Assembly (NCBI RefSeq): GCF_003390915.1
Contig: NZ_QMEM01000002.1
Coordinates: forward strand, 62,001 to 126,000
Source: Lewinella sp. IMCC34183
Lineage (GTDB): Bacteria; Bacteroidota; Bacteroidia; Chitinophagales; Saprospiraceae
Direction of reading: 5' to 3'
Length of the DNA: 64,000 nt
Position 1 is the first letter of the stretch; each line of letters starts with the position of its first letter. The position numbers and the translations under genes were made by a program. The notes under the pieces were generated by a model. The model saw only the letters and a list, made by a program, of their open reading frames with translations. It was not told the origin of the DNA and did no database searches. Shown here piece by piece: positions 1 to 64,000 of the stretch.

Positions 1-732
1 AATATGACTATACTTCGCAGCTATACCAGACTGAAACTCATCTTTCTCTTTCTCACCAATCGTTACTGATGAATTCCCCAGGGGAAGGATGGATGCCCCA
101 AACTCCTCCAAAAAGCTAACTCGCTCGTTGACAAACTGCCCAATACTCTCAACTTTACGTATCAAATCACCTTTTGTCGCCGATTTCTGGCGTTCCGCCA
201 ATTGGTACATCCAGTACAAGAGCATATCTGTTGTTATAACAACATCCGCTCCTGCTATGCTTTCCGCGATAAAAATTTCAACCTGCTTGCGTAATTCTAT
301 GGCTTGAACCTCAATGATCTCCAACTTACCTATGAACAAGTCCGCTTCGGAAGCGGCGAAAGCATAATCATTAATGAGTTTACCTCGTATGATCTTTGAC
401 TCTTTACCCACTTTCAGGCCAAGTAACTCTTGCCCTAGCTCTCCCAGAACCACAAGCTTCAAGGAAATTTTTGGATCTTCCAGTAGCTGATCGATTGACC
501 GGCGAACAAACCCCTTCCTTTTCCCTGGGGATAAATCAGATAATCGCAAAGGCTTTCCGTAATTCTTTACTTGAACTACTTCAGTAACCTTTTCCTCTAC
601 CGAAACACTATAATCCTCAAACATTTCAGGATGTATTGCTTCATCATCTTCCGCCTGGAGAACCCGAAGTAAAGTGTACAGAAATTGAAGACGATAGCCA
701 CGAAGGGCTGGAATCGGGCCGGAATTATTCAT
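1..732 (-). CDS. Cap4/DUF4297-like nuclease N-terminus (partial; possible Avs-type antiphage protein)
   Basis: An open frame of 244 codons starts with ATG at 732 and runs leftward off the window, so only the N-terminus is seen. Residues 9-25 (ALRGYRLQFLYTLLRVL) followed by acidic residues E28-E31 and E39-D40 and then EVVQVK (E51, Q54, K56) fit the order of a Cap4/DUF4297 PD-(D/E)xK nuclease, whose active site ends in QxK. Residues 100-244 are rich in predicted helix, like the linker that precedes the STAND/NACHT ATPase in Avs antiphage proteins; no Walker motif lies inside the window. The family assignment rests on motif reading only. The segment is AT-richer than the core genome and lies beside a recombinase, which fits a defence island. 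A stand-alone restriction-like nuclease is the main alternative. Confidence 0.6.
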   Translation of the reverse strand, partial: MNNSGPIPALRGYRLQFLYTLLRVLQAEDDEAIHPEMFEDYSVSVEEKVTEVVQVKNYGKPLRLSDLSPGKRKGFVRRSIDQLLEDPKISLKLVVLGELGQELLGLKVGKESKIIRGKLINDYAFAASEADLFIGKLEIIEVQAIELRKQVEIFIAESIAGADVVITTDMLLYWMYQLAERQKSATKGDLIRKVESIGQFVNERVSFLEEFGASILPLGNSSVTIGEKEKDEFQSGIAAKYSHI

Positions 733-946
733 GCTGGCAATATCACAACTACAATCCAATCTATTGAAGACGGTCCCTATAATAAGGACTCCGTGCCCCC
801 CTCATTATATAATACCTCGACAGATTTGGACCATGAAGCCGAGTTACTTGATCAAAGAAGGTAGTCATTTTAGCAGGGCACGCTGAGCTTCCTTTATTCT
901 TAATCCACATAGTGGAACACTATTACTATTTCTGTCTCTTGGCGAT

Positions 947-1540
947 CTACAAGGATAAGTAAGCACTCGAAATCGTCTCCTGCGTCAGCCCAATGTACCG
1001 CCGCGTCACCCCAATATCCCGGTGCCCAAAGATGTGGGACAGCAGAATCAGTGCGTGCTCGCTCCGCCCGTTGTTCTCGTAGATGCGCCGCCCGAAAGTC
1101 TTACGTAGGGTGTGGGAGCTAGCGTTCTGCGAATCGATCCCGTAGGCGGCGAAGGCCTTCCGGATCCGCTTGTTGGCGGCCGTCACCGAAATCGCCTTCT
1201 CGCGATCGCCATCACTCCGCTGGTGAACGAAGACCAGGCCGGCGTGATCGGCGGAGATTTTCAACTGCCCCCCTACCCTCCTGGCCAGCTTCAGGAAGTT
1301 GCCGTGGACGTTGACCATTCTTTCTTTCCCGGTCTTACCTTCCTTGATGATGAACTGATCCGACTGGATCTGATCCCACCGGAGTTGGAGGATGTCCGAA
1401 ATCCGGAGGCCGAAGTAGATGCCGGCACCGATTAGCAGGGCGGTGTTGTAGCGGCGGTCGGCCATCAGGCCCTTGATGAGGGTATTGGCGTGCGTCCACC
1501 GGAGGGGGGCGGTGGCGCTCTTGCGTCGTGGTTTTGCCAT
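947..1540 (-). CDS. minimal tyrosine recombinase/integrase
   Basis: This 197-residue protein has the full catalytic set of tyrosine recombinases: R46 in GLRISDI, K69 in KEGKTGK, H143 and R146 in HTLRKT, H173 in FGHRD and the nucleophile Y182 in RRYIGL. It should cut and rejoin DNA through a 3'-phosphotyrosine. Only about 35 residues precede the catalytic domain, so the usual SAM-like core-binding domain is missing or very reduced. I chose the ATG at 1540 (MAKPRRKS) because the upstream extension to 1633 has no family character. Repeated TGYAACCTA words lie just upstream and could be its binding sites. It most likely mobilised part of the 1-4200 segment; current activity is unknown. Confidence 0.85.
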   Translation of the reverse strand: MAKPRRKSATAPLRWTHANTLIKGLMADRRYNTALLIGAGIYFGLRISDILQLRWDQIQSDQFIIKEGKTGKERMVNVHGNFLKLARRVGGQLKISADHAGLVFVHQRSDGDREKAISVTAANKRIRKAFAAYGIDSQNASSHTLRKTFGRRIYENNGRSEHALILLSHIFGHRDIGVTRRYIGLTQETISSAYLSL

Positions 1541-1588
1541 GTTCTTAAGGTATGGCGGGGAGGTTACAAAAACCGCCCGTGACGCAGG

Positions 1589-1601
1589 TAAATGCAACCT
1601 A
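1589..1601. repeat. 13-bp direct repeat TAAATGCAACCTA, copy 1
   Basis: TAAATGCAACCTA occurs here and again at 2738-2750. The two copies bracket about 1.1 kb that holds the lipoprotein gene and the broken recombinase. A related GGTTACA word lies at 1562-1568. This may be an attachment or core recombination site; that role is inferred. Confidence 0.5.
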
Positions 1602-1666
1602 AAAACAAGACGACCGAACTTATTTTGGCTCAAATTCCTGAAAATCAGTTAAGTAAGCGATTTTTA

Positions 1667-1697
1667 TAGGTTACACTTATACACAAAATGTAACCTA
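1667..1697. repeat. inverted repeat TAGGTTACA / TGTAACCTA
   Basis: Perfect 9-bp arms (1667-1675 and 1689-1697) flank a 13-bp AT-rich spacer. The arms share the GGTTRCA word with the direct repeats at 1589 and 2738. It lies between the integrase start and the 3' end of the lipoprotein gene. The geometry of two short inverted arms around a spacer resembles a tyrosine recombinase core site, but it could also be an operator. Confidence 0.5.
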
Positions 1698-1726
1698 CTG
1701 AAATTATCAACCTATCGTAGACGATG

Positions 1727-2143
1727 TTAATTATTTAACGTATTTGTGGTAGCTTGAGATAAGGGGCCGTATGTTATATGGGATTTCACATCAATTATGA
1801 ACCAGCAATCGCCGCACCATGTACCTTGGCTCCCTAGTTCGTATTCAAACAGCTCAACAGGCTTGTCGTACTGAGACACGAATGATTTGACCGAGTTTGT
1901 ATCTATCATTCCATTTGCTTTCGCGTATATGAAATCATCTATTCTATCTATTTCTTTGACGCCGGACAATAGGACTGAGTCAAGAACTACGCCTACGTCA
2001 TCTTCTCTCCCTACTACAAGTTGGTTAAAATTTCCTCCCTCAAAGATGAAAAATAGGCCGTCTCCCAGAGACTCGATATTGTCTGATACACCACCGCATG
2101 AAGAAACGAGCACAAAGCACAAAAGGCTGAATATCAATTTCAT
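1727..2143 (-). CDS. small hypothetical lipoprotein
   Basis: The product has 138 residues. A short signal peptide ends in the lipobox VSSC, with Cys16 as the predicted lipidation site, so the mature protein should be anchored in an envelope membrane. After it comes a stretch with alternating hydrophobic and acidic residues and two cysteines in TWCGDCWF that could form a disulfide or bind metal. I do not recognise a family. It sits between two recombinase genes inside the segment bounded by the 13-bp direct repeats, so it may be a passenger gene. Base composition is AT-rich compared with the core genes to the right. Confidence 0.6.
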   Translation of the reverse strand: MKLIFSLLCFVLVSSCGGVSDNIESLGDGLFFIFEGGNFNQLVVGREDDVGVVLDSVLLSGVKEIDRIDDFIYAKANGMIDTNSVKSFVSQYDKPVELFEYELGSQGTWCGDCWFIIDVKSHITYGPLSQATTNTLNN

Positions 2144-2212
2144 AACTCATTGTATGTTTACTGATTTACAAGAAGAATCTAGTATCGTGAGTCTTTTAAA
2201 TGCAGCCACAAG

Positions 2213-2652
2213 TTAGGCAGTTGGAACTGCAGAAGCAGATAAGAGAGACATACCTTGCATTGGTAGCAGTAGACGATGCGCCCGGTCAAACGCCTCCACC
2301 GTCAGCACCTGGGCCGTCCTCACGTAGATATTCGTCGTGTTCGACTGTTGGTGGCCAAGTAATGGGCCTAACTCCTCCAGCGTCATACCGCCTCCGTCAA
2401 CAACGTCGCCCAGGTGTGGCGGAGCGTGTGGGGTGTCTCCCGTTTTTCGATTCCCGCCGCGGTGGCCACCCGGCGGACTAACTGCTGGACGCGGCGATCC
2501 GGATAGGCTTTCTCCTGCAGGTTGCGGAACAGCACCTGAGCCTCCCCTTGATAAATCAAGGTAGCGGAATAGGATCTCGTCAGCTTCACAATGGAAGAAT
2601 GACTATGAAATAGCAAGACTTTCTTATTGGGTTTGCAGCCCGAAGCAGTCAA
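2213..2652 (-). pseudogene. frameshifted C-terminal remnant of a second tyrosine recombinase
   Basis: One frame (2652-2383) encodes a recombinase fragment ending RETPHTLRHTWATLLT, which contains the catalytic HxLR motif, and then hits a TGA. The next frame (2386-2213) continues the same protein with MTLEELGPLLGHQQSNTTN and IYVR, which contain the catalytic GH and the nucleophile Tyr. A single-base indel near 2384-2394 would join them into one normal C-terminal domain. The N-terminal catalytic Arg region is absent, so the gene is both truncated and frameshifted. The sequence differs from the intact integrase at 947-1540, so it is a separate lineage. Confidence 0.7.
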
Positions 2653-2667
2653 TTTGGAGCCAATAAT

Positions 2668-2691
2668 TTCGCTCTCTGGCTAGAGAGCGAA
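2668..2691. repeat. perfect 10-bp hairpin
   Basis: TTCGCTCTCT (2668-2677) and AGAGAGCGAA (2682-2691) are perfect complements around a 4-nt loop. No T-run follows on either strand, so a classic terminator is unlikely. It lies just upstream of the broken recombinase and could be a recombination or binding site. Confidence 0.45.
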
Positions 2692-2737
2692 GTCGTAGCA
2701 TCTTGGTAAGTCAAGTCTTGTGGTTGTATTCTCACCC

Positions 2738-2750
2738 TAAATGCAACCTA
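2738..2750. repeat. 13-bp direct repeat TAAATGCAACCTA, copy 2
   Basis: This is the second exact copy of the word at 1589-1601, in the same orientation. It marks the far end of the segment that holds the lipoprotein and the recombinase remnant. Confidence 0.5.
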
Positions 2751-2821
2751 GCCCATCCTGGTTACCCTATTCTGTACTGCCTGAAATTTCAGGAAGTTTA
2801 TTGATGTTACAGCTCTGCTAC

Positions 2822-3778
2822 TCAGTCGCCAAGCCAGCCGCTACCTTCCAGCAGTTTGTCAACTGGAGTAGTATACACGACCCGCCAGTCTGATTCATCC
2901 GTACTGGCCAAGTAGTCCTCAATTATACGATAACCTACATAGTAGCCGATATTGCCTGGGGATCCTTCCATGAAGCTATCGGGGACTTGCATGCTTAGCG
3001 GATCCCAGTCTTCTTCCTTCGTAGACAGAAGTATTGGGCGCACTGCATCCCTTATCTCCTCCTCATGCCTAGTAAACCAACCGTACTCATCCGAAGTCAT
3101 GAAGAAAGCCTCCGGGGTGGAGACCTCGTTCATGCGTTGAGAAGCGTAGTTAGCCAGCCCCTCATCAATGGCCTTGTAAAGTACCGTTTCACTAAGTATA
3201 GTATCTGACTGAGTATCCTCAAAGGCGTTGTGGCTCAGTTCGTGTGGTAGCAAGATCCGGAGATGATCGGCCGATAAGTTCATGGGAAAAAGCATATCCA
3301 TCTGCATCGTCATCTTGTCACAACCGCAGAAAGAGCATTGATTTCGGTGGAAAAAGGCAAAGTAAAAGGTCCCCCTTACCGGGTGACCGATAAAGGAAGG
3401 AAAGGCGCGCTGATAATAACTCAGGATTGTATCGAATTGCAGTTGATCGAAGAAGGTCATCGCACTTCGTACCTCCGATCTGCGACTCGAATAGATAATG
3501 CGCTGGTTACTTATATAGGTCGTACTGTCCGTAATGAAGCAGGAATCATACAGCGTGCGGTAAGGAAGATAGAGACTATCAACGATCATCCTATTGATTT
3601 TGCTACTGTCGCTCTCTTCATCCATCATAGTAAAAACGGCTAGCTGTTTCTGATACAGCGGCACAAGTCTCAACTGGCTTGTCGCAGAGGGAGCAAGGTA
3701 ATTTGGCTGACCAGCACTGCACCCGCACAGTAGCATAACAAGCAGTACGTAGCACTGAAAAGGAAGTCGGATTGCCAT
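2822..3778 (-). CDS. lipoprotein with HExxH motif, putative zinc metallopeptidase
   Basis: The ATG at 3778 gives a 318-residue protein with a signal peptide and lipobox (LLCGC, Cys20), so it should be a membrane-anchored envelope protein. Around residue 176-184 it has HELSHNAFE, the HExxH zinc-site pattern, and about 20 residues later DEGLANYAS, a spacing seen in DUF2268-type predicted metallopeptidases. A cysteine cluster (CSFCGCD) precedes the zinc motif and is unusual. A longer reading from 3844 would bury the signal peptide, so I rejected it. Function beyond a putative protease is unknown. It is at the right side of the AT-rich segment. Confidence 0.65.
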   Translation of the reverse strand: MAIRLPFQCYVLLVMLLCGCSAGQPNYLAPSATSQLRLVPLYQKQLAVFTMMDEESDSSKINRMIVDSLYLPYRTLYDSCFITDSTTYISNQRIIYSSRRSEVRSAMTFFDQLQFDTILSYYQRAFPSFIGHPVRGTFYFAFFHRNQCSFCGCDKMTMQMDMLFPMNLSADHLRILLPHELSHNAFEDTQSDTILSETVLYKAIDEGLANYASQRMNEVSTPEAFFMTSDEYGWFTRHEEEIRDAVRPILLSTKEEDWDPLSMQVPDSFMEGSPGNIGYYVGYRIIEDYLASTDESDWRVVYTTPVDKLLEGSGWLGD

Positions 3779-3887
3779 CACATAAAGATCTAGGGAATTG
3801 ATTACACGTCGATAGCTTCGCGTACGATACGTCATAATACGCATGACGACTGCACTTTAGGGAGTTTGCCCCACCCTTTCCAAATCG

Positions 3888-3916
3888 TTGCAACACTATT
3901 ACCATAAGTGTTGCAA
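3888..3916. repeat. perfect 10-bp inverted repeat near the island edge
   Basis: TTGCAACACT (3888-3897) and AGTGTTGCAA (3907-3916) are exact complements around 9 nt. The repeat lies about 110 bp upstream of the lipoprotein start and near the place where composition turns GC-rich. It may be a regulator operator or a boundary scar. Confidence 0.45.
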
Positions 3917-4249
3917 AATTCGGCCCCTCCCCACCCGAAACGTAGTAAAGCCGTCGCCAGCACCATCGCTTTTCCGCAAATTTTGAAACATTACCGACGT
4001 AGTGTTCACTGGCGGAACCGACTTTGCGGCGTGGCGTTTAAGACCGAAGTTGCGCGCCCATTTCCGCTTTTCCACAACAAAAGCAGAATCGAGCTTAACC
4101 AACATCAACCCACCTCGGGGATCAGCGGCCACCAGCTCTACCCCCCTTTCCGACAAGCGGCCCTAACTTGGCGGGGAGCCTATACCGCCTGCAGACATAT
4201 GCCCGTCGCATAGCCCGCCTCCACTCGCCGTATCTTCCCGCGCCCGACC
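3917..4249. other. gene-free stretch, no feature recognised
   Basis: This 333-base stretch separates the AT-rich accessory segment from the GC-rich core. Short open frames exist on both strands but none has a family pattern, and I see no strong hairpin or promoter in it. Confidence 0.5.
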
Positions 4250-4906
4250 ATGCACACCCCCCCACAGGATACCTACCGCGTCCCCGCCGGCCCCGCCGCC
4301 GGTGAGTTCCGCGAACGCGGCAGTAAGTTCGTGGCGGCCCTCTACCCCGTCCTGAGCGAGGAGGAAGCCCTGGCCGCCGTGGACGCCGAGCGCCTCGCCC
4401 ACCCCAAGTGCAACCACCACTGCTACGCTTACCGCCTGGGCATCGGCGACGACCGCTGGCGCGCCAACGACGACGGGGAACCCAGTGGAACGGCCGGCAA
4501 GCCCATCCTCGGACAGATCGACAAGGCCGGACTCAGCGATGTCGTCATCGTCGTCTCCCGCTACTACGGCGGGACCAAGCTCGGCACCTCCGGACTGATC
4601 AACGCCTACCGGGAAGCCGCACGCCAGGCCCTGGACTCGGTCGCCACCGCCGACCGGGTGCTCACGGCCCGGGTATACCTCAGCTTCGGCTACGCGCTCA
4701 TGTCGCCCGTCATGGGCGCACTGAGCCAGCTCGGACTGGAGATGGCCAACCAGGACTTCGCCGAGACCGCCCACGTAACGCTGGAACTGCCCCGGTCGAC
4801 GGTCGCACCCACCGTGCGCGAACTGCAGGCCGCCATCGCCGGGGTATACCTGGAGGAGGTCGACGCGGACTTTACCGTAGCCGGACTGACGATCAGCACC
4901 GACTGA
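4250..4906 (+). CDS. YigZ/IMPACT family protein
   Basis: The 218-residue protein carries the UPF0029/IMPACT N-terminal signature: ERGSKF near residue 24, CNHHCYAYRLG near 58, the hallmark DDGEPSGTAGKPIL around 75-88, then VVVSRYYGGTKLGTSGL. A C-terminal DUF1949-like domain follows. The family is conserved and thought to act in translation or RNA-related regulation, but no reaction is established. Length is normal for bacterial YigZ (about 200). It is a single gene, converging with the SDR gene 9 bp away. Confidence 0.9.
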   Translation: MHTPPQDTYRVPAGPAAGEFRERGSKFVAALYPVLSEEEALAAVDAERLAHPKCNHHCYAYRLGIGDDRWRANDDGEPSGTAGKPILGQIDKAGLSDVVIVVSRYYGGTKLGTSGLINAYREAARQALDSVATADRVLTARVYLSFGYALMSPVMGALSQLGLEMANQDFAETAHVTLELPRSTVAPTVRELQAAIAGVYLEEVDADFTVAGLTISTD

Positions 4907-4915
4907 GCGGGCGGC

Positions 4916-5545
4916 CTACTTCCCGGACAGCGCCACGCCCAGGCTTTCTACCTTGGGGTTGCCGAGCTTACTCACCATATAGTGCGCCACGTTTGCCCGC
5001 GAGATGCGGTTACTGGGCAGCTTGCCGCTGGACCGGGCCACGTAGCCGTCGGGCGTGAGCGGACCGTTCGTCAGCCCCACCGGCCGCACGATCGTGTAGG
5101 GTAGCCCGCAGCTGCGAACGAGCGTCTCCTGGCGCTGGTGGTCGGCGAAGGGATGGCGCAGTAGCGTGCGCATCAGCAGCCGGGCGATCCAACTCGTCTG
5201 GGAGTAGCTGTCGCCGGTACCGCAGGCGCTCAGGATCCACAGGTGGGGCCGCTGACCGCTTTCCCTGGCCGCGTCGATCACGTTGCGGGTGATGTCCTCG
5301 TTGGTCGTATCCGCCGAGAGCCCGCCCCCCACCAGGATGGCTACGGCGTCGAAGGGGTCCGCTCCAAAGGCCCGGCGGACCGCCGCGGGATCCTGGCCGT
5401 CGCCGGTCGTTACCGTAAGTTCCGCTGCCCCTTGCAGCTTCTGCGGGCTGCGGACCAGCACGCTGACCCGGTGCCCGGCCGCCAGGGCCTGCTCGACGTA
5501 CGTCCGACCGGTACCGCCCGTCGCTCCGATAACCAGTATGTGCAT
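4916..5545 (-). CDS. NAD(P)H-binding SDR-like oxidoreductase
   Basis: Starting at ATG 5545, the 209-residue protein opens with MHILVIGATGGTGRTYVEQA, a Rossmann dinucleotide-binding turn (GATGGTGR) of the atypical SDR/NAD(P)-binding NmrA-like group. A YTIVRP motif near residue 160 matches the conserved segment of the NAD(P)H-binding family (SDR a5). The typical YxxxK catalytic pair is not evident, so it may be a redox sensor or an atypical reductase. An upstream extension to 5653 has low-complexity character and is not supported. It is monocistronic. Confidence 0.8.
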   Translation of the reverse strand: MHILVIGATGGTGRTYVEQALAAGHRVSVLVRSPQKLQGAAELTVTTGDGQDPAAVRRAFGADPFDAVAILVGGGLSADTTNEDITRNVIDAARESGQRPHLWILSACGTGDSYSQTSWIARLLMRTLLRHPFADHQRQETLVRSCGLPYTIVRPVGLTNGPLTPDGYVARSSGKLPSNRISRANVAHYMVSKLGNPKVESLGVALSGK

Positions 5546-5691
5546 AGTAGAGGGTTTGTGCCAAATACTGGAGCGGATCTGCTCCCCCCGATGTTCGCGG
5601 TCGGCGGGTCCGCAGGTGCCGGGAATATTCAACGGCTTAGCGCCGCACGGCACCTGCGCTCCGCCGCACCGGAATACCGTAAATTGGCGGT

Positions 5692-6798
5692 ATGGACCGA
5701 AGAAAGATTCTGAAGGGGATAGCCGCCGGCACCATCGCGCTTCCCGTGGGGCTCCGCCTCCTCGGGGGCGAGGGCCACGCTCAAACTCGCGCCGCCACCG
5801 TCAGCGGGGAGCGGTTCGACTGGAAGATGGTCACCACCTGGCCGCCCGGATTTCCCATCCTGGGAGAAGGCGCGCAAAAGCTGGCCGACCTCTGCCGCGA
5901 CATGTCCGGCGGCCGGCTCAACATCACCGTCTACGGAGGGGGCGAACTGGTACCGGCACTGGAAGCCTTCGACGCGGTGCGGCAGGGCGCGGCGGAGGTG
6001 GGCAGCGGGGCGGCCTACTACTGGTCCGGCAAGCTGCCAGCGGCGCAGTTCTTCGCCGGCTTCCCCTTCGGCCTCAACGCCCAGCAAATGAACGCCTGGC
6101 TGCTGGCCGGCGGCGGCATGGAGCTCTGGCGCGAACTGTACGCGACCGTGGGCCTCTTGCCCTTCGCGGGCGGCAACACCGGGGTGCAGATGGGGGGCTG
6201 GTTCAATCGCGAGATCAACAGCGTGGACGACTTCCGGGGACTGAAGATGCGCATGCCGGGCCTCGGCGGGCGCGTCCTTGAGCGGCTGGGCGGTACGCCC
6301 GTGCTGTTGCCCGGAGGAGAAATCTATACGGGCCTGGAGCGGGGAATCCTGGACGCGACGGAGTGGGTGGGCCCCTATCACGACTACATCATGGGCTTCC
6401 AGGAGATCGCGAAGTACTACTACTACCCGGGCTGGCACGAACCCGGGACCAACTTCGAGTTCTTCGTCAACCTGGAAAAATACAACGCGCTGCCGCCGGA
6501 CCTCCGGCAGATCTTCGCCGTGTGTACCCAGCACATAAATATGTACACCCTGTCGGCCTTCGAGGCGAAGAACGCGGAGTACCTGGAAAAACTGAAGCAG
6601 GTACCCGGCCTGTCGATCCGGCCCTACCCGCCCGAGGTACTGGAGGTGGCCCGCCGCGCCGCGACCGAGGTCATGCAGGAGTACGCCGACTCCGACCCCA
6701 CCACCGCCCGGGTGTACGCCTCCATCCGGGAATTTCAGCGGCTCGCTAAACCGTGGAGCGAGATCACGGAGCAGTGGTACTACGAGGGGCTCTCTTGA
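5692..6798 (+). CDS. TRAP transporter substrate-binding protein (DctP family), orphan
   Basis: The 368-residue protein begins MDRRKILKG, a twin-arginine-like signal, followed by a hydrophobic stretch and a likely cleavage site near GHAQ. The body shows DctP features: WKMVTTWPP at the mature N-terminus, then a GAAYYWSGKLPA segment and the FRGLKMRMPG region that contains the ligand-carboxylate Arg of TRAP binding proteins. These proteins deliver organic acids to DctQ/DctM membrane subunits. No such subunits lie nearby: the next gene is terC on the opposite strand. The partner is either encoded elsewhere or the protein has another role. Confidence 0.88.
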   Translation: MDRRKILKGIAAGTIALPVGLRLLGGEGHAQTRAATVSGERFDWKMVTTWPPGFPILGEGAQKLADLCRDMSGGRLNITVYGGGELVPALEAFDAVRQGAAEVGSGAAYYWSGKLPAAQFFAGFPFGLNAQQMNAWLLAGGGMELWRELYATVGLLPFAGGNTGVQMGGWFNREINSVDDFRGLKMRMPGLGGRVLERLGGTPVLLPGGEIYTGLERGILDATEWVGPYHDYIMGFQEIAKYYYYPGWHEPGTNFEFFVNLEKYNALPPDLRQIFAVCTQHINMYTLSAFEAKNAEYLEKLKQVPGLSIRPYPPEVLEVARRAATEVMQEYADSDPTTARVYASIREFQRLAKPWSEITEQWYYEGLS

Positions 6799-6803
6799 TA
6801 TAG

Positions 6804-7799
6804 CTACAGTTTGTGGTCCTCCGGCACCTGGCTGGGGGTGGATATCTCCGTCGGATCCCCGGGGTGCTCGTCGGGGGCCTTACGCAGGAGCGACAGCACC
6901 ACGCCGGCCGTGAGGGTCACGAAGATCACGACTAGGCTTACCCACTCGGCCGGGTGCCACACTTCGTGCAGCATCAGCTTGATGCCGACGAAGGTCAGGA
7001 TCAGGGCGAGGCTGTACTTGAGCAGGCCGAACTTGTCGATCATCGAGGACAGTACGAAGTAGAGCGCCCGCAGGCCGAGTACGGCCAGGATATTCGAGGA
7101 GAACACTAGGAAGGAGTCGGTCGTGATGCCCAGGATCGCGGGAATGGAATCGACGGCGAAGATCACGTCGGTGGTTTCCACCATGATCAGGGCCACGAAC
7201 AGCGGCGTAGCGTGGAGCTTGCCGGCCACGCGTACCCAGAAATCGTGTCCGTGGTAATCGTTGGTGACGGGAACCACGCGCTTGACCAGCTGAATGATCG
7301 GGTTCTCGGAGGGGTGAATGTCCTCCCCCTTGCCCACCATCTTGTAGGCGCTGTAGAGCAGCAAGAGACCGAAGACGTAGAACATCCAGTCGAACTTCTC
7401 CAGCAGGTAAACCCCCGCCAGGATCATGGCCAGGCGAAAGAATACGGCGCCGAGGATGCCCCAGAAGAGTACGCGGTGCTGATACTTGGCCGGTACGCGG
7501 AAGTAGCCGAAGATGACGGCGATCACGAACACGTTGTCCATGCTCAGCGAAAGCTCCACCAGGTAGCCCGTGAGGTAGTTGATCATGGCGGTGTGCGCCG
7601 GCAGGTCGGAATCGACCCAGCCATTGTTGTACGCCAGGTAAATAAACCCGCTGAACCCCAGCCCGATAGCCATCCACAGCGCCGTCTGCCCCAGCGCTTC
7701 GCGGGTGCGGGGTACGTGGTCCTTGGCGTTCAGCACGAATAGGTCGAGGAACAGCAGCAGAAGCACGAAAACAGCAAAGCCAATCCAGATAAAGGACAT
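6804..7799 (-). CDS. TerC/Alx family integral membrane protein
   Basis: The protein has 331 residues and about nine hydrophobic segments. TerC hallmarks are the acidic motifs in membrane segments, LSMDNVFVIA near residue 88 and ETTDVIFAVDSIPA near 210, which fit metal-coordinating sites. Known relatives (E. coli Alx, B. subtilis MeeF/YceF) take part in Mn(II) export and metalation of exoenzymes; tellurite resistance is the historical name. The tail is hydrophilic and acidic. It converges with the dctP-like gene, with 5 bp between the stop codons. Confidence 0.92.
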   Translation of the reverse strand: MSFIWIGFAVFVLLLLFLDLFVLNAKDHVPRTREALGQTALWMAIGLGFSGFIYLAYNNGWVDSDLPAHTAMINYLTGYLVELSLSMDNVFVIAVIFGYFRVPAKYQHRVLFWGILGAVFFRLAMILAGVYLLEKFDWMFYVFGLLLLYSAYKMVGKGEDIHPSENPIIQLVKRVVPVTNDYHGHDFWVRVAGKLHATPLFVALIMVETTDVIFAVDSIPAILGITTDSFLVFSSNILAVLGLRALYFVLSSMIDKFGLLKYSLALILTFVGIKLMLHEVWHPAEWVSLVVIFVTLTAGVVLSLLRKAPDEHPGDPTEISTPSQVPEDHKL

Positions 7800-7933
7800 G
7801 TTGGGAAATTGTGAGGCTTATAACGGGGGGCGGCTTACGATGTTCCGAAGGTACCACATGGTATAGACCCGACCATATTACTTCTTCCCGCAATCCGGCA
7901 GCCCCCCTTCACTCCGTACCTTGGGAAGTGTCT

Positions 7934-10123
7934 ATGCCGCCCCAACTTATGCGTTTTTTCAGCCTGCTCCTCCTCTTCTTTACCGGCCTTACCCTCCCCG
8001 CGCAATCGGATCCTTCGGTCGCCCGCGAGTGGAACCGGCTCTACCTGTTCGCCATCCGGCACGACTTTGCCCGCCCCGTCGTACACGCGCGTAACCTCTA
8101 CCACAGTTCCGCGGCGATGTACGACGCCTGGTCGCTGGTGAACGGCAGCGGAGCCCGGGCGCTGGTCCGGGACACGCTGGCCCTGCCGGCGTACGCGGAC
8201 CGGCAGGCCGCGGCCGAGGAAGCCATCAGCTACGCCGCCTACCGCGTGCTGCTTCACCGTTACGCCAACGCCCCCTCGGTGGTCAATATCCGGCGCGAGG
8301 CCACCGCCCTTATGGAGCGTCTCGGCTACGATGCCACCTACGTCTCTACCGACTACGCCACGGGACGGCCCGCGGACCTCGGTAACTACATCGCCGAACG
8401 CGTCATCGCATACGGCCGGGCCGACGGGGCCAACGAAGCCCTGGACTACGCCAACGATGCCTATCCCGACCCGGTCAACGAGCCCCTCGTTCTGGACCGC
8501 CCCTTCAGCATCCTCCTGCTGGAGGATCCCAACCGCTGGCAGCCGCTGGCCTTTCCCGGAACGGTGGTCGACCAGTCGGGCAATCCGATCGGCAATATTC
8601 CCGGCTTCCTGGGCGCCAGCTGGGGGCGGGTAACGCCCTTCGCGATCCCCGCTTCCGCCCGCACCATGCCGTCCGACGATAACCCGGTATACGGCAATAG
8701 TCCGGTGTACCACGATCCGGGCCCGCCGCCGCAGTACGACCTGTCGGACACGGCAGCCTTGAACCTGTACCGCTGGAACTTCGAAACCGTGCTCAAGTGG
8801 TCGGGTCACCTGGACCCCACAGACGGCGTGATGTGGAACATCTCTCCCGGCGCGCGCGGCAACGTACCCTACGACCTTCCGGAAACGCCCGCCGAATACC
8901 GGGCCTGGTTCAATCAGCACGAGGGCGGACAACCCGGCAGCGGGCGCGCCGTGAACCCGGTGACCGGCGAGCCCTACCCCGACAATTTCGTCCCGCGCGG
9001 TGACTATACCCGCGTGCTGGCCGAGTTCTGGGCCGACGGACTCAGCTCAGAAACGCCGCCCGGCCACTGGTTCGCGATCTTCAACCAGGTAATGGACCAT
9101 CCCCTGTTCCGCCGCTCCCTCTGGGGCGAGGGACAGGAACTCGCGCCGCTGGAGTACGACGTCAAAGCCTACCTCGCCCTTGGCGGGGCCATGCACGACG
9201 CGGCCATCACGGCCTGGAGCATCAAGGGGAAGTACGACTACGTGCGCCCCATCACCGCCATCCGCTTCCTGGCCAGTCAGGGGCAGGCGACCGACCCCGA
9301 TCACCGCAGCTACAATCTCGGGGGGATCCGCCTGGACCCCGGCTACATCGAGATCGCCGACCGGGCCGTGGACGTGGTCAACAGTACCGCTCTGCTTAAC
9401 GTGCGCGCCCGCGCCTGGGTCGGCAATACCTTCATCGATAACCCGGACGTGGAGCAGGCCGGCGTGGACTGGGTCAACCCCTCGGTCTGGGAACCCTACC
9501 AGCGCCCCAATTTCGTGACCCCCAACTTTGCGGGCTACGTGTCCGGCCACTCTACCTTCAGCGCCGCCGCGGCCGAGGTGCTTACCGCCCTGACCGGCAC
9601 CCCCTACTTCCCCGGGGGCGTAGGCGAGTTCGTGGCGAAAAAGAATGAGTTCCTGGTCTTCGAGGAAGGCCCGAGCGTGGACGTGGTGCTGCAGTGGGCT
9701 ACCTACCAGGACGCCTCCGCCGAGACCAGCCTCAGCCGCATCTGGGGCGGCATCCACCCCCCCGCCGACGATATTCCGGGCCGCCGCATCGGCCGCGTCG
9801 TGGGCCACGATGCCTACCAGCTGGCCGCCGCCCTGTTCCGCGGTGAACTTACCGACGCACCGGCCCTGCCGGAGTCATCCGCGGGGCCGGCCCTGGCGGC
9901 CTACCCCAATCCGGTATCGCGCGGCTCGACGCTGCGGCTGAACTGGCAGGTGCCCCCGCCCCCCGGCACCCAACTCGACGTCTTCAACGGCATCGGGCAG
10001 CGGGTAACCAGCATAGCGATCACGGGCGACCGGACCGACCTGCCGACCGGAGACTGGCACGCCGGGATGTACCTCCTGCGGGTACGCGGGAAGGCCGGAG
10101 CGGTAAAAATTCAGGTATTCTGA
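7934..10123 (+). CDS. secreted vanadium-dependent haloperoxidase with T9SS sorting domain
   Basis: The ATG at 7934 gives 729 residues with a clean signal peptide (hydrophobic run ending LPAQ). The vanadate site of the PAP2/haloperoxidase fold is visible: KGKYDYVRP near residue 430 (Lys and Arg), SGHSTFSAA near 537 (the Ser-Gly-His loop) and GGIHPPADDIPGRRIG near 604 (Arg/His). The last about 75 residues (YPNPVSRGSTLRLNW onward, ending VKIQVF) match a Por secretion type A sorting domain. Known relatives oxidise halides with H2O2; phosphatase activity is an alternative for this fold. The protein is likely exported by Sec and then by T9SS to the cell surface or medium. Confidence 0.9.
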   Translation: MPPQLMRFFSLLLLFFTGLTLPAQSDPSVAREWNRLYLFAIRHDFARPVVHARNLYHSSAAMYDAWSLVNGSGARALVRDTLALPAYADRQAAAEEAISYAAYRVLLHRYANAPSVVNIRREATALMERLGYDATYVSTDYATGRPADLGNYIAERVIAYGRADGANEALDYANDAYPDPVNEPLVLDRPFSILLLEDPNRWQPLAFPGTVVDQSGNPIGNIPGFLGASWGRVTPFAIPASARTMPSDDNPVYGNSPVYHDPGPPPQYDLSDTAALNLYRWNFETVLKWSGHLDPTDGVMWNISPGARGNVPYDLPETPAEYRAWFNQHEGGQPGSGRAVNPVTGEPYPDNFVPRGDYTRVLAEFWADGLSSETPPGHWFAIFNQVMDHPLFRRSLWGEGQELAPLEYDVKAYLALGGAMHDAAITAWSIKGKYDYVRPITAIRFLASQGQATDPDHRSYNLGGIRLDPGYIEIADRAVDVVNSTALLNVRARAWVGNTFIDNPDVEQAGVDWVNPSVWEPYQRPNFVTPNFAGYVSGHSTFSAAAAEVLTALTGTPYFPGGVGEFVAKKNEFLVFEEGPSVDVVLQWATYQDASAETSLSRIWGGIHPPADDIPGRRIGRVVGHDAYQLAAALFRGELTDAPALPESSAGPALAAYPNPVSRGSTLRLNWQVPPPPGTQLDVFNGIGQRVTSIAITGDRTDLPTGDWHAGMYLLRVRGKAGAVKIQVF

Positions 10124-10139
10124 CGGAGGGCCTTAAGCC

Positions 10140-11492
10140 TCAGACCATCAGGCGGATCGGATCCTCGAGCGTCGCCTTGACGTCGTTGAGAAACTGGGCG
10201 GCCGAAGCGCCATCCACCACGCGGTGGTCGCTGCTCAGGGTCACCTTCATGATCTTGCCGGGTACCACCTCACCGTTGCGGACGATGGGCTTGTCATTGA
10301 TGCCCCCAACGGCCAGGATGCTGGCGTCGGGCGGGTTGATGATGGCGGTGAACTCCTCGATGCCGAACATGCCGAGGTTGGAGATGGTGAAGGTGTTACC
10401 GGTCATCTCGTCCTGGGAGAGCTTCTTGTTCTTGGCGCGGCCGGCGAGTTCCTTGACCTCGGTGTTGATCTGGCTCAGGGACTTCATGTTGGCGTAGCGG
10501 ATCACGGGGACCAGCAGGCCGTCGGGGATGGCTACGGCCACGCCGATGTTGACGTCCTTGTTCACGCGGATCTTGTCGCCCTGCCAGCTGGAGTTGATGG
10601 CGGGGTGCTTGGGCAGGTTGACGGCGCAGGCCTTGACCACGAGGTCGTTGAAGCTGATCTTGACCGGAGCGACCTCGTTGATGCGCTTGCGCATCTCCCA
10701 GACCTTGCTCATCTCGATCTCCACGGTCACGTAGAAGTGGGGGGCAGTGAACTTCGACTCGCCGAGGCGGCGGGCGATCACCTTGCGCATCTGGCTGACG
10801 GCCGACTCCTCGTAGTTGGCTTCTCCGCCACCGAAGGCGAAGGCGGGTACCTTCTGCTGCGGCTTCTCGACGTCGACGTTGGGGCTCTTCTGCTCGTTGG
10901 GTACCGGCTGGGGCGTCTGCGGCTGGGGGGTGGCGGTCTTTGCGGCCGGGGCCGACTGCGCCTCCTCGATGTCGCGCTTGACGATGCGGCCGTTACCGCC
11001 GCTGCCCGTTACGTTCTTCAGGTCGATGCCGGCTTCCTTGGCCATGGCGCGGGCCAGGGGGCTGGCCTTGAGGCGATCGTCGCCGCCAGAGGTGTCCGCG
11101 TCGGTGGTCGTACGGCCCGGGGTGGCCGGGGCGGCATTGGCCGGAGCGGTATTGTCGCTCGAATCGGATTCTTTTTCGTCGGAGTCGCCCTTGTCGGAGG
11201 CGTCGCCGGCGCTACCGTTGCCGCCGGCGCCCTCAATAGCGGCTTTCCAGTCCTCGCCTTCCTCGCCGATCACGGCGATGACGCCGTCGATGGGTACGGC
11301 ACCTTCCTTGATGGCGATGTGGAGGAGGGTACCTTCGAAGAAGGAGTCCAGCTCCATGGTGGCCTTGTCGGTCTCGACCTCCGCCAGCGTCTGGCCGGGC
11401 TCTACGGCTTCACCTTCCTCTACGAGCCAGGCAACGATGTTACCTTCTTCCATCGTGTCGCTCATGCGGGGCATGCGTATTACCTCAGCCAT
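10140..11492 (-). CDS. pdhC: pyruvate dehydrogenase complex E2, dihydrolipoamide acetyltransferase
   Basis: From ATG 11492 the protein has 450 residues. Domains in order: a lipoyl domain with Lys43 in ETDKATMEL; an acidic, Ala/Ser-rich linker; a peripheral subunit-binding domain (KASPLARAMAKEAGIDL, about 140-177); a Pro/Gln-rich linker; and the catalytic acyltransferase domain with DHRVVDG near residue 422. E2 transfers acetyl groups from lipoate to CoA. Only one lipoyl domain is present. E1 and E3 genes are not adjacent. A good promoter lies 36 bp upstream. An earlier in-frame start at 11531 adds no domain. Confidence 0.93.
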   Translation of the reverse strand: MAEVIRMPRMSDTMEEGNIVAWLVEEGEAVEPGQTLAEVETDKATMELDSFFEGTLLHIAIKEGAVPIDGVIAVIGEEGEDWKAAIEGAGGNGSAGDASDKGDSDEKESDSSDNTAPANAAPATPGRTTTDADTSGGDDRLKASPLARAMAKEAGIDLKNVTGSGGNGRIVKRDIEEAQSAPAAKTATPQPQTPQPVPNEQKSPNVDVEKPQQKVPAFAFGGGEANYEESAVSQMRKVIARRLGESKFTAPHFYVTVEIEMSKVWEMRKRINEVAPVKISFNDLVVKACAVNLPKHPAINSSWQGDKIRVNKDVNIGVAVAIPDGLLVPVIRYANMKSLSQINTEVKELAGRAKNKKLSQDEMTGNTFTISNLGMFGIEEFTAIINPPDASILAVGGINDKPIVRNGEVVPGKIMKVTLSSDHRVVDGASAAQFLNDVKATLEDPIRLMV

Positions 11493-11528
11493 ATCTCTTT
11501 GTCTTTTTAGGTCGTTGTCGGTGACCGG

Positions 11529-11560
11529 CAAATTTGCGGCCTATTCCCGGGATAAACAAA
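11529..11560 (-). promoter_or_regulatory. predicted Bacteroidota promoter for pdhC
   Basis: On the minus strand TTTG (11560-11557), a 20-nt spacer and CAAATTTG (11536-11529) match the Bacteroidota consensus TTTG-N19-21-TAnnTTTG with one mismatch. It ends 36 bp before the pdhC start. Confidence 0.6.
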
Positions 11561-11628
11561 CTGATTGGGCTGCCGATTGTTTTTTTGGCATTCCCTTCTT
11601 CACATATCTATCGCCTTAGCTTCCGCGC

Positions 11629-12228
11629 ATGCAATTTTCTTCCCGCCTCATCGAAGACGCCGTCAACGCCTTTAGCTCCCTGCCGGGCGTGGGCAAAAAG
11701 ACCGCCCTGCGCTTCGTCCTCGATCTGGTCCAACGGCCCACCGAAGACAGCGTCCACCTGGCCCGTACCGTGGCCCGTATGCGCGAAGAGATCCAGCACT
11801 GCATTACCTGCGGTAACCTGAGCGACCAGACTACCTGCAGCATCTGCCGCGACAAGCGCCGCGATAGTTCCATCATCTGCGTCGTCGAAAATATCCGCGA
11901 CGTCATGGCCATCGAGGAAACCCAGCAGTACCGCGGAGTCTATCACGTGCTCGGCGGCGTCATCTCGCCCATCGAGGGCGTCGGACCGGCGGACCTCAAC
12001 ATCGATACCCTGATCCAGCGGGCCGCGGCTCCCGAGGTCAGCGAGATCATTATGGCCATCAGCCCGACCATCGAGGGGGACACCACCATCTTCTACCTCA
12101 ACAAGCAGCTGGGCGACGCCAACGTGCAGGTCAGCAGCATCGCCCGGGGCGTAAGCTTCGGGGGCGAGCTCGAGTACGCGGACGAGGTCACGCTCGGCCG
12201 AAGCATCGTGGCGCGGCGCAAAATTTAG
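11629..12228 (+). CDS. recR: recombination mediator RecR
   Basis: The 199-residue protein shows the RecR layout: an N-terminal helix-hairpin-helix (LPGVGKKTALR, about residue 18), a four-cysteine zinc finger (CITCGN then CSIC, residues 55-75), and a Toprim domain (ICVVENIRDVMAIE onward) ending in the conserved C-terminal wrap. RecR works with RecF/RecO to load RecA at gaps and breaks. Length is normal. The sulfotransferase gene starts 8 bp after the stop, so the two may be cotranscribed. Confidence 0.96.
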   Translation: MQFSSRLIEDAVNAFSSLPGVGKKTALRFVLDLVQRPTEDSVHLARTVARMREEIQHCITCGNLSDQTTCSICRDKRRDSSIICVVENIRDVMAIEETQQYRGVYHVLGGVISPIEGVGPADLNIDTLIQRAAAPEVSEIIMAISPTIEGDTTIFYLNKQLGDANVQVSSIARGVSFGGELEYADEVTLGRSIVARRKI

Positions 12229-12236
12229 CACGTACC

Positions 12237-12947
12237 GTGTTTAGGAAAGTGATGTCCAGGGTCCTTTTCGCCGGTCGCGTGCTGGCCGGCCGAAGACTCA
12301 TCGATCCGGTGGAAGCGTACTTCCTGCCGGAAACGGACACGCTCTACCCCATCAACTCCAAGGCCGGCTGTTCTTCCGTCAAACTGGCCCTGGTCCGGCG
12401 CTACGCGCCCGAGACTCAGTTGCGGTTCCCGGAGATTCACGTGCAGGACCCCGCCGAGCTGACCGGTGGCAAGGTGGAGCGCCACTTTTTCCTTACCCGG
12501 GATGCCTACCGCGACTTCTGTCGGGGCCGGCGTATCGTGCTGGTGACCCGCGACCCCTACGCCCGGATCTTTTCGGCCTACGAAGGCTACCGCCGGGGCA
12601 TCAACCGCTACTACCGCCACTACGCCCGGTTACGCCAATGGTTTGGTTTCGACCGGGAACTCACCTTCGAGGAATTTGTGCAATACTGCTGCCGCCTCCC
12701 GGCCCGGTACGCCGACCGGCATTTTCGCCCCCAGTCCTTTTACCTGCCCGCCGGCGTGAAGGAGGCCAGCCGCGACTGGCAGACCACGGACATTACGGAA
12801 TTCGGGAACCTTGCCGGCTCCGCCCGACCTACCGTGCTTAACGCGTCGGGGTCCGCCCTTCCCCCGAGGCTGCACGAATACCTGCGCGATCACGGCGGGT
12901 TTCAGGCACGCTACGCGGAAGACCTCACATGGTACGGTGAAAGGTGA
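12237..12947 (+). CDS. sulfotransferase family protein (family 2, carbohydrate type)
   Basis: The 236-residue protein has INSKAGCSSVK near residue 39, resembling the 5'-phosphosulfate loop of PAPS-dependent sulfotransferases, and LVTRDPYARIFSAYEGY near 101, the 3'-phosphate binding motif (RDPxxRxxSxY). Such enzymes add sulfate to sugars. Translation may start at GTG 12237 or, equally well, at ATG 12252 (MSRVLFAG). The stop overlaps the 3' end of coaD on the opposite strand by 23 bp. Nearby glycosyltransferases suggest a role in surface glycan decoration, which is inference. Confidence 0.78.
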   Translation: MFRKVMSRVLFAGRVLAGRRLIDPVEAYFLPETDTLYPINSKAGCSSVKLALVRRYAPETQLRFPEIHVQDPAELTGGKVERHFFLTRDAYRDFCRGRRIVLVTRDPYARIFSAYEGYRRGINRYYRHYARLRQWFGFDRELTFEEFVQYCCRLPARYADRHFRPQSFYLPAGVKEASRDWQTTDITEFGNLAGSARPTVLNASGSALPPRLHEYLRDHGGFQARYAEDLTWYGER

Positions 12948-13392
12948 TGCCCGCCGGCAAAAAGGGCCCGGCGTCTCCCCCACCCTTTATTATTTCCCGC
13001 ACGATGGTCGAACTGATGTGGCTGTAGGCCGGCTGGCTGATCAAAAAGATGGTTTCCAGCCCCTCTCCCACGATCTCGTTGAGCTGAGAGATGGTTTTCT
13101 CATAGTCGAAGTCGCTGGCGTTGCGCAGTCCGCGGAGCAGGTAGCGCGCGCCGATCTTCCGGCAGTAATGCGCGGTCAGTCCCTCGAAACTGTCCACGCT
13201 GATCTTCGGCTCGTCGGCAAATACCTCGCGGAGCCACTGCATGCGCTGCTCCAGGTCGAAGAGGTAGCTCTTCTGGCTATTCACGCCCACGGCTACCACG
13301 ACCTGGTCGAAGAGCGGGACCGCCCGCTTGACGAGCTCGACGTGACCTACGGTGATGGGATCGAAGGACCCGGGGAAGACGGCGGTTTTCAT
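12925..13392 (-). CDS. coaD: phosphopantetheine adenylyltransferase
   Basis: The 155-residue protein starts MKTAVFPGSFDPITVGH, the nucleotidyltransferase signature with the (H/T)xGH motif, and has SSTIVREI near the end that fits the ISST(x)VRE motif of CoaD. It adenylates 4'-phosphopantetheine in the fourth step of CoA synthesis. Length is typical (about 160). ATG 13392 is the only start compatible with the family. A -7 box lies 6 bp upstream, which suggests a nearly leaderless mRNA. Confidence 0.96.
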   Translation of the reverse strand: MKTAVFPGSFDPITVGHVELVKRAVPLFDQVVVAVGVNSQKSYLFDLEQRMQWLREVFADEPKISVDSFEGLTAHYCRKIGARYLLRGLRNASDFDYEKTISQLNEIVGEGLETIFLISQPAYSHISSTIVREIIKGGGDAGPFLPAGITFHRTM

Positions 13393-13398
13393 AGCGAC

Positions 13399-13406
13399 CA
13401 AAGTTA
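13399..13406 (-). promoter_or_regulatory. -7 box TAACTTTG before coaD
   Basis: TAACTTTG on the minus strand matches TAnnTTTG exactly and ends 6 bp before the coaD ATG. No convincing -33 TTTG is found at the right distance, so support is partial. Confidence 0.35.
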
Positions 13407-13411
13407 GGCAT

Positions 13412-14302
13412 TCAGCGGGAGGCCGTAAATCGTCCCAGGATCCAGGCGTACTTCTGCACCGTATCCAGGTAAGCGTTCTGCCAGTAGTACCCCCGCAGAA
13501 GCAGCAGGCGAGCCAGGTTTTTGGGCAGCTTGACGAAGGTGACGCGGGCCGCCGCCCGCAGCAAAAACGCCCAGCGGCTACCGTGGGGCAGCGGCGTGAT
13601 GGTCGCGCTCGCCCGGCCTTCCGCGTAGGATAGCGCCAGCCGGTTACCCAGCAGGTACTTGTAGGGCTGCACGAGGTGACGGAGCGTGAGGCCGGGATCA
13701 TAATACACCGGGAAGCCGGCATGGCGGAGCTTGTCCTGCACGTGATCGTCCTCCCCCCGTACGATCCGGTCGCCGGACATGCCGAGGGCGGGATCGAACC
13801 CACCCACCCGGGCCAGCGCGCCCCGCCGGATGGCCATGATGCATCCGATCAGGTACTGCCCCGCGGGCAGTACCCCATAGACCGTGGCCGTGCCGGGCCG
13901 GCGCGGCCCGGCGTAGTACCGCCGCAGCCAGGCCGGCGGGGGCGTGGCGAACCAGTGGGTGTACTGCCCCCCGAAAGCCGCGCAATCCGTAGCACGGATT
14001 CTCTCCCCGAAGCGGCGGAGCAGCCCCGGCGGTGCCTGGATGTCGTCGTCCAGGTACACCAGCCATTCGGTTTCCGACTCGGCGGCACCCCGGTTGCGGG
14101 CGTGGCTCAGGCCTACGGAGGGCTCGTGGACGTAGTCCGCTCCGTAGGTGGCCGCTATGGCGCGTACCTCCGGGGTACCGGCATTGTCCACGATCAGCAG
14201 GCGGCAATCGTCGGGCGGCGGTTCCGGTTCCGCGAGTGAGCGCAGGCTGCCCTCCAGCAGTGCCGGCCGCTCGTACGTACAGATTATCACGGTAAATTGC
14301 AC
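13412..14302 (-). CDS. glycosyltransferase family 2
   Basis: From GTG 14302 the 296-residue protein starts MQFTVIICTYERP, the standard GT-A beginning, and has VYLDDDIQAPPG near residue 92 for the metal-binding DxD and RGEDDH near 185 for the catalytic-base region. It should transfer a sugar from a nucleotide donor in the cytoplasm. A TTG at 14338 would extend it by 12 poorly matching residues. It is divergent from the next glycosyltransferase, with 44 bp between the starts. Donor and acceptor cannot be read from the sequence. Confidence 0.87.
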   Translation of the reverse strand: MQFTVIICTYERPALLEGSLRSLAEPEPPPDDCRLLIVDNAGTPEVRAIAATYGADYVHEPSVGLSHARNRGAAESETEWLVYLDDDIQAPPGLLRRFGERIRATDCAAFGGQYTHWFATPPPAWLRRYYAGPRRPGTATVYGVLPAGQYLIGCIMAIRRGALARVGGFDPALGMSGDRIVRGEDDHVQDKLRHAGFPVYYDPGLTLRHLVQPYKYLLGNRLALSYAEGRASATITPLPHGSRWAFLLRAAARVTFVKLPKNLARLLLLRGYYWQNAYLDTVQKYAWILGRFTASR

Positions 14303-14346
14303 CGTCCAAAGGTACACGGCGACCACCCACCGCCCCAACTCCCCCC

Positions 14347-15318
14347 GTGCTGGTATCCATCATCATTCCCGCCTACAACGCCGAACCGTTTATCGAACGC
14401 TCGCTGCAATCCGCCCTGGCGGCGGGGGCGCAGGTGCCGGGCCGGTGGGAAATCATTGCGGTGGATAATGGCTCTACCGACCGAACGCCCGCTCTGCTGC
14501 GGGAGGCCGCACGGCAGCACCCGGAGGTCCTACGGGTCGTTACCTGCCGGCGTCGCGGTGCCCCCGCAGCCCGCAACGCCGGCGTAGCCGCGAGCAGCGG
14601 TGCCTGGTTGCAGTTCCTGGACAGTGACGACACCATCGATGCCGACAAGATCGCCCGGCAGCTCGCGCTGGCGGGGGAGGCGGACTGGGTGGTGGGCGCC
14701 TACCGCCACCTGTACCCGGATGGCACTACCGAAGACTCGATACCGCACCCTGACCTTTGGCACGGCCTGTTTCACGACTTCCGGACGGGCTGCACCCACT
14801 CCAACCTAATCCGGAAGCGGGCAGTGCAGGAGGTCGGCGGCTGGGACGAGCGGCTCCCGTCAAATCAGGATACGTTCCTGTGGTTCCGCCTCCTGCAGGC
14901 AGACGTCCGCACCGTGATCGATCCCGTCATCGGCAGCTACTACCACCATCACTACGGCGCACGCATCACCGGTGCCGACCCGGCGGGGAGCACCCAGCAC
15001 CGCATCCAGATGCTGGCGGCGGCTAACGCTTGGCTCATCGACAATCGTCCGCAATACTGGCACCGCCACGCCCCTTTTTTTCTCGGGGCCCTGCTCCGCG
15101 CGGTACGGATGCTGGCCACCTACGACCTGCAGTCGGCCAGCGAGGCGTACGATGCCTACTTCGGTCGCCCAAACGAGTGGGCCATCGACCGCCCCTACGA
15201 GCTGGTAGGCCGCTACACCCGCCTGTACCCATACCTGGGGTTCCGCAACCTGGAGTGGACCCGGCGGAAGCTGGCGCGCATCCTGCCCGACCGCTGGAAA
15301 CGAAGGCTCAAAGCGTAG
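14347..15318 (+). CDS. glycosyltransferase family 2
   Basis: The 323-residue protein starts at GTG 14347 with MLVSIIIPAYNAEPFIERSL and has the nucleotide-sugar site VDNGSTDRTP near residue 38 and LDSDDTIDAD near 97 with the DxD-type acidic cluster. GGWDERLPSNQD near 163 is the usual acceptor-side motif. It should make glycosidic bonds on a surface glycan, glycolipid or protein. No ATG lies near the conserved beginning. The 44-bp divergent spacer with the other GT2 gene implies that both promoters overlap. Confidence 0.87.
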   Translation: MLVSIIIPAYNAEPFIERSLQSALAAGAQVPGRWEIIAVDNGSTDRTPALLREAARQHPEVLRVVTCRRRGAPAARNAGVAASSGAWLQFLDSDDTIDADKIARQLALAGEADWVVGAYRHLYPDGTTEDSIPHPDLWHGLFHDFRTGCTHSNLIRKRAVQEVGGWDERLPSNQDTFLWFRLLQADVRTVIDPVIGSYYHHHYGARITGADPAGSTQHRIQMLAAANAWLIDNRPQYWHRHAPFFLGALLRAVRMLATYDLQSASEAYDAYFGRPNEWAIDRPYELVGRYTRLYPYLGFRNLEWTRRKLARILPDRWKRRLKA

Positions 15319-15367
15319 TACCTTGCCGGCAGTTTCCCAACCCCCTAGTTCCTAAATCGCACTTCCC

Positions 15368-16450
15368 TTGGCAGGCAACACCTTCGGCACCCTCTTCCGC
15401 GTCACCACCTTCGGAGAAAGCCACGGCGTCGGGCTGGGCGTCACCATCGACGGTTGCCCCGCCGGGCTCCCCCTCGACGTGGAGGCCATTCAGCACGAAA
15501 TGGCCCGCCGCCGCCCCGGGCAGAGCCGCATCGTGACCCAGCGCAAGGAGGGGGATACCGTGGAGCTGCTGTCCGGCACCTTCGAGGGCAAGACCACGGG
15601 CACGCCCATCGGCATGGTGATCTACAACCAGGACCAGCGGAGCAAGGACTACAGCCACATCCACGACAAGTACCGGCCCAGCCACGCGGACTACACCTTC
15701 ACGGCCAAGTACGGGCACCGCGATTACCGCGGCGGGGGCCGCTCCTCGGCCCGCGAAACGGCCGCCCGCGTTGCCGCCGGCGCCGTGGCACGGCAGCTGC
15801 TCGATCACTACGGCATCACCATCCGCAGCTACGTGGACCAGGTGGGCGATATCGCTACCGGCAAGGACCACAACGAGCTGGACCTCTCCCTGATCGACAG
15901 CAACGACGTACGCTGTCCCGACCCCGCCGCCGCGGCACGGATGGAGGAAGAGATCCTCACCGTCCGCAAGGCCGGCGATACCATCGGGGGCGTAGTGAAG
16001 TGCGTCGTCAGCGGCGTACCCGCCGGCTGGGGCGAACCGGTATTCGACAAGCTCCACGCCGACCTCGGCCGGGCGGTGCTCAGCATCAACGCCTGCAAGG
16101 GGTTCGAGTATGGCAGCGGCTTCGCCGGCGTCACCATGCGCGGCAGTGCCCACAACGATGCTTTCTATACCGACGCGGAGGGGCGTACGCGTACCCGCAC
16201 CAACCGCAGCGGCGGCATCCAGGGCGGAATCTCCAACGGGGAGGACATCTACTTCCGCGCCGCCTTCAAGCCGGTGGCCACCATCATTACCGACCAGGAA
16301 AGCGTAAACGAGGCCGGTGAGTCGGTCACCGTAGCCGGCAAGGGTCGCCACGATCCCTGCGTTCTGCCCCGTGCCGTTCCCATCGTCGACGCCATGGCCG
16401 CCCTGGTACTGGCCGACCACTGCCTGCGGGCCCGCGCCAATCGGCTCTAG
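15368..16450 (+). CDS. aroC: chorismate synthase
   Basis: The 360-residue protein starts at TTG 15368 with [20 protein letters not shown], where the FGESHG motif is typical of chorismate synthase. Other landmarks are [21 protein letters not shown], the [10 protein letters not shown] signature near 123 and RHDPC near 327. It converts EPSP to chorismate with reduced FMN at the end of the shikimate pathway. The TTG start is dictated by the family N-terminus; no ATG or GTG is closer. Length is normal. Confidence 0.96.
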
Positions 16451-16455
16451 CCCCG

Positions 16456-17058
16456 CTAGGGCATGGGCCAGCCGTAACTCTGCCAGTCCTCGAGGTGGTC
16501 CACGTCGGACAATTCGGGCAGGCGGGCCACGGAAAGCCCCAGCACCTGCGCCCGCGCCAGGGTCTCGTCGAGCACGTACTGTGTACTCCAGGTCATATAC
16601 TGGAACAGGGAAGGGTGCGGATGCCGCATGCCCATCAGGTAATAGCCTCCGTCCACCGCGGGTCCGATGACCAGCTCGTGGGTATCTAGCTCGTCCAGCG
16701 CCCGCCGCAGCAGCTCCGTGGTCACCCCCGGGCAGTCGCTGCCGATGATAATTACCTTTCCTTGATTCCGCACAAAGGCGTGATCGACGGCCGCCGCCAT
16801 GCGCTCGCCCAGATCGTTGCCAACCTGCACGAGTTTGATGAAGGAATCGTTGGGCCATTCGTCGTTATCGTCGACGTGGTCCGAGTAATGGAGGTAGCGG
16901 GTGACGCCGTCCAGGGCAACGGCCTGATCCCGTGTGTGGCGGATCAGCATCCCGTACATACGCAATGCTTTTTCGTCGCCCACCTCGGCGGCGAGACGTG
17001 TCTTGGTATGACCCGCTATGGGGTTTTTGACCATCAGGATGAGGGCGGGCTGTTGCAT
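16456..17058 (-). CDS. TIGR04282-type glycosyltransferase (DUF2064)
   Basis: From ATG 17058 the 200-residue protein starts MQQPALILMVKNPIAGHTKTR, which fits the nucleotide-binding start of the rSAM/selenodomain-associated transferase 1 group (MVKNP..G..KTRL). IIIGSDCPGVT near 105 and DGGYYLMGM near 135 are further family motifs. Relatives are annotated in arsenosugar biosynthesis, with limited experimental support. No arsS-like partner lies next to it. It converges with aroC, the stops 5 bp apart. Confidence 0.85.
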   Translation of the reverse strand: MQQPALILMVKNPIAGHTKTRLAAEVGDEKALRMYGMLIRHTRDQAVALDGVTRYLHYSDHVDDNDEWPNDSFIKLVQVGNDLGERMAAAVDHAFVRNQGKVIIIGSDCPGVTTELLRRALDELDTHELVIGPAVDGGYYLMGMRHPHPSLFQYMTWSTQYVLDETLARAQVLGLSVARLPELSDVDHLEDWQSYGWPMP

Positions 17059-17209
17059 GGCGGCCAAGATAAGGTTCAACAAAAGTTTAGGCCCGGCACG
17101 GCCGCGAAACCGCCCCGCCCGCCACCGCTCCTTGGGGGCCAGGCGAACATTTCAAAGCCCGTTCCGTGTTCTGATGGGGGGTGAAAATTCTGCGCGCTAA
17201 ACTCAACCT

Positions 17210-18475
17210 GTGACCCTTTCCGTACCCATCCTTTCCGATATATCCACCCGCTACGACCGCGTACGGCAGCAGTCGGTACGCCTGTGCGCGCCGCTGCAGC
17301 CCGAGGACGCCACCGTGCAGCCCCACCCCGACGTAAGCCCGCCCAAGTGGCACCTGGGCCACTCCACCTGGTTCTTCGAAAACTTCGTGCTGGTGCCCCA
17401 CTCCCCCGGCTACCGGCCCTTCGACGAACGACTGAACTGGTTCTTCAACAGCTACTACGAGAGCCAGGGACCGCGGATCCTGCGCAGCCAGCGGGGCAAT
17501 ATGACGCGCCCGGCGCTGGCGCAGATCCTGGAGTACCGCACCCACGTCGATACCGCCATGCGCGAGCTGCTGGCCGGAGAGGACGAAGCGGTAGCCTCCC
17601 TCACCGAGCTGGGCCTGCACCACGAACAGCAGCACCAGGAACTCCTGGTAACCGATATCAAGTATATCCTCGGTACCAACCCCCTCTATCCCCGCTACCG
17701 GGAGCGGAAGCGGGAGGCGCCCGCCGCCGCCGCCGTTCCCCACACCTACCACGGGGTAGCCGGAGGCCGCTACTCCATCGGACACCGCGGAGCGGGTTTT
17801 TGCTGGGACAACGAACTCAGCCGGCACGACGTCCTGTTGCAACCTTTCGGCATCGGGTCGCGGCTGGTGACCAACGGGGAATACCGGCAGTTCATGGAGG
17901 ACGACGGCTACGCACGCTTCGAGCTCTGGCAGATGGAGGGGATCGCCTGGGCCCGGGAGCTCGAGGTTAAGGCACCCCTGTACTGGTACCCCGTCGACGG
18001 CGACTGGAAACACTACACCCTGACGGACGGCCTCACCACCGTCGATCCCCACCTGCCGGTCACCCACATCAGCTGGTACGAAGCCGATGCCTACGCCCGC
18101 TGGGCCGGGGCCCGGCTGCCCACCGAGTTCGAATGGGAGGCCGCGACGCGGGAGCGCGACGTGCAGCCGGACCACGACGGCAACTGGAGCGAGCGGGGCG
18201 ACCTGCATCCGGCCGCGGCGCGGTCGCCCACCGATCCCCAACTGCTCGGACATACCTGGGAATGGACAAACAGCGCGTATCTTCCCTACCCGCGGTACCC
18301 CCGGCCCGAAGGAGCCCTGGGCGAGTACAACGGCAAGTTCATGATCAACCAAATGGTGCTGCGCGGGGGCAGTTGCGCGACTCCGTTCAGCCATATCCGC
18401 CCCACCTACCGAAACTTTTTCCAACCGGATAAACGGTGGCAATTCACCGGTATCCGTCTCGCCAAAGATCTATAA
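17210..18475 (+). CDS. egtB: ergothioneine biosynthesis protein EgtB (sulfoxide synthase)
   Basis: The 421-residue protein starts at GTG 17210. The N-terminal DinB-like domain shows the iron ligands in WHLGHSTWFFE (about residue 47) and HHEQQHQELL (about 137). The C-terminal FGE-sulfatase-like domain runs from about 180 (GGRYSIGH) to GGSCATPFSHIRPTYRNFF near the end. EgtB couples hercynine to a thiol donor with O2 on non-haem iron. It is followed after 3 bp by egtD, so both form an operon that covers the two core steps from histidine. Thiol donor preference cannot be judged from sequence alone. Confidence 0.93.
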   Translation: MTLSVPILSDISTRYDRVRQQSVRLCAPLQPEDATVQPHPDVSPPKWHLGHSTWFFENFVLVPHSPGYRPFDERLNWFFNSYYESQGPRILRSQRGNMTRPALAQILEYRTHVDTAMRELLAGEDEAVASLTELGLHHEQQHQELLVTDIKYILGTNPLYPRYRERKREAPAAAAVPHTYHGVAGGRYSIGHRGAGFCWDNELSRHDVLLQPFGIGSRLVTNGEYRQFMEDDGYARFELWQMEGIAWARELEVKAPLYWYPVDGDWKHYTLTDGLTTVDPHLPVTHISWYEADAYARWAGARLPTEFEWEAATRERDVQPDHDGNWSERGDLHPAAARSPTDPQLLGHTWEWTNSAYLPYPRYPRPEGALGEYNGKFMINQMVLRGGSCATPFSHIRPTYRNFFQPDKRWQFTGIRLAKDL

Positions 18476-18478
18476 CCC

Positions 18479-19450
18479 ATGACCTCCCCCGTTACCTCCT
18501 CTACGTTGGGCGCCTTCGCCCGCGACGTTCTGCAGGGCCTTTCCGCCGACACGCCCGAGCTCAACAGCAAATGGTTCTACGACGCGCGGGGCAACGCCCT
18601 GTTCAAGCAGATCATGCAGATGCCCGAGTACTACCTCACCGAGGCCGAGGCGGACATCTACCGCAACTGCGCCGCGGAGTTGCTGCAGGCGATCGGGAAA
18701 GGCACCTTCGACCTCATCGAGCTCGGGGCCGGTGACGGCAGCAAGACCCAGCTGCTCATCGAACGCTTCCTGGCCGACGGCGCCACCTTTTCCTACCGTC
18801 CCATCGACCTGAGCGCCACGGCCCTGGCCGAGGTGCGGGAGCTCATCGAGCTCCGCTGGCCTACCCTGGATTTCGAGCCCCTGGAGGCTGATTACTTCGA
18901 GGCGCTCGACCGCCTCGGCAAATCAAACGCCGGCCGCCGCCGCCTGCTGCTCTTCCCCGGGGCCAACATCGGCAACTTCACCCCCGGCGACGCGGTGGCC
19001 CTGCTGGGCCGGATCCGGTCCTTCCTGAAGCCCGGTGACATGTTACTTACGGGCTTTGACCTGAAGAAAGACCCGGCGCGCATCCTCGCGGCTTACAACG
19101 ACGCGGCCGGCCACACGGCCAACTTCAACCTCAATATCCTGCGACGGATCAACCGGGAACTGGGTGGTAATTTCGACCTGTCCTGCTGGCGGCACTGGGA
19201 AACGTACAGCCCCGACACGGGGGCCGCGCGCAGTTTCTTGGTCCCCACCGAGGACCAGAAGGTCACCATCAATACCATTAACCGGTCCTTCAACTTCCGG
19301 GCCTGGCAGGCCATTCGCGTGGAGGTCAGCCAGAAGTACAGCCTCCGCGAGATCGAGGGCATGGCCGACGCGGCCGGCTTCAACTTCGTCCGGCACTTCC
19401 AGGACCGCGACGGACTGTTTACCGACAGCCTGTACCGGGTCGGTGGATAG
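18479..19450 (+). CDS. egtD: L-histidine N(alpha)-methyltransferase EgtD
   Basis: The 323-residue protein has KWFYDARGNALFKQI near residue 22 and LIELGAGDGSKTQLL near 79, the SAM-binding motif of the EgtD (DUF2260) family, with FPGANIGNFTPG near 159 as a second signature. It trimethylates histidine to hercynine with three SAM. ATG 18479 follows the egtB stop by 3 bp, so translation is probably coupled. An egtE lyase is not nearby and must be elsewhere if the pathway is complete. Confidence 0.94.
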   Translation: MTSPVTSSTLGAFARDVLQGLSADTPELNSKWFYDARGNALFKQIMQMPEYYLTEAEADIYRNCAAELLQAIGKGTFDLIELGAGDGSKTQLLIERFLADGATFSYRPIDLSATALAEVRELIELRWPTLDFEPLEADYFEALDRLGKSNAGRRRLLLFPGANIGNFTPGDAVALLGRIRSFLKPGDMLLTGFDLKKDPARILAAYNDAAGHTANFNLNILRRINRELGGNFDLSCWRHWETYSPDTGAARSFLVPTEDQKVTINTINRSFNFRAWQAIRVEVSQKYSLREIEGMADAAGFNFVRHFQDRDGLFTDSLYRVGG

Positions 19451-19527
19451 GACGGTGACAGCGACAAGGCAGGACGTGGGGGAAGTTCAGCGCGTCGCCG
19501 GTCGGGGCGATACAATCAGGTACGACC

Positions 19528-20400
19528 CTAGCGGTAGGAGAAAGTCGGCGTCCAGCCACTAACCCACCACTTCAGTTTCAGGAGATCGAGAAACTTCAGG
19601 TTCCGGCTCCAGAGGAGAAAGCGGATCAGCAACCGCTCCGGGATATACTCCAAAAACTGGGTAAAGACCGGGTAGCGGTCCGCAAAACGGGTCAGCCGGG
19701 TACTCAGGGTGGGGTAAGCTTTGCGCAACTCACGCAGGTTCTTGATCGCCTGTCGCTGCTTGGTCAGGAAGACCTTGGTGGGTTCGAGCCCGAGGTGGAC
19801 TACGGGATTGTCAATGTACAGGATCTGGATCCCGTCAGGTGCCAGCAGTTGCCCCCAGAGGGTATCCTCGTGTCCGTATCCCCGCACGTGCGGGAAGGGG
19901 TGGGTGAGGAGTATATCCCGTTGGGCCATAAAGTTATTCGACTGAAACTGCAGGTAGCTCATGCGCCGCCGCTGGGCGGGCTTCCTGGTCTCCCGCATCC
20001 GCCCGTACTGCCAGTGCAGTAAGTATTCCGGGTCGTCGGGTCGTTCGGAGGTATAGGTGGTACCGCCCACGAGCACGGCCGCGGGGGGGGCTTCCAGGTA
20101 CGTCCGGAGAAACTCGGGCCCCGGCCAGCTGTCCACGTCCAGCATCAGAATCCGGTTGCCGACCGCCGCCCGGACCATACGGTTGCGGATCTCGGCACGC
20201 CCCACGTTGCGCGGCAGCTCGGTGTAACGCACGCCGGGCAGTCCCTGCGTTTCGCGGTTGAGCTTGCGAATGGCCTCGGAACTGCCGTCGTCGTAGAGCA
20301 GAATCTCGATCGGATCCTTCAGGTCCGCGGCCTGCCGCACCAGTTCGCGCAGCAGAGGACGGGCGTCGTACTTGTAGACGGGTATGCAGATGGACAGCAT
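19528..20400 (-). CDS. glycosyltransferase family 2 (with galactosyltransferase-like C-terminus)
   Basis: The 290-residue protein starts MLSICIPVYKYDARPLLREL and has LLYDDGSSEAI near residue 34, LMLDVDSWPGPEF near 85 (DxD) and RGYGHEDTLWGQLL near 173, a galactosyltransferase-type acceptor motif with GHED. It should use a UDP-sugar with a divalent metal. The C-terminal 60 residues are basic and hydrophobic and may attach it to the membrane. It is preceded on the same strand by the HExxH gene 48 bp away, which may be cotranscribed. Confidence 0.87.
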   Translation of the reverse strand: MLSICIPVYKYDARPLLRELVRQAADLKDPIEILLYDDGSSEAIRKLNRETQGLPGVRYTELPRNVGRAEIRNRMVRAAVGNRILMLDVDSWPGPEFLRTYLEAPPAAVLVGGTTYTSERPDDPEYLLHWQYGRMRETRKPAQRRRMSYLQFQSNNFMAQRDILLTHPFPHVRGYGHEDTLWGQLLAPDGIQILYIDNPVVHLGLEPTKVFLTKQRQAIKNLRELRKAYPTLSTRLTRFADRYPVFTQFLEYIPERLLIRFLLWSRNLKFLDLLKLKWWVSGWTPTFSYR

Positions 20401-20448
20401 CGTGTTGGCTTAGCGGGGTGTACTTACTCTAAAAACAGGCCTCCTGGC

Positions 20449-21135
20449 CTATTGTGTCCGTGGCGGTGCGCTTTGACGATAGGCCTTCGGCAATTCAGTC
20501 TGGCGAACCTGACGTAAATATCGGTCGTAGTCGGCTAAATGCAAGGAGCGGTCGCCCGCTCCGTAGCGAAGCGGGTACCCGTTTGCCGCCCGGAAGGCAT
20601 CTTCCACCAGGGCCGCGGCTTGTTCAAGATTGAAGTCGTACAGGTCACGGCCGCCCCTCAGTCCCTCCGGTCCTCCGTAATCGTAGCCCGCGGCGGTACG
20701 CTGTGCGGCCAGGGCCCGGGGAATGTAAAGTGCGCCCAGGTGCACGTACTGCCAGACGTGCATGACCTCGTGTACCAGCAGGGGATCGGACATGGCCCCC
20801 CAGGCATTCACCGTATGAAAGCTGACGTAACAGATGCCGTAGCGACGGGTCCCGACACGGGCGCGTTCGTCGACGCGGATGCGGGCGTAGGGTACGCTCT
20901 CGCCGTAGACGGTACGCAGGAGATTTACCTCCCGCGGGGTAAGTAATCGAAGCCTGGGCGTCAGGGCATTGGAGACGAATTCGTACAGGTCGCTTATCCC
21001 CAACAGGTCCAGTAGCTGAACGCAACGATCGGACAGCCCGGTACCGACCCGCGAGGGGGGCAGCGGACCGAAGAGCCTGCTGCAGCGGAGGGGAAAAATC
21101 CTGAAAAAGAAGATGGGGAATTGGGAGGTTGGCAC
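20449..21135 (-). CDS. DUF4157-like protein with HExxH motif
   Basis: A conserved-looking region contains LTPREVNLLRTVYGESVPYARIRVDE and then HEVMHVWQ near residue 121, an HExxH motif in the arrangement of DUF4157-type putative metallopeptidases, with a later Asp/Glu-rich region that could give the third ligand. I prefer the GTG at 21135 (228 residues) because the longer frame from 21246 would begin inside the tRNA-like RNA at 21202-21356. The N-terminus has a hydrophobic segment (FPIFFFRIFPL). Function is unknown and the family call rests on motif spacing only. Confidence 0.6.
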   Translation of the reverse strand: MPTSQFPIFFFRIFPLRCSRLFGPLPPSRVGTGLSDRCVQLLDLLGISDLYEFVSNALTPRLRLLTPREVNLLRTVYGESVPYARIRVDERARVGTRRYGICYVSFHTVNAWGAMSDPLLVHEVMHVWQYVHLGALYIPRALAAQRTAAGYDYGGPEGLRGGRDLYDFNLEQAAALVEDAFRAANGYPLRYGAGDRSLHLADYDRYLRQVRQTELPKAYRQSAPPRTQ

Positions 21136-21201
21136 CCGGCTAAAGTACTGCCGGTACCGGAAGGCGGTCCGGAGGCCGAAGGTCGGCGCCGGATGGAAAA
21201 G

Positions 21202-21356
21202 TGGCTGTAGGGGCAGGAGTCGAACCTGCACGGGGCGGTTAGTCACCGGTCAAGGCTCCGGAGAGCCACGCTCGCGCGGAGCACTGATCGGTGATTTATT
21301 CCGGCTTCCCCACCCGCGAGACAAGCGGGCATGGCTGCCAATTTCATCACCCTACA
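21202..21356 (-). ncRNA. tRNA-like RNA with branched giant variable arm, copy A
   Basis: On the minus strand a 7-bp acceptor pairs TGTAGGG (5', from 21356) with CCCTACA (21212-21206), followed by a G discriminator and an encoded CCA (21204-21202). A D arm (ATG/CAT stem, leucine-like AAATTGGCAGC loop), an anticodon arm (CCCGC-TTGTCTC-GCGGG, nominal anticodon GUC) and a T arm (GCAGG-TTCGACT-CCTGC) follow class II tRNA spacing. The variable region is about 80 nt: GGGG/CCCC and CGG/CCG base stems, an inner stem TCACCG-TCA/TGA-CGGTGA, and two hairpins (GCTC/GAGC and GGCTC/GAGCC). Position 37 is U, odd for a decoding tRNA. I do not recognise the family; an odd functional tRNA remains possible. Confidence 0.7.
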
Positions 21357-21404
21357 ATGAATTTAAAATGTCAAATTTTAAATTTGAAATTCTAAACGTC
21401 GTTG

Positions 21405-21555
21405 CTGTAAGGGCAGGAGTCGAACCTGCACGGGGCGGTTAGCCCGTTTCAACGCTCCGAGGAGCGACGCTCAGCGCGGAGCACTGAAGAGGGTTTATCC
21501 CGACCTCCCCACCCGCGAGACAAGCGGGCATGGCTGCCAATTTCATCACCTTACA
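21405..21555 (-). ncRNA. tRNA-like RNA with branched giant variable arm, copy B
   Basis: This copy lies 48 bp upstream of copy A on the same strand. D, anticodon and T arms are identical to copy A. The acceptor is TGTAAGG/CCTTACA, so the fourth pair changed from G-C in A to A-T here. The inner variable stem changed to CCC-TTCA/TGAA-GGG, and the last hairpin reads CGCTC/GAGCG against GGCTC/GAGCC in A. These paired changes keep the fold, which argues for selection on structure. The discriminator is G, but the next three bases are CAA, so CCA would have to be added. Length is 151 nt with the discriminator. Confidence 0.7.
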
Positions 21556-21593
21556 AAGTATCGAACGTAGCCGTTGCTTCGTCCTTGCATTAG

Positions 21594-21626
21594 CAAAGAT
21601 GCAACTAACAGAAGGTATTACGCAAG
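21594..21626 (-). promoter_or_regulatory. predicted promoter for the tRNA-like RNAs, with dyad
   Basis: On the minus strand CTTG (21626-21623), a 21-nt spacer and CATCTTTG (21601-21594) fit TTTG-N19-21-TAnnTTTG with one mismatch in each box. It lies about 40 bp before copy B. The -7 box sits inside a perfect dyad TTGCAT (21585-21590) / ATGCAA (21599-21604) that could be an operator. Confidence 0.45.
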
Positions 21627-21760
21627 TATTCGTAACGTTATTAGAATGTTTATATATAATTATTAACGCAAAGTCCTTTTCATTGCCATTTCTTCAAAAA
21701 TGAAGTAGCGCGACGGCGGGAATTTGCGGATCTCACATCCCGCCGTTGAGCCGTCCGGAC

Positions 21761-22126
21761 TCAGAACCAGAGCGCTTCCCCGCCGCCGACCACGTAATCG
21801 ATGAGGAGTTCCTCGCCACCGGCAATGTCGCGCTCGGCCGAAAAGCGGATCTGCTCGAATTCGTAGTCCATCTCGAAGGCCAGATTGGGTTCGGATGCGT
21901 GGTTGTACAGCGAGCCGTAGCCCAGGGCGATTGCCGCGCCGTCTCCGTCCCACAGGAAGTAGTAGTCGTGAAGTCCCGTTCCGTGAATGATTGCCCGGTC
22001 TTCGGGGCTGAGCACCACCACCGGTGCGCGCTCCACCACGGTACCCGCCGGTATCGGCTCGGCGGTATAGACGCCGCGGCCGCCGAGGGGGCTGGGGCGT
22101 ACGTAGATAAAGGGAAGGTGAAGCAT
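21761..22126 (-). CDS. SET domain protein
   Basis: The 121-residue protein is a near-minimal SET domain: GRGVYTAEPIPAGTVVE near residue 17, GYGSLYNHASEPNLAF near 68 (the NHxxxPN pattern that forms the SAM pseudoknot) and GGEELLIDY near 102. SET proteins transfer methyl groups from SAM to lysine; bacterial targets are mostly unknown. Pre- and post-SET cysteine clusters are absent, as usual in bacteria. It lies 26 bp after the moxR stop on the same strand and is probably cotranscribed. Confidence 0.88.
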   Translation of the reverse strand: MLHLPFIYVRPSPLGGRGVYTAEPIPAGTVVERAPVVVLSPEDRAIIHGTGLHDYYFLWDGDGAAIALGYGSLYNHASEPNLAFEMDYEFEQIRFSAERDIAGGEELLIDYVVGGGEALWF

Positions 22127-22152
22127 GGGCTGGCGCGTCGGGATCCGCTGGT

Positions 22153-23124
22153 CTAGAACAGGCCCCGAATGACGTGCTCTTCGGTGATACCTTCCGCCTC
22201 GGCCTTATAGTTGCGGACGATGCGGTGGCGCAGGACGTAGTTTGCAATGGCCTGTACGTCCTCGATGTCGGGACTGTACTTGCCGTTGATGGCGGCGTGA
22301 CACTTGGCACCCAGCACCAGGTACTGGCTGGCCCGGGGGCCCGCGCCCCAGCTGATGTACTCGTTTACGTTGGTCCCGGCACGGGAGGTATTGGGCCGGG
22401 TCTTCCCGGTAAGTTTGACGGCGTACTCCAGTACGTTGTCGCTGATGGGAATCTTGCGCACGAGCTGCTGGAAGTAGAGGATGTCCTCACCGCTCAGTAC
22501 GTGGCTGACGCTATTGCGTCCGACGCCGGTGGTACCCTTCACAACGGCAAGCTCTTCCTCGTAGGAAGGGTAATCCAGCGGAATATTGAACATAAAGCGG
22601 TCCAGCTGGGCCTCCGGCAAGGGGTAGGTCCCCTCCTGCTCGATCGGGTTCTGGGTAGCCAGTACGAAAAAGGGGGCGGGCAGGGCGTGGCGGTCGCCGG
22701 CCACGGTGACGGAACGCTCCTGCATGGCCTCCAGCAGGGCGGCCTGCGTCTTGGGCGGTGTCCGGTTGATCTCGTCGGCCAGGACGATGTTGGCGAACAG
22801 CGGCCCGGGATTGAATTCGAAGTGGCGCTCGTCGTTCAGGATTTCCGAGCCGGTAATGTCGGTAGGCATCAGGTCGGGCGTGAACTGGATGCGCTTGAAG
22901 TCGAGTTCCAGCACCTCGGAGATCGTGGAGACCAATAGCGTCTTGGCAAGCCCGGGTACGCCGACGAGGAGCGAGTGGCCGTTGGAGAACAGGGAGATCA
23001 GCACCGTCTTCACCACTTCCTGCTGCCCCACGATCACCTTGCCGATCTCCGCGCGCAGGTCCTGATACGATTGGGCGAGGGCGTCAACGGCTTCTACGTC
23101 GGAGGAATATTTGGGGGCTGGCAT
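22153..23124 (-). CDS. MoxR family AAA+ ATPase
   Basis: The 323-residue protein has Walker A GVPGLAKTLL near residue 58, the sensor region ITGSEILN, Walker B VLADEINRTPPKTQAALLEAM near 113 and the MoxR signature ATQNPIEQEGTYPLPEAQLDRF near 154 split over the arginine finger. MoxR ATPases act as chaperones that help VWA-domain or envelope proteins mature. The usual DUF58/VWA partners are not adjacent; the next gene is the SET protein. A TATTTTTG -7-like box lies about 65 bp upstream. Confidence 0.93.
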   Translation of the reverse strand: MPAPKYSSDVEAVDALAQSYQDLRAEIGKVIVGQQEVVKTVLISLFSNGHSLLVGVPGLAKTLLVSTISEVLELDFKRIQFTPDLMPTDITGSEILNDERHFEFNPGPLFANIVLADEINRTPPKTQAALLEAMQERSVTVAGDRHALPAPFFVLATQNPIEQEGTYPLPEAQLDRFMFNIPLDYPSYEEELAVVKGTTGVGRNSVSHVLSGEDILYFQQLVRKIPISDNVLEYAVKLTGKTRPNTSRAGTNVNEYISWGAGPRASQYLVLGAKCHAAINGKYSPDIEDVQAIANYVLRHRIVRNYKAEAEGITEEHVIRGLF

Positions 23125-23189
23125 AGTGATCGTTTAGTAAAGTAGGGTTTCCGGCGGCGGCGGTAATACGGGCCCGAAGCACCGGGCTT

Positions 23190-23197
23190 CAAAAATA
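23190..23197 (-). promoter_or_regulatory. -7 box TATTTTTG before moxR
   Basis: TATTTTTG on the minus strand fits TAnnTTTG exactly, 66 bp before the moxR ATG. No clear -33 box at the correct spacing is visible. Confidence 0.35.
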
Positions 23198-23215
23198 GAA
23201 GACTGCCGGATCAAT

Positions 23216-24733
23216 CTAATTGTTGCCTCGGGTGAAGCTTTTCCAGGTAAGTTGCCCCAATCCGACGGCTCCCAGCAGAAAAAGTAGCATGGCCGGGAAG
23301 CCCCCGAGGGTAGAGATGAGGCGGATACCGTCCAGCCCCGCGAAACTGACCAGTACCCAGGCGGTCACGCCGATGGTGAGTCCCCACACCAGTTTGACCC
23401 CCACCGGCGCCTCGGCCGAATCCGGACCGGTATCGCGCATGCACAGGGCACTCATCGCGGATACATTGGAGTCCGCCGCCGTCACGTACGAAAGGAACAC
23501 CAACACGAGGAATACCAGTGCCGTCACCGCCAGCCCCGGCAGTTGCTCGAGCAAGGCGTAGGCCACCGCTTCCGGCCCGCCCGCGGCCAGGGCGGCGGAC
23601 AGCGCGCCATTGGTCTGCCCGTCCAGGACCAGGGAGGTGCCGCCGAAGGCGATCATCCAGCCGGCCCCGAAGAGCGAGGTGAAGAGCAGGTTGACCTCGA
23701 TGAACCGGCGCACGGTGTACCCGCGGGCGAGCCGCCCCAGGAAGAGGGCCGTGATCGGCGCCCAGGCGTACCAGTTGGCCCAGTAGAAACCGGTCCACGC
23801 GTGACTCCAGTCGGCGGGGATCCCCGGGTCGGTCCCGAGGTTCCGCGGTACGAAGGTGACCACGAAGTCGGCCGCCGCCGCTCCGGCCAGCGCCAGGGTT
23901 TCCGCCAGCGGGCCCGTCACGAAGACGAAGGCGGCCAGCAGCATGAACCCGATGATGTTGTAATTCGATAATACCCGGATGCCCCGCTGCAGGCCGGTTG
24001 CCGCGGATACGCAGAATGCCACGACGATACAGCCGATGATGACCGCCAGCCGGAGGGGCGTTGCACCCGCGTCCCCGCCGAAGTAGCCCGCCAGCCCGCC
24101 ACTGAGGGCCAGGCTCCCCGCGCCGAGGGCCGCCGACATCCCCGCCACGAGCGCGAACAGGCACACGGCATCAACCGCCGCCCCCCCGTGGGTATGGACG
24201 CGATCGCCCAGCACGGGCCGCAGCAGCGTACTCAGGGAAAAGGGCTGTCCGTGGCTGTAGAAGCCCAGGGCAAAGAGCAGTCCGCCAACGGTATAGATGG
24301 CGTAGGGGGTCAGCGTCCAGTGGAGAAAGAGTGTGGAGAGGGCGAATACCGCGGGTTCACCCTCTCCCGCCGGCGGCGGCGCACTCACGTGGTAAATAGG
24401 CTCCGCGATACCCCAAAACAGGATACCGGTAGCGATGGTCGTGCACGCCGTGATCGCAAACCACCGCCAGGGGGAAAGCAACCGCGTAGCTCCTGCGCCA
24501 CCGATGACGGAACGGCCGAGGGGAGAGATGTACACGACCGCCAGCAGCAACAGGAAGCCCGAGCACGACCACGCGAAGAGCCAGTCGAACCGCTCGAGTA
24601 TCCAGTCGCTGGCCGCCTGGGCGTACGCGATCAGGCCCACCGGGTCGTACAGTGCCAGCAGCGCGCAGATCAGCAGCGGGAGCAGCGGCGGCAGCAGTAC
24701 GGAATAGCGGATATGAGGGAGGGTCGGGCGCAC
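23216..24733 (-). CDS. BCCT family betaine/choline/carnitine transporter
   Basis: The 505-residue protein starts at GTG 24733 and has about 12 membrane segments. GILFWGIAEPIYHVS near residue 103 is the BCCT landmark, and FYWANWYAWAPITALFLGRL near 300 is the Trp-rich substrate segment (WxxWxWAP) followed by RGYTVRRFI. BCCT carriers import quaternary ammonium compounds with Na+ or H+, often for osmoprotection. The long osmosensing C-terminal tail of BetP is absent. A CHT1-like symporter lies 0.8 kb away, so the area seems devoted to choline or betaine uptake. Confidence 0.92.
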   Translation of the reverse strand: MRPTLPHIRYSVLLPPLLPLLICALLALYDPVGLIAYAQAASDWILERFDWLFAWSCSGFLLLLAVVYISPLGRSVIGGAGATRLLSPWRWFAITACTTIATGILFWGIAEPIYHVSAPPPAGEGEPAVFALSTLFLHWTLTPYAIYTVGGLLFALGFYSHGQPFSLSTLLRPVLGDRVHTHGGAAVDAVCLFALVAGMSAALGAGSLALSGGLAGYFGGDAGATPLRLAVIIGCIVVAFCVSAATGLQRGIRVLSNYNIIGFMLLAAFVFVTGPLAETLALAGAAAADFVVTFVPRNLGTDPGIPADWSHAWTGFYWANWYAWAPITALFLGRLARGYTVRRFIEVNLLFTSLFGAGWMIAFGGTSLVLDGQTNGALSAALAAGGPEAVAYALLEQLPGLAVTALVFLVLVFLSYVTAADSNVSAMSALCMRDTGPDSAEAPVGVKLVWGLTIGVTAWVLVSFAGLDGIRLISTLGGFPAMLLFLLGAVGLGQLTWKSFTRGNN

Positions 24734-24746
24734 GGGCGGTAGTCAG

Positions 24747-25445
24747 CTAGGGGCACGCCCAGACCCAGTCACTCAACGGGAACCTCGGCCCACCATAATT
24801 GAAGTGCCACCACTCCGTGCGGATGGTGGAGAAGCCGTGCCGGAGCATGGCCTCCTGTAGGATGCGCCGGTTCTCCGGCACCGGGGCGGGCAGGTCGGTC
24901 GTGGTAGTGTAGGCGGCCTCGCCGAAGAAGTCGTAGGGCGTGCCCATATCCAGCTCCTCACCGGTCGCCAGGTCCACGATGGTCAGGTCGGCCGCGGCGC
25001 CCCGGCTGTGCACGCTCCCCTTGGTGGGGCGAGCGACGTATCGGGCGTCGGGCAGCACGTCCCAGAGGCGCTGCTGGTAGGGACCCGGCCGGTAGCAGTC
25101 AAACATCTTGAGCCCCAGGCCCCGGCTGCGCAGGTCCTGCTGTACCGCGAGCAGGGCCCGGGCCACCTTCGGCCGGTAGAAGCAGCGGCCGCAGTCGTAG
25201 ATCTGCTGCTTCATAAAATTGCTGTCGGTGGCGTAGCGCAGGTCGAGCGCGAAGGACGAATCGAGCCGGACGAGCTCCGTCCAGGCGGTGCTGTCGTAGT
25301 CCGGCGGCAGGGGGGCCGGGGGAAGTGGGGGCGGCGGAGGTTCTACGGCCACGGGAAAGGCAACCGGCGGGGCGGGCGGATCGGCCGCGGGTCCGCAGGC
25401 GCAGAGTAATGACAACAGCAATAAGGCGCGGAACGGATGGGCCAT
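24747..25445 (-). CDS. VanX-like D-Ala-D-Ala dipeptidase lipoprotein (M15D)
   Basis: From ATG 25445 the 232-residue protein has a signal peptide with lipobox LLCAC, then a Pro-rich spacer, then an M15D domain: CYRPGPYQQRLW near residue 110, the zinc motif SVHSRGAAADLTIVD near 137 (HxxxxxxD) and EWWHFNYGG near 214 (catalytic Glu and third His). It hydrolyses D-Ala-D-Ala, recycling peptidoglycan peptides in the envelope. It lies 13 bp from the BCCT gene on the same strand. The 5' end is close to the divergent symporter promoter. Confidence 0.88.
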   Translation of the reverse strand: MAHPFRALLLLSLLCACGPAADPPAPPVAFPVAVEPPPPPLPPAPLPPDYDSTAWTELVRLDSSFALDLRYATDSNFMKQQIYDCGRCFYRPKVARALLAVQQDLRSRGLGLKMFDCYRPGPYQQRLWDVLPDARYVARPTKGSVHSRGAAADLTIVDLATGEELDMGTPYDFFGEAAYTTTTDLPAPVPENRRILQEAMLRHGFSTIRTEWWHFNYGGPRFPLSDWVWACP

Positions 25446-25520
25446 GGGCGCGTAAAATATGGGATTTTGGCCGGGCATCCCGGTGACCGGTGTACTTTGG
25501 AGCCTGCTTCACCCGTCCCT

Positions 25521-27077
25521 ATGCCCCTTCCCCGCAACAGCCTGCCCCTTCTTTTTCTCGGCCTGCTCCTGGGTGGGGCGGCCGCCTGGCTGTACTTCTT
25601 CACCGAAGACGCGGTCCACTGGCCTGCCTTCGTAAGCATGGCCGTCTTCTACGCGGTGATCTACTACATCGGTGCCCGCGCGGCCGACCGGCGGCGGGGG
25701 GAGGACAACGACGCCGACGGTATGATGCTGGCCGGCCGCAGCCTGCCGCTTTACGTGGCCATCTTCACCATGAGTGCCACCTGGGTGGGCGGCGGCTTCA
25801 TCAACGGTACCGCCGAGTACACCGCCACCCAGGGACTGGTGTGGGTGCAGGCCCCGTGGGGCTACGCCCTTTCGCTGGTGGTGGGCGGACTGTTCTTTGC
25901 CCGGACCATGCGCCGGCGGCGGTACCGGACCATGCTCGACCCCCTTACCGAACGGTACGGCGAGCGGGTTACTGCCCTGCTGTTCCTGCCGGCCCTGACC
26001 GGGGAGCTGTTCTGGACCGCCGCTATCCTGACCGCACTCGGGGCCACCTTCGGCACCGTACTGGGCGTTGACCTGACCACCGCCATCCTCCTGTCGGCGG
26101 CGATCGCGGTGGCCTACACCGCCCTCGGCGGACTGTGGGCCGTGGCCCTGACCGACGTCGTGCAGCTGCTCATTCTATTCCTGGGGCTGGCACTGATCGT
26201 ACCCTTCGCCCTTTCCTACACCGGGGGCCTGGCGGCTACGTATACTGCCTACTCCGACAAATTCGGTGCCGCCGCCAGCCTGCTGCCCTCGCGGGAGGCC
26301 CTCGGGGCCGCGTACTGGACGTGGTGGGACTACGCCCTCCTCCTGGTCTTCGGCGGCATTCCGTGGCAGGTCTACTTCCAGCGGGTGCTGGCGGCCCGCG
26401 ACGAGGATACCGCCGTGCGGCTCAGCCTGATCGCGGGCGTCGTATGCCTGCTGGCCGCCGTGGCGCCGGTACTGATCGGTATGGTGTCGGCCACGGTCGA
26501 CTGGTCGGCCCTGCCCGCCGGACCGCCGCCCGATGCCAGCGCCACCCTGCCCTGGGTGGTCCGGTACCTGACCAACCCGGTCGTTGCCGTGGTAGGGCTC
26601 GGCGCGGTAGCCGCGGCCGTGATGTCGAGCGTGGACAGCAGCGTGCTCAGTGCAAGCAGCATGGGCGTCTGGAACGTGTACAAACCGCTCATCAAACCCG
26701 ACCTGCCCGACGACCGTCTCGCCACGCTCATCCAGCGGTGCATCTGGATCGTGGGCGTAGCGGCCACGCTGATTGCCTTCCAGGTGCAGAGTGTTTACGC
26801 CCTGTGGTTCCTGTGTTCCGACTTCGTGTACTGTCTCCTCTTTCCGGCACTCGTTTGCGCGCTCTTCGATCCTCGGGCGAATCGCTACGGGGCGCTGGCG
26901 GGCTTCGGGGTGGCCGCCCTGCTGCGGTTCGGCGGCGGCGATGCGACCCTCGGGCTGCCGGCCTTCCTCCCCTACCCCGCCGACTTCCCCTTCCGTACCA
27001 CCGCCATGCTGGCCGGGCTGCTCAGTAGCGCGATCGCCTCGCGCCTCGCCCCGGAGGAAGAAAATGCCCGGGTATAG
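25521..27077 (+). CDS. sodium:solute symporter, high-affinity choline transporter (CHT1)-like
   Basis: From ATG 25521 the protein has 518 residues and about 13 membrane segments. TMSATWVGGGFINGTAEYT near residue 91 and the following WVQAPWGYALSLVVGGLFFA are close to the corresponding segments of animal CHT1 (SLC5A7), which differ from most bacterial SSS members. LDPLTERYGERV and GELFWTAAILTALGATF keep the match. Choline is thus the likely substrate, by similarity to known family members. An upstream extension to 25437 would overlap the divergent lipoprotein start. Confidence 0.88.
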   Translation: MPLPRNSLPLLFLGLLLGGAAAWLYFFTEDAVHWPAFVSMAVFYAVIYYIGARAADRRRGEDNDADGMMLAGRSLPLYVAIFTMSATWVGGGFINGTAEYTATQGLVWVQAPWGYALSLVVGGLFFARTMRRRRYRTMLDPLTERYGERVTALLFLPALTGELFWTAAILTALGATFGTVLGVDLTTAILLSAAIAVAYTALGGLWAVALTDVVQLLILFLGLALIVPFALSYTGGLAATYTAYSDKFGAAASLLPSREALGAAYWTWWDYALLLVFGGIPWQVYFQRVLAARDEDTAVRLSLIAGVVCLLAAVAPVLIGMVSATVDWSALPAGPPPDASATLPWVVRYLTNPVVAVVGLGAVAAAVMSSVDSSVLSASSMGVWNVYKPLIKPDLPDDRLATLIQRCIWIVGVAATLIAFQVQSVYALWFLCSDFVYCLLFPALVCALFDPRANRYGALAGFGVAALLRFGGGDATLGLPAFLPYPADFPFRTTAMLAGLLSSAIASRLAPEEENARV

Positions 27078-27147
27078 GGGGAAAAGACGGTAACAGACCA
27101 AGAAAAAAATCGTTGTGGGAACAAAAATGTTCGTATCTTACTTGTAG

Positions 27148-27190
27148 CAATTGGACTTAGTCCATCAATTGTCTTTCCTAGTTAGCTTTG
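27148..27190 (+). promoter_or_regulatory. dyad plus -7 box TAGCTTTG before the small secreted protein
   Basis: CAATTGGAC (27148-27156) is mirrored by GTCC and CAATTG (27160-27171), giving a dyad centred near 27158. TAGCTTTG at 27183-27190 matches TAnnTTTG exactly and ends 34 bp before the ATG. No clear -33 box is seen; the dyad overlaps its expected place and may bind a regulator. Confidence 0.4.
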
Positions 27191-27224
27191 ATTATTGGCC
27201 TTTTGGCCCACACGAACAACACAC

Positions 27225-27584
27225 ATGAAATTGTTTTCCTCCCCGTTCATGCTGGCGGCGGTGTCTATCATATATATGATAGGTGATGCAGTACAGCAGT
27301 CTTACTTCGCCGACGATGCCCCGCCGGCCATCGTTCGCCGTTCCTCCGCCCACAAGATCATCCCCATACCCAGCGACGTACTGCGCCTGCGGGACGCCAG
27401 TGCTCCCGATCGCAGCACCTTCGGGGCCACTACGGTGTCGCTGGTCCATGCCATGCGACCGGTAGCCCACCCGGCACCGGTCTACGGAGGGAACGATTGT
27501 CCAACGGCCGCGGCCACGGATTCACTCTCGCCGGTCGAGGTGCTTTCCACAAGCCCTTCGGAGTACGGCCTGACCGGCCTCTAG
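27225..27584 (+). CDS. small secreted hypothetical protein
   Basis: ATG 27225 opens a 119-residue protein with a signal-peptide-like N-terminus (MKLFSSPFMLAAVSIIYMIG). The rest is Pro/Ser/Ala-rich without repeats or a known domain, and has a single cysteine. I do not recognise a family. Support for being real comes from the signal sequence, the exact -7 box upstream and the AT-rich leader. It converges with the flavoprotein gene, with a 4-bp overlap. Confidence 0.5.
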   Translation: MKLFSSPFMLAAVSIIYMIGDAVQQSYFADDAPPAIVRRSSAHKIIPIPSDVLRLRDASAPDRSTFGATTVSLVHAMRPVAHPAPVYGGNDCPTAAATDSLSPVEVLSTSPSEYGLTGL

Positions 27585-28822
27585 TCCGCCTCCCGCGCGT
27601 CCATAGCTTCGCCGATCAGCCAGCCCCCCGTCCAGGCCGCCTGAAAGTTGAACCCGCCCGTGATGGCATCAATATCCAGTACCTCACCCGCCAGGTATAG
27701 GGTCGGATAGTGCTTTGACCGGAAATGCCGGAAATCGACTTCGCGCAGGTCCACCCCGCCCGCCGTGGTGAACTCATCCTTGTTGGTGGCCTTGCCGGTT
27801 ACGCGGTAGCGGCCGTCGGTCAGCTCTTCGGCGAGCCGGCGGAGCTGTGCGTTGGACAGTTGCGCCCACTGCTGGTCCTCCGGGATCTCCGCGGCGCGTA
27901 CCAGCGACTGCCAGAGACGGGCCGGCAGCTCCACGGGGCTCCGCGTACTCATCTGTTGCCGGCTGCGATCGTCCCGTGCCCGCGCAAGCTCCTCGAATAC
28001 ATCGGTGGTCCGCCGGGCCAGCCAGTTCACCGCTACCTCGAACGCATAGCCCCGGGGATGCAGGTGACGTGCCCCCCAGGCACTTAGCCGCAGAATGGCC
28101 GGGCCGCTCAGTCCGCGGTGGGTAACGAGGAGCGGTCCTTCCGCACTCAGTCCGTCCCCGGTAGCCCGCACGGCAGCCCAGGGCAGGCTGATACCGGCCA
28201 AGCCGGCCAGGCGGGCATCCTTTATGTTGAGCGCGAAGAGAGAAGGTACCGGGGGGACGATCGTATGCCCCAGTTCCGCCAGTAGTTTCCAGACCGCCGG
28301 ATTACTACCCGTCGTTACTACCAAGGTATCGGCGGAAAACCGCTGGTCACCCGCCTCTACCGTCCAGGAAGGGGCAGCATCGGGGCGGCGGGGCGCAGGT
28401 GCAAGGATTCGGGTTACGCGGGTGCCGGTCACTACGCCAATGCCCAGCCGGCGCGCTTCTCCCCACAGGCAGTCGACGATGGTACGCGAATCGTCCGACA
28501 CCGGGAAGATCCGACCGTCCTCTTCGATCTTGAGTTCGACGCCCCGGTCGGCGAACCATCCCATGGTATCACCGCAGGCGAACTTATGAAAGGGGCCCAG
28601 CAACTCCCGCCCTCCGCGGGGATAGAATTTGACGAGCTCTTTCGGCTCCCAGCAAGCGTGGGTGACGTTGCACCGGCCACCCCCGCTGATGCGCACCTTC
28701 TCCAGCACGGAACGGCCCCGTTCCAGGATGGTGACCCGCCCGCCGGGCCGGCGCTCCGCAATACGGATAGCGGCAAAAAAACCGGCGGCTCCCCCGCCCA
28801 GGATAAGCGTGTCTGCGTGCAT
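27581..28822 (-). CDS. BaiN/HI0933-type FAD-dependent oxidoreductase
   Basis: From ATG 28822 the 413-residue protein begins MHADTLILGGGAAGFFAAIR, a FAD-binding GxGxxG site, followed by SGGGRCNVTHACW near residue 46, the hallmark of the HI0933 family, and ends with an AGEVLDIDAITGGFNFQAAW segment (shortened here to its core) and GG near the C-terminus. The family is abundant; some members reduce bile acids or act as unknown oxidoreductases, so substrate is open. The ATG at 28891 would add residues with no Rossmann match. It is divergent from the methyltransferase. Confidence 0.9.
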   Translation of the reverse strand: MHADTLILGGGAAGFFAAIRIAERRPGGRVTILERGRSVLEKVRISGGGRCNVTHACWEPKELVKFYPRGGRELLGPFHKFACGDTMGWFADRGVELKIEEDGRIFPVSDDSRTIVDCLWGEARRLGIGVVTGTRVTRILAPAPRRPDAAPSWTVEAGDQRFSADTLVVTTGSNPAVWKLLAELGHTIVPPVPSLFALNIKDARLAGLAGISLPWAAVRATGDGLSAEGPLLVTHRGLSGPAILRLSAWGARHLHPRGYAFEVAVNWLARRTTDVFEELARARDDRSRQQMSTRSPVELPARLWQSLVRAAEIPEDQQWAQLSNAQLRRLAEELTDGRYRVTGKATNKDEFTTAGGVDLREVDFRHFRSKHYPTLYLAGEVLDIDAITGGFNFQAAWTGGWLIGEAMDAREAD

Positions 28823-28907
28823 CTGGATAGCGTAAAACCCAAAGGTATGCGGTTGGAGCGGACCGGCCGGGACGATACCTTTCCGGTCCACTCAACCCAA
28901 CGCTGTA

Positions 28908-29477
28908 ATGGCTACCCCACCCCCCGAACGCTTAGCCGCCATCGAACGGGCGGCAAAAGATCTTCGATTTACCATGTCATCGGACGATCGCCTCGGACCG
29001 TTGCTCACAACCCTGGCCGCCAGCCGGCCCGGTGGACGTCTGCTGGAACTCGGGACCGGGCTGGGGCTGTCCCTGGCGTGGCTGGTACAGGGGATGACCG
29101 CGGATACGACTATTGTCTCCCTGGACAACGATCCGCGACTGACGAACGTAGCGTCCGAACTGTTTGCCGACGACGAGCGCGTACGCATCGTAACAGCCGA
29201 CGGCGGCAGCTGGCTCGAAACCTACGATGGCCCCGCCTTCGACTTCATTTTCGCCGATACCTGGCCCGGCAAATACACGCATCTGGAAGAGGCGCTGGCA
29301 CGACTGCGGCCCGGCGGCTTGTACCTCATCGACGATATGCATCCGCAGCCCAACTGGCCCGAGGGGCACCACGAACGCGCGCAGCAGCTGCTGGCTACCC
29401 TGCGCCGGCACCCGGATCTATACCTCACGGAACTGGACGTAGCGACCGGGCTCGTGCTGGCCGCTAAATCTGCCTGA
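28908..29477 (+). CDS. class I SAM-dependent methyltransferase
   Basis: The 189-residue protein has LLELGTGLGLSLAWL near residue 46 (SAM motif I), IVSLDNDPRL near 68 (acidic residue binding ribose) and DFIFADTWPGKY near 109, as in O-methyltransferase family 3-like enzymes (COG4122). LIDDMHPQPNW follows. It probably methylates a small molecule, but the acceptor is unknown. Its 3' end overlaps the MATE gene on the other strand by 14 bp. Confidence 0.87.
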   Translation: MATPPPERLAAIERAAKDLRFTMSSDDRLGPLLTTLAASRPGGRLLELGTGLGLSLAWLVQGMTADTTIVSLDNDPRLTNVASELFADDERVRIVTADGGSWLETYDGPAFDFIFADTWPGKYTHLEEALARLRPGGLYLIDDMHPQPNWPEGHHERAQQLLATLRRHPDLYLTELDVATGLVLAAKSA

Positions 29478-30855
29478 GCTTCCAGCGCCCGCGGCGGAAC
29501 AGAACGATCGCCACGACCGCCAACACGAATTCGGCAATTACCACCGCCCAAACGACTCCGGTGACCGCGTAGCCCAGGGAGACGGCCAGGTAGTAGCTTA
29601 GGGGGATTTCGAGTAGCCAGAAGCAGACAAAATTGAGCAACGAGGGCGTGAGGGTGTCCCCCGCCCCGTTGAAGGCCTGGATCGGGATGAGCCCAAGACC
29701 GAATAACACATAGCCCGCGGCGAACACCTGAAGGGCTGCGATGCCGTACCCAACGGCTTCCGGATCCTGGGTAAACGCCCGCACCAGCGGCCCCGCCAGC
29801 GTATAATAGCCGATAGAAAGCACGGCCAGGTAGACGGTAGTGAAGCCCAGTGTCCACCACACGCCCCGTTCGGCCCGCAGGGGACGTCCGGCCCCGAGGT
29901 TTTGCCCGACGAAGGTAGCCGCGGCGTTGGACAAGCCCCAGGCGGGCAGCAGCGTGAACAGGATCAACCGGATCGAAACCGTGTAGCCCGCGACGGCCGC
30001 GGCACCGAAACTGGCTACTATGCGCGCCAAAAAGATCCAGCTGGCGGATCCGATCAGGTACTGGAAGGCTCCGCTCGCCGCGATACGAAGGATGCGCCGC
30101 TGCATGGCAAGGTCGAGTCGCCACCCGCGCGGGGCGATGCGGACCACGGAACGGCCGCCAAAGAGAATATACAGTTGGTACACCACGCCTATGCCCCGGC
30201 CGAGCGTGGTGGCGAGTGCTGCCCCCTCTACTCCGTAGGCCGGAATCGGTCCCCAGCCGAAGATCAGCAAGGGATCGAGGACGATGTTGATCCCGTTGGA
30301 GATCCACAAGACCCGCATGGCCGTGGCGGCTTCTCCGGCGCCCCGGAATACCCCGTTCAGCAAGAAGAGCAGCATGATGATCCCGTTGCCGGCGAAGAGG
30401 ATACGGGTATAGCCCGCGCCGGTGGCCACTACCCGCTCTCCGGCCCCCATGAGCCGGAGCAGGTCCGGGGCGTAATACGTGCCTGGCACGGCAATGACCA
30501 GACTGACCAGGAGGGCGAGAACGATCGACTGCCCCGCGGCGCGGCTCGCCAGTGCGGTATTCTTCTCCCCCACGAAGCGGGCGATGAGCGCCATCGGCGC
30601 CAGGCTCAGACCGACGCCGATGCTGTAGATGAGGGTCATCATCACCTCGGTCAGCCCTACCGTAGTGAGCGCCTCGGTGCCCAGCCGCCCGACAAAAAAG
30701 GTATCGACGAGGGCGAAGACACTCTCCATGGCCATCTCCAGCATCATGGGGATGGCCAGCAGGATGATCGACTTCCGGATACCGCCGGAGGTATAATCGT
30801 AGGCATCGCCGCGGACGGCAGAGGCCAAGAGCTGAAGGAGACGGTTGGAGCGCAC
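29464..30855 (-). CDS. MATE family efflux transporter
   Basis: The protein has 463 residues from GTG 30855 and about 12 membrane segments. The two halves show MATE signatures: LAIPMMLEMAMESVFALVDT near residue 34, VGRLGTEALTTVGLTE, and in the second half NAAATFVGQNLGAGRPLRA near 310. MATE pumps expel cationic drugs or metabolites against Na+ or H+. A TTG at 30891 would start inside the secY terminator hairpin, so the GTG start is better. The gene follows the ribosomal block but is separated by that terminator. Confidence 0.9.
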   Translation of the reverse strand: MRSNRLLQLLASAVRGDAYDYTSGGIRKSIILLAIPMMLEMAMESVFALVDTFFVGRLGTEALTTVGLTEVMMTLIYSIGVGLSLAPMALIARFVGEKNTALASRAAGQSIVLALLVSLVIAVPGTYYAPDLLRLMGAGERVVATGAGYTRILFAGNGIIMLLFLLNGVFRGAGEAATAMRVLWISNGINIVLDPLLIFGWGPIPAYGVEGAALATTLGRGIGVVYQLYILFGGRSVVRIAPRGWRLDLAMQRRILRIAASGAFQYLIGSASWIFLARIVASFGAAAVAGYTVSIRLILFTLLPAWGLSNAAATFVGQNLGAGRPLRAERGVWWTLGFTTVYLAVLSIGYYTLAGPLVRAFTQDPEAVGYGIAALQVFAAGYVLFGLGLIPIQAFNGAGDTLTPSLLNFVCFWLLEIPLSYYLAVSLGYAVTGVVWAVVIAEFVLAVVAIVLFRRGRWKLRQI

Positions 30856-30870
30856 GGAAGAGGGTCGGGA

Positions 30871-30905
30871 AAACAAAAAGCGGGTGCCCAATTCAGGACA
30901 CCCGC
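30871..30905 (-). terminator. rho-independent terminator after secY
   Basis: On the minus strand GCGGGTGTCC (30905-30896) pairs with GGCACCCGC (30888-30880) around a short loop, followed by TTTTTGTTT (30879-30871). It lies 25 bp after the secY stop and closes the ribosomal block. Confidence 0.85.
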
Positions 30906-30930
30906 TCGGTAAGCTATTAGATTTTAAAGG

Positions 30931-32301
30931 CTAGAAATCGGCACCGATCTGCTGCATCCGGCTACCGGTTCCCCGGCCCTGCAGACGCCCCTCTTTGGAG
31001 AGACCGTCGTACTTCCGCATGAGCAGGTACGTATCGATTTGCTGCAGGGTATCGAGTACTACGCCTACCATGATGATGAGCGAAGTACCGCCAAAGAAGA
31101 TGGCGAACTGCTGGTTGACGCCAAGTCCAGCCACGAAGGCGGGAAGGATGGCGATCAGGCCCAGCAGAATAGATCCGGGCAACGTGATACGGCTGGTGAT
31201 AGAATCGATGTATTCCTCCGTTTCGGTACCGCCACGAACACCGGGAATAAAGGCGTTCTGCCGCTTCAAGTACTCGGTGTACTGGCTGGGGTTAACCACC
31301 AGGGCGGTATAGACGTAAGTGAAGGCAACGACAAGCACGAAGTATACGATGTTGTAGACCGGTGAGGTGAAGTCGTTGAACTGCAGTGCGAGCCAGCTGG
31401 TCTCCGCATCGCCACCGGCGAAACCGGCGAGGCTGGCGGGTACGAACATCAGCGCCTGGGCGAAGATGATCGGCATTACGCCGGAAGCGTTTACTTTCAG
31501 GGGAATGTAATCGCGAGCGGTGGTGGAGGGTGCGGCACCCTGGCCACGACCAACCATGCGCTTAGCGAACTGGATCGGAATCTTGCGTACCCCGGTAACG
31601 ATCATGACGGTAGCCATGGTCACGAGGAAGAAACCGAGCATCTCCAGCACGAAGATGAGCAGGGCGCCGGCCTGGAGGCGCGACTGAAGCTCGAATCCGA
31701 GGGCCGCCGGTAGTCCGACGATGATGCCCACGGTGATCAGCAGCGAAACACCGTTACCGATACCGCGGTCCGTGATCCGCTCTCCCAGCCACATCGCGAA
31801 GATGGTGCCGGTAGAAAGGATGATAATACCGGAGATCCAGAAGACCGACTCGGAAACAGCGGGGCTTACACCGCCCTGGGAGCGGATGTAGGTGAGGTAA
31901 CCGGCACCCTGCACGAGGGTAATGGCCACCGTCAGGGCCCGCGTGATCTGGGTCAGTTTCTTGCGGCCCGACTCCCCTTCCGTCTTCTGAAGCTTCTGGA
32001 AGTAGGGGACGGCAAAACCGAGCAGCTGCACGATAATGCTGGCCGTGATGTAGGGCATGATACCCAGGGCCATGATCGAGGCGTTATTGAACGCACCGCC
32101 GGTGAACAGATTGATCAATCCCAGCAGGTCGTTGGCGTCGCCACGGCTGTTGAGGCTGGCCTGCAAGGCTTCAATGTCGGCTCCGGGGAGTACGACGAAA
32201 GAACCAAGACGGTATACGGCCATAAGGGCGAGGGTGAAGAGGATGCGGTTGCGCAACTCATCGATCGACCAGATATTTTTAATATTCTCGAATAACCTCA
32301 T
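30931..32301 (-). CDS. secY: preprotein translocase subunit SecY
   Basis: The 456-residue protein has ten membrane segments, with the SecY signatures GSFVVLPGADIEALQ near residue 31 and QLLGFAVPYFQKLQKTEGESG near 93 (shown here only in part), and a FIPGVRGGTETEEYID cytosolic loop near 340 that contacts the ribosome. It forms the protein-conducting channel with SecE. It is the last gene of the spc-type cluster, 11 bp after rplO, and is followed by a terminator. Confidence 0.97.
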   Translation of the reverse strand: MRLFENIKNIWSIDELRNRILFTLALMAVYRLGSFVVLPGADIEALQASLNSRGDANDLLGLINLFTGGAFNNASIMALGIMPYITASIIVQLLGFAVPYFQKLQKTEGESGRKKLTQITRALTVAITLVQGAGYLTYIRSQGGVSPAVSESVFWISGIIILSTGTIFAMWLGERITDRGIGNGVSLLITVGIIVGLPAALGFELQSRLQAGALLIFVLEMLGFFLVTMATVMIVTGVRKIPIQFAKRMVGRGQGAAPSTTARDYIPLKVNASGVMPIIFAQALMFVPASLAGFAGGDAETSWLALQFNDFTSPVYNIVYFVLVVAFTYVYTALVVNPSQYTEYLKRQNAFIPGVRGGTETEEYIDSITSRITLPGSILLGLIAILPAFVAGLGVNQQFAIFFGGTSLIIMVGVVLDTLQQIDTYLLMRKYDGLSKEGRLQGRGTGSRMQQIGADF

Positions 32302-32312
32302 GGCAAATACTT

Positions 32313-32759
32313 TTAGGCGGTGGTAATGCTACCACCGGCTTTCTCGATGGCTTCCTTTGCGCTGGCGCTGACGGCGTGGGCCGTGATCGTCAGTGCGCTG
32401 GTCACCTCCCCATTGCCAAGCACCTTGTACCGGTCATTCTTCTTGATGATTCCGGCGTCGTAGAGCGACGTGGGAGTGATCTCGGAGAGGCCGTGCTTTT
32501 CGCTGATGGCCTGGAGGTTTTCCAGATTCAAAGCTACGTATTCTACCCGGTTCGGGCTATTGAATCCGCGCTTGGGCAGGCGCATTTGCAGGGGCATCTG
32601 ACCGCCCTCGAAGTTACGCTTGCTCTTGTAACCGCTGCGGGACTTGGCTCCCTTGTGGCCACGGGTGGAGGTACCACCGCGTCCGGAGCCCTGTCCGCGG
32701 GCAATCCGCTTTCCGGACTTCGTGGAACCGGCGGCGGGCTTGAGATTATTGAGTTGCAT
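32313..32759 (-). CDS. rplO: 50S ribosomal protein L15
   Basis: The 148-residue protein starts [20 protein letters not shown] and continues with the Gly/Arg-rich [17 protein letters not shown] tail that threads into 23S rRNA, then [17 protein letters not shown]. Both are L15 hallmarks. Length is normal. It lies 150 bp after rpmD, a larger gap than most in this block, and 11 bp before secY. Confidence 0.97.
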
Positions 32760-32909
32760 GGATGAGTTTTTTATATCGCTTGGTCGGGGCGGGCGGCACC
32801 GGCGCGCAACTTTCCGGGGGCAATGTACCGTCGGAGAAAGAATAACGGAAAAGGATCCGTAATCATTTCAGCGAGAGGCCAGCCAATGTCGGGAAAGTGG
32901 GAGCCTGAG

Positions 32910-33083
32910 CTACTCTACGACTACGAGGTGGGCGACCTTGTTAACCATTCCGCGGATGACGGGCGTATCCTCGCGCTCTACGGTCTGGTGCATTTTTTTG
33001 ATGCCCAGGGCCTTGATGGTATCCTTCTGTCCCTTGGGACGGTCGATGACGCTCTTGACCTGGGTGATTTTAATCGTTGCCAT
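32910..33083 (-). CDS. rpmD: 50S ribosomal protein L30
   Basis: The 57-residue protein MATIKITQVKSVIDRPKGQK... has the L30 core (KITQVKS, then KALGIKKMHQTVEREDTP and a final VAHLVVVE). ATG 33083 is the start; longer frames extend into the spacer after rpsE. Its place between rpsE and rplO is the standard spc order. Confidence 0.95.
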   Translation of the reverse strand: MATIKITQVKSVIDRPKGQKDTIKALGIKKMHQTVEREDTPVIRGMVNKVAHLVVVE

Positions 33084-33132
33084 TATTCGGTGGTTTGAGT
33101 TCCGACGGAGTCGGGACGACTGGGGAAGAGAC

Positions 33133-33714
33133 CTAGCCTTCGAAGAGCTTCTCCATCGAGATACCCCGCTGCTTCGCGATGGTCTGCGGGCTGCGCAGCT
33201 TCTGGAGCGCGTCAATGGTGGCTTTGATCACGTTGTGGGGGTTGGAAGAGCCCTGCGACTTGGCAAGCACGTTGTGCACACCACAGATATCGAGGACGGA
33301 GCGCATGGCACCACCGGCGATTACACCGGTACCCTCGCTGGCGGGCTTCAGGAGAACCTTACCGGCTCCGTACTTACCGAGCTGCTCGTGGGGGATGGTC
33401 CCTTTGTAGAGGGGCACCTTAATCATGCTCTTGCGGGCTACGTCCGTGGCCTTCTGAATGGCTTCGGAGATATCCTTCGATTTACCGGTACCGTGTCCGA
33501 CCTTGCCTTTACCGTCGCCTACGACGACGATGGCGGCGAAGGTGAACGTACGACCGCCCTTGGTTACTTTGGATACCCGGTTAAGGGCTACCATCTTTTC
33601 CTTCAGGTCGGATTCGTGCTGGTCACCACGATTGTTACGACCGCGGTTGTCGCGGCCATCACGGCGGTTACGGTTGTTGCCGCCGCCGCTGCTGTTGTTT
33701 CTGTTGTCAGCCAT
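33133..33714 (-). CDS. rpsE: 30S ribosomal protein S5 with disordered N-terminal extension
   Basis: The 193-residue protein has the S5 double-stranded RNA-binding fold from about residue 36 ([20 protein letters not shown]) and the C-terminal S5 fold ([35 protein letters not shown]). The first about 34 residues are an Asn/Arg/Gly-rich, low-complexity arm that most bacterial S5 proteins lack. S5 contributes to mRNA entry and decoding accuracy. It lies 11 bp after rplR. Confidence 0.97.
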
Positions 33715-33725
33715 TGGAGCTTGAT

Positions 33726-34079
33726 TTAAAGGTTGAGGCCACCCTCGCGGGCACCGTCAGCGAGTGACTTCACCCGACCGTGATACAAATAGCCACCCCG
33801 GTCAAAAAGGGCGCGTTCGATGCCGGCGGCCTTGGCACGCTCGGCGATCAGCTTGCCGACTTCCTTGGCCTGGTCGGACTTGTTGCCTTCGTTGGCGACG
33901 GCTGCCTCGTAGCTCGAAGCGCTGGCCAGCGTGTTGCCGGAGACGTCGTCGATCAATTGGGCGTAGATATAGCGGTTGGAACGGAACACGTTCAGGCGGG
34001 GCTTTTCGGCCGTACCGGTGATCTTCTTCCTTACGCGGCTGTGGATCCGCTTACGCCGCTTGAGTTTCGTTAGTTGCAT
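33726..34079 (-). CDS. rplR: 50S ribosomal protein L18
   Basis: From ATG 34079 the 117-residue protein starts [20 protein letters not shown] and has [18 protein letters not shown] near residue 31 and [20 protein letters not shown] near the end, the 5S rRNA-binding features of L18. Length is typical. It lies 13 bp after rplF. Confidence 0.97.
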
Positions 34080-34092
34080 TGCTGTTATCTTT

Positions 34093-34650
34093 TTACTTCT
34101 TAGCGGCGGTCTTACCAGCTTTGCGGCGGATCTCCTCACCTTCGAAGCGAATACCTTTACCCTTGTAGGGCTCGGGCTTCCGCAGCGAACGGATCTTGGC
34201 GGCCACCTGTCCGACGAGTTGCTTGTCGGTGCTGGACAGTTTGATGATGGGGTTCTTACCCTTGGCGTTCACGGTTTCGACCACCACTTCCTTGGGTACG
34301 ATGAAGTATACCGGGTGGGAGTAACCGAGGGTAAGGATGAGCAGGTTGCCCTTGTTTTCAGCACGGTAACCCACGCCGATCACTTCGAGCGAGAGGTTGT
34401 AGCCGTTGGTTACGCCTTCGACCATGTTGGCCAGCAGCGAACGGTAGAGACCGTGGAAGCTGCGGTGGCGCTTGCTGTCGGTGGGGCGGGTGACCTGGAC
34501 ATCCGAATCATTGATTTCGATGCCCATGTCGGGATCGACCTGCTGGGTCAGCTCGCCCTTGGGGCCCTTCACCGTGACCAGGTTACCCTTGGAGACGGAG
34601 ACGGTAACGCCCGAGGGCAGTTCAACCGGGTTTTTGCCAATTCTAGACAT
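34093..34650 (-). CDS. rplF: 50S ribosomal protein L6
   Basis: The 185-residue protein starts [17 protein letters not shown] and has [10 protein letters not shown] in the first domain and [20 protein letters not shown] near the end, the L6 signature (PEPYKGKGI). L6 binds helix 97 of 23S rRNA near the elongation factor site. Length is normal. It lies 52 bp after rpsH. Confidence 0.97.
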
Positions 34651-34702
34651 AATATTGGAGTTGATCTTACGGCGGAGTATTCCGCCTGCAGAGGTGGACT
34701 AT

Positions 34703-35113
34703 TTAGTATACGTAGGCGAGTACCTCTCCACCGACGTTCTGATCGGTAGCCTGGCGGCCGGTCATGAGACCCTTGCTGGTGGATACGATGGCGATACCAA
34801 GCCCGTTGATGACACGGGGCATAGCGTCCGCCTTGGCGTACTGCCGCAGACCGGGCTTCGACACGCGGACGAGCTTGCGGATCACGGGACGCTTGGTTTC
34901 ACGCTCGTACTTGAGGGCGATGGAAATGGTGCCCTGCTTGCCTTTGCCGGCCTCGTCGTCAAACTTGTACTTCAGGATGAACCCCTGGTCGTACAGAATC
35001 TCGGTGAGGCGCTTTTTGGTGCGGGAAGCGGGGACGGTAACTACCCGGTGACCGGCAACCTGTGCGTTGCGGATGCGGGTAAGGTAGTCGGCAATAGGAT
35101 CAGTAACTGCCAT
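34703..35113 (-). CDS. rpsH: 30S ribosomal protein S8
   Basis: The 136-residue protein starts MAVTDPIADYLTRIRNAQVA, the S8 N-terminus, and ends with ISTSKGLMTGRQATDQNVGGE, the RNA-binding tail that contacts helix 21 of 16S rRNA. In E. coli S8 represses the spc operon at the rplE start; no comparable mRNA site was identified here. It lies 111 bp after rpsN. Confidence 0.97.
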   Translation of the reverse strand: MAVTDPIADYLTRIRNAQVAGHRVVTVPASRTKKRLTEILYDQGFILKYKFDDEAGKGKQGTISIALKYERETKRPVIRKLVRVSKPGLRQYAKADAMPRVINGLGIAIVSTSKGLMTGRQATDQNVGGEVLAYVY

Positions 35114-35224
35114 GGAAAAAGTATTGCGCTCCTAGGTTTTCCCGTCAGGGGAACTGCTGGAACTGTAAGGGAATAGTCCGTGAGGACTTAAGAATTGCTC
35201 GGGATGCTTCCGCGAAGGGGAGCG

Positions 35225-35494
35225 TTACCAGGAAGCCTTGCGAACGCCGGGGATCTTGCCGTCAAGTGCCATTTCACGGAACTTTACGCGGCAGAGGCCG
35301 AACTTACGCATGTAGCCCTTGGGGCGACCGGTGAGTCCACAACGGTTATGGAGGCGGATGGGGTTGGAGTTGCGGGGGAGCTTATCCAGCTCTTCCCACT
35401 CTCCGGCGGCCTTCAGCGCGGCACGCTTCTCGGCGTACTTGGCGACCATGCGCTCCCGCTTACGTTCGCGGGCGATCAGTGATTTACGGGCCAT
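35225..35494 (-). CDS. rpsN: 30S ribosomal protein S14 (zinc-free type)
   Basis: The 89-residue protein starts [20 protein letters not shown] and has [21 protein letters not shown] near residue 50. The CxxC pairs of the zinc-binding S14 type are missing, and its length is that of the long zinc-independent form. Its ATG shares one base with the rplE stop, so translation is coupled. Confidence 0.97.
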
Positions 35495-36057
35495 TATTGG
35501 TTGTTGTTCTGGTTCTTGAAAGGAAGACCGAGTTCGCGGAGCAGGGCGAGTGCTTCGGCATCGGTCTTGGCACTGGTGACGAAGGTGATATCGAAACCGG
35601 TAATGTTGGCTACGTCATCCAGGCTGATCTCGGGGAAGATGATCTGCTCGGATACGCCCATGGTGTAATTACCACGGCCGTCGAAGCTCTTGTCGTTGAT
35701 ACCGCGGAAGTCCCGGACACGGGGCAGGGCGGTAGAGATGAGGCGATCGAGGAAGTCGTACATCTTCTCCCGGCGTAGGGTAACCTTAGCACCGATGGCC
35801 ATACCGTCGCGCAACTTGAAGTTGGAGACGGATTTCTTGGCCTTCGTGGTGACGGCCTGCTGGCCGGCGACGAGGGTCATTTCCTTCACCGCGTTCTCCA
35901 CGAGCTTACGATCCTGGGTGCCCTTACCTACGCCCTGGTTGATGGCGATCTTCAGCAGACGGGGGACCTCCATGGGTGACCGGTAACCGAACTGTTCCTG
36001 CAGCTTGCTGCGGACTTCGTCGTCGTACTTCTTCTTTAGTCTTGGCGTGTAGCTCAT
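35494..36057 (-). CDS. rplE: 50S ribosomal protein L5
   Basis: The 187-residue protein has [20 protein letters not shown] near residue 32 and a [20 protein letters not shown] segment near 92 with [10 protein letters not shown], both typical for L5, which binds 5S rRNA and bridges to S13. The Asn/Gln-rich tail is short and harmless. It overlaps rplX by one base at 36057 and rpsN by one base at 35494. Confidence 0.97.
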
Positions 36058-36425
36058 TATGCGATGATGTTATCGTTACGCTTACCGTAGCGCTGGAGCT
36101 TTCCGTTGTCATCGCGCTTGCGACCGACGCGGGTCGGCGTCACTTCGTCAACGGAAGGATCTACCAGCATCAGGTTGCTGATGTGGATGGGGGTAGCCTT
36201 CTCAACGATTCCTCCGGCAGAGTCCTCGGTGGGCTTTTGGTGCTTCTTGCGCAGGTTTACGCCGTCGACCAGGGCGCGGTTGTCCTCGGGGAAGATCTCG
36301 AGTACCTCGCGGGCGGTGGTACGGTCCTTGTAGGCGCCGCTGATCACGACCACCCGATCGCCCTTCTTGATCTTAAGCTTGGGCGTGTGGCGCTTCTGCT
36401 TGTCTTTATAGGTCTTGTTAGCCAT
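36057..36425 (-). CDS. rplX: 50S ribosomal protein L24
   Basis: The 122-residue protein has the KOW motif [20 protein letters not shown] near residue 18 and [20 protein letters not shown] near 54, both L24 features. L24 helps start 50S assembly at the 5' end of 23S rRNA. It is slightly longer than the E. coli form (104) because of a basic tail. It lies 12 bp after rplN. Confidence 0.97.
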
Positions 36426-36437
36426 TGGTGGTTGTGT

Positions 36438-36806
36438 TTAGAGTACCTCGGGAGCGAGGGATACGATCTTCATATAATCGCGGTCGCGAAGCTCGCGGGC
36501 CACGGGGCCGAAAATGCGGGTGCCGCGGGGTTCCTCGGCGGCATTAAGGAGAACTACCGCGTTGTCGTCGAAGCGGATGTACGATCCGTCCTTGCGGCGG
36601 ATTTCTTTCTTGGTGCGCACCACAACGGCCTTGGAGACGGAGCCTTTCTTGACGTTACCGCCCGGAGAGGCTTCCTTAACGCTGACTACTATCTGGTCAC
36701 CGATGGTGGCGTAACGGCGCTTCGAGCCGCCCAGTACGCGAATACAGAGCACTTCCTTGGCACCGCTGTTGTCGGCTACGCGCAAACGTGATTCCTGTTG
36801 GATCAT
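36438..36806 (-). CDS. rplN: 50S ribosomal protein L14
   Basis: The 122-residue protein starts [20 protein letters not shown] and has the L14 signature region [20 protein letters not shown] and [21 protein letters not shown]14 lies at the subunit interface (bridge B8). Length is exactly typical. It lies 32 bp after rpsQ. Confidence 0.98.
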
Positions 36807-36838
36807 TTCAACTTTCTTTTACTGCCGTTTACGATTGG

Positions 36839-37315
36839 TTACTTGGCCTTCTCCAGTACGGAGATGAGGCGCCAGCGCTTACGCCGGCTCAGCGGGCGGC
36901 ACTCCGTGATGCGGACCAGGTCGCCGATCTGGCATTCGTTGGTCTCATCGTGGGCGATCAGCTTCTTCGTTTTCTTTACGTACTTGCCGTAAATGGGGTG
37001 CTGCAGGCGGCGCTCGATGGCGACGGCAATGGTCTTGTCCATCTTATTGCTCACCACGTAGCCCTCCCGGGTCTTACGCAGGTTGCGACCGCCCTTACCC
37101 AGTTTGTGGGCCTGGTGGGCCTCATCGGGTGTTGCGGTACTGCTGGTTGCGGAAGCGTCGTCGCCGGTAACGGCGTCTACGACCTGCTCAACGGCATCCG
37201 TAGCGGCATCCACAACTGCGTCAGCTGCGTTGGTGACGGTTTCGACGACGCCGCCCTGCTGCTCTTCGGCCTGGGGCTGCTCGTTCTCCGGAGTGTTTTT
37301 TTCCTCGTTACTCAT
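36839..37315 (-). CDS. rpsQ: 30S ribosomal protein S17 with long acidic N-terminal extension
   Basis: The protein has 158 residues, almost twice the usual S17 (about 85). The S17 core begins near residue 75 ([20 protein letters not shown]) and includes [19 protein letters not shown] and [15 protein letters not shown]. The first about 72 residues are acidic and Ala/Val/Asp/Gln-rich (repeated DAVVDA/DAVEQ units) and could form an amphipathic helix or remain disordered. ATG 37315 is the only ATG before the core. An alternative is initiation at a non-ATG codon near the core, but codon composition stays coding-like throughout. Confidence 0.93.
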
Positions 37316-37323
37316 CTTGTCAG

Positions 37324-37584
37324 TTACTTTTTACGGCGGCGGCGGCGAATGTCATCACGCTTGGCAAGCGCTTCCTGGGGAAGGGCTTCCAGTTCACGGC
37401 GGCGGAGCTCGGTTTTGATCCGGGCCACGTCGCGGCGAACGGTGCGCAGCTGGAGGGGATTTTCGATACCGTTCACGGTATGGTCGAAGGTCATTTTTTC
37501 AAGGCTGGTGGTGCTCTCGTTCAACTGATCCCGGAGGTCAGCGTCGGAAGCATCCCGCAGCTCTAATGTCTTATTACTCGCCAT
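37324..37584 (-). CDS. rpmC: 50S ribosomal protein L29
   Basis: The 86-residue protein has [20 protein letters not shown] near the start and a [20 protein letters not shown] helix near residue 46, the two-helix L29 pattern, plus a basic tail RRRRRKK. L29 lies at the peptide exit site. It is slightly longer than the E. coli protein (63). It lies between rplP and rpsQ in canonical order, 8 bp before rpsQ. Confidence 0.95.
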
Positions 37585-37650
37585 CGGAAATTGATTGTAC
37601 CGCGCGGCACGCCGGCGGATTTAGCTTAGTAGTTATGGTTGAACGGGAGG

Positions 37651-38070
37651 TTAGCCCTGGTAATCGACGCGGGTGATCGTCTTGGTGAGTACCGGAAGCT
37701 TCTGAGCGGCCAGGCGAAGCGCCTCTTCGGCTACCTCGCGCGTCACCCCGTCGAGTTCGAACAAGACGCGGCCCGGCTGCACCTGAGCGACCCAGTGGTC
37801 GAGTGCACCCTTACCCTTACCCATACGTACCTCAAGCGGCTTGCTGGTAATGGGCTTGTCGGGGAAAATGCGGATCCACACCTTACCCTCACGCTTCATG
37901 TGGCGGGTCATGGCAATACGGGCAGCTTCGATCTGCCGGTTGGTGATCCGACCGGAATCCAGGCTCTTGAGCCCAAAACTTCCAAAGGAAACCAAGTTAC
38001 CGCGGCCAGCCAGACCGGTGTTGCGACCTTTCTGCTGCTTGCGGTATTTCGTTCTTTTCGGCTGTAACAT
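37651..38070 (-). CDS. rplP: 50S ribosomal protein L16
   Basis: The 139-residue protein starts [20 protein letters not shown] and has the L16 signatures [20 protein letters not shown] and [20 protein letters not shown], then [18 protein letters not shown]16 shapes the A-site region of 23S rRNA. A good promoter lies 36 bp upstream, so this gene can be transcribed separately from rpsC. Confidence 0.98.
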
Positions 38071-38105
38071 GTTACTTTTTTTAAGAGGGCCCTCTTAGAG
38101 CGGGG

Positions 38106-38137
38106 CAAAGGTACGGTTTTCCTGGTGGAATGGGAAA
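38106..38137 (-). promoter_or_regulatory. internal promoter in the ribosomal block, before rplP
   Basis: On the minus strand TTTC (38137-38134), a 20-nt spacer and TACCTTTG (38113-38106) fit the Bacteroidota consensus TTTG-N19-21-TAnnTTTG with one mismatch in the -33 box. It would start transcription about 30 bp before rplP and drive rplP to secY. Confidence 0.65.
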
Positions 38138-38220
38138 CTTCCAGCCAGTTTTCTTCCTAACGCGGAAAGCAAGGCAGCGGCCGGAGGATTCCGGATGCTG
38201 CCCTGCTAGTCGGTGGGGAG

Positions 38221-38255
38221 GAAGACCAGCGCAAAACGCTGTTTTGATGGTCTTC
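38221..38255 (-). other. structured hairpin in the rpsC-rplP spacer
   Basis: GAAGACCA (38221-38228) and TGGTCTTC (38248-38255) form a perfect 8-bp outer stem, and AAAAC (38233-38237) pairs with GTTTT (38241-38245) inside it. The spacer between rpsC and rplP is 285 bp and otherwise lacks genes. The hairpin could attenuate read-through from rpsC or bind a ribosomal protein; no T-run follows, so a simple terminator is less likely. Confidence 0.45.
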
Positions 38256-38355
38256 GGTTCGGTTGTTCTCGCCGGAGGCGGTTAAGTCGGCCGAATTACA
38301 GTGCGGAGCACGTTTCCGGCGTGGGTATTGTAGTAAGGGATTGTAGCGGGGAAGC

Positions 38356-39102
38356 CTACCGGCGTCCGCCGCCACCACCACCACCGCGGCGTCCGCCACG
38401 GCTGCCGCCGCCGCCGCCACGACGGTCGTCGCGGTCGCCTTTGGTAGCCAGGCCGGCGTTGGGGTTGAGATCGCGCTTGCCGAGGACCTCACCCTTACAG
38501 AGCCATACCTTGATGCCGATACGGCCGTAGACGGTATGTGCTTCTTTGTGGGCGTAGTCGATATCGGCACGGAAGGTGTGCAGCGGGGTGCGTCCCTCCT
38601 TGTACTCCTCGGTACGGCTCATATCGGAACCGTTAAGGCGACCCGAAATACGGATCTTGATTCCTTCGGCTCCGGCGCGCATGGTCGAGGCGATGCTCGT
38701 CTTGATGGCGCGGCGGTAGTTGATACGGGCCTCGATCTGGTTGGCGATGGACTCCGCAACGATGTTGGCATCCATCTCCGGCTTGCGGATCTCGATGATG
38801 TTGATCTGGATGTCCTTGTCCGTTAATCGGCGCAGCTCCTCACGGATCTGGTCGATTTCCTTACCGCCCTTACCGATGATGATACCGGGGCGCGAGGTGT
38901 GGATGGTGAGCGTGACCCGCTTGAGCGTACGCTCAATGATGATCCGGGCGATGCCGCCCTTGTTGATCCGGGTTTCGAGGTAGGTACGCAGCTTCTCGTC
39001 TTCAATGACGTTGGCGGCGTAATCTTTATCAGCGAACCAGTTACTGTCCCAGCCGCGAATGTAACCGAGGCGGTTACCAATTGGATTTGTCTTTTGACCC
39101 AT
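38356..39102 (-). CDS. rpsC: 30S ribosomal protein S3 with RGG-like tail
   Basis: The 248-residue protein starts [20 protein letters not shown] and has the KH motif [19 protein letters not shown] near residue 77 and the S3 C-domain ([33 protein letters not shown]). The last about 28 residues ([10 protein letters not shown] onward) are a Gly/Arg-rich RGG-type tail not seen in E. coli S3. S3 lies at the mRNA entry tunnel and has helicase activity with S4/S5. It lies 6 bp after rplV. Confidence 0.97.
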
Positions 39103-39108
39103 GGGTTG

Positions 39109-39507
39109 TTATTCTTGGACGGTTTCTGGTTCAGTCGCTTCCACTCCCTCGCTGGGCAGGGCAACACTGTTGGATACTTTAATCGTGATGTGGCAGCTGT
39201 GCTTCCGGATGCGGTGCGCACGACCGTGGGGGGCCGGACGGAAACGCTTGATCTGGGCGCCGGCGTCGGCATAGATCTCGCTGATCACCAGTTCGAACTC
39301 GTCGGCGCTCTGCAGGCCGTCGGTCTTGTACTCCCAGTTGGCGATGGCCGAAAGCAGGTTCTTGCGCAGCCAGATGGCGGCTTCCTGCTTGCTGTACTCC
39401 AGAATACCCAGAGCCTCACCTACCCGCTTGCCGCGGATCAGGTCGACGACGAGCCGCATCTTGCGGACCGACATCGGAATGCTATTTAAACTTGCTGTTG
39501 CTTCCAT
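39109..39507 (-). CDS. rplV: 50S ribosomal protein L22
   Basis: The 132-residue protein has IPMSVRKMRLVVDLIRGKRV near residue 10, the L22 beginning, and IKRFRPAPHGRAHRIRKHSC near 85, the extended loop that lines the exit tunnel and carries macrolide-relevant positions. The tail (VEATEPETVQE) is a short acidic extension. It lies 162 bp after rpsS; a large inverted repeat fills that gap. Confidence 0.97.
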   Translation of the reverse strand: MEATASLNSIPMSVRKMRLVVDLIRGKRVGEALGILEYSKQEAAIWLRKNLLSAIANWEYKTDGLQSADEFELVISEIYADAGAQIKRFRPAPHGRAHRIRKHSCHITIKVSNSVALPSEGVEATEPETVQE

Positions 39508-39593
39508 TACTTGGATAAAAATTACGAGGGAACGGGTTAGTAAGCCGGGCTCTTGCGGGCGAGGACTTACTCTTCCTTCACTCAGTTTTAAAG

Positions 39594-39669
39594 TACGGTA
39601 GTACTGTAGTCTGGTAGTACGGTAGCCGGAGCGCGCTGCTACCGTACTACTGTACTACCGACTACCGTA
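39594..39669. repeat. long imperfect inverted repeat between rpsS and rplV
   Basis: A 32-nt arm (39594-39625) made of TACGGTAG/TAGTACTG words is mirrored by a 31-nt arm (39639-39669) around a 13-nt GC-rich loop; most positions can pair. The repeat ends immediately before the rpsS stop codon and forms a long stem-loop in the mRNA. It contains repeated TAGTACGG words, so expansion by slippage is possible. Confidence 0.75.
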
Positions 39670-39936
39670 CTATTTCTTCTTACCGCCGTGTCCGCGGAAC
39701 GAACGGGTAGGCGCAAACTCACCGAGCTTGTGACCGACCATGTTCTCCGTAACGTAGACGGGGACGTGGGTTTTGCCGTTGTGGACCGCGATCGTCAGGC
39801 CGACCATGTCGGGAACGATCATGGAAGCGCGCGACCAGGTCTTGATCATGCCCTTGCGACCGCCCTCCTGCGACTTGACGATCTTGTCGTAAAGCTTGTG
39901 GAAAACGTAGGGGCCTTTCTTGAGGGAACGTGCCAT
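39670..39936 (-). CDS. rpsS: 30S ribosomal protein S19
   Basis: The 88-residue protein starts [20 protein letters not shown] and has [20 protein letters not shown] and [18 protein letters not shown], the S19 signature and tail. S19 binds the head of the 30S subunit with S13. Length is normal. It lies 3 bp after rplB. Confidence 0.98.
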
Positions 39937-39939
39937 AAT

Positions 39940-40776
39940 TTACTTCTTGTTCTTGGTCTTGCGACGGCTGATGATCATTTTGTTGCTTGCCTTGTTGACG
40001 TTGCGCGTCTTCTGGCCCTTGGCCATGATGCCGGTACGCGAACGGGGGTGACCTCCCGAGGCGCGACCCTCACCACCACCCATGGGGTGATCGACGGGGT
40101 TCATAGCGACACCGCGAACGCGGGGGCGACGACCCAGCCAACGGTTCCGGCCCGCCTTACCGGCAACGGTCAGGGCGTGGTCGGGGTTGGACGTGGCGCC
40201 AATAACGGCCTTGCACGTCTTGAGGATACGACGAACCTCTCCGCTGGGCAACTTGACCGAAACGAAGCGTCCTTCCTTACCCATCAGCGTACCGTTGGTA
40301 CCCGCGGAACGGGCGAGGGCGGCACCCTTACCGGGCTGGAGTTCGATGTTGTGGATCTGGGCACCCAGGGGTACATCTCCCAGCAGCATACAGTTGCCGG
40401 TATCGGGGGTAGCGTCGGGACCACTTACGATGGTATCTCCTACGGTCAGTCCCTGGGGGGCAATGATGTAGCGCTTCTCCCCGTCGGTGTACTCGACCAA
40501 GGCGATGAAGGCGGTGCGGTTGGGATCGTACTCTATGGTCTTGACCTCGGCACGGATACCGTCTTTTTCGCGGCGGAAATCGACAATACGGTAGCGGCGC
40601 TTGTGTCCGCCGCCACGCTGGCGTACGGTCATCTTACCGGTACGGTTACGACCGCCGGTCCGCTTCACGGGGGCCAGCAGGCTCTTTTCCGGCTTATCTC
40701 CCGTCAGTTCGGTAAACTTGTTACCTACGTGGAAGCGGGATCCGGCAGATACCGGCTTAAACTTCTTGATTGGCAT
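39940..40776 (-). CDS. rplB: 50S ribosomal protein L2
   Basis: The 278-residue protein has [20 protein letters not shown] near residue 40 and [20 protein letters not shown] near 218, which includes the conserved His region near the peptidyl transferase centre, followed by [10 protein letters not shown]. Length is typical (about 275). It lies 3 bp before rpsS and 87 bp after rplW. Confidence 0.98.
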
Positions 40777-40863
40777 TATTGCACTGGTTGTCCGGTGAAT
40801 CTCGGAGCAAAAAGACGGTTACCCAGATCGACCCTGGTCCGCTGCTCCCCACCCACCGGGGTT

Positions 40864-41160
40864 TTATAATTCGTTATACAAGTCGATCGTTTCTCCCTCA
40901 ATCAGGGTCACGATGGCTTTCTTGAAGCCCGAAACCCGACCGCGGATGACGCCCGACTTGGTCGATCTGTTTTTGGTCTTGCCCGGCATGTTCATGGTGT
41001 TGACCGAGTCTACGGTTACCCCGTAGCGGGCCTCCACGGCGTTACGGACCTGGATCTTGTTGGCGGATTTGTCCACCACGAAGGTGTACTGCTCCTTGCT
41101 TTCGCTGAGTAGTTCGGCTTTTTCCGAAACTACCGACTTGATGAGGATATTCTTAGCCAT
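40864..41160 (-). CDS. rplW: 50S ribosomal protein L23
   Basis: The 98-residue protein has VSEKAELLSESKEQYTFVVD near residue 11 and KIQVRNAVEARYGVTVDSVN near 35, both typical of L23, which docks SRP and trigger factor at the tunnel exit. MPGKTKNRSTKSG forms the tunnel loop. Its start overlaps the rplD stop by 8 bp. Confidence 0.97.
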   Translation of the reverse strand: MAKNILIKSVVSEKAELLSESKEQYTFVVDKSANKIQVRNAVEARYGVTVDSVNTMNMPGKTKNRSTKSGVIRGRVSGFKKAIVTLIEGETIDLYNEL

Positions 41161-41806
41161 TGGTCGTTGTGGTTTCGAAGGCGGCGAACTGCTCCTTCAG
41201 TTTATCAATTGCGCCCTCGGCGATGAGTATGGTTCCGGCCCGCATCACCTCGTAGGTGTTTACGGCTCCGGCACTCACGATGGTGCTGTCGGGCAGGTTA
41301 CGGCCGCTGCGGAAGACGTTGGCGTCATTCTCGGCGGTGATCAGGAGTACTTTGCCCTCGGTAGCGTTCACCGCACCGAGAAACTTGACAAATTCCTTGG
41401 TCTTGGGAGCGTCGAACTTGAGGTCCTCGACCAGCTTGATCTTACCGTCGGCCGCTTTGGCGGAGAAGGCGGAAGCCCGGGCGGTCAGCTTGACGCGCTT
41501 GTTGAGCTTGATGCCGTAGGTACGGGGGCGGGGGCCGAAGATGCGTCCACCGCTGCGGAACAGCGGGTTCTTGATGTCGCCCTTACGGGAGCCACCGGTA
41601 CCCTTCTGCTTGTGCAGTTTCTTGGTGGACCCGGCGATCTCACCGCGTTCCTTAGCCTTGTGGGTACCCTGCCGCTGGGCGGCGAGGTAAGCCTTTACGG
41701 CCAGGTAAACGGCGTGCTCGTTGGGCTCGACGCCGAAGATGTTGTCGGGCAGTTCGACCTCACGGCCGGTTTCGGCACCCATTGCGCTATGAACTTGGAG
41801 TTTCAT
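41153..41806 (-). CDS. rplD: 50S ribosomal protein L4
   Basis: The 217-residue protein has KAYLAAQRQGTHKAKERGEI near residue 33 and a KQKGTGGSRKGDIKNPLFRS loop near 69 followed by GGRIFGPRPRTY, which is the exit-tunnel extension of L4. In E. coli L4 also represses the S10 operon through the leader; such a leader is not proven here. It lies 26 bp after rplC. Confidence 0.97.
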   Translation of the reverse strand: MKLQVHSAMGAETGREVELPDNIFGVEPNEHAVYLAVKAYLAAQRQGTHKAKERGEIAGSTKKLHKQKGTGGSRKGDIKNPLFRSGGRIFGPRPRTYGIKLNKRVKLTARASAFSAKAADGKIKLVEDLKFDAPKTKEFVKFLGAVNATEGKVLLITAENDANVFRSGRNLPDSTIVSAGAVNTYEVMRAGTILIAEGAIDKLKEQFAAFETTTTNG

Positions 41807-41832
41807 GTCTTAGATAGTTTGTGGCGGGTGCC

Positions 41833-42453
41833 TTACTTGTGAAGAATTACGGTTCCGCCCTTTGGTCCGGGCACGGCGCCCTTCACCAGGATGAGGTTAC
41901 GGTCGGGGAATACCTTAAGTACCCGGAGGTTCTTGATGGTCACGCGACCACCACCGTCGCGGCCGGCCATCCGCATACCCTTGAATACACGGGCGGGGTA
42001 GCTGGCGGCACCGATCGAACCGGGAGCGCGCTGGCGGTTGTGCTGACCGTGGGTGGCGTCGTTGACACCCTTGAAGTTGTGGCGCTTTACTACGCCCTGA
42101 AAACCCTTACCCTTGCTGGTTCCGACGGCGGCGCACATGTCGCCTTCCACGAATACCTCGTCGACGGTAACGGTGTCGCCTAGGGCCTTGGTCAGGCTCA
42201 TGTCGCGAAACTCGATCACGTCGGTTTTGGGGGAGGTGTCGGCCGCTTTGAAGTGGCCGGCCAGCTGCTTGCTGGTCTTCTTTTCCTTGCGTTCGCCGTA
42301 GGCCAGCTGCAGGGCGTTGTACTGATCCGTATCGTCAGTCTTTACCTGGGTGACCACACAGGGCCCGGCTTCGATAACCGTACAGGCTACGTTGCGGCCC
42401 GCGTCGTCGAAGATGGAGGTCATCCCGACTTTCTTACCAATTATACCGTTCAT
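41833..42453 (-). CDS. rplC: 50S ribosomal protein L3
   Basis: The 206-residue protein starts [20 protein letters not shown] and has [20 protein letters not shown] near residue 117 and [20 protein letters not shown] near 143, the L3 signatures that reach the peptidyl transferase centre. Length is normal. It lies 127 bp after rpsJ; that spacer contains stable hairpins. Confidence 0.97.
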
Positions 42454-42499
42454 CGGTGATTATTTGTCCGCCTTCCCCTTCGTGGGGAGCGGGCGGTAT

Positions 42500-42565
42500 G
42501 CTCCCGTCCGATCTAGGGAGGGAGCAGTTAAGTAAAAGATTGTCCAACCGCCGCCGTAGCGGCGG
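42500..42565 (-). other. two hairpins in the rpsJ-rplC spacer, one with a UACG tetraloop
   Basis: Immediately after rpsJ the minus-strand RNA has CCGCCGC-TACG-GCGGCGG (42565-42548), a perfect 7-bp stem closed by a C(UACG)G tetraloop. Further on GCTCCC pairs with GGGAGC (42525-42520 with 42505-42500). They may protect 3' ends or regulate rplC translation. Confidence 0.55.
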
Positions 42566-42580
42566 GCGAGCGAGCTACGG

Positions 42581-42889
42581 TTAGGTCAGCTTCACCTGAA
42601 TGTCTACGCCACTGGGAAGCTCCAGCTTGGCCAGGGCGTCCACCGTCTTCTGGTTGGGCGTATAGATCTCGATGAGGCGCTTGTGCGTGCGCAATTGAAA
42701 CTGCTCCCGGGATTTCTTATTTACGTGCGGCGAGCGCAGAACGGTGTAAATATCTTTCTCGGTGGGCAGCGGAATCGGGCCGGTCACGATGGCCCCACTG
42801 TTCTTTACGGTCTTGACGATCTTCTCCGTGGACTTGTCCACCAGGTTATGATCGTAGGACCGCAGCTTAATGCGAATTTTCTGATTCAT
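42581..42889 (-). CDS. rpsJ: 30S ribosomal protein S10
   Basis: From ATG 42889 the 102-residue protein starts [20 protein letters not shown] and has [20 protein letters not shown] and [20 protein letters not shown], the S10 (NusE) features. It acts in the 30S head and in transcription antitermination with NusB. An upstream ATG at 42907 is in frame but adds six residues not typical for S10. It lies 138 bp after fusA. Confidence 0.98.
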
Positions 42890-43027
42890 GCCAGTTTTGT
42901 ATTTCAAAAATTGAAGGAGAGAAGGATGGATGGAATGAAGGCCGGGCCGTGCCGATTAACCCCTCATTCCATCAGTTCTCCAATCCATATAATTGCCGGC
43001 GTTCCGGCAATGGGGATTTTACGTGAT

Positions 43028-45160
<2,133 letters not shown>

Positions 45161-45209
45161 GGCAGGGAGGAATTTTAGATTTGAAATTTAAAATTGAACA
45201 GTGTCAATT

Positions 45210-45686
45210 TTACCGCCCGTAGTGGGCGAAAGCGCGGTTGGATTCGGCCATCTTGTGGGTCTCTTCCTTCCGCTTAACGGCCAGTCCTTCGTTGCGGCTG
45301 GCGGCGAGCAGCTCGGCGGCGAGTTTCTCGGCAAAGCCCTTGCCGCTGCGCTGGCGCGCGAAACGGATGAGCCACTTCATGCCGATCGACATCTTCCGCT
45401 TGCCGCGAATCTCGGTGGGGATCTGGAAGGTCGCACCGCCGATCCGACGGCTGCGTACCTCGACCTGGGGCATGGCGTTGTTCACGGCACGCTTCCAGAC
45501 TTCGTATTCGTCGATCTCTTCGTTGGCTACCCGCTCCTTGATGATGTCCATGGCACCGTAGAAGACCGCGAACGCGGTGCTCTTCTTGCCGGAGTACATC
45601 AGGTTGTTAACGAACTGGGTGACCAGCGTGTCGCCGAAGCGGGGGTCCGGAGTTACGATCCGGAGTTTTGGTTTTCTTTTACGCAT
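45210..45686 (-). CDS. rpsG: 30S ribosomal protein S7
   Basis: The 158-residue protein starts MRKRKPKLRIVTPDPRFGDT and has VEVRSRRIGGATFQIPTEIR near residue 78 and KRKEETHKMAESNRAFAHYG near the end. Both are S7 signatures; S7 organises the 3' major domain of 16S rRNA. It lies 72 bp after rpsL. In E. coli S7 represses the str operon; the site here is not identified. Confidence 0.98.
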   Translation of the reverse strand: MRKRKPKLRIVTPDPRFGDTLVTQFVNNLMYSGKKSTAFAVFYGAMDIIKERVANEEIDEYEVWKRAVNNAMPQVEVRSRRIGGATFQIPTEIRGKRKMSIGMKWLIRFARQRSGKGFAEKLAAELLAASRNEGLAVKRKEETHKMAESNRAFAHYGR

Positions 45687-45758
45687 AGTTGCTTTACTTC
45701 AGATGGCCGGAGCCGGCCGATGGGTGCCTATAAAGAGACAGCCCCTCTTACTGTTTGA

Positions 45759-46133
45759 TTACTTCTTGGGACGCTTGGCACCGTACTTCGAGCGGGCCTG
45801 CTTGCGGTTGGCAACGCCAGCCGTATCAAGGGCACCCCGTACGATGGTGTAACGAACACCCGGAAGGTCCTTTACACGACCACCGCGGATCAGCACGATG
45901 CTGTGCTCCTGCAGGTTGTGTCCCTCACCCGGGATGTAGGCGATCACCTCGATACCGTTGGTGAGACGCACCTTAGCCACCTTCCGCAGGGCGGAGTTAG
46001 GCTTCTTGGGGGTGGTAGTGTATACGCGGGTACAGACACCACGCTTTTGCGGACAGGCGTCAAGGGCACGCGACTTGCTCGATTCCTTGATCTGCTTGCG
46101 GCCCTTCCGCACTAATTGATTAATTGTAGGCAT
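45759..46133 (-). CDS. rpsL: 30S ribosomal protein S12
   Basis: The 124-residue protein starts [20 protein letters not shown] and has [20 protein letters not shown] near residue 39, with the wild-type Lys at the position linked to streptomycin resistance, and [20 protein letters not shown] near the end. It sits in the decoding centre. It is the first gene of the block, with a -7 box 65 bp upstream. Confidence 0.98.
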
Positions 46134-46197
46134 ACGTTTTCTTTGCTTTACGAACGCTTTTTAAATACCAGAGGCCTACCTCCTGAAAAAGCGAGCA

Positions 46198-46205
46198 CAA
46201 AGGTA
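46198..46205 (-). promoter_or_regulatory. -7 box TACCTTTG before rpsL
   Basis: TACCTTTG on the minus strand equals the box before rplP and matches TAnnTTTG exactly, 65 bp before rpsL. The expected -33 TTTG is not clear. The rest of the 300-bp spacer (46206-46433) is GC-rich, with no gene that I can support. Confidence 0.45.
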
Positions 46206-46433
46206 AGATTTTCTTTTCGGAAAACCTAGGAGATTTCGTACGGGAATACATTTTTCTGGCGGGGACGCGGGTGCGGCGTCTTTCGGCCACCGAAAATGCC
46301 GGACGGATTCACGATTTCAGGCCACGGAAACCCGCTTGCGCAGCCTGACGGGCAGGCATAGCACCCGCGCTTGCGCCGGATCGGCCTACTAGTTGTGGGT
46401 TGCTCACCCATCATTCCATCAACCCCTCAATCC

Positions 46434-47399
46434 CTAGAACGTATCTCCAAAGAGGCTGTCCACGAACGCCCGCTTGTTGAAGACCTGCAGGTGCTCGATG
46501 CCCTCCCCCACCCCGATGTAGCGGATGGGTACCTGGAACTGGTCGGTGATACCGATAGCTACCCCGCCCTTGGCGGTGCCGTCGAGCTTGGTCAGGGCCA
46601 GGGCGTTGACCTCGGTGGCTTCGGTGAAGGCCTTGGCCTGCTCGATGGCGTTCTGGCCGGTGGTGGCATCGAGGACGAGCATGACCTGGTGCGGGGCGCC
46701 GGGCATGGCCTTGGTGACGGAGCGCTTGATCTTGCTGAGCTCCTTCATCAGGTTGAACTTGGTATGCAGGCGGCCGGCGGTGTCGATGATGGCGACGTCG
46801 CAGTTGTTCTTCTTGGCGAACTGCACGGTTTCGTAGGCTACGGCCGCCGGATCGGTATTCATCCCCTTGCTGTAGAAGTCGCAGCCCACGCGCTCGGCCC
46901 AGATGCCGAGCTGGTCCACGGCCGCGGCACGGAAGGTATCGGCGGCGCCCAGGACCACCTTCAGTCCCTGCTGCTTGTACTGGTGGGCCAGTTTACCGAT
47001 GGTGGTGGTCTTGCCTACCCCGTTGACGCCAACGATCAGGATGATGGCCGGCCGCTCGGTGGTCGGCAGTTCGTAGGAATCGTAGTCCTCGGCGTGCTGT
47101 TCGCCGAGCAGGCGGACGATCTCGTCACGCAGGATCTCGTTGAGCTCGCTGGTATTCAGGTAGCGGTCCTCGGCTACGCGCGCCTCGATGCGGTTGATGA
47201 TCTTGATGGTAGTATCGAGCCCCACGTCGCTGGAAATCAGGACACTCTCCAGCTCGTCGAGTACTTCTTCGTCCACCTGATCCTTGCCGGCAACGGCCCG
47301 GCCGATCTTGCTGAAGAAGCCCTGCTTGGTCTTCTCCAGGCCCTTGTCCAGGTCCTCCTTCTTTTCGGGGGTAAAAAACTTCTTGAAGAAACTACTCAT
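46434..47399 (-). CDS. ftsY: signal recognition particle receptor FtsY
   Basis: From ATG 47399 the 321-residue protein starts MSSFFKKFFTPEKKEDLDKG, a short membrane-binding helix, without the long acidic A domain of E. coli. The NG domain follows: GVNGVGKTTTIGKL (G1), DTFRAAAVDQL (G2), DTAGRLHTK (G3), TKLDGTAKGG (G4) and the closing GVGEGIEHLQVF. It docks SRP-ribosome complexes at SecYEG. An earlier start at 47699 would overlap the HAD-like gene and adds no domain. Confidence 0.96.
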   Translation of the reverse strand: MSSFFKKFFTPEKKEDLDKGLEKTKQGFFSKIGRAVAGKDQVDEEVLDELESVLISSDVGLDTTIKIINRIEARVAEDRYLNTSELNEILRDEIVRLLGEQHAEDYDSYELPTTERPAIILIVGVNGVGKTTTIGKLAHQYKQQGLKVVLGAADTFRAAAVDQLGIWAERVGCDFYSKGMNTDPAAVAYETVQFAKKNNCDVAIIDTAGRLHTKFNLMKELSKIKRSVTKAMPGAPHQVMLVLDATTGQNAIEQAKAFTEATEVNALALTKLDGTAKGGVAIGITDQFQVPIRYIGVGEGIEHLQVFNKRAFVDSLFGDTF

Positions 47400-47431
47400 G
47401 CGTCGGCGGTTTGCAGCCGCAAAGGTAACGC

Positions 47432-48025
47432 TTAACCCCGGCTTAGGGGTCGGGGCAACCGCAGCCGCGGCGGGCGCGCCAACGGTTGGCCGGACGTAGC
47501 ATCTCCGGTCTCCCCCACCCCGGGCAGGTGCTCGAGCAGAAAATTGGGCAACTGCAGGAGGGTATCGAGCATGGCATGGTGGGGCGCTACGGCCAGTTCG
47601 TGGTAGGCACAGCGGCCGTTGCAGATGGCCAGGTTGAAGTGGACGCGTGCGGCGCAGGCGTGGCGCAGCAGCTCGGGCGTATCGACGGCGGCGAAGCACA
47701 GGCCCGGCGTAGACAGGCCGGCGTTCTCCTGCGCCAGCCGCACGGGATTATCCTTACGGTGCTGGTGAGTGATGATCTCCTGTACGGTACCGTCCTCATC
47801 TACGCTCCACCCCAGTCGTTCGAGCAGGAGGAGGGTGCGGCTGCGGTTGTAGTCACTCAAGAGGCAGATCCGTACCCCGCGGCGGCGCAGCCAACTGAAG
47901 GTAGCTTCCACACCGGGCATTTTTTCCAGCGCGGCCGTGGACAGGTAGTTCTGCATGCCTTTCTGCACGCTGACGCACAGATCGTTCAGATGAAAAACGG
48001 CAAGTTGCAGGTGGCGGTCGTTCAT
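47432..48025 (-). CDS. HAD-like protein lacking the catalytic aspartates
   Basis: The 197-residue protein from ATG 48025 has the HAD order: a beta strand (LQLAVFHLNDLCVSV), a small cap, then PGVEATFSWLRRRGVRICLLSDYNRS near residue 45 (split over motif II Ser), and a later KDNPVRLA with the motif III Lys. But motif I, normally DxDGT, reads HLNDL, so both catalytic Asp residues are absent, and motif IV is not clear. It is probably not a phosphatase by the usual mechanism. It may bind a ligand or be decaying. It lies 32 bp upstream of ftsY on the same strand. Confidence 0.65.
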   Translation of the reverse strand: MNDRHLQLAVFHLNDLCVSVQKGMQNYLSTAALEKMPGVEATFSWLRRRGVRICLLSDYNRSRTLLLLERLGWSVDEDGTVQEIITHQHRKDNPVRLAQENAGLSTPGLCFAAVDTPELLRHACAARVHFNLAICNGRCAYHELAVAPHHAMLDTLLQLPNFLLEHLPGVGETGDATSGQPLARPPRLRLPRPLSRG

Positions 48026-48224
48026 ACGCCGGGGCAGATAGGTCACGAGTAAACTGTTAATAGCGACTAATGCAATGGATAGCAGGTAATTACAACCGTT
48101 AAATTAGGCTACTAGGTGCAACGGCGCGCCAGAAAACCGATCATTTAATGATAGCTTAATACTGAGGTAAGCTAGCAGGCCAATACCTTACAAACCCTTA
48201 ACTCGAGTCACACGTTAATCACCC

Positions 48225-49067
48225 ATGGAGCAAAACGTCCGCGCGGCAGGTATCCTGCACCACACGATCTACCGGCAGGAAGGGCCCGCGGAGTGGATGG
48301 TATTTATCCACGGGGCCGGGGGCAGCTCCATTACCTGGAAGCACCAGGTCAAGGCTTTCCGCCCCTTCTTCAACCTGTTGCTGATCGACATGCGCGATCA
48401 CGGGTACAGCAAGGACCTCGAGCCCGAATACAGTAGCTACGACTTTGACATCGTGACCGACGACGTGCTCCGCACCATCGACCACGTGGGGGTGACGCGG
48501 GCTCACTTTCTTTCGCTGTCCCTCGGCAGTATCGTGCTGCAGCGCCTTTACGACCGGCGGCCAGAGCTCATCGAATCGATGATCATGGCCGGCGGGGTAT
48601 TCAAGGCCGACTGGAAGATCCGGCTGTTCGCCCACAGCGGAAAATTCCTGAGCTACTTCGTGCCCTTCCGCTGGATCTACGACACCTTTATCCTTATCGT
48701 ACTGCCGCGCGATAATCACGCCCCCAGTCGCCGGCTCTACCGCCTGCAATCCAAGAAACTGACCCCCACGGAATTCCTGAAGTGGCTGGGGCTGTACCGG
48801 GACTTCTTCTCGATCGTCAAGCGGTTCTACCGCCGCAAGCTGCGCACCTCCAGCCTCATCGTGATGGGTGGGCAGGACCACGTCTTTCTCGAGGCCGCTC
48901 AGCGGTTCGCTACCAAACAGGCCCACCATGCCCAACTGGTGGTACTGGAGGGCTGCGGTCACCTATGCAATCTGGAGGAGGTACAACGCTTCAACGAGGC
49001 CGTGCTGTCCTTTCTTGGCAAGCCGGTAGATAGCACGCGGCCGCGGGGCAGCGCCGTAGGGGGTTAA
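48225..49067 (+). CDS. alpha/beta hydrolase
   Basis: The 280-residue protein has the oxyanion motif FIHGAGGSS near residue 27, a nucleophile elbow-like SLSLGSIVLQ near 101 (SxSxGS), VMGGQDHVFLEA near 217 (Asp) and EGCGHLCNLEE near 244 (His). The elbow Ser is followed by Leu-Gly as in esterases. It should hydrolyse an ester, amide or C-C bond; the substrate is unknown. It is a single gene, converging with atpC 44 bp away. Confidence 0.85.
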   Translation: MEQNVRAAGILHHTIYRQEGPAEWMVFIHGAGGSSITWKHQVKAFRPFFNLLLIDMRDHGYSKDLEPEYSSYDFDIVTDDVLRTIDHVGVTRAHFLSLSLGSIVLQRLYDRRPELIESMIMAGGVFKADWKIRLFAHSGKFLSYFVPFRWIYDTFILIVLPRDNHAPSRRLYRLQSKKLTPTEFLKWLGLYRDFFSIVKRFYRRKLRTSSLIVMGGQDHVFLEAAQRFATKQAHHAQLVVLEGCGHLCNLEEVQRFNEAVLSFLGKPVDSTRPRGSAVGG

Positions 49068-49085
49068 GCGATAGTATAGATAGGG

Positions 49086-49102
49086 GCCGGAAACGGTCCG
49101 GC
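49086..49102. terminator. possible hairpin between convergent genes
   Basis: GCCGGA (49086-49091) and TCCGGC (49097-49102) form a 6-bp GC-rich stem with a 5-nt loop, between the stops of the alpha/beta hydrolase and atpC. No T-run is seen on either side, so a terminator role is tentative. Confidence 0.3.
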
Positions 49103-49111
49103 GAGACGGTG

Positions 49112-49423
49112 CTAGCGCATGTTGCGCGCACCCTGCACGAGCAGGTTCACTTCGTTATTAAGCACCTCCACGAAACCGCGGTCGATACTGAACGTAAGGT
49201 GACGGTTTGGCGTGGAGTCCTTGGACATGCCACTCTTGTCTTCGTCGTAGTAGTTGTATTCACCGCTGCCGGTGACCATCGTGACCCGACCGGCCGTGAG
49301 GCTAGAGACGAGCGGCGCGTGGTTGTCGAGCAGCTGGAAGCTTCCGTCGGCACCGGGCAGGCCCACCTTGGAGACGTTGCCGGTAAAGATGGTGCGGTCG
49401 GGAGTCAGGACGGAGATCTTCAT
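49112..49423 (-). CDS. atpC: ATP synthase F1 subunit epsilon (short form)
   Basis: From ATG 49423 the 103-residue protein starts MKISVLTPDRTIFTGNVSKV and has the LPGADGSFQLLDNHAPLVSS segment of the N-terminal beta sandwich. The C-terminal helical hairpin that inhibits E. coli F1 is missing, so it may lack that ATP-dependent control. It lies 61 bp after atpD. The remaining F1Fo genes are not in this window. Confidence 0.94.
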   Translation of the reverse strand: MKISVLTPDRTIFTGNVSKVGLPGADGSFQLLDNHAPLVSSLTAGRVTMVTGSGEYNYYDEDKSGMSKDSTPNRHLTFSIDRGFVEVLNNEVNLLVQGARNMR

Positions 49424-49484
49424 GGTACCGGGGGTTTGTCGCCGGGGGGCTACCACTGATCGGCTTCCCCCCGGCTAACGTGAT

Positions 49485-51029
<1,545 letters not shown>

Positions 51030-51043
51030 TTACAATTGAGGCG

Positions 51044-51051
51044 CAAAAGTA
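51044..51051 (-). promoter_or_regulatory. -7 box TACTTTTG before atpD
   Basis: TACTTTTG on the minus strand fits TAnnTTTG exactly, 45 bp before atpD. A -33 box with correct spacing is not evident. Confidence 0.4.
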
Positions 51052-51215
51052 AGCAATGAAATTCAAACTCACCAGCGCAGCGGGAAAATGGGGACCGACC
51101 GCGGCGGATGTTCCGCGCTATCGGGCAGAAAATACGACATATAAGTAATCTTTGGTACATTTAGTCGCCGCAACCGGTGCTCCGTGGCTCGCATGCAAAT
51201 CTCCTACCGCCCACT

Positions 51216-51785
51216 ATGAATCCCCACCACAGGACCATCCTTTACCGCGCCGGCCGGTACGTCACCCAGCTATTAATTCACCAGTTGCCCAAGGACCGGG
51301 TTTTCCACAACCTTCATCACACCATCAACGTGATGCAGGGTGCCCTCAAGATCGGAAAGGAGGAGGGTCTGAGCGAGGAAGACCTAGAGATCGTGATGCT
51401 GGCGGCTTGGTTTCACGATACCGGGCACATCCGTACCTACACCGGCCACGAGCAGGTAAGCATGGAGATCGCCCGTGACTGGCTGGAGGAGGAGGGGTAC
51501 CCACCGGACCGTATCCAGCGGGTCCTCCGTTGTATCGAGGTTACTACTATGCCCCAGCGGCCGGAAGCGACGATCGAGAACGTGATGTGCGACGCCGACC
51601 TCTACCACCTCTCGTTCAATACCTACGACCACTACCAGGAAATGCTGCGGGAAGAATGGCGGCGCGAACTGGGTATCGAGGTCAACGACGACGACTGGAA
51701 CAAGCAGAACGCGGCCTTCCTCAGCAGCCACGAATACTTCACCGAATACGGGAAGGCGGTACTGGAGTGCCGCAAGAGTATCTGA
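51216..51785 (+). CDS. HD domain phosphohydrolase
   Basis: From ATG 51216 the 189-residue protein has HNLHHTINVM near residue 31, the HD pair in AAWFHDTGHI (H67-D68), and a distal Asp in VMCDADLYHL near 126, so the H...HD...D metal site is complete. The family hydrolyses phosphomonoesters or cyclic nucleotides on two metals. The layout is like bacterial YfbR/PDE-related small HD proteins, but the substrate is unknown. An earlier start at 51177 adds 13 residues without match. It precedes the P-type ATPase by 57 bp on the same strand. Confidence 0.85.
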   Translation: MNPHHRTILYRAGRYVTQLLIHQLPKDRVFHNLHHTINVMQGALKIGKEEGLSEEDLEIVMLAAWFHDTGHIRTYTGHEQVSMEIARDWLEEEGYPPDRIQRVLRCIEVTTMPQRPEATIENVMCDADLYHLSFNTYDHYQEMLREEWRRELGIEVNDDDWNKQNAAFLSSHEYFTEYGKAVLECRKSI

Positions 51786-51842
51786 CCGCAAGCGATCATC
51801 CCGACACCTGCCCCGTTATACGTCGGACCGCTTACCTACTTT

Positions 51843-53846
51843 ATGGCTACTACTCCCCCACCCCCCGCCACTGCAGCTCCCGACGAAGCAACCGGTCACG
51901 GTCATGATCACAGCCACGGCATTTTAGGGGAACGCACCGAACTGTACTTCGCCATAGCCAGTGGAGTCTTCTGGACGGTGGGTATGCTCCTTAGCTGGCT
52001 GACCGACCTTCCCGAACCGATCGGCATAGGCTTGTTCGTGGCGGCCATTCTCTTTGGTGGCTACTACGCGACCCTGGAGGCTTACGAGGGGGTTACGTCG
52101 GGACGCTTCGAAATCGATTTTCTCATGATCGTGGCCGCGGCGGGCGCGGCGGCCCTCGGCAAGTGGGGGGAAGCCGCACTGCTGCTGTTCCTCTTTAGCC
52201 TGGGCCATGCCCTGGAGCACTACGCCATGGCGCGGGCGCGGAAGTCTATCTCCGCGCTGGCGGAGCTCGCTCCCGCTACGGCACTGTTGCGCGACACCTC
52301 CGGCGGCACGCGGGAGGTGGACGTCGAGGAACTGGTGGTTGGCGATACCGTCGTGGTCAAGCCTAATTCGAAAATTCCCGCGGACGGAGTCGTCATCAGC
52401 GGAAGCAGCGCCGTGGACCAATCGGCCATTACCGGGGAGAGCGTGCCGGTAGAAAAGCTGGCCGTACCGGATGTCTCCCAGAAATACGACCTGGCGTCCC
52501 TGGCCGCCGAGCACCGCACCTTCGCCGGGACGGTCAACGGCAGCTCCGTGCTGGAGGTCCGCGTCCTCAAACCCGCAAAGGACAGCACCCTGGCGCGCCT
52601 GGTCACCCTGGTGCAGGAGGCCGAGGGACAAAAGTCGCCCACCCAGCAGCTGACGAACAAGTTTGAGCGCTACTACGTGCCGGCCGTACTCATCCTCGTG
52701 GGAATACTGCTGCTGGCCTTCCTGGTACTGGACGAGACCTTCGGACAAAGTTTCTACCGGGCCATGGCGGTACTGGTGGCCGCATCGCCCTGCGCCCTGG
52801 CCATCTCCACCCCGAGTGCCGTCCTCGCCGGGGTCGCCCGGGCGGCCCAGAAGGGCGTGCTCGTCAAGGGCGGCCGCCCCCTCGAAGACCTCGGAGGGCT
52901 CAGCGCCATCGCGTTCGACAAAACCGGTACCCTCACCGAGGGCAAGCCCCGCCTGACCACCGTGCTGCCGGCCGAAGGCGTTTCCCGGCGCGAGCTGCTC
53001 GCCACCGCCGTGGCCGTGGAGGAGCTCAGCGACCACCCACTGGCCACGGCTATTGTCGAAGGGGGAATGAAAGAGCTCGACACCATAGAGAGGAAAGCGA
53101 CCGGCTTGGAAGCCCTCACGGCCCGGGGCATCCGGGCGGAGTACAACGGCCAAACCGTCCATATCGGCAACCGGCGCCTGCTGCGCGAGGTGACCGGCCA
53201 GGACGTGCCCGAAGCTATTAACAGCCAAATGACCGAACTGGAAACCACCGGTCATACCGCCATGATCGTCTACGCCGGCGACCACTACCTGGGCGTGATT
53301 TCAGTGATGGACGTGGCCCGCGATACCGCCAAACCAACCCTGTCGGCCCTGCGTGAACTGGGCATCAAACGCATGATCATGCTCACCGGCGACAACCAGC
53401 GAGTAGCGGATGCCGTAGCCCAGGATATTGGCATCACCGACCCCCTAGGCAGCCTTCTGCCCGAGGACAAGGTCGCCGCCATAAAGCGCCTCAAGCAGGA
53501 GGAGGGCCGCGTGGCGATGATCGGCGACGGCGTCAACGATGCGCCCGCCATGGCCAGCAGTACGGTGGGCGTGGCCATGGGGGCCGCCGGCTCCGACGTA
53601 GCCCTGGAAACGGCCGACGTGGCCCTCATGGCCGACCGCCTCGACAACCTGCCTTTCGCTATCGGCCTTAGTCGCGCCGCCCGCCGCATCATCCGCCAGA
53701 ACCTGTGGATCAGCCTGGGGGTAGTGGCTATCCTGGTTCCCCTTACGCTACTCGGTATTGCTAACCTGGGGCCGGCGGTGATCGCCCATGAGGGATCTAC
53801 TATGGTGGTGGTGCTGAATGCGCTGCGGTTGCTGGCGTATAAGTAG
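51843..53846 (+). CDS. P1B-4-type metal-exporting ATPase (SPC motif)
   Basis: The 667-residue protein has a His-rich N-terminus (TGHGHDHSHG), an actuator domain (ITGESVPVEK near 198), the membrane metal site ASPCALAIST near residue 313, the phosphorylation motif DKTGTLTEGKP near 359, the SDHPLA nucleotide motif near 397 and GDGVNDAPAM near 560. In the last membrane region HEGST is seen. SPC together with HEGST is the mark of the P1B-4 group, whose known members export Co, Fe(II) or related metals. There is no N-terminal CxxC metal-binding domain. It is followed by the ArsR-linked operon, which may share its control. Confidence 0.92.
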   Translation: MATTPPPPATAAPDEATGHGHDHSHGILGERTELYFAIASGVFWTVGMLLSWLTDLPEPIGIGLFVAAILFGGYYATLEAYEGVTSGRFEIDFLMIVAAAGAAALGKWGEAALLLFLFSLGHALEHYAMARARKSISALAELAPATALLRDTSGGTREVDVEELVVGDTVVVKPNSKIPADGVVISGSSAVDQSAITGESVPVEKLAVPDVSQKYDLASLAAEHRTFAGTVNGSSVLEVRVLKPAKDSTLARLVTLVQEAEGQKSPTQQLTNKFERYYVPAVLILVGILLLAFLVLDETFGQSFYRAMAVLVAASPCALAISTPSAVLAGVARAAQKGVLVKGGRPLEDLGGLSAIAFDKTGTLTEGKPRLTTVLPAEGVSRRELLATAVAVEELSDHPLATAIVEGGMKELDTIERKATGLEALTARGIRAEYNGQTVHIGNRRLLREVTGQDVPEAINSQMTELETTGHTAMIVYAGDHYLGVISVMDVARDTAKPTLSALRELGIKRMIMLTGDNQRVADAVAQDIGITDPLGSLLPEDKVAAIKRLKQEEGRVAMIGDGVNDAPAMASSTVGVAMGAAGSDVALETADVALMADRLDNLPFAIGLSRAARRIIRQNLWISLGVVAILVPLTLLGIANLGPAVIAHEGSTMVVVLNALRLLAYK

Positions 53847-53879
53847 GGTTGCTGGCCTGCGGCGCGGTCAAGGGTTTAC

Positions 53880-54125
53880 CACAAAGGACGCAGATGGGCG
53901 CAAAGTTTTCGCGGAGGTAGTGATGGTGCCTGGCCTGCGGCCTTTTCTTTTGTTTTACACAGATTCTCACAGATTGGATGCACAGATTCTCACAGATTTG
54001 CGGCGGTGCCGCATGGACAGGCCACCGGCCCGTCAAGAATCCGTGAAATCCCGAAGCACTGCGGGACAATCCGTGCTAATCTGTGTGCTAGCGAAGCGAT
54101 CCGTGGGACGCAGGCCATCTGTGTG
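53880..54125. repeat. dispersed ATCTGTG/ATCCGTG-type intergenic repeat
   Basis: Between the ATPase and the ArsR operator this stretch repeats ACAGATTCTCACAGATT-, AATCCGTG- and ATCTGTG-type words separated by small palindromes such as GCGAAGCG and GGCCACCGGCC. The same vocabulary recurs at 59270-59860. It has no credible gene. It may be a non-coding repeat family typical of this genome. Confidence 0.6.
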
Positions 54126-54166
54126 AAACCAGAGCCGCTAGCAAACAATTCACGCTAAGCAACCTT

Positions 54167-54190
54167 CAATATAGTAATATTGCTATATTG
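54167..54190 (+). promoter_or_regulatory. ArsR/SmtB operator
   Basis: CAATATAG (54167-54174), an 8-nt spacer and CTATATTG (54183-54190) form a perfect palindrome 33 bp before the DUF6428 ATG. AT-rich 12-2-12-like palindromes of this kind are typical binding sites of ArsR-family repressors, and the ArsR gene is in the operon below. Confidence 0.7.
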
Positions 54191-54223
54191 CGAATCATTA
54201 CCGACTCCTTTATCCCTCTACCC

Positions 54224-54700
54224 ATGAAATTATCTGACCTGAAATCCTTCCTCGGCCAACGGGAAAACTTTACCATCACCCTACCCGACGGCACCCTGGT
54301 CCCCAGCCACTTCCACGTCACCGAAGTGGGTGAGGTAACCAAAAACTTCATCGACTGCGGCGGCACCCGCCGAATGGAGCGCGTAGCCAGCCTGCAACTC
54401 TGGAGCGCCGGCGACTACGGCCACCGCCTGGCGCCCGGCAAGCTCATCGGCATCATTGAAACCGGTGAGCGGGAACTCGGGATGGGCAACCTGGAGATCG
54501 AAGTCGAGTACCAGGGAGCGTCCACCATTGAGAAGTTTGGCCTGGAAGTATCCGGCGACACACTACAGCTCACCACCAAGCTCACGGACTGCCTCGCCAA
54601 GGACAAGTGCGGCGTCCCCCCCGCCAAGAAGACCATCTCCCTCGGTACCTTTACCGCCAAAACCGCCAGCTCCTGCACCCCGGGAAGCGGCTGCTGCTAG
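54224..54700 (+). CDS. DUF6428 family protein
   Basis: From ATG 54224 the 158-residue protein reads MKLSDLKSFLGQRENFTITL with VPSHFHVTEVGEVTKNFIDC near residue 32 and LQLWSAGDYGHRLAPGKLIG near 62, which I recall as the DUF6428 family. It ends with a Cys-rich tail (CTPGSGCC) that could bind metal. DUF6428 genes often accompany ArsR regulators in Bacteroidota; a function is not established. The ArsR gene starts 3 bp after the stop, and the palindromic operator is 33 bp upstream. Confidence 0.78.
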   Translation: MKLSDLKSFLGQRENFTITLPDGTLVPSHFHVTEVGEVTKNFIDCGGTRRMERVASLQLWSAGDYGHRLAPGKLIGIIETGERELGMGNLEIEVEYQGASTIEKFGLEVSGDTLQLTTKLTDCLAKDKCGVPPAKKTISLGTFTAKTASSCTPGSGCC

Positions 54701-54703
54701 ACC

Positions 54704-55024
54704 ATGGGCGTCACCAAAACCGAGGCTTACACCGAGCGTCAACTCCGCCGGGCCAACCTCTGCAAGGCCCTCGGCCACCCGGCCCGCATCGCGATCCTCG
54801 AGCACCTGCTGGCGGCCGATTGTTGCATCTGCCAGGACCTGACAGGGGTTATCGACCTTTCTCAGCCCACCCTTTCCCGTCACCTGCTGGTATTGCGGGA
54901 GGCCGGACTCATCTGCGGAACGGTCAAGGGCAACAGCCGCAGCTACTGCATCGGCCGGGAGCGGTGGGAAATCGCCCGGAAAGAGATGAGCAGCTTCTTT
55001 GGTGAACTGTCGGCCTGCAAATAG
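54704..55024 (+). CDS. ArsR/SmtB family metalloregulator
   Basis: The 106-residue protein is a winged-helix repressor: LCKALGHPARIAILEHLLAA near residue 19 and LSQPTLSRHLLVLREAGLIC near 52 (recognition helix). Cysteines in DCCICQD near 39 occupy the alpha-3 metal/arsenite site position of ArsR. A C-terminal Cys (SACK) may complete a three-thiol site. It probably represses its own operon from 54167-54190 and is released by a soft metal. It is translationally close to the DUF6428 gene. Confidence 0.9.
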   Translation: MGVTKTEAYTERQLRRANLCKALGHPARIAILEHLLAADCCICQDLTGVIDLSQPTLSRHLLVLREAGLICGTVKGNSRSYCIGRERWEIARKEMSSFFGELSACK

Positions 55025-55130
55025 ACGCACAGGGGGGGCAACCTCCGCACCCCTCCGCGCCAGCCTCTACTTACCTCTCCGCAAAACGAAACACCCAATT
55101 AAATTGTATCCAATTCGTTAGCTTAGGACC

Positions 55131-55547
55131 GTGAATCGCATTCTTCCCCTCTTTCTTGCCCTGATCATGCTCGTCGGCTCCGTCGGCGTGACGGTCAACC
55201 GGCATTTCTGCATGGGGGAACTGAAGTCGCTGACGCTCTTCGGGAAGACGGAAACCTGCGAGATGGACCGGCCCGCCCCCGCGGCCTGTCCCATGCACGC
55301 CACCGCAACCAAGAAAAAGGGTTGCTGCGACGACGAGCACGAGTTCGTCAAGTGGGACGACGACCGCCAGGCCGCCGAGTATGCTCCCCTGCCGCCATTG
55401 GCCTGGACGTTGCCGAACCCACCGGCAGCGAATTTCCCCGACGTACCCCTGCACCTGCGGGCGCGCCGGAATAAGCGCTTCGAAAATTACCGACCGCCTC
55501 CGCTGTTGATCGATGTACCGATCCACTGGCAGGTCTTCCGCTTGTAG
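55131..55547 (+). CDS. HYC_CC_PP family protein
   Basis: The 138-residue protein starts at GTG 55131 with a signal peptide (MNRILPLFLALIMLVGSVGV), then NRHFCMGELK near residue 23, KKGCCDDEHEF near 62 and ENYRPPPLLID near 120. These three blocks (H-F-C, CC, PP) fit the Bacteroidota HYC_CC_PP family, named for its motifs. The Cys/His content and the place before cusA suggest periplasmic copper or metal handling, which is inference. No function is proven for the family. Confidence 0.8.
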   Translation: MNRILPLFLALIMLVGSVGVTVNRHFCMGELKSLTLFGKTETCEMDRPAPAACPMHATATKKKGCCDDEHEFVKWDDDRQAAEYAPLPPLAWTLPNPPAANFPDVPLHLRARRNKRFENYRPPPLLIDVPIHWQVFRL

Positions 55548-55552
55548 CTCTG

Positions 55553-55610
55553 CTTATCACTTCATTTACCTCTGCCGCGCCGCGGCAGGGGCTGTATTCG
55601 TTGTGATAAG
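55553..55610 (+). other. compound hairpin before cusA
   Basis: CTTATCAC (55553-55560) and GTGATAAG (55603-55610) form a perfect outer stem, and CTGCCGC (55572-55578) pairs with GCGGCAG (55582-55588) inside it. It occupies the 72-bp spacer and ends 9 bp before the cusA ATG. It could control cusA translation or be a palindromic mobile repeat. Confidence 0.55.
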
Positions 55611-55619
55611 CCCAACTGA

Positions 55620-58600
55620 ATGTTAGCTGCAAGTATTCGTTTTTTCCTGGAGAACAAGCTGGTCGTCTGGCTGCTGCTCCTCGGTTTTATCGGCTGGGGA
55701 CTGGCGACCGCGCCCTTTGACTTCGACCTGCCCGGCCTGCCGCGCGACCCGGTGGCCGTGGACGCGATACCCGACATCGGCGAGAACCAGCAGATCGTCT
55801 TTACGCCCTGGCCGGGACAGTCGCCGCAGGACGTGGAAGACCAGGTCACCTACCCCCTCACTTCGGCCCTGCTCGGCATTCCCGGCGTGCGCAGCGTACG
55901 CTCGACGTCCATGTTCGGCTACTCGAGCATCTACCTGATCTTCGAGGAAGACGTGGAGTTCTACTGGTCGCGCAGCCGCATCCTTGAGAAGCTCAACAGC
56001 CTGCCGGCGGGCATTCTCCCGGAGGCTGCGGTACCCGCACTGGGTCCCGACGCCACCGCGCTCGGACAGGTCTACCAGTATACCCTCGAGGGTCGCACCC
56101 CCGAGGGCGAGCCCGTGGGTGGCTGGGATCCAGACGAGTTGCGCTCTATCCAGGATTACTACGTGCGCTACGGCCTCAGCGGCGCGGCCGGCGTAAGCGA
56201 GGTAGCCAGCATCGGAGGCTTCGTGAAGGAATACCAGGTGGACGTGGACCCGGAGCGGATGCGCGTCTACGGCATCACCCTCGACCAGGTGATGCAGGCC
56301 GTACGGAGCAGCAACCAGTCGGTCGGTGCCGCTACCCTGGAAATCAACCGCGCCGAGTACTTCGTGCGCGGCGTCGGCTACATCGAGAACCTGGAGGATC
56401 TGGGTTCCGCGGTCGTATCCGAGGTCGACAACGTGCCGGTGCGCCTTTCGGACATCGCCCGCGTCAACGTAGGCCCCGCCGAGCGCCGCGGCCTGCTGGA
56501 CAAGTCTGGCGCGGAGGCGGTGGGCGGCATCGTCGTGGCCCGCTACGGCGCCAATCCCCTCGAGGTGATCGACAACGTCAAGGCCAAGATCGCCGAGCTG
56601 CAGCCCGGGCTACCGCGCCGGGAGCTGGAGGACGGGACCATCAGCCAGGTGACCATCGTACCCTTCTACGACCGCAGCGGGCTCATCCGCGAGACTCTCG
56701 GCACGCTGGAGGAGGCCCTAACGCTGGAGATCGTCATCACGGCCATCGTGGTCATCCTGCTGCTGTTCAACCTGCGGTCCTCCCTGTTAGTGGCGGGCCT
56801 GCTGCCCGTGGGAGTCCTGATGTGCTTTATCGCCATGCGCTACTTCGGGGTGGACGCCAACATCGTGGCCCTGTCGGGTATCGCGATCGCCATCGGTACC
56901 ATGGTCGATATGGGCATCGTGCTCACCGAGAGCATGGTCTATCGCCTCGACAACGCGCCGCCCGGCGAGAGTAAACGCGAGAGCATCTACGAAGCGACGG
57001 TGGAGGTGGCCTCGGCGGTCATTACGGCGGTGGCGACGACGATCATCAGCTTCCTGCCGGTCTTCACCATGGAGGCGGCGGAGGGCAAGCTGTTCCGGCC
57101 GCTGGCCTTCACCAAGACCTTCGCCCTGGTGGCGGCCATCTTCGTGAGCATCGCCTTCATCCCGGCGCTGGCGCACCAGCTGTTCGGGTTGCGGCGGGGC
57201 GCGGGTGCCAGGCCCCTCCTCAAGCACGGGTTCAACGTGGTTCTGGCCCTGGTGCTGGCCTGGTTACTCGCCGGGCTCTGGCGGCCCCTGGGCGTCGAGG
57301 CGAGCCAGTTGCTAAACTTCCTGTTCATCGTCGTGGTGGCCGGGGGCTTCCTGGGACTATTCTGGGCGGTGATCTACTGGTACGAAAACATCCTCCGGTT
57401 CCTGCTGCGGGTAAAGTTGCTTTTCCTGCTGTTCGTCACGCTGATCGTCATCGCCGGCGTGGGCGTGTACCGCAACATCGGTCAGGAATTCATGCCGGCC
57501 CTCGGGGAGGGGGCCTTCCTGCTGATGCCGACCGCCATGCCGCACGCGGGCGTCGCCGAGAACCGGGAGAACCTGCGGCTGATGGACATGGCCGTGACGA
57601 GTATCCCCGAGGTAGCGTCGGTGGTGGGCAAGGCCGGTCGGGCCAACAGCGCCCTGGATCCCGCACCGCTGTCGATGTACGAGAACATCGTGCAGTACAA
57701 AAGCGAGTACCAGACCGACGCCGACGGGCACCGGCTGCGCTTCCGGGTCGACGGGGAGGGCAACTTCGTGCGGCGGTCCGAGGACGGGGACCTCATCCCC
57801 GACCCCGACGGGCAATACTACCGGCAGTGGCGCGACCACATTCACAGCCCCGACGACATCTGGGACGAGATCATCGCCGCCGTCAACCTGCCGGGCGTGA
57901 CCTCCGCCCCCAAGCTGCAACCCATCGAGACGCGCCTGGTGATGCTGCAGACGGGTATGCGCGCGCCCATGGGCATCAAGGTGCGCGGTACCGACCTGCG
58001 GCAGATCGAGGCCTTCGGGCTGGAGCTCGAGCGGGAGCTGAAGAACGTGGAGGGCGTAAAGGACGCCGCCGTGTACGCCGACCGCATTGTCGGCAAGCCC
58101 TACCTCTTGCTGGAGGTGAAGCGCGACGCCATCGCCCGCTACGGTCTCTCGGTAGGCGCCGTACAGCAGCAGATCATGGCCACCGTGGGCGGTATGCTGA
58201 TGACCACCACCGTTGAGGGGCGGGAGCGGTACGCGGTGCGGCTACGCTACCCCCGTGAACTGCGCGACGACCCTGAGAGCATCCGCCGCATCCTGGTGCC
58301 GGCGGGCGACGGGCGGCAAATCCCGCTGGGCGAGCTGGTCGACGTCGGCTACGAGCAGGGGCCGCAGATGATCAAGAGCGAGGACGGCTTCCTGGTGGGC
58401 TACGTGCTCTTCGACCGCCTGGAGGGCTACGCCGAGGTGGAGGTGGTCAACAACGCCCAGAACTACCTCGCCAGCCTCACCCGCACCGGCGAGCTCGACA
58501 TCCCCGGGGGCATCAGCTACTACTTCGCCGGCAACTACGAGCAGCAGGTGCGGGCCGACGCGCGACTGAAATTAGTGCTACCGATCGCCCTGGGACTGAT

Positions 58601-59165
58601 CTTCCTGATCCTGTACTTCCAGTTCCGTTCGGTGACCACGGCGTTGATGGTCTTCAGCGGGGTATTCGTGGCCTTCTCGGGCGGCTTCCTGCTGCTGGGC
58701 GCCTACGCCGAGCCGGGCTTTCTGGACTTCAGTTTCTTCGGCGCCAACCTCCGGGACCTCTTCCAGATGCGCACCATCAACCTGAGCGTGGCGGTGTGGG
58801 TCGGCTTTCTGGCCCTCTTTGGCATTGCCACCGACGACGGGGTGCTGGTGGCCACCTTCCTCCGCGACAGCTTTGAGCGCAACGAGCCCACTTCGGTACC
58901 GGAGATCCGCGACGCGGTCGTGGAAGGCGGCGTACGGCGTGTCCGCCCGGCGATGATGACCACGGCGACCACCATTCTGGCGCTGTTGCCCGTCCTGACC
59001 GCCACCGGGCGTGGAGCCGATATCATGCTTCCCATGGCCATCCCGAGCTTCGGCGGCATGCTGCTGCAGGTGGTGACCATGTTTACCGTGCCGGTACTGT
59101 GGAGCCTGCGGGCGGAGTGGCGGCTGAAGCGAAGGAAGAGGGCGGAATTACGAAATGCGAAGTAA
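55620..59165 (+). CDS. cusA: CusA/CzcA family RND metal efflux pump
   Basis: The 1181-residue protein is an RND inner-membrane pump: VDAIPDIGENQQIVFTPWPG near residue 47 is the heavy-metal RND signature, GIAIAIGTMVDMGIVLTES near 422 contains the proton-relay Asp of TM4, and a second permease half starts near 600 and ends with GIATDDGVLVATFL near 1070. It has large periplasmic domains and an insertion (about residues 690-755) that raises its length above E. coli CusA (1047). It should export Cu(I)/Ag(I) or divalent metal out of the periplasm through the TolC-like protein. It is the centre of the operon with tolC-like and cusB-like genes. Confidence 0.92.
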   Translation: MLAASIRFFLENKLVVWLLLLGFIGWGLATAPFDFDLPGLPRDPVAVDAIPDIGENQQIVFTPWPGQSPQDVEDQVTYPLTSALLGIPGVRSVRSTSMFGYSSIYLIFEEDVEFYWSRSRILEKLNSLPAGILPEAAVPALGPDATALGQVYQYTLEGRTPEGEPVGGWDPDELRSIQDYYVRYGLSGAAGVSEVASIGGFVKEYQVDVDPERMRVYGITLDQVMQAVRSSNQSVGAATLEINRAEYFVRGVGYIENLEDLGSAVVSEVDNVPVRLSDIARVNVGPAERRGLLDKSGAEAVGGIVVARYGANPLEVIDNVKAKIAELQPGLPRRELEDGTISQVTIVPFYDRSGLIRETLGTLEEALTLEIVITAIVVILLLFNLRSSLLVAGLLPVGVLMCFIAMRYFGVDANIVALSGIAIAIGTMVDMGIVLTESMVYRLDNAPPGESKRESIYEATVEVASAVITAVATTIISFLPVFTMEAAEGKLFRPLAFTKTFALVAAIFVSIAFIPALAHQLFGLRRGAGARPLLKHGFNVVLALVLAWLLAGLWRPLGVEASQLLNFLFIVVVAGGFLGLFWAVIYWYENILRFLLRVKLLFLLFVTLIVIAGVGVYRNIGQEFMPALGEGAFLLMPTAMPHAGVAENRENLRLMDMAVTSIPEVASVVGKAGRANSALDPAPLSMYENIVQYKSEYQTDADGHRLRFRVDGEGNFVRRSEDGDLIPDPDGQYYRQWRDHIHSPDDIWDEIIAAVNLPGVTSAPKLQPIETRLVMLQTGMRAPMGIKVRGTDLRQIEAFGLELERELKNVEGVKDAAVYADRIVGKPYLLLEVKRDAIARYGLSVGAVQQQIMATVGGMLMTTTVEGRERYAVRLRYPRELRDDPESIRRILVPAGDGRQIPLGELVDVGYEQGPQMIKSEDGFLVGYVLFDRLEGYAEVEVVNNAQNYLASLTRTGELDIPGGISYYFAGNYEQQVRADARLKLVLPIALGLIFLILYFQFRSVTTALMVFSGVFVAFSGGFLLLGAYAEPGFLDFSFFGANLRDLFQMRTINLSVAVWVGFLALFGIATDDGVLVATFLRDSFERNEPTSVPEIRDAVVEGGVRRVRPAMMTTATTILALLPVLTATGRGADIMLPMAIPSFGGMLLQVVTMFTVPVLWSLRAEWRLKRRKRAELRNAK

Positions 59166-59269
59166 GAAATGCGAAGTATGAAGGTGATAACGGGAAATAG
59201 TAACGGTGCCGGGCGGGATGTTGGGCGGGCTGCTGCCGTTGAAGTTTCTAACTGCGGAGAGCGGGCTGA

Positions 59270-59860
59270 ACTGCGGCAAAATCTGTGTGAATCCGTGGCC
59301 GAGCGAAGCACATCTGCGCGGCCGAGGGCCAAGTATGAGCAATCAGTGCCGCCGCCGGTGGGCCTGCGGCCTTATTCCGTTTCCCACAGATTCGCACAGA
59401 TTGTAGGCACAGATTTGCACAGAACGGGTAGTCGGGTCCCGTACGGAGAAAATCCGTGTAAATCCGTACCTGCGCGCAGCGCATCTGTGGGCCGGAGGCC
59501 ATCTGTGAGAAACCAGTGCTGCGGGTCCGAGGCCGTTGGAGGGTTTCACCGCGGAGGGTGCGGAGGGTTTCGTGGAGTGGGGACTGTGCTGCGGGCAAAT
59601 CCGCGCAAATCTGTGGCCGAGCGAAGCGAATCTGTGGGCCGAAGGCCATCTGTGAGAAACCAGTGCTGCGGGCCTGAGTCGCTTGGAGGATTTCACCGCG
59701 TAGCGTTTCGCGGAGTGGGGACTGTGCTGCGGGCAAATCTGCGTAAATCTGTGGCCGAGCGAAGCGAATCTGTGGGCCGGAGGCCATCTGTGAGAAACCA
59801 GTGCTGCGGGCCTGAGTCGCTTGGAGGATTTCACCGCGGAGGGCTTCGCGGAGATGCTAC
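59270..59860. repeat. tandem copies of the ATCTGTG-type repeat between cusA and tolC
   Basis: Three related units start at about 59484, 59632 and 59770 (period 148 and 138), each with CTGTGGGCC-GGCC-ATCTGTGAG and AAACCAGTGCTGCGGG followed by a TTTCACCGCG segment; a fourth, decayed unit lies at 59270-59400. The words are shared with 53880-54125. The repeats are open in frame with the tolC-like gene but encode Arg/Ser-rich sequence with no protein family. Confidence 0.75.
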
Positions 59861-61112
59861 CGTATGTCACCGGTCGGGATCTCATCAAGAATCGCGTACG
59901 GGCGCACTGCTTATCCTGGTCTTGATCCTGCTGGCAAGCCCGGTGGCAAGCGCGCAATCCCTGGACAGCCTACGCAACCTGCTGCGGGAAAACAACCCCC
60001 AGCTGCTGGCGCTGGCCTTCGACTACCGCGCCGAGCTGACCACCGGTGCCCAGTTGGCCCAGCTTCCCGACCTGGAGATCATGGGCGGGGCCTCCATCCT
60101 GCCCGTCGAAACCCGACTGGGGCCGCAGATCGCCCGGGCCGGGGTAACCCAGATGCTGCCCTGGCCCGGCACGCTGGCGGCCATGTCGCGGCTGGCCGAC
60201 GCCCGGGCCCGTCCCCTGCTGGAAGAGGCCGCCGCCCTGCAGCTGGAGCTGATCTTCCAGCTGGAGACCACCTACTACCGGATCGTGGAGGCCGAGGCCA
60301 CCGTGGCCACGCTGCAGACCAGTCTCCGATTGTACGAGAGCCTGCGGGAGATCGCCCTGGCCCGTGTGGAAAATGCGCGCGGCAGTTCGGTGGAGGTCCT
60401 ACGAAGCGAAATGGAAACCAACGCAACCCTCCGGCGCATCGAGGCCCTGCGCGCCGAGCAGGCACTGGCGTGGACGGAGATCGAGGAGCTAGTGGCCACC
60501 GCCCTGCCCCGGGTGCTGGTCGTGCCGGAGCTCCGTGCCCTTCCCCCGTTGCCCGCAGATTCGCTGTTTACCGACCATCCGCTCGTCCGGATCTTCCGGC
60601 TGCGGGAGGAAATTTCGCGGCAGTCGCTGGAGATGAACGACCTCGAGGCCCGTCCGGACTTCGGCGTGGGGGTGGACTACATCGTCACCGGCCCGCGGAC
60701 CGATATGGAGCCGGAGGGCAACGGTCGCGATGCCATTCTACCGAGGGTAATGGTGCGCGTACCCCTTTCCAAAGGTAAGTACGACGCCCGCCGGCAGGAG
60801 GAAGCCGTGCGTCTGGAAGCGATCGCCGCCCGCCGCCGGGGGGTGGTCAACCAGCTCCGGGCGGCCCTCGAGCGGGCGGTGATCGCGGCCGCGGACGCGG
60901 ACGCCCGCATAGCGTTCCTCGATCGGCAGGTCGAGCTGACCGGGGCCGCCCTCGACATTGCCCGCAGTGAGTACGCCAATTCCCGCCGCCCCTTTGACGA
61001 GGTCCTACGCCTGCAGGACGAATTGGTCGGGTACCGGATCGAGGCCCTCGCCGCACAAACCACCCTGTTCATCCAGGTCGCTACGGCGGACCGCTACCTG
61101 CCCCGCCGCTAA
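59790..61112 (+). CDS. TolC family outer membrane protein with repeat-altered N-terminus
   Basis: The real TolC domain begins with a signal-like run (LLILVLILLASPVASAQS) near nucleotide 59910 and then shows LRNLLRENNPQLLALAFDYR, DARARPLLEEAAALQLELIF and a second half typical of metal-efflux TolC (NSRRPFDEVLRLQDELVGYR). I suggest GTG 59790 as start because the frame upstream back to 59169 encodes only the repeat. No ATG or GTG lies between 59790 and the hydrophobic run, so the original start seems lost to the repeat. The protein would form the outer-membrane duct of the CusABC system. Confidence 0.78.
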   Translation: MRNQCCGPESLGGFHRGGLRGDATVCHRSGSHQESRTGALLILVLILLASPVASAQSLDSLRNLLRENNPQLLALAFDYRAELTTGAQLAQLPDLEIMGGASILPVETRLGPQIARAGVTQMLPWPGTLAAMSRLADARARPLLEEAAALQLELIFQLETTYYRIVEAEATVATLQTSLRLYESLREIALARVENARGSSVEVLRSEMETNATLRRIEALRAEQALAWTEIEELVATALPRVLVVPELRALPPLPADSLFTDHPLVRIFRLREEISRQSLEMNDLEARPDFGVGVDYIVTGPRTDMEPEGNGRDAILPRVMVRVPLSKGKYDARRQEEAVRLEAIAARRRGVVNQLRAALERAVIAAADADARIAFLDRQVELTGAALDIARSEYANSRRPFDEVLRLQDELVGYRIEALAAQTTLFIQVATADRYLPRR

Positions 61113-61124
61113 CCTAAACCAACC

Positions 61125-62915
61125 ATGAAGACGCAAACAATTCTCTACCTGCTTTTCGCGCTGCTGATCGGCCTCTTCGGCGGATACCTGCTCTTCGGGC
61201 GGGGGGACGCCGCCGAGGAGCACGACCACGCTGCCACGGACGCGAATACGACGCAGGGCGCCGAAGTATACACCTGCTCGATGCACCCGCAAATTCAGCG
61301 CGACGAACCCGGTGACTGTCCGATCTGCGGCATGGACCTCATACCGGTGGGCGCGGCCGCCGCCGCCGATCCGGCCCTGCTGACCATGACCGAGGCGGCC
61401 GTAGCCATGGCCCGGGTACGCACCACCACGGTGGGTGTGACGGCATCCTCCGCTGGTGGGACGGCGTCCGGAGGCGCCCTGACCCTCACGGGTCGCCTGG
61501 CCGCCGACGAGCGCACGGCGGCGGTGGAATCCGTCGACTTCGGCGGTCGCCTGGAGCAGCTGTTCATCACCTTTGCGGGGGAGGAAGTCCGGGCCGGGCA
61601 ACGCATCGCCACCATCTACTCCCCCGAACTGGTCGTCGCGCAGGAGGAGCTCCTGGAAGCCCTTCGCCTGCAAACCCTCTCGCCCGACTTGCTCACCGCC
61701 GCCCGCAACAAACTGCGGAACCTGGAAATCAGCGACGAGCGGATCGCTGAATTAGAAGCGTCGGGGGAGGTGATCACCAACTTTCCGGTATTCGCCGACC
61801 GAGGCGGCACGGTACGCGAGGTACGCGCCCGGGTGGGCGACTACGTGAGCGCCGGGGCCGCATTATACACCCTGACCGACCTCAACCGGCTGTGGGCCCT
61901 CTTCGACGCCTACGAGCGGGACCTTGGCGCCATCGACGTCGGTGACCCCGTTGCCTTTACGGTAGCATCGCTGCCGGGACAGACCTTCCAGGCGCGGGTG
62001 GCGTTTATCGATCCGGTGATCGATCCGGCTACCCGGACCGCAGCGGTGCGGGCGGAGGTAGTGAACCGGCGGGGGCGCCTCAAGCCGGAGATGTTCGTCA
62101 CCGGGCAACTGGAGACCTCCGCCCGGGGCGGATCGCCGACCGCGGACGCGGAGCTCACCGTGCCCCGCACCGCCGTGCTCTGGACGGGCGAGCGCTCGGT
62201 GGTGTACGTGGAGGTGGCCGACACGGAGGTGCCGACCTACGAATTCCGCGAGGTGGAGCTCGGCGATGCGGTGGGCGACGGGTACCGGGTCGTCTCCGGC
62301 CTCAGTCCCGGGGAACGGGTCGTCACCAACGGTGCCTTCAGCGTGGATGCCGCGGCCCAGCTCCGCAACCAGCTAAGCATGATGAACCGCGACGTGGTGG
62401 TGCAGGGGGCAGCCAGAGCCGCCGCACCGGGAGCCGGAGGTCCGACCCCCGCCTACCGGGAAGGTACTCCGGAAGCCTTCCGCGATCAGCTGACCGCCGT
62501 GGCCGATGCCTACCTGTCGCTCAAGGATCGCATGGTCGCTTCCGAGACCGCCGGTGCCGCGGTACTAAACCCCCTGCGCGAGGCGATCGGGGCCGTGGAT
62601 ATGGCGCTGCTGCGGGGCGACGCCCACGGCTACTGGATGGACCAACTGAGTGCGATGAACGAGCACCTCGAACAGCTGGCCGCCGCCGTCGACGTCGACG
62701 GACAACGCCGACAATTTGGCTATTTCTCGCGGGCACTGATCAACGCGCTGACCGCCTTCGGCTCGGGGGAGCAGCTGTACCTACAGCACTGCCCGATGGC
62801 CTACGACAACCAGGGGGGAGACTGGATTAGCCAAACGGCCGAGATCCGCAACCCCTTCTTCGGAGATGCCATGCTGACGTGCGGGTCGACTACGGACACT
62901 CTTGCGCCCCGGTAA
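61125..62915 (+). CDS. cusB: CusB-like RND periplasmic adaptor with metal-binding and DUF3347 domains
   Basis: The 596-residue protein has an N-terminal membrane anchor (LFALLIGLFGGYLLFG), a heavy-metal-binding domain YTCSMHPQI...CPICGMDLIPVG near residues 46-72, then the membrane-fusion barrel and lipoyl regions (RLEQLFITFAGEEVRAGQR near 140) and a C-terminal DUF3347 domain near 445-590 with LYLQHCPMAYDN and GGDWISQ. Copper-type CPMA and CPICGM motifs point to Cu/Ag transfer to CusA. It follows the tolC-like stop by 12 bp. The fusion with DUF3347 is typical for Bacteroidota. Confidence 0.92.
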   Translation: MKTQTILYLLFALLIGLFGGYLLFGRGDAAEEHDHAATDANTTQGAEVYTCSMHPQIQRDEPGDCPICGMDLIPVGAAAAADPALLTMTEAAVAMARVRTTTVGVTASSAGGTASGGALTLTGRLAADERTAAVESVDFGGRLEQLFITFAGEEVRAGQRIATIYSPELVVAQEELLEALRLQTLSPDLLTAARNKLRNLEISDERIAELEASGEVITNFPVFADRGGTVREVRARVGDYVSAGAALYTLTDLNRLWALFDAYERDLGAIDVGDPVAFTVASLPGQTFQARVAFIDPVIDPATRTAAVRAEVVNRRGRLKPEMFVTGQLETSARGGSPTADAELTVPRTAVLWTGERSVVYVEVADTEVPTYEFREVELGDAVGDGYRVVSGLSPGERVVTNGAFSVDAAAQLRNQLSMMNRDVVVQGAARAAAPGAGGPTPAYREGTPEAFRDQLTAVADAYLSLKDRMVASETAGAAVLNPLREAIGAVDMALLRGDAHGYWMDQLSAMNEHLEQLAAAVDVDGQRRQFGYFSRALINALTAFGSGEQLYLQHCPMAYDNQGGDWISQTAEIRNPFFGDAMLTCGSTTDTLAPR

Positions 62916-62925
62916 ACAAGAAATT

Positions 62926-63495
62926 ATGCCTAATTTAACTACGTTCTACATTGATAATATGGTCTGCGACCGCTGCAAGCACGCGGTCCGCCAAACCGCG
63001 GCTCACCTCGGATGGCGGATCAAGCGCCTCGAGTTGGGGGAAATGACCGCATGGCCGCCCAACGGGGAGCGGGACCACCCACGCCTCAGGGGGCAACTCG
63101 AAGGCCTGGGCTTTCGCGTGCGGACGGACGCGGGGGGCGTGGTAGCGCGGATCAAGGGGCTGATCGTCGATTATGTGTATGACGACCTGGCCAAGTCGGA
63201 GACTACCCTGTCGCAGCTCATCATCGCCGATATCGGGCAGAGCTACCCCCACCTCAGTCGCTTGTTCCGGCGCGAGGAGGGGCGGACCATCGCCGACTAC
63301 TACCTGGCCCAGCGTATGGAGCGCGCCCGCAAGCTGCTGGCCACGACCGACGAGCGGGTGTCGACCATCGCCTATCGCCTGCACTACGGAACCGCCGGGC
63401 GGTTTGCCGCCGTGTTCCGCGAGATCATGGGCTGCTCGCCGACCGAATACCGGCAACACGGCACGTATACGCCGCGCCCCCTGGACAGCCTGTGA
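62926..63495 (+). CDS. AraC family regulator with CxxC metal-binding-like head
   Basis: The 189-residue protein from ATG 62926 has FYIDNMVCDRCKHAVRQTA in residues 7-25, which resembles the MxCxxC loop of HMA copper-binding domains (C14, C17), then a ferredoxin-like half (about 26-75), and an AraC-type double HTH: GQSYPHLSRLFRREEGRTIA near 109 and YRLHYGTAGRFAAVFREIMG near 155 with SPTEYRQH. A metal-sensing head fused to an AraC domain would explain local control of the efflux genes. The head is an inference from one motif. It starts 10 bp after the cusB stop. Confidence 0.82.
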   Translation: MPNLTTFYIDNMVCDRCKHAVRQTAAHLGWRIKRLELGEMTAWPPNGERDHPRLRGQLEGLGFRVRTDAGGVVARIKGLIVDYVYDDLAKSETTLSQLIIADIGQSYPHLSRLFRREEGRTIADYYLAQRMERARKLLATTDERVSTIAYRLHYGTAGRFAAVFREIMGCSPTEYRQHGTYTPRPLDSL

Positions 63496-63576
63496 CCGCA
63501 AAATGTGAACAGGCATAGCAAAAAGTGAGTAAGCCAGATGCCGGGTTTACCGGTTATTACGGTACAACTACCGCAT

Positions 63577-64000
63577 ATGAAGCCGCTAACCTTTGCTACG
63601 CTACTGACGCTGTCCCTCGCAACCCTCTCCTGTGGGAGCGGCGACGCCACCGAAAATGCGACCGAGGTCGGGATAGAAACCCCGGCACAGCACCGGGAGT
63701 CCGAGGCCGCTGCCATTGACATCGCCGACGCCGAATTCACCGATCCGCTGGTGGACAAGGTGTTTCAGAACTACCTCAACCTGCGCAGCGCCCTCGTCAA
63801 CTCCGACAGCGGCGAGGCGGCTACCGCTGCCGGCAACCTGGCCGAAACCTTCGGGAGCGACCGCCGGGAACTGAAGCAACTGGCCCGGCAAATCGCCGAC
63901 ACCGACGACCTGGCCCGGCAGCGGGAGCACTTCAGTGCGCTGACCGGACAACTGGGAGACCTGATCAGGGAGCAGTTGAGTGCTGGTACCATCTACCGTA
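63577..64000 (+). CDS. DUF3347 lipoprotein (partial, runs off window)
   Basis: The frame starts at ATG 63577 with MKPLTFATLLTLSLATLSCG, a lipoprotein signal with Cys at the lipobox (TLSC). From about residue 50 (EFTDPLVDKVFQNYLNLRSA) it follows the start of DUF3347, a domain also found at the C-terminus of the CusB-like protein. The frame is open at the window end, so the product is partial (141 codons seen). It probably belongs to the same metal-handling operon, 81 bp after the AraC gene. Confidence 0.75.
   Translation, partial: MKPLTFATLLTLSLATLSCGSGDATENATEVGIETPAQHRESEAAAIDIADAEFTDPLVDKVFQNYLNLRSALVNSDSGEAATAAGNLAETFGSDRRELKQLARQIADTDDLARQREHFSALTGQLGDLIREQLSAGTIYR

Follow-up and report, generated by a model that had tools for sequence, protein, structure and literature searches.

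In the indirect route to Asn-tRNA(Asn), aspartate is attached to tRNA-Asn by a non-discriminating AspRS and amidated by GatCAB, as in Bdellovibrio, Deinococcus and Thermus (PMC4206432). In the sections of that survey drawn on here, the U1-A72 pair is the determinant for GatCAB, with G1-C72/U20a as antideterminants. Its table gives U1-A72 tRNA-Asn in 67 of 67 cases with AsnRS, GlnRS and GatCAB, and the 18 surveyed genera that have these three and no asparagine synthetase, some of them Bacteroidetes, all have U1-A72 tRNA-Asn. The determinants for AspRS, as given in an extract of PMC9976931, are G73, G34, U35, C36 and C38, and the E. coli enzyme is helped by G1-C72. The allo-tRNAs have acceptor branches of 8/4 or 9/3; for the 8/4 kind, the anticodons listed in an extract of PMC7609411 include GUC.

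Two tandem tRNA-like RNAs and their fold

The window, by which we mean the whole 64,000-nucleotide stretch of Lewinella sp. IMCC34183 DNA that was analyzed, contains two RNAs that can be compared with these systems. Copy 2 (21402..21555, 154 nt, 3′ end GCAA) is first in transcription order, and is followed after a spacing of 45 bp by copy 1 (21202..21356, 155 nt including the 3′ GCCA). They score 162 and 171 bits, respectively, with our covariance model R1, and no other copies were found in the whole genome. A preliminary description had placed two tandem tRNA-like RNAs here, each with a variable arm of about 80 nt. Both points are confirmed; the strand is minus for both RNAs and all their parts, and the variable region is 82 nt in copy 2 (21430..21511) and 83 nt in copy 1 (21230..21312).

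Each RNA can be drawn with a 7-bp acceptor stem, a 3-bp D stem and anticodon and T stems of 5 bp, with 7-nt T and anticodon loops (UUCGACU and UUGUCUC) and a G discriminator. The anticodon loops, at 21517..21523 in copy 2 and 21318..21324 in copy 1, are identical. A72 and the discriminator G73 lie at 21405..21406 in copy 2, where A72 pairs with U1 at 21555, and at 21205..21206 in copy 1, where it pairs with U1 at 21356. The variable region of copy 2 comprises a GGGG/CCCC base stem, a CGG/CCG stem, a conserved internal loop NANAAA/CUAA and one long hairpin, and the architecture of copy 1 is the same.

ARAGORN called no tRNA in the window. A comparison with Rfam, suggested in the preliminary description, was made using Rfam 15 and matched no family: there was no match at E ≤ 1 in window positions 19000-24000, none overlapping a copy in 10 loci at the gathering score, and none overlapping a copy at E ≤ 1 in six loci with copies of 112-148 nt. 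The genome contains 38 matches to RF00005, an ordinary tRNA-Asp(GUC) among them. The 3′ CCA is unconserved in the tRNA-like RNAs (GCNN); as a clue it was dropped because the ordinary tRNA genes of the same genome end alike, being mostly N73-C74 followed by random nucleotides.

Two other features of the window were observed. An ORF called at 20449-21246 (minus strand) begins inside copy 1, and its true start is probably near 21100; the 217-aa product that was tested matched no Pfam family at E ≤ 0.001. At 17210-19450 (plus strand) a DinB/FGE-sulfatase protein adjoins a histidine-specific methyltransferase, and from their domains we take these to be an EgtB-EgtD-like ergothioneine pair.

Relative to shuffled sequences, the two window copies have folding z-scores of −3.3 and −2.8 (with ends off by up to 3 nt). 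Minimum-energy folds of the single sequences recover the tip hairpin and three of the stems (acceptor, anticodon and T), but in the D arm and at the base of the variable arm the pairing departs from the cloverleaf. Single-sequence folds are insufficient alone, and the cloverleaf was therefore assigned from covariation. In a MAFFT alignment of 27 copies the paired fraction of cells is 98.5%, and double-sided changes affect 15 of 29 pairs, compared to a shuffled mean of 7.5. A covariance-model alignment of 59 copies, which leans to its own structure, has double-sided changes in 21 of 29 pairs versus 14.0. The covariation seen earlier between the two window copies is thus upheld across homologues. 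The same description had ended the arm in a three-way junction with two hairpins. Minimum-energy folds of the tip do not support this, giving a single long hairpin in 35 of 35 long copies of the genus.

The family consensus has a 7-bp acceptor stem and a 5-bp T stem, and an anticodon arm is present. The suggestion of an allo-tRNA is not supported, because the branch has this usual 7+5 form. The variable arm begins with a GGGG/CCCC-type stem, followed by CGG/CCG and the internal loop, the CUAA of which is found in 149 of 160 host copies; the tip varies across the family. One tip variant contains the box GGRUNGACCA and occurs in 38 of the 160 host copies and in 19 of the 22 distinct phage copies; another is a minimal hairpin, giving whole RNAs of about 110-122 nt. 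Family-wide the RNA is 79-199 nt in length, or 110-199 nt apart from one 79-nt copy. This reduced copy (genome G336, L368:10336-10414) is without the long arm, has the loop CTATCTC and is called as tRNA-Asp(atc) by ARAGORN; G336 has asnA and no GlnRS match. Genome G424, of the same genus, has a 118-nt copy. Both genomes are altered at position 34 and both have asnA, which fits a relaxed constraint, within one genus only.

Two further readings of the RNA were set aside. A short ORF in the arm (ATG GGT TGA in some copies) was checked by eye and dropped because its frame is not kept among the GGRUNGACCAC box variants. Pairing of the loop (C/U)UGUCUC with a complementary stretch GAGACAG, which we take to be present in 16S rRNA, is broken by the loops CAGUCUC, UUGUCCC, CUCUCUC and CUUUCUC, and chance 7-mer matches are not rare.

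A DNA search of 60 genomes, the window's own included, gave homologues with E below 1e-16 in 18 of the 20 other genomes of the genus, many of them tandem, and further homologues outside the genus but within its family and order; weak matches were mostly T-arm matches to ordinary tRNAs. A covariance-model search, also proposed earlier, gave many homologues of the same fold in other genomes, and two copies in the window's own. With model R1, members score from about 68 bits up, and ordinary tRNAs of about 86 nt reach 63.7 bits. A broader model, R2, placed the RNA in 75 of 396 sampled genomes of the class (E ≤ 1e-17), in 20 families, to which the R1 search adds one family, f67, labelled outside the class. 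Both models were trained on copies with a GUC-type loop. A pattern scan of GTDB gave at least 119 stretches with the RNA pattern, the genera among the matches listed being Chitinophaga, Niabella, Ferruginibacter, Dyadobacter, Emticicia, Algoriphagus, Cyclobacterium, Echinicola, Neolewinella and Lewinella. In the open-access literature we found no title or abstract describing such an RNA. The family of oversized tRNA-like RNAs is apparently undescribed so far, a widespread family overlooked by ARAGORN and Rfam in this analysis.

Identity nucleotides in host and phage copies

Identity nucleotides were examined in 160 distinct host copies from 107 loci, 159 of them complete, found by covariance model or BLAST with no use of an anticodon pattern. 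U1-A72, G2-C71, G73 and C74 are present in 159/159 complete copies, and U35 and C36 in 160/160. G34 is found in 154 and C38 in 158 of the 160, and all AspRS determinants (G73, G34, U35, C36, C38) occur jointly in 152 of the complete copies. The D loop after G18G19 is mostly C-A-G-[AC], which by our reading in Leu-type numbering gives A at position 20a and no U20a. In both window copies, G34, U35, C36 and C38 of the anticodon loop correspond to aspartate determinants (PMC9976931, in extract), and A72 and G73 to a GatCAB and an AspRS determinant (PMC9976931, PMC4206432). The nucleotides of the RNA join the determinants for AspRS and GatCAB in one molecule.

The features associated with decoding behave differently. 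U33 is present in 139 of the 160 host copies. Position 37 is occupied by U in 150 copies, by G in five, by C in four and by A in a single one. U37 in an anticodon loop is atypical of decoding tRNAs. Decoding features are thus degraded, in contrast to the retained aspartate determinants, and the anticodon GUC with U37, singled out in the preliminary description, proved to be a useful clue. A non-decoding tRNA-like RNA, one of the possibilities it raised, is probably correct, the RNA being conserved and structured, with homologues of the same fold and no Rfam match. A serine-like identity is unlikely, because U35 and C36 are invariant, a constraint not expected of a synthetase that makes no use of the anticodon.

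Three of the six host copies that lack G34 have the anticodon UUC and two have CUC. Since GatCAB makes Gln too, these copies could be taken to mean that the RNA carries glutamate and then glutamine, being charged by GluRS before the action of GatCAB. However, G34 is found in 154/160 copies, the GluRS determinants U34, A37, G1-C72 and U2-A71 (PMC4206432, in extract) are mostly missing, and GlnRS is present in 27 of the 40 tested genomes that carry the RNA; we consider a glutamate carrier extremely improbable. Two U34 copies come from one genus (G771 and G822), and the genome tested, G771, is without AsnA and AsnB.

The anticodon-arm pattern was also found in 50 IMG/VR viral contigs. The AspRS determinants are present in 22/22 phage copies, whose anticodon arm was prescribed by the search pattern, and U1-A72 in 21 of the 22, the remaining one having A1-U72. 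Among 26 host copies found by pattern, U1-A72 is present in 24, with one A1-A72 and one cut. Ordinary tRNAs accompany the RNA in 29 of the 50 viral stretches, and an ordinary tRNA-Asp does so in seven; several phages therefore carry the RNA additionally, and not as a substitute for tRNA-Asp. Stretch L252 has 25 tRNAs, with a tmRNA called 22 bp after the RNA (array L252:4948-5517). In L261 the RNA is followed by a tmRNA with a 23-bp gap, and Rfam confirms a separate tmRNA. Phage tRNA-Asn calls begin with G (6/6 distinct) and tRNA-Gln calls with U (14/14). A search of a collection of named phages using one phage copy gave one 31-nt partial match, and using another gave none.

Some phage RNAs have an enlarged, often hairpin-like D loop, giving a whole RNA of 140-174 nt (L240, L241, L243, L252, L257, L259, L261, L263, L267, L280 and L286). 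These insertions mark a second place where the RNA tolerates growth. Separately, L247:7680-7830, L247:6140-6262 and L277:3170-3301 are phage RNAs, 123-151 nt long, whose ends are tRNA-like (AGTCAGG...CCTGACT) and in which no anticodon arm was recognizable; these are possibly intron-bearing tRNA-Leu or another tRNA-like RNA.

Could the RNA be a specialized tRNA-Asp isoacceptor, still decoding, in which the variable arm has become enlarged? Its anticodon is GUC in 154/160 host copies, its T arm, G18G19 and acceptor are intact, and it is carried in phage tRNA arrays. Yet U33 is missing in 21/160 copies and A37 is present in 1/160 only, an ordinary tRNA-Asp exists in the window's genome as well as in the seven phage stretches, and U1-A72 would expose the attached aspartate to GatCAB, with Asn-for-Asp errors as the likely consequence. 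A decoding role is thus very unlikely.

Co-occurrence with GatCAB and the AsnC-type neighbor

We analyzed 80 genomes, comprising 40 of the 75 R2 carriers and 40 non-carriers (mostly those with low handle numbers), picked before their gatB status was known. A non-carrier is a genome with no copy by R2 at E ≤ 1e-17 under strict filters, a definition that divergent copies could escape; for G271 and G487 the status is from R1 at E ≤ 1e-3. gatB was found in 40/40 carriers and 25/40 non-carriers, and glnS in 43/80 genomes, including 27 of the carriers. asnS was matched in 80/80, with 79 above the cut-off; the single weak match, G573, is one of the 16 GlnRS-bearing non-carriers. All 37 genomes without GlnRS have gatB, as expected because it is needed for tRNA-Gln. 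Where GlnRS and AsnRS are both present, GatCAB should be dispensable. Among GlnRS-bearing genomes gatB is found in 27/27 carriers versus 1/16 non-carriers (Fisher 1e-10, treating genomes as independent), and when the contrast is collapsed by family and state in 9/9 versus 1/14 (p 1e-5). Carriers and non-carriers occur together in families f20 and f23, which follow the gatB rule. The window's genome has gatB, asnS and glnS.

The lone exception is G559, a non-carrier with GlnRS. On its contig C19 (L376:8407-13124) gatA is directly followed by a gene for a 1106-aa GatB-AspRS fusion with GatB_N, GatB_Yqey, anticodon-binding, tRNA-synt_2 and GAD domains, and a second, normal AspRS is encoded at L377:5972-7723. 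No RNA copy was found near either at E ≤ 10 in the two stretches. The fusion possibly forms a covalent Asp-amidation complex, and it independently connects GatB with aspartate.

The window's genome has no match to asnB or asnA at E ≤ 1e-20. Three other tested carriers (G129, G550 and G771) are also without AsnA and AsnB, as are the non-carriers G070 and G575. An AsnB-family gene is found in 36 of the 40 tested carriers at E ≤ 1e-20, in a family that includes paralogues with other functions; that AsnB falls below the cut-off in G141, G447 and G506 was deduced from E-values. The tRNA-Asn of the window's genome begins with G1. A further 51 tRNAs were called in the host loci retrieved, most of them belonging to that genome, and none has U1. 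In view of the survey of PMC4206432, as far as its extract goes, tRNA-Asn could therefore be a GatCAB substrate in some carriers, host tRNA-Asn having been checked in the window's genome only.

An Lrp/AsnC-family gene adjoins the RNA in 26 of 41 loci, and is divergent in all 26. In named genomes, among 105 loci with enough flank, a divergent AsnC-type gene is present in 68, another arrangement in none, and no such gene was found beside the RNA in 37. The gap between the RNA and the regulator is about 121-261 bp, with a median of about 152. Loci found by covariance model alone have the divergent gene beside the RNA in 26 of 38 cases. It was not found beside the RNA in the window or in the same-genus loci L117, L141 and L197, nor near the phage copies in the 50 viral stretches; the homologue in the window's genome sits elsewhere in the genome. 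The best NCBIfam match was AsnC for 9/9 regulators tested, at 156-180 bits with the next at no more than 88.5 and the cut-off of 227 not reached. AsnC is also the best match, below cut-off, for the homologue in the window's genome, and in one regulator tested against Pfam the AsnC ligand domain was found. The asnC and asnA genes of E. coli K-12 also lie head-to-head, 151 bp apart. We looked for a locus where the RNA had directly taken the place of asnA and saw no case, because an AsnC-type gene lies near asnA in 0/5 Bacteroidota asnA loci; no RNA copy was found in those stretches.

A repeat or mobile element was dropped as an explanation because the synteny recurs and the changes in the fold are compensatory. 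The repeat family considered in the preliminary description is likewise opposed by the fixed place of the RNA beside the AsnC-type gene in many families.

Upstream of host copies, 49 of 125 flanks contain TTTG-N16-22-TANNTTTG, which we take to be the Bacteroidota promoter consensus, compared to a mean of 0.3 in 50 base shuffles. Frequent family-wide, it is weak in the window, where a near-consensus −7 box CATCTTTG (21594..21601, minus strand) with one mismatch to TANNTTTG lies upstream of copy 2; a sigma-70 scan of the window found no promoter. GTTCTT was observed no more than 60 bases upstream of the RNA 5′ end in 34/125 flanks versus 1.7 in shuffles (e.g., L095 and L087); we take this motif to resemble the boxA antitermination signal of rRNA leaders.

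Of the 36 loci in which a copy could be placed, no more than 5 share any other neighbor family within 1 kb. Two such neighbors were identified. A Methyltransf_4 protein is found in five, all in order-level relatives (L081, L089, L092, L098 and L102), and an AMP-binding enzyme in three. Methyltransf_4 presumably includes the TrmB-type tRNA m7G46 methyltransferases, and such an enzyme would act beside the variable arm of the RNA.

These neighbors bear on the possibility that GatCAB acts on the RNA but the Asn-RNA donates its aminoacyl group elsewhere, in the cell wall, in lipid, or in peptide or protein tagging. Non-proteinogenic tRNAs that feed the cell wall exist, and a donor would fit the same identity nucleotides and co-occurrence with gatB. 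However, the only widely and closely shared neighbor is the AsnC-type gene (26/41 loci), and neither the Methyltransf_4 protein nor the AMP-binding enzyme is an obvious aminoacyl transferase. We regard a donor of this kind as unlikely.

Phage carriage, the divergent regulator and the tandem copies might also be explained by a decoy or regulatory RNA, acting for example as a sponge for tRNA-cleaving nucleases or as partner of the AsnC-type protein, charged or not, with a link to GatCAB that is historical. Such a function predicts neither the invariant U1-A72 and G73, nor that gatB and the RNA should be missing together where GlnRS is present, nor the fusion of GatB to AspRS in G559. A decoy seems distinctly unlikely.

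A proposed carrier for asparagine synthesis

The members of the family are probably tRNA-like RNAs that do not decode and are instead dedicated carriers for asparagine synthesis, with a chemistry that we infer as follows. The RNA would be transcribed from its own promoter, often beside the divergent AsnC-type regulator, by which it may be controlled. AspRS would load aspartate through G73, G34, U35, C36 and C38, all of which are observed. GatCAB, needing the observed U1-A72 pair, would amidate Asp-RNA to Asn-RNA, in keeping with the co-occurrence. Asparagine would then be freed, and used by AsnRS for the ordinary tRNA-Asn. The relaxed U33, a nucleotide other than A at position 37 and the size of the variable arm would prevent Asn-RNA from reading Asp codons. 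Such a carrier would permit Asn synthesis on RNA with neither a relaxed-specificity AspRS nor a GatCAB-recognizable Asn-type tRNA; a normal AspRS could suffice because the carrier has an Asp anticodon loop.

A dedicated carrier is the simplest account of the observed identity nucleotides, co-occurrence, synteny, promoter motif and covariation, on which the postulated transcription, charging, amidation, Asn release and regulation are founded. Several observations count against it. Most carriers have an AsnB-family gene. G34 is replaced in 6/160 copies, and a failing RNA would be costly in G771, which lacks AsnA and AsnB. The RNA has no G1-C72, a pair that helps E. coli AspRS. As the genera surveyed in PMC4206432 suggest, tRNA-Asn could instead serve GatCAB in some carriers. 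The window and 37/105 loci have no adjoining AsnC-type gene, and such a gene is near asnA in 0/5 Bacteroidota loci. Moreover, the carrier model alone leaves phage carriage unexplained; phage copies might sustain the supply of asparagine when host RNAs are lost.

On balance we are inclined to see here a new functional RNA class, an amino-acid-biosynthesis carrier outside decoding in which AspRS and GatCAB recognition are joined. It would be an RNA counterpart of asnA, with a head-to-head AsnC-type regulator in many species, and would matter enough for some phages with large tRNA sets to bring copies of their own. If this is true, it explains why many Bacteroidota retain GatCAB despite having GlnRS and AsnRS, and supplies the missing asparagine route to seemingly auxotrophic genomes, the window's own included. 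A tRNA would have been turned into a biosynthetic cofactor. RNA-bound metabolism has often been proposed as ancient but, to our knowledge, few dedicated molecules for it have been seen. Whether organisms that possess all 20 synthetases make Asn in a tRNA-dependent way also becomes directly testable in laboratory strains.

How does the RNA compare with known systems? As in the indirect pathway (PMC4206432, in extract), aspartate on a U1-A72 RNA would be amidated by GatCAB, with AsnRS and GlnRS also present; that pathway uses a decoding tRNA-Asn and a relaxed AspRS, whereas here the RNA has an Asp anticodon loop and is seemingly unable to decode. It has what is expected of a GatCAB substrate, U1-A72 without U20a, and is found only with GatCAB (gatB in 40/40 tested carriers). 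Like the allo-tRNAs (PMC7609411, in extract) it is a non-canonical bacterial tRNA, but with a branch of 7/5. With tRNA-Asp it shares the full set of AspRS determinants, G73, G34, U35, C36 and C38, and also G2-C71. It differs from tRNA-Asp in having U1-A72 in place of G1-C72, no A37, a relaxed U33, a Leu-like D arm and, in the window, a variable region of 82-83 nt; the combination GUC, U33 and A37 of an ordinary tRNA-Asp is not kept (154/160, 139/160 and 1/160, respectively).

The long variable arm is shared with the class II tRNAs (Leu, Ser and Sec), and the D arm resembles that of tRNA-Leu, but the arm is usually several times longer and has a conserved internal loop. In place of the A73 of tRNA-Leu there is G73 (159/159), and the anticodon, unconstrained in tRNA-Ser and tRNA-Sec, has U35 and C36 in 160/160. 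A tmRNA would have an mRNA-like tag domain and no anticodon arm, whereas the anticodon arm is present here. In E. coli asnC-asnA, too, an AsnC-type regulator is head-to-head with an Asn-making gene, a role proposed here for the RNA, across a gap of 151 bp; here the partner is an RNA gene and not asparagine synthetase A, and the regulator is below the AsnC cut-off. Finally, the non-proteinogenic tRNA-Gly of Staphylococcus, which donates Gly to the cell wall, is likewise a tRNA gene reserved for a non-ribosomal task. Unlike that tRNA, the present RNA would be a carrier for amino-acid synthesis, and is structurally far from a normal tRNA.
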